From contig CAMOEC010000004.1 of NCBI GenBank assembly GCA_946611795.1, positions 1-45,192 on the forward strand: a DNA stretch of 45,192 nucleotides, read 5' to 3'. The notes under the pieces were generated by a model, which was not told the DNA's origin, did not search any database, and was given only the letters and a program-made list of their open reading frames with translations. This DNA is from an uncultured bacterium (GTDB taxonomy: Bacteria > Patescibacteriota > Gracilibacteria > Absconditabacterales > Absconditicoccaceae). The position numbers and the translations under genes are program-made. Shown one piece after another: positions 1 through 45,192 of the stretch; position 1 is the first letter of the stretch; every line of letters starts with the position of its first letter.

Positions 1-1
1 A

Positions 2-631
2 AAAATTCTTCATAACCTGTGAATTGACTTTATTAAACTTACAGACCAAGAATATTGTTGTTGATCTCCTGTTCTTAGAGCATGATTAAGAGAGGATTTT
101 GAGGAAATTAAACAAAAGAATATTCAGATTTTTAAGGAACATGCAGTATGACTTATTATTACCAATTGTCCTGCTTGTTATAATATGTTAAAGTATCAAT
201 ATAAGCTTGAAGAAGAGCATTGAATTAAAGTTGAACATATAACTCAGACATTAAAGAGATATGAGAATAAAATTAAGGCTCATAATGAAAATTGAGAAAT
301 AACTTATCATGATCCATGTCATCTATGAAGACATTCAGGTGTTTATGAAGAACCAAGAGATATCATTAAGAAATACTGATATAAGATAAATGAACTTAAA
401 AATAATAGAGAGAATTCTATGTGTTGCTGATGAGGTTGAGGTTTAGTTAATAATAACCCAGAATTATCTGAAAAAATATGTAATCAAGTATTATCTGAAG
501 TAGGGGAGTGAAATACAATGACTTCTCCTTGCCCTATGTGTTATTTTCAATTTAGAAAGTATGCTTGAGATAAAAATATTAAGGTTAAAGAATTCTCTGA
601 AATTGTTTTAGAAAAGGTAGAAAATAAATAA
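2..631 (+). CDS. CCG-domain Fe-S oxidoreductase subunit (GlcF/HdrB-like), 5' truncated by window
   Basis: The reading frame is open from the window edge to TAA at 629-631, with TGA read as Gly. Two cysteine-rich CCG modules are visible: YCCG followed by NCPACYN, then HDPCHLGR, MCCGGGGG and SPCPMCYF. This tandem arrangement is that of GlcF, LutA and HdrB-type subunits, which bind an unusual Fe-S cluster and pass electrons between a flavoprotein and an acceptor. The first module is cut by the window edge, so its beginning is missing. Its stop overlaps the next start (TAATG), and the GlcD-like flavoprotein follows, which implies a three-subunit 2-hydroxyacid (lactate or glycolate) dehydrogenase. 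Family is confident; substrate is not determined. Confidence 0.85.
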
Positions 632-1011
632 TGGCTGATAGAGTAGTAAGAAATCCAAATGCTATATGTACTCATTGTTGATTATGTAGAAATGTTTGTC
701 CTGCATATAAGGTTTTACAGGATGAAATAGTTTCTCCAAGAGGTAAAAACATCGCAATATACTCATTTATAGATAATAAAATCCAGATCGACTGAAAATA
801 TTTCTATGAATATTGTAATGGATGTGAGGCTTGTTTGGCAGTTTGTCCTGTTAAACGGTGATTTGATGCTATAAGAGCAAGAGAACAGATAGTAAAAAAT
901 TGATTCAAATCTAAGGCGAACGAAGAAATGCTTGAAAATATAAGGAAGCGAAGAAATCCTTTTTGAGAAGTTCAGCAATGAAAAACTCCTGATAAATTAT
1001 ACTGTTGTTAA
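631..1011 (+). CDS. 2x[4Fe-4S] ferredoxin-type subunit of FAD/Fe-S oxidase
   Basis: A 126-aa protein with two ferredoxin motifs: CTHCGLCRNVCP at residues 13-24 and CNGCEACLAVCP about 50 residues later, enough cysteines for two [4Fe-4S] clusters. The N-terminal half of GlcF/LldF-type proteins carries these motifs fused to the CCG modules; here they are on a separate polypeptide encoded after the CCG subunit. The start overlaps the preceding stop by one base, indicating translational coupling. The protein probably carries electrons between the flavoprotein at 1038 and the CCG subunit. TGA encodes Gly inside the first motif. Confidence 0.85.
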
Positions 1012-1037
1012 TTTTTTAGTGATTTGTTAATTAAAAT

Positions 1038-2189
1038 ATGAAGAGTTATTCTGATAATATCCATAACTTAATCTATAATGTTGATGCATCACATCTTTTT
1101 TCTAATGAAGAAGTTGAAGTTTTTATTCCTGAAACTAAATCAGAAGTAAAAGATATTGTAGAGAAAGCTATTAAAGAAAATAAGAAAGTAATTTGTAGAT
1201 GAGGATGAACTAATCTTGTTTGAAATTGTTTACCATTAAAAGATTCAGTTATTATTGATACCTCAAAACTAAATGCAATTATAGAAAGATGAGATGATTA
1301 TGTGGTTGTTGAACCTTGAATAAACTTAGATATTCTAAATAGAGAGCTTTCTGTAGATAATCATTTCTTCCCAGTTGTTTTATGATCTCATGCTTGAGCT
1401 TTAATATGATGAATGATAGCTACAAATTGAGCATGAATGAGAGCTATTAAATACTGAAAGATGGAGGATTGGGTAGAGGAGTTAGAGGTATTAGTAGTTA
1501 ATAAAGATAAGAAAGTTGAGATTATAAGGCTTATATGAGATGAGTGTAAGGATTTCTTATGATCTGAATGAGAGTTATGAATTGTGCTAGAAGCAAAATT
1601 AAAAATAATAAAAAGACCTGATTCAAAGAGTATCCAAATTAAAATGTTTGAAGACCTTTCAGAAAGTCTATCATTTGTTAAAGAAGTTAAAAGTTCGAAT
1701 AACCAAAATCTTTCTGCTTTAGAAATAATTAATCCAGTTACGGCTGAATTAATTGAAGGTAAAAAGCTCTATTATGTATTAGTAGAGTATGAAGACTCCT
1801 CTACTTGAACTATTAGAGATGAGAAACAAATTAAAGAAGCTTGGTCAAAAAGAGATGCTTGTTATGCTGTTTGTGTTAATGCTTGATATGATCAGATAGA
1901 AGATCCAATGATTCCAGATGATAAATTTGAAGAATTCTTTAAATGGTTTGAAGATAAGAATTTACCTGTCTTTTGACATATAGGTATTTGAGTTCTTCAT
2001 CCTCATTTTAAAGAGTGACAAGAAGATTTAATTGAAGAAATGTATAAATTAGTTCAGAAATTATGATGAGAAGTTTCTTGAGAACACTGAATAGGTAGAA
2101 AGAAACAAAGTTATGTATCAGAAGAATATGTTAATGAGGTTAAAAAGTTAAAAGATAAGCGAGATAGCAATAATGTATTCTGATATTAA
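1038..2189 (+). CDS. FAD-linked oxidase, GlcD / D-lactate dehydrogenase-like
   Basis: 383 aa. The N-terminal FAD-binding (PCMH-type) half has CRGGGTNLVGN and then GSHAGALIGGMIATNGAG followed by KYGKMEDWV, the usual FAD-contact segments of GlcD/D-LDH flavoproteins. The C-terminal half ends with GHIGIGVLHPHF and GEHGIGRKK, diagnostic of the FAD-oxidase C-terminal domain. The family oxidises 2-hydroxyacids such as glycolate or D-lactate. It is the last gene of the cluster with the two Fe-S subunits, and a strong terminator follows. The protein is shorter than typical GlcD (about 480 aa) but has both domains. Which hydroxyacid is used cannot be told from sequence. Confidence 0.88.
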
Positions 2190-2273
2190 TAGATAAAATA
2201 ATCTGATTTTTTAAAACTGTGAGTAATATCACATATGTCAATCAAATCATTATTTAACTAGATAAACAACAGA

Positions 2274-2306
2274 AGACTTAAGCTAAAATGCTTAGGTCTT
2301 TTTTTG
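2274..2306 (+). terminator. Factor-independent terminator of the oxidase operon
   Basis: Inverted repeat GACTTAAGC / GCTTAGGTC around a short loop, followed by seven T. It lies about 85 bases after the GlcD-like stop. Confidence 0.8.
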
Positions 2307-2366
2307 ATTAAAATTAAAAAATAATTAAAATGATGATAGATAAAACATTTTAAAACAAAAAGATAA

Positions 2367-3059
2367 ATGAAATCAGATAGAATAAAAGCATTAAATGCTC
2401 AATTTGAAATCAATTATAATAGTTGAACTCAAGAACAAACAGATAAACATTGTAGAATAAAGCAATGAAATTTTCCTATAATAATTTCAGCTCCTCATGC
2501 AGTAAATCATATAAGAAATTGAGAGCTTTTAAAAGCAGATCTCCAAACTTGATGAATTGCTTTATATCTATCTGAAAAATTTAATTTATCATGTATCTAT
2601 TCGACTTCATCTCTTGTTTGAGATCCGAATTTTGATAATTATGAAAATTCTGAATATAAAAAGCTTCTCAAAGAATATATTTCAAACAATAATATTAAAC
2701 TCTTAGTAGATCTTCATTGATGTTGGTCTGAAAGAGACTTTGCTATTGAACTTTGAACTTGATGAGATACTCATAAAAACCTACTTTGAAACCAAAAGTT
2801 ATTAAGCATTATACAAGATAACTTATCATCTTCTCTAAATTCATATCTAAAACATAATCAGCAAAGTATAACACTAAATTCAATATTTCCAGCATCTAAT
2901 CCAAATACAGTATCTTCTTTCACTTCATCTCAGCTTAAAATTCCATCAATACAAATTGAGATTAATAAATCTCTAAGAGAAGAAAAAAACTTGGATCTTT
3001 TAATCCAAGCTCTTGAAAATATTATAGAACAGTTATTAGAATATTTTTCTACTAATTAA
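2367..3059 (+). CDS. N-formylglutamate amidohydrolase-like protein
   Basis: 230 aa. The N-terminal segment IISAPHAVNHIRNGELLKAD followed by TGGIALYL matches the conserved start of the N-formylglutamate amidohydrolase family, in which the His and Glu near the start help bind a catalytic metal. LLVDLHG in the middle and PSIQIEINKSLR near the end are also family positions. The family removes N-acyl groups from amino acids or cleaves poly-glutamate-type amides. No histidine-utilisation genes lie nearby, so the substrate is open. All glycines I checked are UGA-encoded, marking it as a native gene. Its 3' end overlaps the convergent MATE gene by 8 bases. Confidence 0.65.
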
Positions 3060-4521
3060 CATGTGATATAAGACTTCTATTACATACTACTTCAAATAAT
3101 TCACTTCAGAAGAAGATTTTATTTTCCTTTAATGAATTCTTCTTTTCTAATAATCTTTTACTATGCTTTCTATTCAACTTCTTAATTTCTCTACTAAGGA
3201 AGTATATAGCTAATAATAACGCTATAAAATCTGCTGTAGCTCAAGCATATAATATTCCCATTATTCAGAAAGTGTGTCCTAGAATAAAGAAAGCTGGAAT
3301 TAGAATAATAACTTGTCTTGATAATGATAAGAATGCACTATTTTTACTTTTTCAAATAGATTGGAAGAATACTCATGCTGGAATTTGAACTCACATTCAG
3401 ACACAGAAGAATAAGAAGATTCTAAATGCTAAGCAAGCAAATTCTATATATAATTCATCTCAATTTCCAAATATTCAGATAATCTTTTCAGGAATGCTTT
3501 GGAAAAGAATAAATGCAATAATACTGATGGTAACTCAAGTCTTTAGTACTAATTTTAAAGCCTCTTTTACTCTGTCATAGTTTTTAGCTCAATAGTTGTA
3601 TCATACAATTGGCTGAGAACCAACAGAAACTCAGATAATAATACTAGTTAATATCATATTAACTTTCATTACTATTCAAATAACAGTAATAGGAATTTCT
3701 GATCAGAATTTTGATAATGCTCAGTATTTTACTAATAAATTATTAGAAACTGCCATAACAGCTACAATGCTAATCTGATTAATGAAACTACTTATTCATA
3801 ATCACATAATCTTAGCTGTAGTTCAGAAATCAATATGGAATGATTTTCTTGTTAAACTAACAGTATTAAGTTTACTTACATATCAAGCATTTAAAACAAA
3901 GGTAATAAACTGACTGATAATTGTAGCATAAGCAGCTCATGCCATTCAAAGACCTAAACCAAAGATAAACCATCAGTCTAAAATAGTATTTATAACAGCT
4001 CAAGCTATCATAGAAAACATTGCGAATTTTGGATTTCAGTCTGCTCTAATGATAGAGTTTAACGTTACTCATATCATAACAAATGGTACTCATAACATGA
4101 TTATTGAACCATATGTCATGGCGTAATCTCTTAATGCGTCTGTACATCAAAAAAGATTCAAAAGCTGTGGTAAGAAAAGATATCATAACACAGCAAAAAC
4201 AACAGAAACAAGTACTGACATACTGATACCATTAGCAACTCATTTCGCAGCTTCTTCTTTCTTTTTTTCTCATAACTTTAAACTTAAATAGCTAGCAGAT
4301 CAATCTCAGAATAATAATGCAAATCAAAGGCAAACCATCATCAATGGAAATACGATATTTGTTGCTCCATTTGCTAGATAATCAACACCTCTTCAGATAA
4401 AAATCTGATCTACAATATTATATAATGCATTAACAATAAAGGAAATTATACAAGGGATAGAAAATTTTAATAGCAATTTAGAAACCTTCTCCTTTCATAA
4501 AAAAGCTCAACCATCTTTCAT
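3052..4521 (-). CDS. MATE-family multidrug/metabolite exporter
   Basis: 489 aa, about 12 membrane segments. Typical MATE features are present: an N-terminal FSIPCIISFIVNALYNIVDQI segment, the mid-protein GNPKFAMFSMIAGAVINTIL region, and VGSQPIVGYNYGAKNYDRV after the sixth helix, the hallmark repeated at the start of the second half. MATE proteins export cationic compounds in exchange for Na+ or H+. It lies downstream of dtd on the same strand, about 80 bases apart, so the two may be cotranscribed. Family assignment is firm; substrate unknown. Confidence 0.9.
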
Positions 4522-4602
4522 AATTTTTTCTTACATCATTTCATAAAAAAACTCAAGCTGTAAACTTATATGAAAATGGCTTATGAATACAATATGTAAT
4601 TT

Positions 4603-5052
4603 CTAATAATCAAGAACATAGTTCAGAGGTCAGATATTGGTGCTATTAACTATCATATCTGCTCAAAATTCTCAGGTTTTTAACCTCCATCAATGTTCAA
4701 CCGCTTTATCTATGAAGTAATTATAGATTTTTTCTGCTTCTTTATAAGGTGCTGAGTGAACAAAATCTAGCTTAGTTCCTTTTAAACTTCTTCCGTATAA
4801 TGTAAAATTAGAAATAAGTAAGACTTCTCAATGTATGTCTTCTAATGTAGTATTGATGTTTCAGTCTTCTCATGTTAAACATTTTAGAATAGGAATCTTC
4901 TTTACAATTCTAGATACTTTATCTTCATAATTATCTAGATCCTCAGTACTTATTCATAGATAAATAATAATTCATTTTCAGATTTCTCTATGAATATTTT
5001 CTTCTTTAATATCTAATATCGCTTTATCTACTTGTTGGATTACGAGTCTCAT
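4603..5052 (-). CDS. dtd: D-aminoacyl-tRNA deacylase
   Basis: 149 aa, the usual DTD length, starting MRLVIQQVDKAIL as in the family. DTD hydrolyses D-aminoacyl-tRNAs and Gly-tRNA-Ala, rejecting L-amino acids with a cross-subunit Gly-cisPro motif. Here the SQFTL motif reads SNFTL, and the Gly-Pro motif reads NIGPLN where NxGPxT is usual, so both signatures are slightly altered. The enzyme acts in translation quality control in the cytoplasm. Its clearance of misplaced glycine is notable in a genome that has reassigned UGA to Gly, although DTD is common in bacteria and no special link is shown. Confidence 0.9.
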
Positions 5053-5227
5053 AATATTGAATAATAATAAATTTACTCAATATTATTTAAGAGCTAATCA
5101 ATATCAATCAATAAAAATCTAAATTACACATTGTGATCAAATACTTTTTTCTTTATAAACTAAATGACAAACAAATAGTACTATTTACTAACTGGTAAAT
5201 TGACATAATTAAAAAGTATTAAAAAAT

Positions 5228-5255
5228 TTGCAAAATATTTTTTTTGATGTATAAT
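5228..5255 (+). promoter_or_regulatory. Promoter of the long non-coding RNA
   Basis: TTGCAA, 16 bases, TATAAT. It predicts a start near 5262, just before a stretch of about 690 bases with no usable reading frame that ends in a terminator. Confidence 0.6.
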
Positions 5256-5261
5256 AATAAC

Positions 5262-5948
5262 GTCATCAAGAAATAATAAGTAATTTCATGATGGAACTAG
5301 AGAGATCATTAATACTGTCTATGTAATGAAAAATGTACTTCATTTGCTTTGATTATTATTGCTGAATGTGCAAATCATTCTATACTATTAATTAAGAATA
5401 TCACTTAGTTAATTAATTTCTTTACTTTTATGAAGTAGGGGAGCGATAATCGAGGTTGAAATTTCTCTTAAGGTAACCTTATATGATTGAGAGCCTTTAA
5501 CTAATAAATTAAACGACTATTAGTTTAATGAGAAATCGATTCATGATATCTAATATTGGTTCTTATTATTAATTATTCCGTTTTAAAATAGTTTTAAGCA
5601 TTGCTATAGCCTTTAGCAGTTAACTTATTAGTCTATTATGAAATATTAATACAATATTAGCGATGTTATGAAAATAATGAATTTAGGCATTTTGATTTTA
5701 ATATTGTAGGTTAGAAATATCTATCTTTCCAAAAATAAGGTCTTTGGAATAATCTATCCTTCTCTTAATGAATAATTAAGATAAAAAATATTAAGATTTG
5801 CTATCTTGTGTTAATCAAAAATTTAGGGTAGCCTAATGATACATAAGATACTATATTTGTTAATAGCTTATATAGCAGTCATAGGGCATCTACATAGACT
5901 TAATCTCTATGGGATTTGAAGTGGATATTAGTTCACTTCTTTTTTTTA
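5262..5948 (+). ncRNA. Candidate large structured non-coding RNA, class unknown
   Basis: The 900 bases between dtd and the flippase hold no open frame of useful length under code 11 or code 25. The segment begins after a good promoter and ends at a T-tailed hairpin. Local hairpins can be read by eye: CATCA/TGATG near 5263-5295, ATTTGC/GCAAAT near 5343-5373, AACTAATA/TATTAGTT near 5500-5525, and CCAAA/TTTGG near 5730-5750. It is locally less AT-biased around 5436-5480. I looked for signatures of RNase P RNA, tmRNA, SRP RNA and group I/II introns and found none. Function is unknown, and folding and conservation have not been computed. Confidence 0.5.
5918..5948 (+). terminator. Terminator of the long RNA, possibly bidirectional
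   Basis: GAAGTG / CACTTC hairpin followed by nine T. The convergent flippase gene ends 11 bases further on, so it may serve both. Confidence 0.75.
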
Positions 5949-5958
5949 ATTTGAAAAA

Positions 5959-7491
5959 TTATTTTCTTATATTATCAATTTCAGACTTTAATCTTTTTAG
6001 AATATTGAAATTACATGCTCCTACAATAAGATAGAAAACTACTCATATTAAACAAATATCAACTACCATAAGCCATCTATTTCAATCTACATCAATAATA
6101 GAACTTTTTCAATAATAGATTCATAATCAGAGGATAATAAAGAGTATAATATTCTTTATGATGAACTTATAATTAAATGTTAAGCTAAATTTCTCTTTTT
6201 TTAATAGATATAATGATAATCACCAAGTATAAATGGTACTTAATCAGAATGCGATTCAAGCTCAATAAATACCTATGGTATTAATCAAAATATAAGAGGA
6301 AATTATAGTAAGTAAACAAGCAATTCAAGTAATATAAACTCTTTCTCTTACTTTTCACATTCAAGCTAATACACTATAATTAAATCATCAGAGTTGACTG
6401 AATAGTAAGAATATTCAAGTAATCTCAAGTAATATTCAAGAAGTTAGATATTGTTTACCAAATAATGCTATTGAGATTTCAGGTCAAAGAGAAATTAAAA
6501 GTGTAGAAAAACTTAACAAGAGAACTGAAAAATAATTATAGAAGAACGAATAGAGGAGTCATAGTTTATAATTATCCTTTTTCTCAATTAGTTCAGATAC
6601 AACAGGGAAGATTAATCCCATTATTGGTCAAATTAAGCTTGTTCAAATATAAAACAAACTCAAAAAATTAGAATAATATCAAGCATTCTCAGCTCAAATA
6701 AAGTATAATACCATTTGCTGAATGATTTGACCAAAGAGAGTACCTATTCAAGATCATATAAAAGACCGCAAAGCATATTTAATATATTTTTTGAGTACTC
6801 CCCTATCAACCTTGAATTCTCACTGCATAATATCACTGCGATATTTTTTATAGAGAATAAATCATACTAAAATTCATACAGCTGTTCATAAAATCCAGTT
6901 TAAGCTGTACCATTCGATATTTCATCTTCATGAAAAGAAACAGAAGATAGTAAAAAGAAGAATAAACACCCATTGAATAAAAGGTATGAGTTGGGTTTCA
7001 AATGTTCTCTGAAAAGATCTAAAAATAGTTTGTAATACTTGAAAGATATTATTCAAAAAGAAATATACACAGAAGTATTTAAGTATTAAAGCAGAATGTT
7101 CACTTTGGAAATAATGTATAGCCAACCAATCACTTCAGAACCACAATCATGCGGCTATAAGAAATCATGTAGCAATTTGCACTCAAAGACTAAGCCAAAC
7201 CGTTGTCTTTATATTATTATATTCCTTTTTAAGATAGAATCTTGGTATAAAATACTGTAGACTTTCTGTTAATCCAAGATCATTATAAGTATATAAGAAG
7301 GTTACCAATGAAACTATACTATACATTACTCCAAAATCAGCAACAGAGACTTCTGGTGAATTGGATATAAATAGCCTAACAAAGTATCATAATGGTGCTG
7401 TTAAATATCAGAAAAAATAGAGCCAAAATCATCTTTGTATTAGCTTTTTACTAAGTGTTTCATCTGTAAGAAGATTTGTTTTTTTAGTCAT
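5959..7491 (-). CDS. Polysaccharide/oligosaccharide flippase (Wzx/MVF-like)
   Basis: 510 aa, hydrophobic throughout, with about 14 membrane segments. The layout is that of lipid-linked oligosaccharide flippases: a charged start, then FGVMYSIVSLVTFLYTYNDLG, a long loop around residues 200-240, and GSGIGTLFGQIIQQMVLYFI at the start of the second half. Such proteins translocate undecaprenyl-linked glycans for capsule, S-layer or cell-surface polymer assembly. No glycosyltransferases adjoin it, although an FkbM methyltransferase lies 3.4 kb away. It runs towards the long RNA. The subfamily cannot be settled without a search. Confidence 0.75.
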
Positions 7492-7548
7492 TTAGTTTTA
7501 TTAAATAATTGGAATTTATATTATAAATCTGCAATTAGAAAGCAACAA

Positions 7549-7577
7549 AAAAGACTCAGAATTAACTGAGTCTTTAT
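7549..7577 (-). terminator. Terminator of the pilin gene
   Basis: AAGACTCAG / CTGAGTCTT hairpin with six A on the + strand, giving a T tail on the minus strand. It lies just downstream of the pilin stop. Confidence 0.75.
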
Positions 7578-7594
7578 ATAATTAACAATAATAA

Positions 7595-8278
7595 CTAGAA
7601 CATGTAAACATATCTTAATTGTCATTTGTTTTGGTATAGACATTTTCAATCGCTACCAATTGAATTTTCGGTTCATTCTTTCATAGTTGTAGTAGATTTA
7701 CCCATTTCAGTAACAGTATCAAATTTTGTACATAATTTCCAATCTTTTAAATCGTCAGTAATTCCAATTGAACTTAAAAAGTTTGATCATCATTCAGTTT
7801 CTGTTCTAGCCATAAGAACATATCATCAATGAGTTAAAGTGTTTTTCATGACACGCATATATCAATATTGTCATGATCAAACCCAATCACCTCCAGCTGT
7901 ATCACATTCGGATTTATTACCTGGTTCTTTTTGGGTATTTCATGATTTTGTAAAACAGAATCAGTTATTTCTGTTTGGATCAGCAGGAAGAGAAGAAAGC
8001 TCAACAACTTTCATTAATTCTTCTTTAACTGTATCTGCAGTAACCATTTTATTGTCAACATCATTTTCTGTGCTACCAGACCATGGATAATCTCATCTAT
8101 TGTTATAATATGAGAGGATAGCTGAACCTAATTGTGAAAGATCAGATCTTCTGGCTGCATCTCTTGCTGATGATTGAGCACCTTGAAGTCTAGGAAGAAG
8201 TGCTGCAGATAGAATACCAATAATTACGACAACTATAAGCATTTCTACAAGCGTAAAACCTTTTTTGAAGTTTTTCAT
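7595..8278 (-). CDS. Type IV pilin-like protein
   Basis: 227 aa. The N-terminus is a textbook type III signal: a short basic leader MKNFKKG, then FTLVEMLIVVVIIGILSAAL, with prepilin-peptidase cleavage expected between Gly7 and Phe8 and Glu at mature position 5. A hydrophobic helix is followed by a globular domain containing several cysteines that may form disulfides. Type IV pili are a hallmark of Patescibacteria and serve attachment to host cells and DNA uptake. No assembly ATPase or prepilin peptidase lies in the window. Read with standard code only the first 61 residues would be seen, because the next Gly codon is UGA. Confidence 0.9.
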
Positions 8279-8554
8279 GTATAAAAAGTATAAAAATAAA
8301 AGAAAAAATTTAACTTCAATTTTTTTAGGAAAAATAAGTCTCTTTTCAAGAAGAATTAATGTTTGTAATACTAAAATCAGTTGACATAATTAATTATAAA
8401 CGACTATAATATAGCTTTATTGTAATACATGATTGAATATATATTGTTATTGTTACTGAAAATATATGAAATTAGAATTTAATTAACATTTTTGGTTTGA
8501 TTTTTTATGATAAATAATCATAGATGTGTACGTTTAGTTTTAAATCATAAATAA

Positions 8555-8998
8555 ATGCAAAACTATCAGAGAATTTTGTTGACTTGCGTAGTTATACTTT
8601 TGTGAATATTAATATATTTTGCACTATATTGTGTTGAATGATATTCTTTGTATGATGCTAATAATATACTCTATAATTGAGAATTGTTCGCTTCTTGAAA
8701 TAAGAGAAAATTATATCTCTTTTTGTTTTACCTATTATCATTTGCTTCTTTATGATTATTTACGTCTTTTATTAAGAGACAAAAGTATCTTTTGATTTTT
8801 TTCTGATTATTTATTTTGTTATTTTGATGGAAACTTCTTACGTCATGATTGACAGCTTGTGTGCGGTGATATTGTAGTTTTTATTGATATGTTGATCTAT
8901 TGATATATTTATTTATCTCATTAGCATTAGCTTTTGTGGTTTCTTTATTATGTTTATTAGCTTATTATTTTTATAAGTTTTTGAAAAAGAAAAAATAG
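8555..8998 (+). CDS. Small multi-pass membrane protein, unknown
   Basis: 147 aa with about four hydrophobic segments (near residues 8-25, 53-70, 80-95 and 115-140) and a lysine-rich C-terminus (FLKKKKK-like). Many UGA-encoded glycines mark it as native. I recognise no family. It stands alone between the divergent pilin gene and the small convergent gene at 9078. Confidence 0.55.
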
Positions 8999-9050
8999 AA
9001 AATTTGTATACCAATAAAAAACTTAGATAATAATAAAAAGCTTAGATAAT

Positions 9051-9079
9051 AACAAAAAGCTAGAGTCAAACCCTAGCTT
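9051..9079 (-). terminator. Terminator of the 61-aa gene
   Basis: AAGCTAG / CTAGCTT perfect inverted repeat followed on the minus strand by a T run. It begins immediately after the stop of the gene at 9078-9263. Confidence 0.7.
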
Positions 9080-9263
9080 AATGATGGATAATAAGATTCA
9101 TAAATAATGAATACATGATGTAAACGAATCCTACCAGCACTGAAGAATAGAATAATACGATGTAAGCAAGTGCAATACGATCTTTCTTTATCATTCTATA
9201 ACATTCAGCAATAGCCTGTAAATTTGAGCAACTAATGTGCTCTTCTTTCTCTTTATTAACCAT
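9078..9263 (-). CDS. UGA-free 61-aa membrane protein (cassette 1)
   Basis: 61 aa: a hydrophilic start, CSNLQAIAECYRMIKKDRIA, then one long hydrophobic stretch AYIVLFYSSVLVGFVYIMY. Its single glycine is GGA and no in-frame UGA occurs. On its own a gene this short could lack UGA by chance. However, it has its own promoter (TTGTTA-16-TATAAA at 9292-9319) and terminator, like the other UGA-free genes in this window. No family recognised. The opposite-strand ORF over its start is a shadow. Confidence 0.5.
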   Translation of the reverse strand: MVNKEKEEHISCSNLQAIAECYRMIKKDRIALAYIVLFYSSVLVGFVYIMYSLFMNLIIHH

Positions 9264-9291
9264 AATATTTGTTATTTTATTGTTGAACTAC

Positions 9292-9319
9292 TTTATACTT
9301 ATTATCCCTTCTATAACAA
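9292..9319 (-). promoter_or_regulatory. Promoter of the 61-aa gene
   Basis: On the minus strand, TTGTTA, 16 bases, TATAAA. It lies between the stop of the 106-aa gene and the ATG at 9263. Confidence 0.5.
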
Positions 9320-9320
9320 G

Positions 9321-9641
9321 TTATTTCTTCTTTCATTTTTTATTCTTAAGATATATTTTCACATTCTTGTGTAATATCTTTAAAGATTCAGCAAATAATC
9401 CTACTTCAAGTAATAGTAATAAAGAAACCCATGCTATTAATAGACTCTTTCATTTAGAAAACGAACTTATCACTTCATAGATACCATGTAACATAACAAA
9501 GAAGAAAAACACAGTAATAAGAAAATCAATAACAATAATTTTCGTTGTTCATTTTTTTATCTTGTTATGAATTTTGAAAGAAATTAGGCTTTTCTTTCTC
9601 TGTTGTTCTTTAAAGTTCTTTGTTTTTGTTTTTTTTACCAT
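9321..9641 (-). CDS. 106-aa membrane protein, unknown
   Basis: 106 aa, beginning with a very basic segment (MVKKTKTKNFKEQQRKK), then two hydrophobic helices (VIDFLITVFFFFVMLHGIY and LLIAWVSLLLLEVGLFA) and a lysine-rich tail. UGA-encoded glycines are present, so it is a native gene. No known family recognised. It lies upstream of and co-directional with the 61-aa UGA-free gene, which has its own promoter in the 57-base gap. Confidence 0.5.
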
Positions 9642-9804
9642 AGAGTATTACAAGCAATAAATCTATATTCTTATTGATAAGTATACATACATTAAAAAAT
9701 AAGTCAAATTCATATGCTTTATTATTCGCTATTTAATAATTTTTTTGTTGATTTTAAGCTGATATTTACTACTATACTAAAAATTTATTTTTTATAAAGC
9801 TCTT

Positions 9805-10863
9805 ATGTGAATAGTTTTTTGATTCGGTATTTTTTTAGTATGCTCTTGAATGTTTCTATATGATTTATGGAGAATAACAAAGATATTCAATTTTGATGTT
9901 AAACTATGTGTATTATTATGAGTAAGTTTACTCCTTGCTATGTTATCATTCTTTACAATATGGTATCAATGAGAGAATAAAATTCTAACTATTCTTTGAA
10001 CATTTGCTTCTCGAATCTTTGTTCTTTCTTTCTTACTTCTTTGATTACTCTTACTTGAACATATTATTTCAATCCGGTATAAAGTAAATAAGCGAATTGT
10101 AATTGCTGTAATATTGCTAATTCTTGGTATCTGATTCTTCTTTGCTCTTCATACGAAGATAACACATCTTGATATTCAATCAGATAAAATTGAGAAAGAT
10201 TTAAAGATCTTAATGGTCTCAGATATCCATGTAGATTATGTAATGTCTAAAATTCATCTAAATAAAATTAAGAACTATATTCAAAATGAGAAGCCAGATT
10301 TAGTATTGATTGTTTGAGATCTTCTAAACAGGCCTCATTCTTGATACTTAAAATATTATGAAATGTTTAATGATGAGATAAAAGTTCCTATTTATGCAGT
10401 AATGTGAAATCATGATGTGATGTGAAATACTTCAATAATTCAAGATGTATCAAATATTTCATCAATAAAACTACTAAATAATTGAGTTACAGAAACTAAT
10501 TGAATAAGACTTGTTAGTATTGTTGATAAATCAATCTGGAGACAGTATTCAGTTGATGATATCATGGCTCAAACAAATTTTGATAATGATAATAGTAAGT
10601 TTACAATATTTTTGACTCATCAACCAATACATTTAGATAAATTAAAGAATTATAATATCGATTTAGAGCTAGCATGACATACACACCGTGGACAAATCCT
10701 TTGATTCCGTCAGTTGGTATACTTTATGAATGATTATTGATATTGAAGATATGACCAAGATTGAAAAATAGCTTTTGTTTCTCAATGATTATGAGTATGG
10801 TGATTACCATTCAGATTCTGAACACAAAGTGAAATGGTTGAGATTAATCTTAAGAAGAAATAA
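9805..10863 (+). CDS. Membrane-anchored calcineurin-like metallophosphoesterase
   Basis: 352 aa. The N-terminal third has about four membrane segments. The C-terminal domain carries the full metallophosphoesterase set: SDIHVDY (motif I), VGDLLN (II), MGNHDVMG (III), THQP (IV) and AGHTHRGQ (V), which together bind two metal ions. The organisation (N-terminal helices plus phosphoesterase) resembles the YkuE/YaeI group, members of which hydrolyse UDP-diacylglucosamine or related lipids. The FkbM methyltransferase gene begins one base after its stop, so they form a translationally coupled pair. Substrate is inferred only. Confidence 0.85.
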
Positions 10864-10864
10864 T

Positions 10865-11521
10865 ATGATTAGTGATAAACAGCTAAAGTATCAAAAAGCA
10901 CTTTATTATGAAATTTTTAATAAAGAAGAATATTGATTTTTAAAAGAAGATATTCTATCTGCTAAAATAATTTTTGATATATGAGGTCATGTTGGTTATT
11001 TTTCTGAATGGTGTAGAAAATATAATAAAGATGCTGAAATCTACTTTTTTGAACCAGTAAAATCCTCATTCAATCAAGCAATAGAACTTCTTTGAAATGA
11101 TGATAAAATTAAACTTTTTAACTATTGAATTTCTAATAAATCAGAAAAGTCTACGCTGCTCCTGAATCAAGATAAATCAATGCAAAGTAGTAAATTCTCA
11201 TCATTTCTTAATCCTAATTGAATACCTGAAAAAGTAAATTTTATAACATTAAAAGAAATAGTAGGATCAAATCATATCAATATAATTGATGTTGTTAAAA
11301 TTGATATTGAATGAATGGAATTTGAAGTATTAAACAACCTTGAGCAAACAATATGGGGTAAAATAAATACGTTAGCTATAGAAGTTCATATTCTAAATGA
11401 TGAACTTGAAAATCAGTGGAAGATATTATCTCAAAAGCTTCAAAGTGAGTTTCCTAAAAATAATATTATTCAATCACCATATACCGATAAGATATTCCTT
11501 TCATATTCTACCAGAACATAG
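10865..11521 (+). CDS. FkbM-family SAM-dependent methyltransferase
   Basis: 218 aa. SAM-binding motif I reads IIFDIGGHVGYFSEWC, followed by IYFFEPVKSSF, an acidic-loop variant typical of FkbM proteins. Further on, VVKIDIEGMEFEVLNNL is the signature C-terminal segment of the family. FkbM enzymes O-methylate sugars, lipids or secondary metabolites. Together with the upstream phosphoesterase and the flippase 3.4 kb away this suggests envelope glycan or lipid modification. Glycines in the SAM motif are UGA-encoded. Confidence 0.85.
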
Positions 11522-11539
11522 TTTTTTATACACAAAAAG

Positions 11540-11568
11540 TTGAATTCAGTGAATTAAATCATTATAAA
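11540..11568 (+). promoter_or_regulatory. Promoter of UGA-free gene at 11597
   Basis: TTGAAT, 17 bases, TATAAA. The first ten bases (TTGAATTCAG) are identical to the promoter at 38574. Confidence 0.6.
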
Positions 11569-11596
11569 ATTTCTGACAAAAACAAATATTAAAGCT

Positions 11597-12061
11597 ATGG
11601 AAATATTAGAATTAAAAGAAAAATTTAAGGAACTCGTAGAAATCCTTGGAACTGCGAAAATGGATCATAGGATTGTTGTTGACTGTTGTCTTATGCTCTT
11701 TCAGAAAGGTGCATATCTTTATGATAGACTTCCTGAAATTGAACAATGCTTGGCATCTTTCCCTTCCACTACCTCAGCTGATGTTGTTAAGAAATTTAAC
11801 ATCATTCAATGCATCTTGTCAGTCGGAAGAACAGAAGTCTATAGGGCTTCAAACTTCATTCCTGCTAACTTAGCTGCACAAGGTGAGGAGACTACGACAA
11901 AAACTATTTGTTTTGCTTGGGTAAATCTTCATGATATTGAAGTAGATACGCCAAGCAATGTGGCAATTAAAAATGTTCTAAGAGACAAAATCTGCCAAAT
12001 CTATGATGATTTCGTGCAGCCATATCAAGTCCTAGAACAACTTTCAAAGCGTAAGGTATAA
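11597..12061 (+). CDS. UGA-free 154-aa hypothetical protein (cassette 2)
   Basis: 154 aa, soluble, probably mostly helical, with four to five cysteines in the first 80 residues (DCCLMLF, EQCLASF, IQCILSV). No in-frame UGA; its four glycines are GGA or GGT, and codon use is more balanced than that of its neighbours. It has its own promoter and a terminator that starts inside its last codons. The flanking genes are ordinary UGA-using genes. No family recognised. It is one of the clearest members of the UGA-free set. Confidence 0.8.
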   Translation: MEILELKEKFKELVEILGTAKMDHRIVVDCCLMLFQKGAYLYDRLPEIEQCLASFPSTTSADVVKKFNIIQCILSVGRTEVYRASNFIPANLAAQGEETTTKTICFAWVNLHDIEVDTPSNVAIKNVLRDKICQIYDDFVQPYQVLEQLSKRKV

Positions 12062-12076
12062 CCCTGCGCTTTTTTA
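12046..12076 (+). terminator. Bidirectional terminator between convergent genes
   Basis: AAAGCG / CGCTTT stem followed by T residues on the + strand. It also closes the convergent lipoprotein gene, whose stop lies at 12074-12076. Confidence 0.65.
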
Positions 12077-13354
12077 TTTAACAACTTCTCATATTCCTCA
12101 ATCTACAATATGATATTCCGCACATTTTCAGTTCTTTGAATATGGTGCATGAAATACTTTACTATTACTTTCATAAAGAAGATAAGAATCTCAATATATC
12201 GTTCCAATTCTAGTAAATCCATCTTCTCATCATAATTTATAGATATTACTTTCTGACCAAGTCTTTTTATCTCAAATTGATACAATAGTTTCTAATTCAT
12301 CTCATCAATCAATATTTTCAAAATAGATATCTACAAATAATCAGTCTCTTAATGTGTTATCTTCATCAACAATATTATTAGTAAAATCGAGAATAAAATT
12401 ATATCATTTGTCTCAATTAACTCAGAGAATCTGTGATCAATTTGGACTATTAACTCAAATACGGAAGAATTCATCTTTTCAATCATTATTTAAATCAATG
12501 TTAATTTCTTCTGATCTAAATTCTTCCTTTAATCAAATGTAATCATTATAAATTCAGTCTTTCAATCAATAAATTATTTGGCTAGGCATATCAGGAGCTA
12601 AATATCATGTATTTATGCTGCATCAAGTATATTTATATTCATTTACAGTATATCAATAAAAGCTTCATGGATTCTTACTAATATGATAAGTTAAATTACA
12701 TTCCCCTATATCATAATTTTCTTTCTCTTGAAGAAAATCATCGAAATAACTTGCAGTAACTTCTATATCTTTATCTGATGCTTGACTGATACTATCGATT
12801 TCAAATGATGTTGCTCTTCATTTATTCCCTATCAAATCTGATCAATAGTATTTATAATTAAATAATAAATAGTTATCTCAACTTAGAATTAATCAATCAA
12901 CATTTAAGTCTCCTCAATTATTTACACTTTCTCAAACACTATCTTCTAAGATTTTATTTAAATCAGATCTTTTATATCCTACTTTAAAGTCTTGATTATT
13001 AATAACAACTCAATCATGAATATCTCATCAATTAACATATAAGGTTTCATCAAGTATCGGATAAACAGGATAATCTGATGCTTCCATGGGATTCTCATAT
13101 TTATCCATATAGTTATTATTTAAGATATTGAAGATAAATCTTCATTTTTGATGATTACTAGCTAACGGCTTATTCCGAATATCAGCTTTATCATTTTCTA
13201 TATCTATAACTCATTCTAATAAATACGATAACTTAGAATATTCATATCATGTAATTTCAGAATTTTCTGTATAGTTAATCTCTGTATCAATTTTACTACA
13301 TCAATAAAATAATACAGATACAAATAAAACGAATAAGCTTAATTTTTTATTCAT
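12074..13354 (-). CDS. Lipoprotein with FG-GAP/VCBS-like repeats
   Basis: 426 aa. The N-terminal signal peptide ends in a lipobox (VLFYGCS), so it is an exported lipid-anchored protein. The body contains Asp-rich segments such as NIDLNNDGKDEFFRIG and YFENIDGGDELETIVSIGD that look like the calcium-binding turns of FG-GAP/VCBS beta-propeller repeats. Such proteins usually bind ligands at the cell surface. The glycines are almost all UGA-encoded, so in standard code the gene vanishes. Function is inferred from repeats only. Confidence 0.65.
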
Positions 13355-13481
13355 TCTAAGCAGATTATAAGATAAACAAAAATATAATAGAAAAACTTAT
13401 CTGCTTTTCAATAAATGATTTTGTTGTTGAACTTACTAATTCCTTTACTATAAAATAGTTACTTTTATATTCAGTTTTCAT

Positions 13482-15938
13482 ATGAAAATACTTAAAGCAT
13501 TATTCCTATTACCTTTATTCTTATTATTTTGAAATATATCAAATGCTAATTTTGATATTTCAAATTATGAGATAAAATGAGATATAAAAATTGATTGAAC
13601 TATTGATGTTAATGAAAAAATAGATGCCAATTTTTATTCTCAGATGCACTGAATTGAAAGAATCTTAAGTAGATATTATTCTGTTGGAAATTTAGAGTTC
13701 CAAGTCTTCTATGATAATATTAAAGTAAATAATGATAATTTTACTACCTATGATGAATATTGAGATACTGTTGTAAGGATTTGAGATGCAGATAAATATG
13801 TTTTTGGTGATCATAAGTATGATATTGATTATTCAATGTACTGAGTTATAAGAAATTTCTCATGAATGTGATATTCAGAACTCTATTGGAATCCTATCTG
13901 ATATGATCGAGATCAAGTTATTAAAAATCCTAAAGTTGAATTAGCTTTGCCAAAGCCTTATACGTGATTAAGTAAAGAAGATTTTATCGTTTCTCTATGA
14001 TATACTGATTATTATAATATCGATGAATTTCCTTGAGAGATCTCTCGAGATGAGAATAAAATTACAATTATTTATACCTGAGAATTGTCTGAATATAATT
14101 GAATCACCTTAGCAATAAAATTTTCTAATGGATATTTTGAATATAATCATGAGAAACAGTCTCAACTCTTTGTATGATATGTGAATGATTATGATGTTGA
14201 AAATAATAAAATATATTGAGTAGTTCATAAATCTTGAAGTATAGATTTTAAGAATACATTAGATTTAATAATATATCAACCAATTGAATATTTTGAGTGA
14301 ATTATTCCATATAAGTTTTTATATAATTCTGAATATTTTTTAACACTGTTAAGCGGTTTTAAAATCAATTGAAAACCATTTGAATATAAAGACTACGGAA
14401 CTGAATATTATAACCAATATTTTGATTTAAGAGAGTTCAGTTGAGATGATAAGCTAACAGCTGAATATTCTATGTATGGACTTGTTAAGCCTTTTACATG
14501 AGAAGATGAAAACTGGACGAATAAAATATATCTTCCATTACCAATATTTAATTTAAATGAAAAATCAAAAAATATAGAATTAGAATTGGAGTTCCCCAAA
14601 GACGAATTTCCTGACATTTGTTCATGAATATATAGAGAAGATATCGATATTATTGTGTCAGATAAAAAGATGAATATCGATAAATTCTATGATGATTGAT
14701 GAATTCTATCATGTGATAATAATATTCTCTATTTTAATGGCAGTTGAATGTTTGATAAGGATGTTAATTTCTGAATAAGTTTGCCTAATATTTGATTTGA
14801 ATTAAATGATGAAATTCTTTGAGCCCTTGAAGCTCTTTGAACTTGAGAAGACTATTATAATGATGAATTGAATAATCGACAATCGATCGCTTTTTTCTTC
14901 TGAATGATTCTAACTTGTTGATGATTTACATGGTTCATGAACAGAAGATATTCGATTTTATGATCGAAAAAACAAAAATATATTGTTCAATATGATGCTC
15001 CAAAATGAATGGATTCACCCGAAGCTTGAGTAATAATAGATGATGTCGTTGATTGAAAAGATATTACAGCTTTAATATATCAGCGAGCAGCATTAAAATA
15101 TATTAAAATCTTCTCTGAAATTGATAATAAAAAATTCTATATCAAAAAACTGAAAAGTCTTCCAAGTTCAGCTAAAAAATACCAAGTTGAGTTTTTTAAT
15201 AGCTTATTTAAAAATAGTGATGAATATCATTTTATAAAAGATTCAGATACATTATATAAACAAGTTTCCAAGGCTAAAAAGTGATTAACATCATATATTG
15301 ACTCAGAAAAATGGTATGTATCAAAATTGGATTATGTAGCTTGAGAAAAGACTGCCTTTAAAACTACAAATAAAACTTATGTTTGATGTAGTGTATTCAT
15401 GTGGTTAGTTCTATATACTTGTGTAGTAACTGCTATTAACTCTTATCTAAAACCTGTATGGTCTTGAAATATTTTAGTTTGTGTTTTATGAATTATTTTT
15501 ATTCTCTTTGCCTATAAATCAAGAGATAGAGCAGTCTATACAGATAAATGAAATGAACTACATAATCATTGTCTTTGATATAGAGAATTCTTAATGAAGG
15601 TAGATAAGAAAAAATTCGAAGCTCTTACCAAAGAAGATCCATTGTTTGTTGAAAAAGCACTTCCGTATGCTGTTGTATTCTGAGTACAAACACAGTTTAT
15701 TAAAAATATTACTCCAGAAGATATTTCGTATTTTGATTGAGATTTAGATTCTCTACTTAACTCAATTAGTTATATTAATAAATCTGTGAACTATTATCCA
15801 TATTCATATTCTTCATCAAGTTATTCATGATGAGGGTATTCATATTCTTCATCAAGCTGACATAGTTCATGATCATCATTTGGTTGATGATATTCAAGCT
15901 GATGATGAGGTGGCTGATGATGAGGTAGGGGATGGTAG
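13482..15938 (+). CDS. DUF2207-like exported membrane protein
   Basis: 818 aa with an N-terminal signal peptide (MKILKALFLLPLFLLFGN), a long extracytoplasmic beta-rich region, membrane segments near residues 475-495 and 645-690, a cytoplasmic domain, and a C-terminal low-complexity tail rich in Ser, Tyr and Gly that ends in a polyglycine run and RGW. This domain order and the glycine-rich tail are the hallmarks of DUF2207 (predicted membrane protein) family members. Their function is unknown. The tail is encoded largely by runs of TGA codons. A strong terminator separates it from the next operon, but it may act in the same surface process. Confidence 0.75.
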
Positions 15939-15968
15939 AGTAGTAGTTATTCCTTAGAAATAAACAGG

Positions 15969-16000
15969 GCTATACTAGATAATTTAGTATAGCTTTTTTT
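15969..16000 (+). terminator. Terminator of the DUF2207 gene
   Basis: GCTATACTA / TAGTATAGC perfect stem followed by seven T. Confidence 0.85.
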
Positions 16001-16023
16001 GTTAATATTTAGTCGATCAAAAT

Positions 16024-16052
16024 TTGCAAAAAAACCAGTTTCCATTTATAAT
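16024..16052 (+). promoter_or_regulatory. Promoter of the transglutaminase-VWA / AAA+ operon
   Basis: TTGCAA, 17 bases, TATAAT, ending 27 bases before the ATG at 16079. Confidence 0.6.
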
Positions 16053-16078
16053 TAAGTGTTTATAAAATAATTAAATAA

Positions 16079-19066
16079 ATGGAAGTTTTAGGGCCAAATG
16101 ATTCAGCTGATAAATTTAGAGAAAAATTAAGAAGAATTAGGGAATATCTTAATTCACTTTCTGTTAAAAGGAATAGGACGAAAAGGAAAAAGGTAGAAGA
16201 TGATATTAATGAACAAATAGAAGAAGTTTTTGATAAAAATTCTTCAAAAAAACAAGAAGATTCTTTTAGCGATAAATGAAATCAGTGAGAAGACGAAAGA
16301 GAAGATGGATGAGAAGAATCTGATAATGATTGAGAAGAGAATTCTGAAAATAACGGATGAGATAACAACTCATGAGATTTAGATACTGAAGAATGAGATG
16401 ACGAATGAGATGAAGAATGAAACCAATGATCACAAAGTTGAAATGGATGATGAAATTGATGAAAACAATGAAAAAGTAGTAAGTCTAAATCAAAAGAAAA
16501 TAAGTCAGAATTTGAAACTCCTCCTGAAGACAGAGACGAATATATACCACAGGATTCTGAAATCTGAGAAGCAATGGGGGAACAATCAAGATTCGCTGAA
16601 ATTTATCCAGCATTTTTATGATATTACACTCAATGAAAAAAATCATATTTTAACAGAGAAACAAATCTTTGGTCTAAAAGAAAAACACTTTCTCAATTAA
16701 CACATAAGTTACCAGAATGAACAAAAAAGTATGCTTATACTTGAGTAATTACTAAATGAATTAATGCAATACCTCTTCCTGATTTAGCTTGGCCTGATAC
16801 TTCAACTCTTCATTCTACATGAAAATCAGCTCCTGAATTTCATGTAGATCAAAATGGTTGTGTATATCTTGTTAGTAATGAAAAACAATTTGTAAGTTTT
16901 AATTTCTGATTAAATCAACACGATAATACTAAAGCTCCAGTAAGTGCTGATTCTGATAAAATTATCTTTGATTCATTATCACAAGATACTCAAGAATTAT
17001 TAGATAATTTAAGATCTTCTTGAGCTAATCCACAGCAAATAGCTGCAGCTATCAAGTATTATATTATAAAAAACAAAAAATACTCAACTAAGGTACAATG
17101 AACATTAAGAAATAAATCAAATAGAGATACTTACATTAAGCATCTAGATGAATCTCCAATTCTAGAATGTTTTAGTGCTAATTCATTATTTGTTGCTTTA
17201 TGTAGGCAGTTGTGAGTACCAGCAAGATTAGTTGTTGGTCATATGGTTCAATCTAGCAATAAAGAATGAAAAGCTTGTCTTACTAAAAATGACTGACATG
17301 CCTGGTCTGAAATATGGGATGCATCACTATGATCTTGGTTAAGAGTTGATGCTACTCCAACAGAAAAAGAAGATTGAGAGAAATCAAATGAAAATGGACA
17401 AGAACAAAACGATAATCAAAATAATAATCAAAATGCAGATAATAATTTCTGAGATAATCAAAGTCAGTCTTGAGATAAATCTGATAAAAAGAGTAATTCA
17501 AATAGTGAAAATAATAGTAAAGAGTCTTCACAAAGCTGAGAATCACAAGACGGTAAATCTGAATCAAACAGTGAAAACACTTGAGAAAATAAGAATAGTG
17601 ATCCAGAAAAATGAGACGAATGATCTAAAAATTCTGACGCTCAAAATACTTGAGATTGAGAATCAACCGATAATACCTCACAAAGTGAAAACGCCTCAGA
17701 TTCTCAAGATAATGATTCACAATCAAATCAATCGGAGCAAGATCAAAAATGAAAAAAAACTTGAGATGAAAAAGAAAGTAAACAACAATGAAATTGAAAA
17801 GGTCAATTAATAGATGAAAGTGATGCTAAGCCAACAAAATCTCCATCTGAACTTTTAGATGAAATGATGGAAAAGGCTAAGGAAGATGATTTGATGAAAC
17901 AATCGGAAGAATTAAACGAGGTTCTTGATAAATTGGATAAAGCTAATTCAAAAGAAGACATAAAGAATATTCTCGATGAATCTAAACTTTCAGATTTTGC
18001 TAAGGATATGGTTGATAAAATCTGAAAAGACAAGATCTTAGAAGATGAAAGAAAAAATCTAGAAAAACTTGATGATGAATCTAAAATTGATGAAGCATTA
18101 AAAAACTCGTTACTAGATGAAGAATATAAACAAAAATTGAAAGAATATGCAAAACGTATGAAAGATAAAATAGCTGAAGAAAAAAGAAAAATGAAGAGTG
18201 AAATGGAGAAGTTATGATTTACAGAAAAAGAACTAGGATACTATAAAGAATATAAAGAACTTGAAGCTGAGGTTGAACCTGAAGTAAGAAAGCAAATTAA
18301 GGAACTACAAAAAATATTACCAGTACAATATCAAATACTAAGAAATGAGAATGATATTTACCGTAGTGGCCCACAAATAGATTGATGAAAACTAGTAGAA
18401 TTTGCCATTACTTGAGACCCATTAATCTTTAGAAGAAATCATGAAGTTCGTGAAAGTAATGAAATAAATATGTTTGAAACAATTATTATCGATACTTCAT
18501 GAAGTATGTGAAGAATTGATTATCCATGATCTATTCTAAGAGAATCTGTTAAGGCGGCTATTATTAGAGCAAAAGTACTAGAACATTTTAAAGTAGATTT
18601 CAGTATTGTCCTATTCTGAGATAGAGTTGATGAGGTGATGAGTTTCTGAGAAAAATTCTCATCTAAAAAGAAATGTTCAATACCAGCAAAATTAATGAGG
18701 TCTGCACATATATCATGATGAAACTCAAGAGAACCAATCTCCTACGTATATGAGAATATGTTAAAGCAATCAAGGAAAACTCGCTGAAAATCGTTCTGAA
18801 ATATCTCATTTATCTGAGATGGTGACCTTTATAACTGATCACGTAGGCAGGATTTAAAAGCAATGATAGATGATTTAAAGAAACGTTGATTCTGAGTTAC
18901 TGCATATTATATAAACGATTCATGGAGTAATCTAATAGGATATTACTTTGGTTCTCCTTCAGATTGATGAGCTGTGTATGCATGAAGTTCAAAAGAGTTG
19001 TCAAAAGAAATTGTGGAATCACATAAGACACATCTAAAGAAAAAAATAAGAAAATACATGAAATAA
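16079..19066 (+). CDS. Transglutaminase-like / von Willebrand A fusion protein with acidic linker
   Basis: 995 aa in one frame with TGA as Gly. Residues 1-200 are highly charged. A transglutaminase-like domain follows: Cys364 in ECFSANSLFVALCRQLG, His407 in GHAWSEIW and Asp424 in RVDATP form the expected catalytic triad. Residues about 430-580 are an Asn/Gln/Asp/Ser/Gly-rich acidic low-complexity stretch, then a helical charged region. A von Willebrand A domain near residues 795-990 has an intact MIDAS DTSGS at 805-809. There is no signal peptide or membrane segment, so it is probably cytosolic. Transglutaminase, VWA and MoxR-type ATPase genes are often neighbours in bacteria, but two of the three being fused is unusual. 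The AAA+ partner follows after 25 bases. Confidence 0.85.
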
Positions 19067-19091
19067 TTATTTTATATACTATATTAAAAAA

Positions 19092-22000
19092 ATGGAATAT
19101 ATTGAAGAATGAGCAAAAGAGGAACTATTTGATATTAAAAAACAAAAATTGGAAGCAGTTGATAAATGAACGATTGAAAATTTACAAAGATTATGTGCAT
19201 TAAGTTTTGCTCCTGGATACGACTCTGTGCCTTCATTTATTAAAGAATTAGGAATTCGTGATAAAGATTACTACGAATTAAGTATGCAAAATTCAAAGTT
19301 ACCAATTGTGTTCCCCGAGTGTGCAAAGCAATTACAAGATTGAGTTAATAGCTATTGAAAACCAATATATTTAACTAAAAAAGGTGATATTTCAAAAAAA
19401 TCTATCCCTTTGTTTAAAATAGATAAAGCATATAAAAAAGAATGAAAATATTATATCTATACGAGTGAGTGATATTTACTCTCAGTAAATATAAGTGATT
19501 TTGAAAATAAATGATTAAAGGCTTCAACATTAAGCTTCGTTTGAATTCAACTTCCATATTGAGATGTCTTCGGGAAAACTTGTAAAAAAATAATTTCAAA
19601 TAATGCTAAATTTGAAAGTTGAAATGACTGATTTATTCACGCATATTCTTGAGCACAATATGATGAACATGAATATCAATTCCCTTGAGATGAAGTGTTT
19701 CAAATAGATAGCTCAAGTATATTAATAAGTGAATGATGAATGCTTCATCAATATAAAAATGGTGCATGATATAAAAAAATGGAAGTATATGATGTTCCAT
19801 TTAAGTGAATAAAACAAATGTTCGTAGATAAGAAGAAAAACTTTTTATTCGTAGTGAATGAAACCGAAGACTGATCAAAGTTACATATTATAAATTTCTA
19901 TGATTTTTCTAAAAATAAACAAATTAACGAAATCTATCAAATTAACGATGTTACTGACGTTGTTTGAATTGATGAAAAATGATGATTCTTCTGTAAAACT
20001 TCAAATTGAAATATAGATTACTATTGGAGTACAATTGAAAATTTTAGAACTAATTTTTTCGTAGGTGATGAGGATAAAATTCCATGAAAATTAATATATC
20101 CAAAAGAAGCTAAAGTAACTGAATTAAATGATAATTGAAAAAATGTATTATTAAAATCATTAGAAAATTGAGAAATATCTATTTCACTTGATGATGATAC
20201 TGAAGATGAAACTGATAAATTAGATAACTCTATAATTGAAAAGATTTGGGAATTAGAATTTGATATTAATTGATCTAAAACTTCATTAAAAGACTTATTT
20301 AATTCAGCAACTGATGAAAAATCAATAACAATAGTTTATCACATATTTGAAAAGATAAAGAAAAATCCTGATATTATAAAATATGAATGAGTTTTAAAAT
20401 GAATGGAAAGAAAAATCGTTGAAAAGAAGAATAAGATTATTCTTGAATCAATATTTTCAGAACTTGATAATTTGGCAGAGAAATTGTGAACTTCAAGTGA
20501 TATTGCAACATTAATAACAATTCAAGATAGATTAAAAGATATCAAGAAAAAAAGAAAAAATATTCAAGCATGAATAGTAAAACAAGATAAAGATCTTGAT
20601 GATTTATTAAATCTTGTTAACGATAGAATAAAAGATTATCAAGAAGAACACAAAGATGAATACCAAGAAGTAGTTGATGATAACTTAGATAGAATATCAG
20701 AAATCCTAAAAGATATTAGAAACGCAATCGATATTTCATCTATTTATGAGAATCCAATATATGAATCAACAAGAAAACTTATTATATCAATGGATGCTGA
20801 AACCAGAGATACTTACAATAAAAAGCTTAAAGACTTAATTAATAAAAGAAGAGATGAAATTAGAGCAGAATCAGTTAAACAAAAGAAAGATGAACAAGAT
20901 AGAGTAGAAAAATTAAAAAGAGATATTGAAGATGATATAGATCAAGTTAAAGAAACTTTAGAAGATATTGAAAATATTGAGGCTATTGAACAATTTAAAG
21001 AATCTGATGCTTTTGTTCAACAAATCAAAGAATCGCTAAAAGGAATTCCATCAACTGATGCACAAAAATTAGACTTAAAATTAGATAGAATTTTTAGTGA
21101 AAGAATATTTAAACTAAGATTATGAGCAGAAGAATCAAAATGAGTAATTCAAAATCTAGATGCTTACTGAATAGATACTGCTCTCTATTATAATGAAGAT
21201 TGATCTGAAAAAATAGAATGGAAGATTACTTGAGATGAAAAAGCAAATTGAAAAATCTCACTAATTGTTAAAATTATGAACTGAGAGACTCATGAATATA
21301 ATAAAACATTATATCTTTCAGATGCAGAAAAATTTGAAGATGTATTAATTAGAGATTATCCAATTAAATTTGAAATGACAACCGATGAATTCAGAATCTT
21401 CAATAAGAAACTTTCAAGATGGAAAAAATCATGAAAAGAAGAATTGAATAACTTAGTTAAAAGATATCATGATGAGAAGCAACAAGAAGAAAAAGCAAGA
21501 TTATTGAAGGAGTTAAATGATATGAAAGAATATTATAAAGACGCAAGATATACAGAACTCTTTATTCAAAGACTTATAAAAGAACAGAAACTTAATCCAA
21601 GGTCTAAAGTCCCTCCATATGATCCTGATTATATCGTTCTTGATGAAGAAAAAGAGATATTAAAAACATTATCAGCAAGACTTGCAGACCAGAAACAAAA
21701 TAGTTGAATAGAAATTCTTGAATGATGACCATGATTATGAAAAACAGTAATGTGTGAATTCTTGGCTAATGTTACAAACAGAGAAATTATTAGAGTTCAA
21801 TGTAGTAAAATGGATCCAAATGATATGTTTTTTGCTCCTACATTAAAGAAAAATAATTCTAGTTATGAACAAGCTGATTGGGTTAGATTAATGCAAAAAC
21901 CTGGAACAATAATCCTATTCGATGAAATAGATAAGTTAAATGATCAATGTTTTGAAAGATTACACTCACTATTTGATAGAAGTAGATCAGTATATCACTG

Positions 22001-22529
22001 ACATTTATGAACAATAAAAGCGAATCCTGATTGTTTATTCTTATGAACAAGAAACTCATATGATAGATTAAGTAACCCAATACTTTCAAGATGAAGGATA
22101 TTACAAATAAATTACCCTTGAGAATTAAATGAAGCGTTTAAAATTTCAAAATATACAGCAAATCCTGTTCTTAAAAAGATGAGTTATGAAGAATTTGAAA
22201 TGTTATATGATAAATATGTAACTCGTTGAGAAATGGCACCTTCAAGTGCTCAAGAAAAAACTATTTATGATTTAGTTATAAATATTAATCACTTATTAAA
22301 TATCTTTAATAGTTTGAGAGAATTATATTCAAGTGATACCCCATTTGCTTTCGAACTTTCTTATAGAGATGCAAGACAAATCTTTGTTGATTATAATTCA
22401 AAATGAGACTTTAAATCTGCATTAGAAAGTGTCTTGATACCAAAAGCAAGATGAGCTGTTGTAGATCCTGAAGAGAAGAAAGAACAAGAAGAAATGGTAA
22501 GAGATGCAATAAGTAATGAAATGTGATAA
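19092..22529 (+). CDS. Giant MoxR-like AAA+ ATPase with N-terminal propeller-like and coiled-coil regions
   Basis: 1145 aa. The AAA+ module is C-terminal: Walker A GGPGLGKT at residues 878-885, Walker B IILFDEID near 940-947, sensor-like LFLGTRNS, and a probable arginine finger in NPILSRGRI. About 870 residues precede it: beta-rich sequence (about 90-380) that looks propeller-like, then long charged helices (about 450-690), then a mixed region. MoxR-like ATPases pair with VWA proteins as chaperones for metal insertion or complex assembly; the preceding gene encodes exactly such a VWA protein. Normal MoxR proteins are about 320 aa, so the N-terminal extension is exceptional. Walker A glycines are UGA-encoded. 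Confidence 0.85.
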
Positions 22530-22543
22530 TTGATGAATGATAA

Positions 22544-22571
22544 GAAAGAAAGGTTTTAAGCCTTTCTTTTT
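22544..22571 (+). terminator. Terminator of the AAA+ operon
   Basis: AGAAAGG / CCTTTCT stem with a T-rich tail 15-40 bases after the AAA+ stop. Confidence 0.8.
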
Positions 22572-22683
22572 AAAATAAATTATTACAAAAAATGAAATAA
22601 TCAAAGAAGCTCAGAACTTCAATAATTTAATATTATTTAATAATTGTATATTTATAAAGGAAATTTATCAAAAGACTTCCCGA

Positions 22684-22824
22684 TTAATCGTTTTCTTCAA
22701 ATCTTTTCTTCTGCTCTTCAAGTCTACAAAGTGTTTCAAATAGACATCAAGAACATCTTTCGATAACTAATCATTTTTTACATAAGTTTGATTTAGTTTC
22801 TTGAGTTGCTTCATAAGACTCCAT
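22684..22824 (-). CDS. 46-aa cysteine-rich small protein
   Basis: 46 aa from ATG to TAA on the minus strand, using UGA for two glycines. Four cysteines occur in CKKGLVIERCSGCLFETLC, a spacing that could hold a zinc ion or Fe-S cluster, followed by a charged helical end (RLEEQKKRFEEND). No family recognised. It is short, and support comes from the cysteine pattern and in-frame Gly-UGA codons; no clear terminator is seen. Confidence 0.4.
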
Positions 22825-22957
22825 AATAACGAGGTTAAGAAATGAATGACCTAATTTCTACAAAACGAAAGTAAAAAGTCAAAAGAATTTAAACAATATT
22901 TAAATAGATAAATAAATGTTTTTAAAGAAAAAATTATAAAATTATTTACATTTTTAC

Positions 22958-22986
22958 TTGAATATGGATGATAACATTAATATATT
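22958..22986 (+). promoter_or_regulatory. Promoter of UGA-free gene at 23017
   Basis: TTGAAT, 17 bases, TATATT, ending 30 bases before the ATG. Confidence 0.55.
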
Positions 22987-23016
22987 ATTACTTGCTCAAC
23001 TAAAAAAAATTAAAAT

Positions 23017-23196
23017 ATGAGAAAAGATCCAATTCAGAAAAAAGCTCAGAGAAAAGCTGAGCAACGCAGAGTACAGATGGAGAAAGAGAAAAGGGAGCAG
23101 AAGCGCCGTAGGCTCCTGGGTTTAGAATCCAAGAATGAGTCCACAAAACGGCTCGCAACAATCCTTAACAACATTTCTGTTAAGAAGGTTGTTTAA
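23017..23196 (+). CDS. UGA-free 59-aa basic protein (cassette 3)
   Basis: 59 aa, extremely basic: the first 35 residues are a lysine/arginine/glutamine/glutamate helix (KKAQRKAEQRRVQMEKEKRE and then QKRRR), followed by a polar tail ending KKVV. Its single Gly is GGT, and base composition is clearly richer in G and C than the flanks. It has its own promoter and a strong terminator. Such a protein could bind nucleic acid, but no motif proves this. No family recognised. Confidence 0.7.
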   Translation: MRKDPIQKKAQRKAEQRRVQMEKEKREQKRRRLLGLESKNESTKRLATILNNISVKKVV

Positions 23197-23212
23197 CTCT
23201 CTCCATTTAAAG

Positions 23213-23246
23213 TCCAGATATGGTTCACTATCTGGATTTTTTTTTA
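23213..23246 (+). terminator. Terminator of the 59-aa gene
   Basis: TCCAGATA / TATCTGGA perfect stem followed by nine T. Confidence 0.85.
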
Positions 23247-23310
23247 ACCAATTCTTGAAGATAAAAACAATTTTACTATAGTAATTACATCTTTAAAAAA
23301 TAACTACATA

Positions 23311-24519
23311 ATGCTTTTAGTATGAGATATCCACCTTTCAGCAAAAATTAAGGATAAGGTCCTTAACCAGATTAAATCTTTTATTGAATCTAAACCTGAA
23401 GAAAATAATATAATTTTCTTATGAGATTATGTTTATCATTTTAGTTATGATAGAAAGGCACTTTTAGAACTCTTTCAATTATTTCTAGAATTATATAAAC
23501 AATGAAAAACATTATATATTCTTTCATGAAATCATGACTGGCTATGAGAGAATTTTGTTTTTGAAGAGTGAAAAAAAGTATTTGATTTGCTCCAATGATG
23601 AACATGAACTATTCATTTTATAACTAAGCCTTGGCTTACAGAAATAGAATCAGAAAAAATATTATTTATGCCTTTTTGCTTGGATTTACATGAAGATGAA
23701 TATGAAGTATACGAAAATTGAAAGAATCCTTTAACTGAAACTTTATTAGAATCTAAAGATAAAAACGAAGTATTCTCAGGAAAAGTTAACCAACTATTAA
23801 ATGGTTTTATTAAAAAAGAATGAAAACTAACAATAATACACCATTATTATACTAATAAAACAAAATTTCCAGGATATCGTTCTCAATTTACATATAAAGA
23901 TATAGCGCTATCAGATACTTTGTTAGAAAATAGAGATCTAACATTTATTTCAGGGCATCTTCATGCTCCTTTTGTTCTTCGAAATTATCTTTGTACTTGA
24001 AGTATTCGGCCTACATCTTCATTAGAATCAAATCAGTTAAAATGATTCTTTAAATATTCTAAATGAAATTTCTCATTTTATGCAAGACAGCCACTACATT
24101 ATATAGAAACAGAAAACATCTGAGCAACCAATGAAGAGAATATGCAAAGTATTTATAGGCAATATACTCAACAACTAAAAACAATATTATCTTCATCATC
24201 TCAATTAAAACTTAATGATTTTGAAGTTCCAGAATTAAATATAAATGATATCTCATTAACTTTAAAAGTAAAAGAACTTGATTTTAATAAAATAGATGAA
24301 GTATTATCACCTGCATTAAGAGAAAAACTAACAGACTTTAGATTGAAAAAAGATACAAAACAAGTTGATGATCTTATTGAAAAACTATGAAGACCTGATG
24401 AAGAAAAGTTACAAACTTTTGGATGATGGCAAGAATTATTAAAAGATTATATTAAAAACAAGTTTCCAAACGAATACTCAGATTATGAGAAAATATTAAG
24501 AGAATTAAAAGTTATTTAG
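23311..24519 (+). CDS. SbcD-like metallophosphoesterase
   Basis: 402 aa. The N-terminal domain has the complete set of phosphoesterase motifs: GDIHLS, FLGDYVYHF, LSGNHDWLG, IIHHYYTN and SGHLHAP. The C-terminal 150 residues are polar and helical. The arrangement recalls Mre11/SbcD nucleases, although no SbcC ATPase adjoins it. It could act in DNA repair or as a small-molecule phosphatase. The DJ-1-like gene follows after 16 bases on the same strand, so they are probably cotranscribed. Confidence 0.75.
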
Positions 24520-24535
24520 TTAACTATTAAAAAAT

Positions 24536-25048
24536 ATGGCAAAAGTATTATTTATTGTTGCAAATAATTGATTCCAAGATAATGAGTTTTGAATTCCATA
24601 TAAAACACTTACAGCACAATGACATGAATGTGAAGTAGCTTCATGAAAATGATGATATTGTAGGTGAGTATTTTGAAAAGAAATAGAAAATACTAAAAGG
24701 CTAGATGAAGTAAGTGCATTAGATTATGATCTATTAGTATTCGTTGGATGATGATGAGCAGAAAACCAATATTTTAATGATGAAACATATCTCTCATTAG
24801 CAAAGCAATGAAAAGCAATTGCTGCAATCTGTATAGCTCCAACTATTTTATCCTATTCAGGAATATTTAATTGAAAAGAAGTAACTTGATGGGATGATTG
24901 AGAAAAAACTCAAATTTCTCAAATAGAGAAGAATTGAGGAATATTTAAATATGAAGAGGTTACTCAGGACTGAAAAATAATAACAGCAAATTGACCTGAA
25001 GCTGCCACAAAATTTGCACGAAAACTTGTAGATTTCTTAAATCATTAG
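24536..25048 (+). CDS. DJ-1/PfpI family protein
   Basis: 170 aa, single domain. Starts AKVLFIVANNGFQDNEF as in PfpI/YajL/DJ-1 proteins and has the nucleophile elbow AAICIAPTIL with the active Cys. LVFVGGGGAEN is the usual glycine-rich segment before it, here coded mostly by UGA. The family includes deglycases, chaperones and proteases of the glutamine amidotransferase-like fold; the particular activity cannot be told. It ends 3 bases before the convergent unknown gene. Confidence 0.88.
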
Positions 25049-25051
25049 AAA

Positions 25052-25648
25052 TTAGATTCTATTCCACCAATTTTCGTTTTCATCATCATTTTTATAGAGT
25101 TCATTCATTTGATCGTCTGACAAAAAATTTCTTTTTGTATGATCTTCTTGAACCTTATCTCAAGGCTTTTCTTCTTCATCAAAATCAAAAGGAATCTCTA
25201 ATTGTACTCATGTGAGTCTTTTTCAATTAAGCAATTCTTCAGTAGTTTTTGTAGCTAATGGATCTGATTGTACTTCTCTTTTTGAAAGGACATCATCACA
25301 ATAAACCATTCATTGAAGGATTTTAGAGATTTTATCTGCAGTATATCTTGTAATATTCCTTTGTTTTAAAAGCTCTGGTACTTTATGAAATATTAATAAA
25401 TAAGTTGCAGTACTATCATAATATAATTTATTCCAAGGTTTAACTTTATCTTCAGAAACTGCATAATGAAGATATTTATCATGATGGCTAAAGTTTAAAT
25501 GTCTTGAACTATATAATAAATCAAAAATTTCTTTTTTAATTGAGTTTCTTCTTCTTGTAAATTCTTTCCATAATTTATCTACTCAGTCTGTTTTTAGCTT
25601 TTCATCATTTGCTAACATATCTTCTCGTTGTTCTAATTCCAATTTCAT
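25052..25648 (-). CDS. Conserved-looking 198-aa protein, unknown
   Basis: 198 aa, charged and mostly helical (KLWKEFTRRRNSIKKEIFDL; SRHLNFSHHDKYLHYAVSED), with an acidic C-terminal tail ending NENWWNRI. A few UGA-encoded glycines show it is native. I recognise no family. It lies tail to tail with the DJ-1 gene and about 260 bases downstream of the helicase gene on the same strand; the gap holds nothing I can identify. Confidence 0.6.
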
Positions 25649-25907
25649 ATCATAACAAAATAGAGGATAAATTTATTGTTAATAAAATTATAAAGATTCA
25701 AGGTCTCATATTCAAGTATTTGAAGACTAAAATTTTTAAGCCAATTTAAATTGTCATATTAGGCAAAAATAGAAATGACACTAAAATAGAATAAGGAAAT
25801 TTATTCCATTATTTAATTAAATTTATATCTCTTTAGAGTCTCTCTAAGTTATTTAAAGGGAAATCTTTTCTGAAATGTTTAATCTTTAAAAGAAAAAATT
25901 TAGAATT

Positions 25908-28223
25908 CTAAATCTCTTCTAAGAATCTAAGCTCAACCTTTCTTAATCAAAATTTTGGATTATGAAATTTTACAATTCAAAGATCATTCCAAACTTCTAA
26001 TACATATCAAGTTCAAAATAGTTTATGTCTTACTGTGCATCCTTCAGTTATGCTAGATTTTTGTGTAGGTCATGAAGAGTTAGTTAAATCATAGAATTTA
26101 AGTAAATCATTAGGTATTTCTTGTAAGAAACGGCTAACAGGATTCATCCTTACTTGTCACCAAGTCATTCTTGATTTAGCATGTGATATAAAGAGCATAT
26201 CTTTTGCTCTTGTTATTGCTACATACATAAGTCTTCTTTCTTCTTCTAATACTTTTGGATCCAATGAAGAGCTTGAAAGAGGAAAAACATTTTCTTCAAC
26301 TCAAACAATGAAAACAACAGGGAATTCTAGTCATTTAGAGGAGTGGATAGTCATTAATTTTACTGCATCAGAATTTTCATCAGAACTCTCAATAGTATCA
26401 ACCATTAAAGTTACCTCTTCCAAAAACCATCTCAATAAATCATCTCACGAATTAACAATCTCTTCATTTTGATTGCTCATTCAGAATTCATATTTACTTG
26501 CCATATTTATAAGTTGTCATACATTCTCATATTTTTCATCAGCTTGTTGGTCACTTCATTCTTCTTTAATTAAATATTCTTTATAATGAACTTTAGATAT
26601 AATAACATTAATTAAATCTGCAGGATTTAATTCTTTAACAGAATGTTGTAATTCTCTAATAAGTTTAACAACATCTATAACTCAGTTAATTGCAGCAGGC
26701 ATTAATTTAAGTCAAGCTTCTGACTCTAATAATTTTGAATCTCAGGTATCTGCTACTATAGTTAGTACTTCATACAAACTTAATCATAATTCTGAAGCAT
26801 AATTTTCAAGACGTTCTATAGAAGTTGCTCAAATTTTTCTATTCGGAATATTTAATATTCTCTTTAAAGAAACTCAATCAAATGGATTATTTACAACTTT
26901 TAAGAAAGCAAGAATATCTTTAATTTCCTTTCTCTCAAAGAATTTAAAAGCTCAATAGATTTTATATGGAATACCTTCTTGAATAAAAAGAGATTCAAAA
27001 TTCTGTGATTGAGAGTTTGTTCTATAAAGGATAGCAACTTGTCACCAAGATTTTAACTTTCCCTTTTCTTTCATCTGCTTTATTAATTCAATAATGTTAG
27101 CAGCTTCATCAGTATCAGTATTGTTTGTAAATACGGTTATTTTATCATTCCCTTCTCTATGCGCAATAATGTTTTTCTCATACTGATTTTTATTGTTTTT
27201 AATAACAGAATTTCATGCAGCTACAATATGTGCTTTTGAACGATAATTTGTTTGAAGTTTGAACATCTTTATATCTTTCCAATAATGCTTAACATTAAGG
27301 AAATTTTCCATTAATGCTCATCTCCATCAATAAATACTCTGAAAATCATCTCAGATAAGAGTGATATTAGCTCAAGATCAACTCATCATCTTCATAAGTT
27401 CAAATTGAATCCAGTTGGTATCCTGTGCCTCATCAACTAAGATATAATCAAAAGCATTCTGCCATTTTTTTAGAATCTTTTCATCTTTTTTGAAGAGTAA
27501 GTAGGGGAGTAATAGGAGGTCATCAAAATCAAGCGAATTACTCTTTTCTAATTCTTTTTCATACTCTTGATATACTCTACCCATATTTTGTTCTTGTGCA
27601 CTTCAAGCTCTAAGTAAGAAATCAGCAGAAGTTCTTCAATTATTCTTTTGGGTAGAAATAAATGATTTAACTTCTTGTGGTTTGAATAAATCTTGTACAT
27701 TTAATCTTTTACAAATATCTTTAATAATTTTAGAACTATCATCAGCATCAAGAATTCAGAAATTCTTGTTGTATTTTTTTCATAATGCCTCGATATCTTC
27801 TTTTAATATTTTAAGAAAAATAGAGTGAAAGGTTCAAATCCATTTTAATCTTCTTGGATCTAAACTTTTTGCTTTGCTTCAACTTGATTGAATAGAATTC
27901 ATAAAATTCTGAAAATCCTTATCATTGTCAGGACTTTCTTCAGTAGTTTTGTTTTCTTCAGTAAAGCTTTGAGCAGAAATATCATCTCATAATTTAATTA
28001 ATCTTTCTTTCATTTCATTGGCAGCCTTATTGGTGAAGGTAACTCAAAGGATTCTTTCTACACGAATATGCTTTCACCAAATAAGATAAGCTATTTTGTA
28101 AGTTAATACTCTAGTCTTTCAACTTCATGCACCTGCTATAATTAAAGCAGAAGTATCAGTGTGAAGAGCAGCAGCTGTTTGCTCTTCATTAAGATTTGAA
28201 GCAATATAATCTTTTAGTAGCAT
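25908..28223 (-). CDS. uvrD: UvrD/PcrA-type superfamily 1A DNA helicase
   Basis: 771 aa with all SF1A motifs: N-terminal LNEEQTAA (Q motif), Walker A AGAGSGKTR at about residues 29-37, [10 protein letters not shown] (Ia), [11 protein letters not shown] (II), LIGDDFQSIYGWRGA (III), LQTNYRS (IV), MTIHSSKGLEFPVVF (V) and [15 protein letters not shown] (VI). The C-terminus has the PcrA/UvrD extension [14 protein letters not shown]. It unwinds DNA 3'-5' in nucleotide excision and mismatch repair. Two Walker A glycines are UGA codons, strong proof of the reassignment. The symbol could equally be pcrA. Confidence 0.95.
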
Positions 28224-28333
28224 AGAAGTTGATTTTTTTATAAATAAACACTTTTGCCTTTTTTATGAAAATGAATCTGTTTTTCAAAGTGAATAAAAAC
28301 TATTTTGTTTTAATAATTATAAACTAATATTTG

Positions 28334-28364
28334 AAAAAGTCTGATGCTAAATAAAGCACCAGAC
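28334..28364 (-). terminator. Terminator of UGA-free gene at 28382
   Basis: On the minus strand GTCTGGTGC / GCATCAGAC followed by a T run. Confidence 0.8.
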
Positions 28365-28381
28365 CTGTAATCACAACCTAA

Positions 28382-28744
28382 TTAAGCGTAATGAGATTCA
28401 AAGTAAGCACAGATTCCATATCCAACAGTGCAGGCATACAATCCTAAGCATACAGGGCAGAATGCAGAGACAGAGTTGAAAAGTGCATACAGCAGTGCAG
28501 TAAAGAGGGCAAAGAATGCACTTGGTAAGAATACTGCAGGAACGATAGAACGAATTCGAGATTCAATTCTCTCTGACTGCTTAGAATAATTCAGAATTGC
28601 ATGCATAAAGACCAGGAATGCAAATCCTAAAGCATACCAAGATATAGGCGATGCAGACATGAATACAATGAATCCAACAAAGGTTAATTCACCCCAAGTT
28701 ACAATAAGTAACTTCCAGATTTCTTTCTTAGTTAATTTTTTCAT
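28382..28744 (-). CDS. UGA-free 120-aa membrane protein (cassette 4)
   Basis: 120 aa with about four hydrophobic segments. The last holds four cysteines (FCPVCLGLYACTVGYGICAYF), suggestive of metal binding or a disulfide in the membrane. All six glycines are GGN and no UGA occurs, unlike both neighbours. It has its own promoter (28771-28799) and terminator. No family recognised; the CxxC in a hydrophobic context recalls vitamin-K epoxide reductase-like or thiol-handling proteins, but that is only a resemblance. Confidence 0.75.
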   Translation of the reverse strand: MKKLTKKEIWKLLIVTWGELTFVGFIVFMSASPISWYALGFAFLVFMHAILNYSKQSERIESRIRSIVPAVFLPSAFFALFTALLYALFNSVSAFCPVCLGLYACTVGYGICAYFESHYA

Positions 28745-28770
28745 ATTTTATTAGTTTTGTTTACTGCAAA

Positions 28771-28799
28771 AATATAGTCAACAAAGGACTTAAAAACAA
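28771..28799 (-). promoter_or_regulatory. Promoter of UGA-free gene at 28382
   Basis: On the minus strand TTGTTT, 17 bases, TATATT, then an A-rich leader with AACAAA before the ATG. Confidence 0.55.
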
Positions 28800-28815
28800 G
28801 ACTAATATTTGAAAA

Positions 28816-29469
28816 TTATTTTCCCTTACTACAGTTTCATCTATAAAATTCTCTTAAATCACAAGTTGTTCAATCATCAAATCAACAAGATCAAATCATT
28901 CAATGACCATATCATCAACGAGATTTTAATTGTCATCATAATCCTTCACAGTGCTTTTGATAAACAATAAATTTATCATAAGAATAATATTCTGAAGGTA
29001 GAAAACTAACTCTAACTTCAGGATCTCTATATCTACCTGATTCAATTGTACATTGAGCTAATAAAGAGTCTTCATTTAATAAATAAGTTACTCATTTTAA
29101 TTGATGTGATTCTTCATCTTTTGAAAATTGTGTTGTAGTTCAAATATCCCATTCATAATCATATGCAGAGCGTTCCATTCTATTAGCCTCTTTACTACAT
29201 AATTCAATTTTCTCTTCATCTGTTAATGGTGGATTCTCTGGAATAACTTCAGCAACTTCTACAGGCTCTTCAACTGGCTCATTATTTGAAGATGAAACAG
29301 TGATAAGAATTACTATTAATCATATCAAACCAATGAAAATTGCAGATCATATTCATAAAACAACATAAGGTTTTTCTCTATATTTTAATAAAACGAAATT
29401 ATAAAATTCTTTTGATTTAACAGAGATTTTTGTAATTAATTCATTAAATACCGCTTTAATCTTATCCAT
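28816..29469 (-). CDS. Membrane-anchored protein with DUF333-like domain
   Basis: 217 aa. A cytoplasmic N-terminus of about 35 residues is followed by one membrane helix (PYVVLGIGSAIFIGLIGLIV), a Glu/Pro/Val-rich stalk and an exported domain. The C-terminus, HCEGLGGQLKSRGGYG then GSCGFDDGTTCDLREFYRGNC, matches the cysteine pattern of DUF333 (putative hemolysin) domains. A related domain is in the lipoprotein at 30622, 1.8 kb away. DUF333 function is not established. Most glycines are UGA-encoded. Confidence 0.7.
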
Positions 29470-29561
29470 TCTTTACTAAATATATAAAACATAACTACAA
29501 TAGTACTATTTAAATAGAATAAAATTTCCAGATTTTATTTATAAGTTGATAATAATTTTAT

Positions 29562-29589
29562 TTGACAATTAGCTAAATATAACTATATA
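29562..29589 (+). promoter_or_regulatory. Promoter of the gene at 29620
   Basis: TTGACA, 16 bases, TATATA, ending 30 bases before the ATG. Confidence 0.55.
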
Positions 29590-29619
29590 AAAATTACTTT
29601 ACTTGATATACTAAATCCT

Positions 29620-30597
29620 ATGGTTGCAAAAACTTATGAAGCTATTTCTGATGCTTTTGATAATGAAATAATGAAAAATAAATATGTAAATATTGCTAAA
29701 AGGAATGCGGAAACTTATTGAAATTTCAAACACAATTATATCATAGATAAACTAGAATCATCATCAATTGATATCGATGTTTCAAAAGATTTAAAAGAGC
29801 AAGAAGAGTTAATTAGTAAAGTAGATGAACAATATTCAAATATCCCTTTAAAAGTAATTGATAAGCTTGTTAATCTTAATTATTGAGACATCTCAACATC
29901 TGAAAGTGATTTAATATCATACCTACAAGAAAATACAGTAAATAATGCACCAGAAGATGTTCTGAATTTTGCTTGTAGAATGGAACAATATTTTTCTTAT
30001 GTTCTCAAATGTTATAAAGATCTATCTAAAGGTATTGTAAATAATGTTGATGCCTCAATAGAATATAAGTCTCATCCAGAGATAAAAGAATCAGAATTTG
30101 AATCAAGAGAACGGACTATTAAAAAATGATTATGGACCTTATGTAATGTTATAGTGAATGAAGCAATTAGTTATGATTTGGATTCAATTTCAGAAATCTC
30201 ATGAATTTCAAAAGATGATTTGAAAGCCTTTATGACTAAAAATATACAAGCTCAAAAAAATCCAGAATTATTAGATAATCTTCATAGATTTATTCTAAGA
30301 ATGGAGCACAAATATAGTGAATATACTAAACGTTATATTTGGATTGCTGAATGAAAAGAATATGATGATTCAGAATTATGAATAAAAGATTTTTCAGATG
30401 TAGAACTTCCTAGTGAAGATAAAAGTATATTAGAAAGAAAAGTTCATAAACCACAAATTGAAGAAATTGAAGAAGAACATGAAAAGGAAGAATTAAAGAA
30501 AGAAAAGCAAAGTAAGAATTCAGAGGTTAAAGATAAGAAAGAATCAAAAAAAGAAAATAAATGATGGTTTTCTAAAATAAAGAATTGGTTTAAATAA
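29620..30597 (+). CDS. Charged helical protein of unknown function
   Basis: 325 aa, soluble, mostly helical. It has two similar-looking segments, SDLISYLQENTVNNAPEDVLNFACRMEQYF-like and DDLKAFMTKNIQAQKNPELLDNLHRFILRMEHKY-like (about residues 105-130 and 205-230), which suggests an internal duplication. The last 50 residues are a Lys/Glu-rich tail ending GWFSKIKNWFK, a possible amphipathic membrane-binding helix. No family recognised. It is the first gene of a run of three co-directional genes towards 31983, the next two of which are exported. Confidence 0.6.
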
Positions 30598-30621
30598 TTT
30601 TATATTATTCAGAATAACAAA

Positions 30622-31050
30622 ATGAAAAAAACACAATCAATTTGATGATTACTACTTCTCTGAATGGTATTAACATGATGTAGTTTTTTCTGATGAGATA
30701 AACAAGAAGAAAATACTAATTATGAATATTATGATCCATGCGCATCATGATCTTGATATATTACTTTGTGAGAGTATTGAAATATCTGTAAATTTGATGA
30801 TTGATCATTCTGTAGCACAACAAGTTTCTTGGATTGAACTTGTAAAAGTTGAGATAAATATGAAGAAGTAAAATATTCAGACAATGACTGATTGCTAAAT
30901 TGTCCAACAGATTATGTACCTGTTTGTTGAGACGATGGATATCTATACTTAAATGATTGTTTCCTTGATAGACAATGAATAAGCAAATCTCCGACACTTG
31001 TTGAAAAAGATGGTGCTTGTGTATCAGCTGAAGATATAAGTGAAGAATAA
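30622..31050 (+). CDS. Lipoprotein with DUF333-like and Kazal-type inhibitor domains
   Basis: 142 aa. The signal peptide ends in a lipobox (LTGCSF), so it is anchored to the outer face of the membrane. Residues about 35-75 (DPCASGSGYITLGEYGNICK then FDDGSFCSTTSFLDGTC) match DUF333. Residues about 92-135 (CPTDYVPVCGDDGYLYLNDC followed by a final Cys) have the Kazal consensus C-x-PVCG-x-DG-x-x-Y-x-N-x-C, a fold that blocks serine proteases. A surface protease inhibitor would make sense for an epibiont on another bacterium. Activity is inferred from the motif alone. Confidence 0.75.
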
Positions 31051-31080
31051 TGAATTTTGAATTTATAGTTCAATTAGTAT

Positions 31081-31983
31081 ATGAAAAAATTTGGTTTCCT
31101 ATTAATTATATATTTTGCATTGTTTGGCTTTATAAACCATACATATGCTCGTTGAGATCATCCAGACACTTATAACATTAAAGTTTCCCCAAACTTTTTC
31201 TGAACATTTGAAGAAACTGATTTTTCTGTATCAGCAATTAAAAATAATTTAAAAATGCCTACTTATGAGTGATATATTACAATCACGATTTTTGATGAAA
31301 GATGATATATTTTAAAACCAAGTGAGGCGTCACTACCTAATGATTGATGGATAGAATTTACGCAACAAGATCAATGAGAAAAGAAGTTTAAAAGCTGATT
31401 GATGATAAGAAAATGATGAAATTACAAGATTTGTGCATCAGATTTTAGTAACGAAAATCGTTCATGATGTAATTCTATCTTAGTATATGATAAATCAACT
31501 AATCAATGACTTATGACCTTATTAAATAAAAGATGAATAACAGTTCATGAAAACTGGGATGCGTTTAAACCAAATAATTCAATAAGAAGAGATGAAGCAT
31601 CAAAAATGATAATAACAGCAATCCCCTATGTAAAAAACTGAACAAAATTAGAATGAAATAATAAGAATTGTAAGTTTGATGATATATGAGACGCATGGTC
31701 AGATTTACAATGGTCTGTACGAGAATCTTGTAAATTATGAATATTTAAATGAAGTAATGGTAAATTTAATCCTAAAGATACAATTACAAACTGACAATTG
31801 ATAACGGTGATTTGAAGAATACTTTATTGAAAATTAGATGAAAGCTGAGAATCTTATGTAACACCATATGCTAATAGACTAAAATCAGACTGATTATTAT
31901 CTAATGTAAAAATATCTAAATCCGAATGGAACTATCCAGCTAAAAGATGAACAGTTGCAAAACTATTATGAGAAATAATGTAG
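31081..31983 (+). CDS. Secreted protein with S-layer homology (SLH)-like repeats
   Basis: 300 aa with a cleavable signal peptide ending near NHTYA. The N-terminal half is a beta-rich domain. The C-terminal half contains SLH-like motifs: NSIRRDEASKMIITAIPYV, then CKFDDIGDAWSDLQWSVRES, CKLGIFKGSNGKFNPKDTIT and NGQLITVIGRILYGK. SLH domains attach proteins to cell-wall polymers, and SLH-type proteins recur in the exported sets of these lineages. It begins 30 bases after the Kazal lipoprotein, so the two probably share an operon. Confidence 0.75.
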
Positions 31984-32009
31984 TATGTACTGTAAATATA
32001 AAATTACTA

Positions 32010-32038
32010 TTGACATTAACTCTAGAGATATTTATAAA
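32010..32038 (+). promoter_or_regulatory. Promoter of UGA-free gene at 32114
   Basis: TTGACA, 17 bases, TATAAA: full -35 consensus. The leader that follows carries a GC-rich hairpin (CAGC..GCTG near 32073-32088) before an AACAAACAAAT stretch. Confidence 0.65.
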
Positions 32039-32113
32039 CTAATTGCCAATCAAGAATTGATTCGGTAACGTCAGCGGTTTCCAGCTGAAAAACAAACAAA
32101 TACATACAGTTAT

Positions 32114-32419
32114 ATGAAGGTAATCGCATTTACTGAACTCCTCAAGCAGGAGAATTTGCCAGCACATGGCGCAAAGTACGTGTTAGTATCCGCAGAGGGT
32201 CTCCCCGAAGGCTTTTCAGAAGGTCCGGCTTGGAAGCCATTGGACGAAGACTACGAGAAGTTCCATGACAAGTTGCCCGCCGGCGAGAATGTCGCTATGG
32301 TCATCAAGATCAAGCCGCGCAAGGTGAAGTTTATCGACATCAAGAATCGCCGATCGACATCCTCGCCGTATAGCTACACAACGGCCGTCCAGCATCTGGT
32401 CGCTGAGATCTCTCGCTAG
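32114..32419 (+). CDS. UGA-free, GC-rich 101-aa protein (cassette 5)
   Basis: 101 aa, soluble, beginning MKVIAFTELLKQENLPAHG. Base composition is about half G+C with C/G at many third positions, far from the surrounding gene set, and all five glycines are GGN. Stop is TAG. It has a consensus promoter, a structured leader and a terminator. This is the most foreign-looking gene in the window. No family recognised. It sits between the SLH gene and the rseP gene, replacing nothing visible. Confidence 0.8.
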   Translation: MKVIAFTELLKQENLPAHGAKYVLVSAEGLPEGFSEGPAWKPLDEDYEKFHDKLPAGENVAMVIKIKPRKVKFIDIKNRRSTSSPYSYTTAVQHLVAEISR

Positions 32420-32439
32420 AGCTGACTACATGCGCACAT

Positions 32440-32474
32440 AGGAGTAAGTTGAAATTCAATTTACTCCTTTTCTT
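32440..32474 (+). terminator. Terminator of the GC-rich gene
   Basis: AGGAGTAA / TTTACTCCT stem around an AT loop, followed by TTTTC. Confidence 0.75.
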
Positions 32475-32683
32475 ATGTCGAAAAATTTAATATAACAAAA
32501 AAAGCTCTCCATACGAAGAACTTTTTTTGCTTTTACCTTCTATACTTCACCATGAAAACGAACACAACAATTCACACATCAATCTTATAATTATTTTTAA
32601 TATTAAAGTCAATACAAAATAATAAAAAAATTAAAAAGTCAGTATTATTGAATAAGTTCAAATCTTTCTCTAACGAAATTGTG

Positions 32684-32711
32684 TTGTTTTAATAATGAAT
32701 TTTCCTATACT
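32684..32711 (+). promoter_or_regulatory. Possible promoter deciding the rseP start
   Basis: TTGTTT, 16 bases, TATACT. Its predicted transcription start (about 32718) lies after the upstream ATG at 32695, favouring the ATG at 32743. Confidence 0.4.
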
Positions 32712-32742
32712 ACATAAAATTTTAATCATTATTAACTTATAT

Positions 32743-33942
32743 ATGTGGTGAATTATATTATGAATTTTAGCCTTTATTGTGCTAGTAATTTTACATGAAT
32801 TTTGACATTTTACAGCTGCTAAAAAGTCTTGAGTAAAAGTAAAGGAATTCTGATTATGATTACCTCCAAAAGTTACAACTTTATGGAAAGATAAAACATG
32901 AACTGAATACACATTAAACTGGATTCCATTAGGATGATTTGTTCAACTTAAATGAGAAGATTGAGCTGATAACGAAGAAAATAGTGATCCAGATAGTTTT
33001 ATTAAAGCTAAAATGTGGAAAAAATTGATTATTGTTTTAGCTTGAGTTATTATGAACTGTATTACAGCATGGGTATTATTTACAATAAGCTTTACAGCTG
33101 GTATGAAACCAATGTGAGTACTACCTGATTGATATTTATGATTATATTCTGAAAGTTATGTATCTCCATCAATATCATTCCTTCAAAAACAATGATTTAT
33201 AAGCTGAGAAGTTGTGGATTGAGATATAATAGTTACATCAGTAATATGATGATGAGTTGCTGATAAATTATGATTCCAAACGTGAACAGTAATTAAATCA
33301 ATTAACTGAATAGAAATATCTCAAAAGAATTTAGCAGAAACTCTTGAATCAATATCAAATACAACAGGAAACGCTATAGCATATAGTTTCTCATGAGATA
33401 CAGCGGTTAATCAAGCAGAATTTGATTGTTGAGATGATTGTAAACTTTGAATAGTCTATAATACTACAGCATGAGATTTTGAAGTATTAGAAATTAAATA
33501 TCCTTTTCATAAGGCTATGTTAGCAGCATTCCATGAAATTAAGGCTGAATGGGATTTTACAATGGATAATTTAGCTAGAATCTGATCATTGATTGTTAAT
33601 TGAAAATGAACACAAGCAATAAATTCATTATCATGACCAGTTGCTATTGTTAAGGTATGACAGGTAATGTTTGAAAACCTTTGATTTGTTAGTTTCTTGG
33701 CATTTGTATGAATGATATCAATGGCTCTTGCTATTATGAATGTTCTACCATTACCAGCTCTCGATTGATGAAGATTTTGGGCAATTATAATTCAAAAATT
33801 ATTTAGAATAAAAGAAGAAAAATTCTCTATAGTTGAATGATATGTTAATTCAGTATTTCTTATCTTATTACTAATAATTTGAGTATTAATTATGATAAAA
33901 GATACTACTTTCTGGTGAGTAAATATCCCTTTCTTTAACTAA
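32743..33942 (+). CDS. rseP: Site-2 membrane metalloprotease RseP (M50 family)
   Basis: 399 aa from the chosen ATG; an in-frame ATG at 32695 would add 16 residues. HEFGH at residues 18-22 in the first membrane helix is the zinc-binding HExxH, and PLPALDGGRF near residue 345 supplies the third ligand Asp in the LDG motif. One PDZ-like region lies between (GFISGEVVDGDIIVTS, then FQTGTVIKSINGIEIS). RseP-type proteases cut membrane proteins and leftover signal peptides inside the membrane. The family usually starts a few residues before the first helix, which supports the shorter form. The Gly of HEFGH is UGA-encoded. Confidence 0.92.
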
Positions 33943-33953
33943 TAAGTAATCGG

Positions 33954-34790
33954 ATGAAAAAAATAATTTTCTGACTCTTATTAATTAGCTGATTATTAAC
34001 CATAGGTCAATTTGAATCATATTCATATTCAGCACAATCTGAAAAGCTAATAAAGACTTTTAATAATCAGATGTCGTCTATGACTGAACAAAAAAAGAAG
34101 GATTATCTTAATATAATTACTTCTATTCTTAATGAACCAAACGTTCAAAGGAATGCTAATTCTACCGCAAAAATATTAATTAAGGAGTTATGAGAACGAA
34201 GTGCTTCAGAATTAAATAAGCTCAAAAAAACTAAAACAACATCAAATATCGCAAAAAAATCAGATTGAACAAACTATCAAACGCTGTCAAACGTTGATTT
34301 TGATAAAGTAAGATCGACACTTCTATCATGGCATAACGATTTAAGAGCAGAAAAATGAATAGAAAAACTTGAATATCACAGTGATTTAGAAAAGTCAGCA
34401 GTTGCTTGGGCTAAAGAAATTGCAGATAATTGATTAACACAATGAGTTCATAAAAGAACTGAAAGTGATTGATTCTATAATTATAACAACATCAAAGATT
34501 GGTTTAATAATCTTAATGTATTCTTTCCTAACGAAACACAATGAAAGGCAGTATTCTCTGAGAGCGTTTGATATAGATATTATAAATGTAATAATTGAGA
34601 TTGTACAGATAAGCTAATTGAATCAGCTAAGAAAGTTTTTGATAGTTTCATTAAAGAATGAGAAAAAGGTACTCACTATAAAGCGATAGTTATGCCTCAT
34701 TTCAGTCGTATATGAATATGATTCTGATTAAATCCTACGACTAATATGGTATATGTTGTATTTCATTATGCTGAAGAAGTTGTCGAGTAA
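33954..34790 (+). CDS. Secreted CAP/SCP-domain protein
   Basis: 278 aa with an N-terminal signal sequence (FGLLLISGLLTIG). Residues 115-278 form a CAP (SCP/PR-1) domain: STLLSWHNDLRAEKGIEKLE, SAVAWAKEIADNG, VHKRTESD, FSESVGYRYY, and the final HYKAIVMPHFSRIGIGF and YVVFHYA strands. CAP proteins are secreted and act in adhesion, lipid binding or cell-wall contact. The start is 12 bases after the rseP stop, so the two form an operon. Confidence 0.8.
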
Positions 34791-34926
34791 TTTATTATTG
34801 AACTTGTTGTAAAAAAAGCTACATTCAAAATACAGATTTACAATTTAATATATAAAAATGTCGGTACTCTAGCATGTAATCTATAAATAACTATCAAATA
34901 ATATTTAATTCTTATAATACTTAACA

Positions 34927-36162
34927 ATGATTGATATTAAAAAAGTTCGTGATGATGTTCAAGCGTATAAGCAAATATGTGAAAAAAGACATATGGATAT
35001 TGATGTTGATGCTGTATTGGCATTAGATGATCAAAGAAAAGCTCTTCAATTAGAAATAGATCAAACTAAAGCTCAGCAAAAGCAACTTGCAGCTCAAAAA
35101 GATTATGAATGAGCTAAGAATCTTAAAACTAAAATTCAAGAATTGGAGAATAAACACTGAGAAATAGCTAAAGAACTTGAATGAAGATTACTTAAAATGC
35201 CTAATACTTCACTTCATCCAGATGTCCCAGAAGGAAAAGATGATAGTGAAAATGTTGTAGTAAAAACATATTGAGAAATTCCTCAGTTCGATTTCAAACC
35301 ACTTGATCATATCGAATTAATGAAAAAATATGATATGGTTGATATTGAAAGATGAGTAAAATTAGGATGAGCAAGAAGTTACTTCCTTAAATGAGATGGA
35401 ATGCTCCTAGAACAAGCTGTATTACAATATACATTAAAAAAATTAGTAGAAAGAGGATTTATTCCTATGCAAGTTCCAAATATTGTTAATCCTGAATGTT
35501 TAATTTGAACATGATATTTCCCTGGATGAGAAGAAGATGCTTATTGGATGGAAAGAGATGATCAATGGTTAATCTGAACTTCTGAAATCCCTGTAACAGC
35601 ATATCATATGAATGAAATACTTTCAGAAGATGAATTACCAAAAAAATATTGTGGTTATTCTACATGTTTCCGTCGTGAAGCTTGAACTTACTGAAAAGAT
35701 ACTGCATGATTATATAGAGTACATCAATTCCAAAAAGTAGAACAAGTTATTATTCTTCCTGAAGATGAAAAAATGTCTGATCAATATTATCATCAAATTC
35801 TACAAAACTCAATGGATGTTTTAACTGATTTCGAGCTTCCATATAGAGTATTACAACTTTGTAGCTGAGATTTAGCAATCTGAAAATATAACTCAAATGA
35901 TCTAGAGTGTTGGATGCCTTCAAGAAATTCATATTGAGAGACTCATTCTGTAACAGCGTTCTTAGACTTCCAAGCTAGAAGACTTAATCTTAAATATCGT
36001 GATAAAGAATGAAAGATTCATTATTGTTATACAATGAATAATACTGCTATCGCTACACCTAGAGTTCTAATCGCTCTTATAGAAAATAATCAAACTGCTG
36101 ATTGAAAGATAAGAATTCCAAAGGTATTACAACCATATATGGGTAAAGAAATTATCGGTTAA
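34927..36162 (+). CDS. serS: Seryl-tRNA synthetase
   Basis: 411 aa, close to the family length. The N-terminal arm is a long coiled coil (residues about 28-100) that grips tRNA-Ser. The class II catalytic core follows with [12 protein letters not shown], motif 2 [20 protein letters not shown] then QFQKVEQ, and motif 3 [17 protein letters not shown]. It charges tRNA-Ser in the cytoplasm. It is monocistronic and ends in a strong terminator. UGA-encoded glycines fall at conserved positions of motif 2. Confidence 0.96.
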
Positions 36163-36172
36163 GTATAATATA

Positions 36173-36199
36173 AAAAGGTTCTTCAATGAACCTTTTTTT
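36173..36199 (+). terminator. Terminator of serS
   Basis: AAAGGTTC / GAACCTTT perfect stem followed by T residues; it also closes the convergent gene that stops at 36201. Confidence 0.8.
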
Positions 36200-36200
36200 A

Positions 36201-37439
36201 CTATTTTTGAGAACAAACTACAACATCTTTTCATCATAAATCAGCTATTATATTTTCCCAAGCTCAAATTTTCTTAAAGTTACTATATAGTAAGTTAAAA
36301 CTAACCTTATCTTTTATAGTATTAAAAAATTTAATAAAATTATCTTTCTCTTCCTTTGTGATTTTATGGCATCAATTGCTATTTTTTACATATGCTATTT
36401 TTGAATATAGTTTCTCTTCAATATCATTTTCTGTAAAATCATTGTCACTTAAATAAAAAATGTTCCGTTTTCAGTTCACAGCAATTCAGATTCAATTAGT
36501 TATAAACTCAAAGCTAATTTTATCAACATTATTAGACTCAAGATTTTTGCGATAAAAAGCAATCTTAGAATAAGGTGGATATTTATTATAATGATTCATA
36601 AAATCTTCAACGTTATCAAAAAAGATTACTTTATTGGTTTCAGCCATTTTTCAATGCTGAAAATTACCAAAAAAGTCATTCATTTCATTTATTATTTCAG
36701 TATTTTTTCTATTAGGTTTTAAGATATAATCATTAACCTTTCTGATAATTTTTCATTCATTAACTCATCTTACATGAATACCTTCATGATCTACAAAATA
36801 ATCTTCTCATTGAAAGCTAATTATTAATCAAGAATGTCTCATTGAAGGCTCTCATAAAATTTTATCTTCAAGATTTTTGAATCTGAAAAATTTAATTTCA
36901 AGATCTAATCAGGCTTCTTTTAATTTTTTAAAAAAATTATAAAGCAATATTGTTCGATAGCTACAGCATCATCATTCAGGCATTCAATCAATTCACCAAT
37001 TTCTTCAGTATGACATCTGAAAAAACTGTTCTGAGACATTTTTATTGTTGAACTTATTTATTGAAGTCTTTGGAATACTATTATGTATCTTTGTAAAATA
37101 ACTATCTCAATCAAAGAAATTTATAAATCTACAAATATCATCAAAAAAAGCCTTCTTTTCATACTTGGACTTTGTTGATGTAATCTTATATTTTACTGAG
37201 TTGATAAGTTTTTTAATAAGATTATTTGTATCTTGCTCTAGTGAACTTAATTTTTTGTTATTTCTAATAGTAGAATAACTTACAAGTCTAAAGAGCTTTA
37301 AGAGTATTTTTTCAAATTCTTTTGTAATATATTCTGGATCCTGAGACGATTGTAAAACCTCAACCTCTTCAAGATTTAACCTAGAAAAATTTGAATTTCT
37401 CTTTTTGATGTCAGTAAATATAATTGTCTTATCTAGCAT
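36201..37439 (-). CDS. Protein with possible transglutaminase/NAT-like Cys-His-Asp centre
   Basis: 412 aa in a single frame with TGA as Gly; under standard code it breaks at residue 111. The N-terminal 110 residues are helical and charged. The middle reads MPEGGCCSYRTILLYNFFKK, then MRHSGLIISFQGEDYFVDHE, which has the order and spacing of the Cys...His...Asp triad of arylamine N-acetyltransferases and transglutaminases. The C-terminal part is unrecognised. If the triad is real, this is a second transglutaminase-fold protein in the window. The upstream TTG would add only two residues, so the ATG at 37439 was chosen. Confidence 0.6.
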
Positions 37440-37495
37440 AATCAAAGATATAATTAAATTAATAATTGTATAATAATATTATATTAAAATGTCAA

Positions 37496-37526
37496 TAAAA
37501 AAGTATCAGTAAATAACTGATACTTA
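37496..37526 (-). terminator. Terminator of UGA-free gene at 37537
   Basis: AAGTATCAG / CTGATACTT perfect stem; T run on the minus strand. Confidence 0.8.
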
Positions 37527-37536
37527 ATTGAGAAGA

Positions 37537-37902
37537 TTAGAATACTTTCACATACCTAATTTCAGTTAATGCAGCAATAACGAAGAAGACGAATGCTGAA
37601 GTAACGCCAACTGCTGCACCCCACGAAGCATCATTAGTTTTGACTGATAACAAGGTTATTATCAATACAAAGAATGAAACTCCAGCAGAAATTGTGAATA
37701 CTGTTGGGTGGAGTGAACGGCCATTGATTACAGTCTTTTCCCACTTATTTGTTATAATGAAGTGGGTAATAAGCAGAATAGAGGCAATAATGCAGGGGAT
37801 CAAAATGTAGTTAAATCTTTCACTACAATCAACATTGTCGTAAATGATTCCGTTTGCAATAGAACAGCAAACCAAACCAATCCAAAGTAAAAAAATTTCC
37901 AT
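37537..37902 (-). CDS. UGA-free 121-aa membrane protein (cassette 6)
   Basis: 121 aa with four hydrophobic helices and short loops (FLLWIGLVCCSIANGIIY; YILIPCIIASILLITHFII; VFTISAGVSFFVLIITLL; AVGVTSAFVFFVIAAL). All six glycines are GGN. It has its own promoter (37937-37965) and terminator. It is the first of three consecutive UGA-free genes. No family recognised. A TTG two codons upstream could extend it slightly. Confidence 0.75.
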   Translation of the reverse strand: MEIFLLWIGLVCCSIANGIIYDNVDCSERFNYILIPCIIASILLITHFIITNKWEKTVINGRSLHPTVFTISAGVSFFVLIITLLSVKTNDASWGAAVGVTSAFVFFVIAALTEIRYVKVF

Positions 37903-37936
37903 AGGCAATAATTTTATTGGTTTTGTTTATGTTAAT

Positions 37937-37965
37937 AATATAAGAAAGTAAAAATTAAAAAGCAA
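37937..37965 (-). promoter_or_regulatory. Promoter of UGA-free gene at 37537
   Basis: On the minus strand TTGCTT, 17 bases, TATATT, within the A/T-rich gap after the previous gene's terminator. Confidence 0.55.
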
Positions 37966-37968
37966 TAG

Positions 37969-38000
37969 AAAAAGCCTTGAAAGTAAAAAACAATCAAGGC
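37969..38000 (-). terminator. Terminator of UGA-free gene at 38008
   Basis: GCCTTG / CAAGGC stem with T-rich tail on the minus strand, just after the stop. Confidence 0.75.
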
Positions 38001-38007
38001 ATAATTT

Positions 38008-38448
38008 TTAACTGTAGCGCTCTCTAATTTCTTTAAGCTCTTCATCTGTAGGGAATCGGTAGTCACCTTCAGTATATCCACTTAACGAATGGCGAGATAA
38101 ATCATATCTGCTATGCCTTACAGAGTTGTCATCATCAACAGAAAGTCCGAGGAAGATGAATAACAAAGAAATTATTGAACAGCCTGAGGCGAAGACATTT
38201 CCGATATCACTAGTCCCAAGTATGGGAAGTGAAATAATCATGATGAAAAAAGATCCGACAGCAATGCCTCCACATAATAGAGCAGTAAAGAGAGGGGATT
38301 TAACACCTTTATTGTGTAAAATAACACAACAAACCAATGTAGGAATAGAAAGGAAAATGGTCCAATCATACCCACAATAAAGCATTGCATCCATAATAAA
38401 TATAGATGCTACAATGCTAATAACCCAAAAAATAATCTCCTTTTTCAT
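38008..38448 (-). CDS. UGA-free 146-aa membrane protein (cassette 7)
   Basis: 146 aa: four hydrophobic helices in the first 105 residues, then a polar Arg/Asp/Ser-rich cytoplasmic tail (DNSVRHSRYDLSRHSLSGY) ending RFPTDEELKEIRERYS. All eleven glycines are GGN. Own promoter (38500-38527) and terminator. The general build matches the neighbouring cassette at 37537 (about four helices) but the sequences are not obviously alike. No family recognised. Confidence 0.78.
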   Translation of the reverse strand: MKKEIIFWVISIVASIFIMDAMLYCGYDWTIFLSIPTLVCCVILHNKGVKSPLFTALLCGGIAVGSFFIMIISLPILGTSDIGNVFASGCSIISLLFIFLGLSVDDDNSVRHSRYDLSRHSLSGYTEGDYRFPTDEELKEIRERYS

Positions 38449-38499
38449 AATAGAATTTCAGTTAGTTTTTTATTTATATTTTATGTTTTTGTATTAACT

Positions 38500-38527
38500 A
38501 ATATACTATAAAAGTTAGAAAAGTCAA
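38500..38527 (-). promoter_or_regulatory. Promoter of UGA-free gene at 38008
   Basis: On the minus strand TTGACT, 16 bases, TATATT, in the divergent spacer shared with the 38649 gene. Confidence 0.55.
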
Positions 38528-38573
38528 ATAGAAAAATCCAATTTTAAAGCTAATATTTATATAATATAATTTG

Positions 38574-38602
38574 TTGAATTCAGATAACAAAATAAGTACA
38601 AT
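38574..38602 (+). promoter_or_regulatory. Promoter of UGA-free gene at 38649
   Basis: TTGAAT, 17 bases, TACAAT. Starts with the same ten bases as the promoter at 11540. Confidence 0.6.
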
Positions 38603-38648
38603 AAAATCACAAATAAATAATAATAAACAAACTAAAAAATAATGAATT

Positions 38649-39350
38649 ATGAGACAGTACATTGAATTAGCAAAGAAAGTTATCGAGAATGGTGGATTTC
38701 TCGAAGCTAAAAACGGTGAATCAATAACTATTGGTTTTGAGGTCTGGAGCGATGAAACATTCAGAGCTGTTCCACTCTATCCGCGTAAAGATCATACCAT
38801 AAGGTCTTCGTTTGTATCGTCATACTACTTGTTGAGATCATGTAACTTCAAGGATGAGGAGGGTAATTCTGTTGATATCGGAAGGTTGCTAGATATTTTA
38901 ACAGAAAAGTCGGAAACAAAGAGGCATTCTTTTGAGCTAACGGATTTTGACGGTATTGTATACAAATTCAATAATTTCGGAATGGCTTTTGAAAATATTG
39001 AAGGAGAAATTCCAAGTATTGAAACAACTCTTCATAGTCCTTCGCTCGATCATGTCTTGCCTACCATCCTGGATCAGCTGATATGGATGTTTATAATCCT
39101 TGGCTACTTTACAAAGATAACAAAATCGTGGGCAAAATCTCAAAACTATCTTACAGGCGAGGTGAAAATCAACATAACTGGAGTGATGAACGCTGTAAGC
39201 GTAAAAGGACTCCAGAAGAATCTTGATTCAATACTCACCGAACCATTTATGAATGTCCGCATATTGCCAAAAGCACACTATATCACAACTCTAGACTATG
39301 ATAAGCATGTGCTGATTGACCGCGACTTCCATAAACTCTACAATGTTTAA
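38649..39350 (+). CDS. UGA-free 233-aa hypothetical protein (cassette 8)
   Basis: 233 aa, soluble, the longest of the UGA-free genes. All thirteen glycines are GGN, whereas native genes of this size here use UGA for most glycines, so this one cannot be explained by chance. Visible features are an N-terminal helix-strand region (YIELAKKVIENGGFLEAKNG), a mid hydrophobic helix (LDQLIWMFIILGYF) and a basic C-terminus. Own promoter and terminator. No family recognised; searching this protein would be the quickest route to the source of the set. Confidence 0.85.
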   Translation: MRQYIELAKKVIENGGFLEAKNGESITIGFEVWSDETFRAVPLYPRKDHTIRSSFVSSYYLLRSCNFKDEEGNSVDIGRLLDILTEKSETKRHSFELTDFDGIVYKFNNFGMAFENIEGEIPSIETTLHSPSLDHVLPTILDQLIWMFIILGYFTKITKSWAKSQNYLTGEVKINITGVMNAVSVKGLQKNLDSILTEPFMNVRILPKAHYITTLDYDKHVLIDRDFHKLYNV

Positions 39351-39360
39351 CATTAACTAA

Positions 39361-39391
39361 AAGTCTATAAGGGATTCTTATAGGCTTTTTG
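39361..39391 (+). terminator. Terminator of UGA-free gene at 38649
   Basis: GTCTATAAG / CTTATAGGC stem followed by five T. Confidence 0.8.
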
Positions 39392-39520
39392 ATTAAAAAT
39401 ATGATTAAAATATGTCAAGCTTATATTGAATAATCAAAGAATAAATAATTGCTTTTTTATGCTAAATTACTATAAAGACTAATTGAGAGAAATTCGAATT
39501 TTTATATATTGTTAAATTGT

Positions 39521-42500
39521 ATGATTGATTGGATTTTGAATTTTATTTGATGAGATTACAATAAAAAGCAAATTGATGCTATTTTACCAATTGTTACTCA
39601 AATAAATCATTATTATGCAGATTTTGATAAATTATCTGATGATGAGATAAAGGCAAAAACAGATGAATTTAAAAAGAGATTACAAGACGGTGAAACACTT
39701 GATGATATCCTTCCAGAAGCTTTTGCTGTTGTAAAACAAGCATGTAAAAGATTAGTTTGAACAACTGTTAAAGTAAAATGACAAGAATTAACATGGAATA
39801 TGATTCCTTATGATGTTCAACTTATCTGATGAATTATCCTTCATCAAGGAAAAATTGCTGAAATGAAGACATGAGAATGAAAGACATTAGTTGCAGTAGC
39901 TCCAGTTTACCTTAATGCTTTAACTGGTAAATGAGTACACGTTGTAACAGTTAATGATTATCTTGCATCTCGTGATAGTGAATGGATGGCTCATGTTTAT
40001 ACATGGCTTTGATTAACTGTTTGATCAGTAGTAAAATCAACACCATTACAATCTAGAAGAGAGGAGTACTCAAAAGATATTACCTATGTTGAAAATACAG
40101 AATTATGATTTGATTACCTAAGAGATAATCTTGTAAAATCAATGAAAGAAAGATCTTTGACTTGGAGACCTTTAAATTATGCTATTGTCGATGAAATAGA
40201 TTCAATCCTTATTGATGAAGCTAGAACTCCATTAATTATTTCACAACCTAGAGAAGAACCAACAGAAAAATATACATATTATGCTCAAGTAGTTAATTTC
40301 TTAACACCTTGTTCTCAGAAAAAGAAGGTTTCTAAATGATTAATTTCAGAAATCCTTAATGATGAATACTGAAAAGAACAGGAAGAAGATTGAGATTACT
40401 ATATTGATGAAAAAACAAAGACTGCTCAACTTTCTTGAAAAGGTATTGCTAAACTTGAAGAAATCCTAAAGGTTGAAAATATCTATAAAGATATGGGTTA
40501 TGAAGAAATCCATCATATTGAAAATGCTCTTAAAGCCAAAGCAGTTTATATTAAAGATAAAGATTATATCGTCTCAAATGGTGAAGTTTTGATTGTTGAT
40601 GAACATACAGGACGTACAATGCCTTGAAGAAGATTTTCAGAAGGACTTCATCAAGCAATTGAGGCTAAAGAAGCTGTGAGAATTCAAAGAGAATCACAAA
40701 CAATAGCTACAATTACATATCAGAATTTCTTCAAACAATATAATAAACTTTGTTGAATGACTGGTACTGCTTCAACTGAATGAGAAGAATTTAATAAGAT
40801 CTATGAACTAGATGTTGTTATCGTTCCTACAAACAAACCAGTTATAAGAGTTGATATGAATGATAAAGTATATTTCAATCAACAAACTAAACGAAAATTT
40901 GTAAAAGATTATATTAAGTTCTATCATGAAATCTGACAACCAATCCTTATTGGTACTGCAGATATTGCAACATCAGAATATGTTTCAAAGATCCTTGAAA
41001 AAGAAGCAATAACACATTCTGTTCTTAACGCAAAATTCCATGAACAAGAAGCTAAAATCGTTTCAAATGCTGGTAAATATAGGTCAGTTGTAGTTGCTAC
41101 AAATATGGCTTGAAGATGAACAGATATTAAGCTAGAAGACTGACTTAATGAGAAAATGGCTCAAAATTATGTAAAATATTTTAGAAAGAACGCTAAAACT
41201 TGAGCAACATTAGTAGCTAAAATCTATTCAAAATTAGAGTTAGATTTAATAAAGAATGCTCTTAAAGAAGAATATCAATTATCTGATGGCTGGGATAAAA
41301 ATCTATTCAAATGAGTTGAAGTCGAAGATTGAAAAATATCAGTTGTTATTACTGAAAAAAGAAAAAATAACACAATTCCTTATGCTAAATTAACATTCAC
41401 ACCATCAGCTGTAGATTCATCTAAAGGAGTGATTGAAAAAGATCTATTCTTCTGATTATTTATTCTTGGTACAGAAAAACATGAATCAAGAAGAATTGAT
41501 AATCAGCTTAGAGGTAGAGCTTGAAGACAATGAGATCCATGAATATCAGTATTCTTCGTTGCACTTGATGATACGCTTATGAGAAAAATGTGATGAGAAA
41601 AATTCCAATCACTTGCATCAATGTTGCTTTCAAAAGATGATCTTGAGAACTTAGAGTTAACACAAAAGCAATTCTCAAAGAATATTACAAGAGCTCAAAA
41701 AGAAATTGAATGATGGTATTTTGGAATAAGAAAGCACTTATTTGATTATGATAGTGTTGTAGATAAACAAAGAAAGAGAGTATATAAGATTAGAGATGAA
41801 ATCTTATTAGCTGAAGATAGTGAAGAACTTCAAAAGAAATATGTAGAGAAACTTGAGGAAGATTTCTTAACTGAAAGTAAGAACATTATCTTAACTCAGA
41901 TTACAAGTGCAGAAACAACAGGACAATCAGTATCTGATTTACTAATTGTATTAAATAAAGAATTCTGACTTAATATTACACAACCTGAGCATGCTGAATT
42001 ATCTAAGTTAGATTATGAATCTCTTAAGGCAATGCTCATTGAAAGATTAGATGGATACTTTACTAGAGTCTTCTCTGAAATAGATACTAAAATTCTATTC
42101 CAAATCTTCAGAGAAGTACATCTTCACTTCTTAGATAAATTATGGATAGATCATATTGATGATATGCAAAACCTAAGAGAAAAAGTTGGACTTATGTCAT
42201 ATGCTCAAATGGATCCATTAGTTATTTATAAGAAAGAATCTTTTGAGAAATTCCAACAACTATTGGCTAACATTATTAATAGTACATCATCATATCTTCT
42301 AAAGCTTGACTTTGATGCTATAGCTACTCAACAGCAAGCAGCACAACTTATCCAAGAAGAAAATAATCAAGAAAAAGTAATAGAAATATTAAGTTCAGCT
42401 TCTCGTAATATGTGACCTGTTAGAAGACCACAACAACCTAAGCCTCAAGAAGATGCAAGAGCTAAAATATTTGAAAGTGCACCATCTTCTAATAGCGATG

Positions 42501-42646
42501 ACGATGTTGAAGTGTTTGAGGTAGTAGATGCTGATGAACCAGCTACAAATCAAGTTATTAAACCTCAAGGTAAAGTAAGACCAAATGATCCATGTCCTTG
42601 TTGAAGTGGTAAAAAATATAAAAAATGTCACTGAAAAGATGAATAA
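39521..42646 (+). CDS. secA: Preprotein translocase ATPase SecA, with enlarged NBD2 insertion
   Basis: 1041 aa. SecA motifs are in order: Q-motif region [11 protein letters not shown], Walker [28 protein letters not shown] (Walker B), [38 protein letters not shown], and the C-terminal zinc-binding [14 protein letters not shown]. SecA drives secreted proteins through SecYEG, here presumably the many lipoproteins and surface proteins nearby. Between GRGTDIKL and [13 protein letters not shown] lie about 100 residues (about 538-643) where E. coli has the roughly 30-residue variable subdomain. Otherwise complete and monocistronic. Confidence 0.97.
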
Positions 42647-42651
42647 TAATG

Positions 42652-42678
42652 GAGCTCCTTGAAATAGGAGCTTTCTTT
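42652..42678 (+). terminator. Terminator of secA
   Basis: GAGCTCC / GGAGCT stem with T-rich tail just after the secA stop. Confidence 0.7.
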
Positions 42679-42698
42679 AATGTTATATAAATGAATTT

Positions 42699-43283
42699 AT
42701 GACTAAAATATGAATAGATTGTGATGAAGTAATTTCAGAAACAATAGATGAGATACTAAAACGTTGAATCTTTAAAGATAAAAATATATCAAAGTCAGAT
42801 ATAACTTCTTATTATCTACGAGATATACCGAAATTGAATATGACGAAAGAAGATTGAGTGAAAGAATTTTTCTGATTCTTTGGTTCTGATGATTATTTTC
42901 AAACAAAACCAGTATCATGAGCACTAGAAAAATTAAAAGAATTAAAAGAACAATGATATGAGCTTTATGTAGTAACAGCAAGATCAGAACAATTTAAAGA
43001 AAGAACTATTAAACGAGTAAATGAGAACTTTGAATGAATCTTTTCATGATTTTTATTTATGAATCAGTTTAAGGAAAATGAGGTTCCAAAATCAAAATTA
43101 TGTAAGGATTTTTGAATCAAACTACTAATTGATGATAGTGTAAATAATATATTAGATATCAATAAAGAATGAATACCTTGAATCTTATTAGATAAGCCAT
43201 GGAATGCTTGAATAGAAGATAATAAACTGATAAAGAGATGTAAATCACGAGATGATGTAGATGTATCATATTTCCTAAAATAA
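42699..43283 (+). CDS. HAD-family 5'(3')-deoxyribonucleotidase-like phosphatase
   Basis: 194 aa. Motif I is GIDCDEVIS (the two Asp of DxD), motif II VVTARSEQF, and a late acidic motif KLLIDDSVNNI, as in the NT5C-type deoxyribonucleotidases of the HAD superfamily. Such enzymes dephosphorylate deoxynucleoside monophosphates. Starts at the ATG at 42699, 52 bases after secA; an overlapping ATG at 42691 is out of frame. Family fair, substrate inferred. Confidence 0.75.
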
Positions 43284-43393
43284 AGCACCTTTATAAAATT
43301 CTATTGTATCTCCAAAGTAATTCTTTATCAACAATATGTACATAAAAATTAATAAATAAAAGTTTTTCTTTATTTTTTTCTCTCATTAGATAA

Positions 43394-43475
43394 GTCGTGA
43401 GACTTTATGGTACAATGTTTTACAGGGTAACAACAAAAGCAGGCTCCTAATTGTTTTCAATGGGAGCTTTTTTTA
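43394..43475 (+). ncRNA. Candidate small RNA or orphan leader with terminator
   Basis: An extended -10 (TGGTACAAT at 43408-43416) is preceded by a short palindrome AAGTC-GTGA-GACTT (43392-43405). A start near 43422 would give an RNA of about 55 bases with a GGGTAACAACAAAAGC single-stranded stretch and a strong terminator hairpin (GGCTCCTAATTG / CAATGGGAGCT plus T run). No reading frame of use lies inside. It stands between convergent genes, so it is not an mRNA leader. The -35 is poor, so this is tentative. Confidence 0.4.
43442..43475 (+). terminator. Terminator of the candidate small RNA
   Basis: GCTCC...ATTG / CAAT.GGGAGC stem with seven T. Confidence 0.75.
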
Positions 43476-43476
43476 A

Positions 43477-43508
43477 TAAAAAAATACAGGACATTAAATC
43501 CTGTATTT
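43477..43508 (-). terminator. Terminator of the repeat lipoprotein gene
   Basis: AATACAGG / CCTGTATT perfect stem, T run on the minus strand, about 22 bases past the stop. Confidence 0.8.
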
Positions 43509-43530
43509 CCCATTAAATATTATCATTTAA

Positions 43531-44361
43531 TTAGTAAGCATATTGATAATTAACACTTTCTTCTCAATTATCTACTGTAGCTGCAACAAATTCTAATGTT
43601 TCTGGATTGTTGATATATAAGATTGTTCATGTCTTACCTTCATCAAATGTAACATTATATAATGAATAAATCATTCAATCTTCAATATTTGATCAATTTA
43701 ATTCAGCACCTGTAACATTTGAAGCTGCTGGAGTTAAGTTTGCTAATGTTGGTTCGATATTTTCAAAAGAAAGTTCTCAACCATCAGAAACTTCAGTATT
43801 AAAATTATAAGTAGAATATGTAGCTGATTTAGGGAAGCTTACCTTAGCAATTGATTCAATATCTTCATTAGTTAAAGAGTTGATATCATCATAAGAGAAT
43901 TGATAATTAATTGTATAACCAGTATCTAGAATATTAGCGGCAACAAAATTTAAAGTAGCTGGATCATTTATGTAAAGAACTTCTACATTACTTCAATCAT
44001 CAAGATTAGCATCAGTTAAAGTATAAATCATTCAATCTTCAATTCATGAACTTTTAATCTCTCTACTAATGATATTAGAATATTCAGGAGTTAAGAATCA
44101 TTTTTCAGATTTAGTGTAAACATGACTTCATTCAGATTCTACTTTATTCTCTGCATTATTATACTTTGAATAAGTGTATGATTTAGGGAAATTATTTTCT
44201 ATAGCAGAAACTAATTCTGAAAGATCTAAAGATTCTTTTACATTTGATACTTCAACTCAAGTATTAACATCACTCTCAATAGTGTTAACTTTGCTTTCAC
44301 ATCAAGCAAGAACGATAATTGAAGCTGCAGATAGAGCAACTAATGGTAAAATTTTTTTCAT
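43531..44361 (-). CDS. Lipoprotein with two tandem repeats
   Basis: 276 aa. Signal peptide with lipobox IVLAGCES, so membrane-anchored outside. Two repeats of about 110-120 residues follow: each has a SFPKSATYSTYN-like (or NFPKSYTYSKYN) start, an IEDGMIYTL / IEDGMIYSL core and an end LYINDPATLNFVAAN / LYINNPETLEFVAAT followed by a NYQ(F/Y) motif. The conserved repeat suggests a recent internal duplication and a binding domain. No known family recognised. Native gene with UGA glycines, monocistronic. Confidence 0.7.
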
Positions 44362-44472
44362 AATTAAAAATAAATAAGGAAATAAAATCTTGATTAGAAT
44401 ATATTTATTTAGCATTTAAATTCAATTTAAAGATAAAAAATACTTAAAAATACAAATATAAAGAACATTGTA

Positions 44473-44500
44473 TTGACATTAAAAAGGTTTTTTGTAAATT
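44473..44500 (+). promoter_or_regulatory. Promoter of UGA-free gene at 44527
   Basis: TTGACA, 16 bases, TAAATT. Placed between the divergent lipoprotein gene and the ATG at 44527; it argues against the upstream TTG at 44473 as a start. Confidence 0.55.
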
Positions 44501-44526
44501 ATTTTTGCTTAACAAAAAAAACAAAT

Positions 44527-44823
44527 ATGGAAGTAATTATCACAATTGGTGCCGCTCTTCGTAGCGAGAAAACGAAGAAGGCTTGCAGAATCAATCAGTG
44601 TTCCAGCTTTACCAAGCTTGCACTGAAGGTAAAGGATCTTCAGAATCACGCGGTTCATGACGACAAAACTGCGTCGATAAAGTGTTCTGAGTTTGCCATC
44701 GAGGTTGAAAACTCATCGCCAAACTGGAGCGATGTTATCAACTACACTGTTGACGGAGACTTGGTAAAGTTCACTGCGGCCAAAGGCTACATTTTTGGCC
44801 CAATTATCCCTGGTTATCAGTAA
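44527..44823 (+). CDS. UGA-free 98-aa hypothetical protein (cassette 9)
   Basis: 98 aa, soluble and probably beta-rich, starting MEVIITIGAALRSEKTKKAC and with three cysteines. All five glycines are GGN, and codon use is richer in G and C than the neighbours. A promoter precedes it. No terminator follows directly; the next one is at 44985, after or within the ORF at 44831, so the two may be one transcript. No family recognised. Confidence 0.7.
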   Translation: MEVIITIGAALRSEKTKKACRINQCSSFTKLALKVKDLQNHAVHDDKTASIKCSEFAIEVENSSPNWSDVINYTVDGDLVKFTAAKGYIFGPIIPGYQ

Positions 44824-44830
44824 TCTGCTG

Positions 44831-45094
44831 ATGTTCAAAAAAATTCTAAAAACATTTGTAGAATGCCTTGTAATACTGATTCTATTCTGTTTATTCAGCT
44901 TACTGTTTCAGAAATGCGGCATTTTAAAACTTACAAACACTAATTATGAGATAAGTAGTAAGTCTCAAGTTGTTTACTACAAAGTAGCGGTCGAATCTGA
45001 TCGCTATTTTTTTAATAAAAAAAGGATGAGTAGAAAACCTGCTCATCCTGTAAATACTAATACTCGTACTTCTCACCTTGAACCCAATCGCTAG
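44831..45094 (+). CDS. Possible small membrane protein, ORF overlapped by a terminator
   Basis: An ORF of 87 aa begins 8 bases after the previous stop: a short basic start, one hydrophobic helix (CLVILILFCLFSLLFQKCG) and a polar tail. It contains no UGA. The frame runs through a clear terminator (44985-45013) and then antisense to the gene ending at 45057, so the last 35 residues are unlikely to be made. It may be a real short gene whose true end was lost by a frameshift, or a fortuitous ORF. Confidence 0.35.
   Translation: MFKKILKTFVECLVILILFCLFSLLFQKCGILKLTNTNYEISSKSQVVYYKVAVESDRYFFNKKRMSRKPAHPVNTNTRTSHLEPNR
44985..45013 (+). terminator. Terminator after the 44527/44831 genes
   Basis: AGCGGTC / GATCGCT stem (one G-U pair) and seven T. 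Confidence 0.75.
45015..45049 (-). terminator. Terminator of the minus-strand gene at the window edge
   Basis: AGGATGAG / CTCATCCT perfect stem; the minus-strand tail is nine T. Confidence 0.8.
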
Positions 45095-45179
45095 GAATAT
45101 ACTTCTCACGGGTAGAACAATACTTTGTCTGTTTGTCAGGCAGTGCAGAAGGAGCCCAGTTAACACCATACACAGACAT
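45057..45179 (-). CDS. UGA-free 40-aa or longer protein, partial at window edge (cassette 10)
   Basis: An open frame without UGA reaches the window edge on the minus strand. An ATG at 45179 would give 40 aa (MSVYGVNWAPSALPDKQTKY ... DWVQGEKYEY, then TAG), but the frame stays open upstream, so the true start may be outside. Both glycines are GGT. A strong terminator follows its stop. G+C is clearly above the local background, as in the other UGA-free genes. No family recognised. Confidence 0.5.
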   Translation of the reverse strand: MSVYGVNWAPSALPDKQTKYCSTREKYIPSDWVQGEKYEY

Positions 45180-45192
45180 TGCGTGCGTGTCT

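Follow-up and report, generated by a model that had tools for sequence, protein, structure and literature searches.

The window analysed here is a stretch of 45,192 nt, and it reads in NCBI translation table 25 (TGA=Gly), as long genes open only with TGA read as glycine. Table 25 is the code of Gracilibacteria/SR1. Between dtd (5052..4603, - strand) and a flippase gene (7491..5959, - strand) lies a gap of ~906 nt that contains no gene in table 11 or table 25. These gene-free bases, put at ~900 in a preliminary description of the locus, are thus confirmed, as is the -35/-10 pair that it placed at the head of a ~690-nt stretch. The two promoter elements are separated by a spacer of 17 nt, and the predicted transcript starts with GTCATCA at 5262 and ends at 5947, giving a length of ~686 nt (Table 1). 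The claimed terminal hairpin is present (stem 5918-5925/5932-5939), while the run that follows it contains eight T (5940-5947) rather than nine. With its -35/-10 promoter, 5′ hairpin and intrinsic terminator, 5262-5947 is, as judged from the DNA, a complete non-coding transcription unit, transcription itself being inferred.

About half of the copies of this RNA have an inverted repeat resembling ACCAGTTCTnAACTGGT at 73-95 nt upstream of their 5′ end. The repeat occurs with five or fewer mismatches in 10 of 20 upstream regions, compared with 1.6% of shuffles, and its carriers besides the window are L006, L008, L009, L012, L014, L017, L018 and L076. This repeat may be a regulator site.

Table 1. 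Features of the RNA locus in the window, and surface-type proteins near RNA copies at other loci (last row, positions within those loci).
Feature	Position	Strand	Remarks
Half-degenerate inverted-repeat site ACTATTTACTAACTGGT (motif ACCAGTTCTnAACTGGT in several paralogues)	5180..5196	+	82 nt upstream of the 5′ end; 4 mismatches in this copy
-35 TTTGCA	5227..5232	+	present in every copy (TTTGCA/TTGACA)
-10 TATAAT	5250..5255	+	TATAnT invariant in 19 leaders
Non-coding RNA gene, ~686 nt, subfamily A	5262..5947	+	homology, covariation, no conserved ORF
5′ leader hairpin UCAUCA...UGAUGG	5263..5294	+	helix 1; 95% of cells paired
boxA-like GAUCAUUAAUA	5304..5314	+	matches the 16S-leader boxA-like site of two relatives (GATCATTAATA)
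Closing (leader-trailer) helix, 5′ strand UGUCUAUGUA	5316..5325	+	helix 2; 99% paired; compensatory GC/AU and CG/UA changes
Hairpin GAAUG-UGCAAAU-CAUUC	5364..5380	+	loop nearly invariant; also in genus g4 relatives
3′ domain, outer helix UAUCUUGUG/CAUAAGAUA around the hallmark hairpin	5802..5850	+	helices 19 and 20
Hallmark hairpin UUUAGG-GUAG-CCUAAU	5821..5838	+	NNNG-loop hairpin recurs in other subfamilies
Closing helix, 3′ strand UACAUAGACU	5891..5900	+	helix 2
Intrinsic terminator GAAGUGGA...UUCACUUC + U8	5918..5947	+	helix 23; compensatory changes
Surface-type proteins	L092 1697-3949; L095 1819-3015; L096 3039-5549; L098 78-1682; L100 9090-10493		

The earlier description of the RNA as an orphan is incorrect, since it counts among about seven paralogues in its genome and belongs to a family-wide superfamily. 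A DNA search of its own genome gave six copies at ~70% identity (67-72% to the window copy), the others lying on C31, C45/C44, C20, C67 and C15, and the leader model gave a divergent seventh locus on C19 (L154). The C45/C44 copy is a single copy split by a contig break, and the C15 copy is cut at a contig end; the C44 match was rejected as an extra copy, as its sequence is identical to that of the C45 copy where the two overlap across the break. Five copies and one of the C19 type are found in G002, one copy in G001, and one close relative in G022, which belongs to another genus. Copy-to-copy identity is mostly 65-82%, and it reaches 83-90% within the orthologous set L005, L009 and L017. The promoter, 5′ end and terminator are common to all full-length copies. 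Across 12 copies there is no conserved reading frame on either strand in either code, and a coding role in code 11 or 25 was rejected, as there is no long frame either.

The predicted transcript has a folding energy of -159 kcal/mol, compared with -129.1±5.4 kcal/mol in dinucleotide shuffles (z -5.5, 0 of 20 shuffles as low). A consensus structure of 174 pairs emerges when 12 full-length copies from four genomes (633-716 nt, one genus plus one outgroup sequence) are aligned. The check for compensatory changes in homologues, put forward in the preliminary description, was strongly passed: 86 of the 174 pairs show at least one pair-keeping double change, compared with 40.9±3.9 in shuffles, and at most 30 pairs have compensatory double changes when the partners are slid. 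By direct counting, 94.4% of cells are paired (84.0±0.4% in shuffles), and pairing falls to 39-46% with slid partners. The covariation score is 0.375 versus 0.183±0.007 in shuffles, none of 500 shuffles being as high. We note that deriving the structure from this same 12-copy alignment gives it an advantage over the slid versions, although the margin is wide; the test is not tree-aware. In the long-range helix between +55-64 and the 3′ end, both sides change from GC to AU in four sequences and from CG to UA in two. A pseudoknot AUUUGC/GCAAAU is not supported, because the loop is constant whereas its upstream partner changes. The homology of the RNA family and its predicted structure are established by covariation among the aligned copies.

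The promoter followed by GTCATCA was searched for in 49 genomes of the family, and a leader model was searched against 242 genomes of the class. These searches added long, strongly folded, non-coding transcripts in genera g4, g19 and g21, and at least four genera of the family have more divergent relatives, in part arranged as two-unit operons. The 15 members tested, which come from several subfamilies (three from subfamily A), have fold z-scores of -4.3 to -8.1. Bodies differ strongly between subfamilies. A hairpin YNNAGG-NNNG-CCUNNR near the 3′ end is present in most other subfamilies, with a stem that changes by compensation (for example UUUAGG/CCUAAA, UUCAGG/CCUGAA, UUCAAG/CUUGAA); no such hairpin was seen in the g19 members. 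Within a three-member subfamily (L156, L159 and L160), 23 pairs change on both sides with all three sequences pairing. The superfamily is likely restricted to one family, because the leader model at E 1e-5 finds no match in 379 other genomes across the phylum; members with divergent bodies may have escaped, as only a few candidates in each genome are scored by the first-look filter. Partial R2 matches outside the family lack the leader.

Several other transcripts came to attention in these searches. Two structured-RNA units per apparent transcript are seen at L165 1066-3100 (numbered on its reverse strand, G031:C6), L105 5982-7370, L166 592-2100 and L167 1085-2640 (numbered on its reverse strand). 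Such two-unit transcripts occur in g4 genomes, with a boxA-like site also before the second unit, and in L165 three tandem promoter-like sites lie upstream of both units. L071, with its 5′ end at 221, has a rod-like transcript of ~180 nt with the same promoter, a GTCATCA start, its own terminator and no clear boxA. L158 (G014:C17) was rejected as an RNA gene, as it is an ORF; this small ORF, pilin-like by eye, follows the same promoter type, hairpin and GTATCTTTA motif.

The leader of the RNA consists, in order, of a strong promoter, a hairpin, a boxA-like element G(A/G)UC(U/A)UUAA, and a long-range leader-trailer helix around the body. After the 5′ hairpin, the boxA-like site is GAGATCTTTAAYA in most g1 copies, GATCATTAATA in this copy and GTGGTCTTTAAA in g4, and the closing helix follows. 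The pattern G[AGT]TC[AT]TTA is found in 24 of 27 leaders, compared with 1.8% of shuffles; all eight leaders of tmRNA and RNase P lack it. As this pattern was drawn up with the sequences already in view, the shuffle rate serves as guidance and does not amount to a formal test. Since no rRNA genes of the RNA's own genus were found in the two assemblies searched, the leaders were compared with those of other genera of the family. The 23S leader in these relatives shows an A-rich stretch upstream, a -35 of TCTTGAAA type, a -10 and a hairpin, after which comes a boxA-like site (GATACTTAACAATAA in g19, GTTCATTAACAG in g6, GTTCATTAAAAG in g10). Similar sites precede 16S (GATCATTAATAGG in g19, GTGGTCTTTACC in g4), followed in g19 by the helix closing 16S. 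The rRNA operon order is 23S-5S-16S in G007, G011, G027 and G035 (L111-L114, L117-L120).

BoxA is the NusB-S10 site of rrn leaders, described together with the leader-trailer helix for Escherichia coli pre-rRNA, where boxA is necessary and sufficient for Nus recruitment (PMC10250234). The RNA shows two features of an rrn-type unit, a boxA-like site in the leader, with the function of the motif inferred, and a leader-trailer helix. NusB-S10 loading with Rho resistance is a further mark of such units, and a NusB gene is present. We note that boxA is short and may be partly paired with the 3′ end in the mature fold. We consider it probable that the RNA family is made by rRNA-type antiterminated transcription, with transcription and Nus-factor use being inferences.

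We propose that an rRNA-class promoter would initiate the transcript, and that the nascent leader hairpin and boxA-like element would recruit NusB-S10 and other Nus factors. Owing to this proposed recruitment, RNA polymerase could pass through a long, untranslated and highly folded transcript. The leader-trailer helix would then close the RNA body, the intrinsic terminator would release the transcript, and the product would accumulate as a stable RNA or RNP. We favour, with reasonable confidence, the reading that these loci form a new superfamily of trans-acting structural RNAs with rRNA-type antiterminated transcription and a stable RNA or RNP as product, in which transcription, Nus recruitment and abundance are inferred. 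As for the product itself, an architectural scaffold, oligomer or particle in the manner of OLE, ROOL and GOLLD is the best of several guesses and a tentative one, as there are no data for a specific biochemical role. It is conceivable, if short of an even chance, that one lineage of code-25 bacteria keeps a second class of rRNA-operon-like loci, tandem, boxA-controlled and paralogous, whose large structured RNAs form an abundant RNA particle other than the ribosome.

The boxA-like sites and rRNA-class promoters before nearly every unit could also be explained by a regulatory decoy, in which abundant boxA-bearing RNAs titrate NusB/S10 or RNA polymerase and tune rRNA synthesis, a logic like that of 6S RNA. 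However, a decoy does not need ~600 nt of conserved, covarying architecture, and the strong differences in body between subfamilies also speak against it, so we regard it as unlikely.

Neighbouring genes vary among the paralogues. The exception is the set L005/L009/L017, for which G000 and G001 have a common neighbour on one side and G001 and G002 on the other. The varying neighbours, together with one orthologous set keeping its own, argue for a role in trans. Synteny of the dtd-flippase interval, from which the preliminary description would have aligned homologues, is lost in the related genome G002. This loss, the multiple copies and the breaks of own-genome contigs within copies might suggest that the RNA-coding element is mobile or selfish, with a structure that helps it to spread. 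Mobility was judged less likely because the copies are old, given their identities, and phage and plasmid collections contain nothing similar to the RNA; moreover, an orthologous group has kept neighbours in three genomes, and no terminal repeats or associated enzyme were noticed, without a systematic search. We therefore consider such an element quite improbable. A single viral-contig 20-mer match (L116), the only one of its kind, seems to be a coincidence within coding sequence. Co-oriented genes directly follow some paralogues (an ABC transporter in the case of L009 and L017), as would be expected of a cis-acting 5′ leader or riboswitch, but every full-length subfamily A copy has its own intrinsic terminator, the flippase beside the window copy is convergent with the RNA, and the neighbours are not constant, which leaves this explanation very little room. 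The terminators and the convergent flippase fit a vertically inherited, putatively trans-acting RNA and not a cis-regulator. Mutually similar surface-type proteins are encoded within a few kb of five RNA copies. They were judged not to be a partner of the RNA, as they are S-layer-type by eye and probably an abundant family, the frequency of which is unmeasured.

The covariance-model check against Rfam, including OLE, GOLLD, ROOL and RNase P, gave no match at gathering score for the window or for any of 19 loci. In the window, the best match at E≤10 has an E-value of 2.6, and all are far below gathering scores; in 13 other loci at E≤0.5, there is nothing for OLE, GOLLD or ROOL and no convincing match. 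The window has no match to SSU or LSU rRNA models and no tRNA, and neither the window nor the 13 other loci match a group I or group II intron model. RNase P is a separate single gene (G000:C36), and tmRNA is a separate gene (G000:C52). The earlier judgement that RNase P, tmRNA and introns do not fit is therefore borne out, and its proposal of a large structured RNA outside the known families is supported by the absence of an Rfam family and the abundant compensatory change in homologues. That the RNA is a known one in divergent form (RNase P, tmRNA, intron or rRNA fragment) would agree with the size and the A+T-rich divergence, but this is scarcely credible with RNase P and tmRNA as separate genes in the same genomes and no Rfam family convincingly matching any copy. 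In the literature on non-coding RNA in Gracilibacteria/Absconditabacteria or structured RNA in CPR bacteria, no such family is evident at the level of titles and abstracts, the coverage of which is incomplete. We have hardly any doubt that these large structured RNAs form a genuine new family with multiple copies.

To our knowledge, bacterial RNAs of such size and complexity number only a handful, most of them without a settled function. What sets this family apart is its several paralogues per reduced genome, its apparent use of the rRNA expression machinery and its two-unit operons, which together suggest a heavy investment in RNA by a small-genome bacterium. With pre-rRNA (rrn) units it shares the promoter type, the leader hairpin, the boxA-like element and the long-range helix right after boxA, as well as tandem units with a boxA before each and, in one case, several promoters. 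However, its body is not rRNA and matches no rRNA model, and the RNA has its own terminator, is multi-copy and evolves fast. Among boxA-driven non-ribosomal transcripts are CRISPR arrays, which are long and untranslated and can carry a boxA. Targets of Nus factors have also been reported outside rrn (PMC5725501), and the new RNA would resemble them in this respect, whereas its product is the conserved structured RNA itself. Like OLE, GOLLD and ROOL, the RNA is in the range of 600-900 nt, has an ornate covarying structure and no ORF, and is of unknown function. It differs from them in having no Rfam match, ~7 paralogues per genome in its own genus and an rRNA-type leader. GOLLD and ROOL occur in phages or prophages, in many cases close to tRNA islands, whereas the new RNA has no sign of phage, tRNA-island or fixed protein-partner linkage. 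OLE, GOLLD and ROOL form homo-oligomers, GOLLD and ROOL as cages (PMC12286853). A member of none of these groups, the new RNA is closest in manner to OLE, GOLLD and ROOL and in gene architecture to pre-rRNA.
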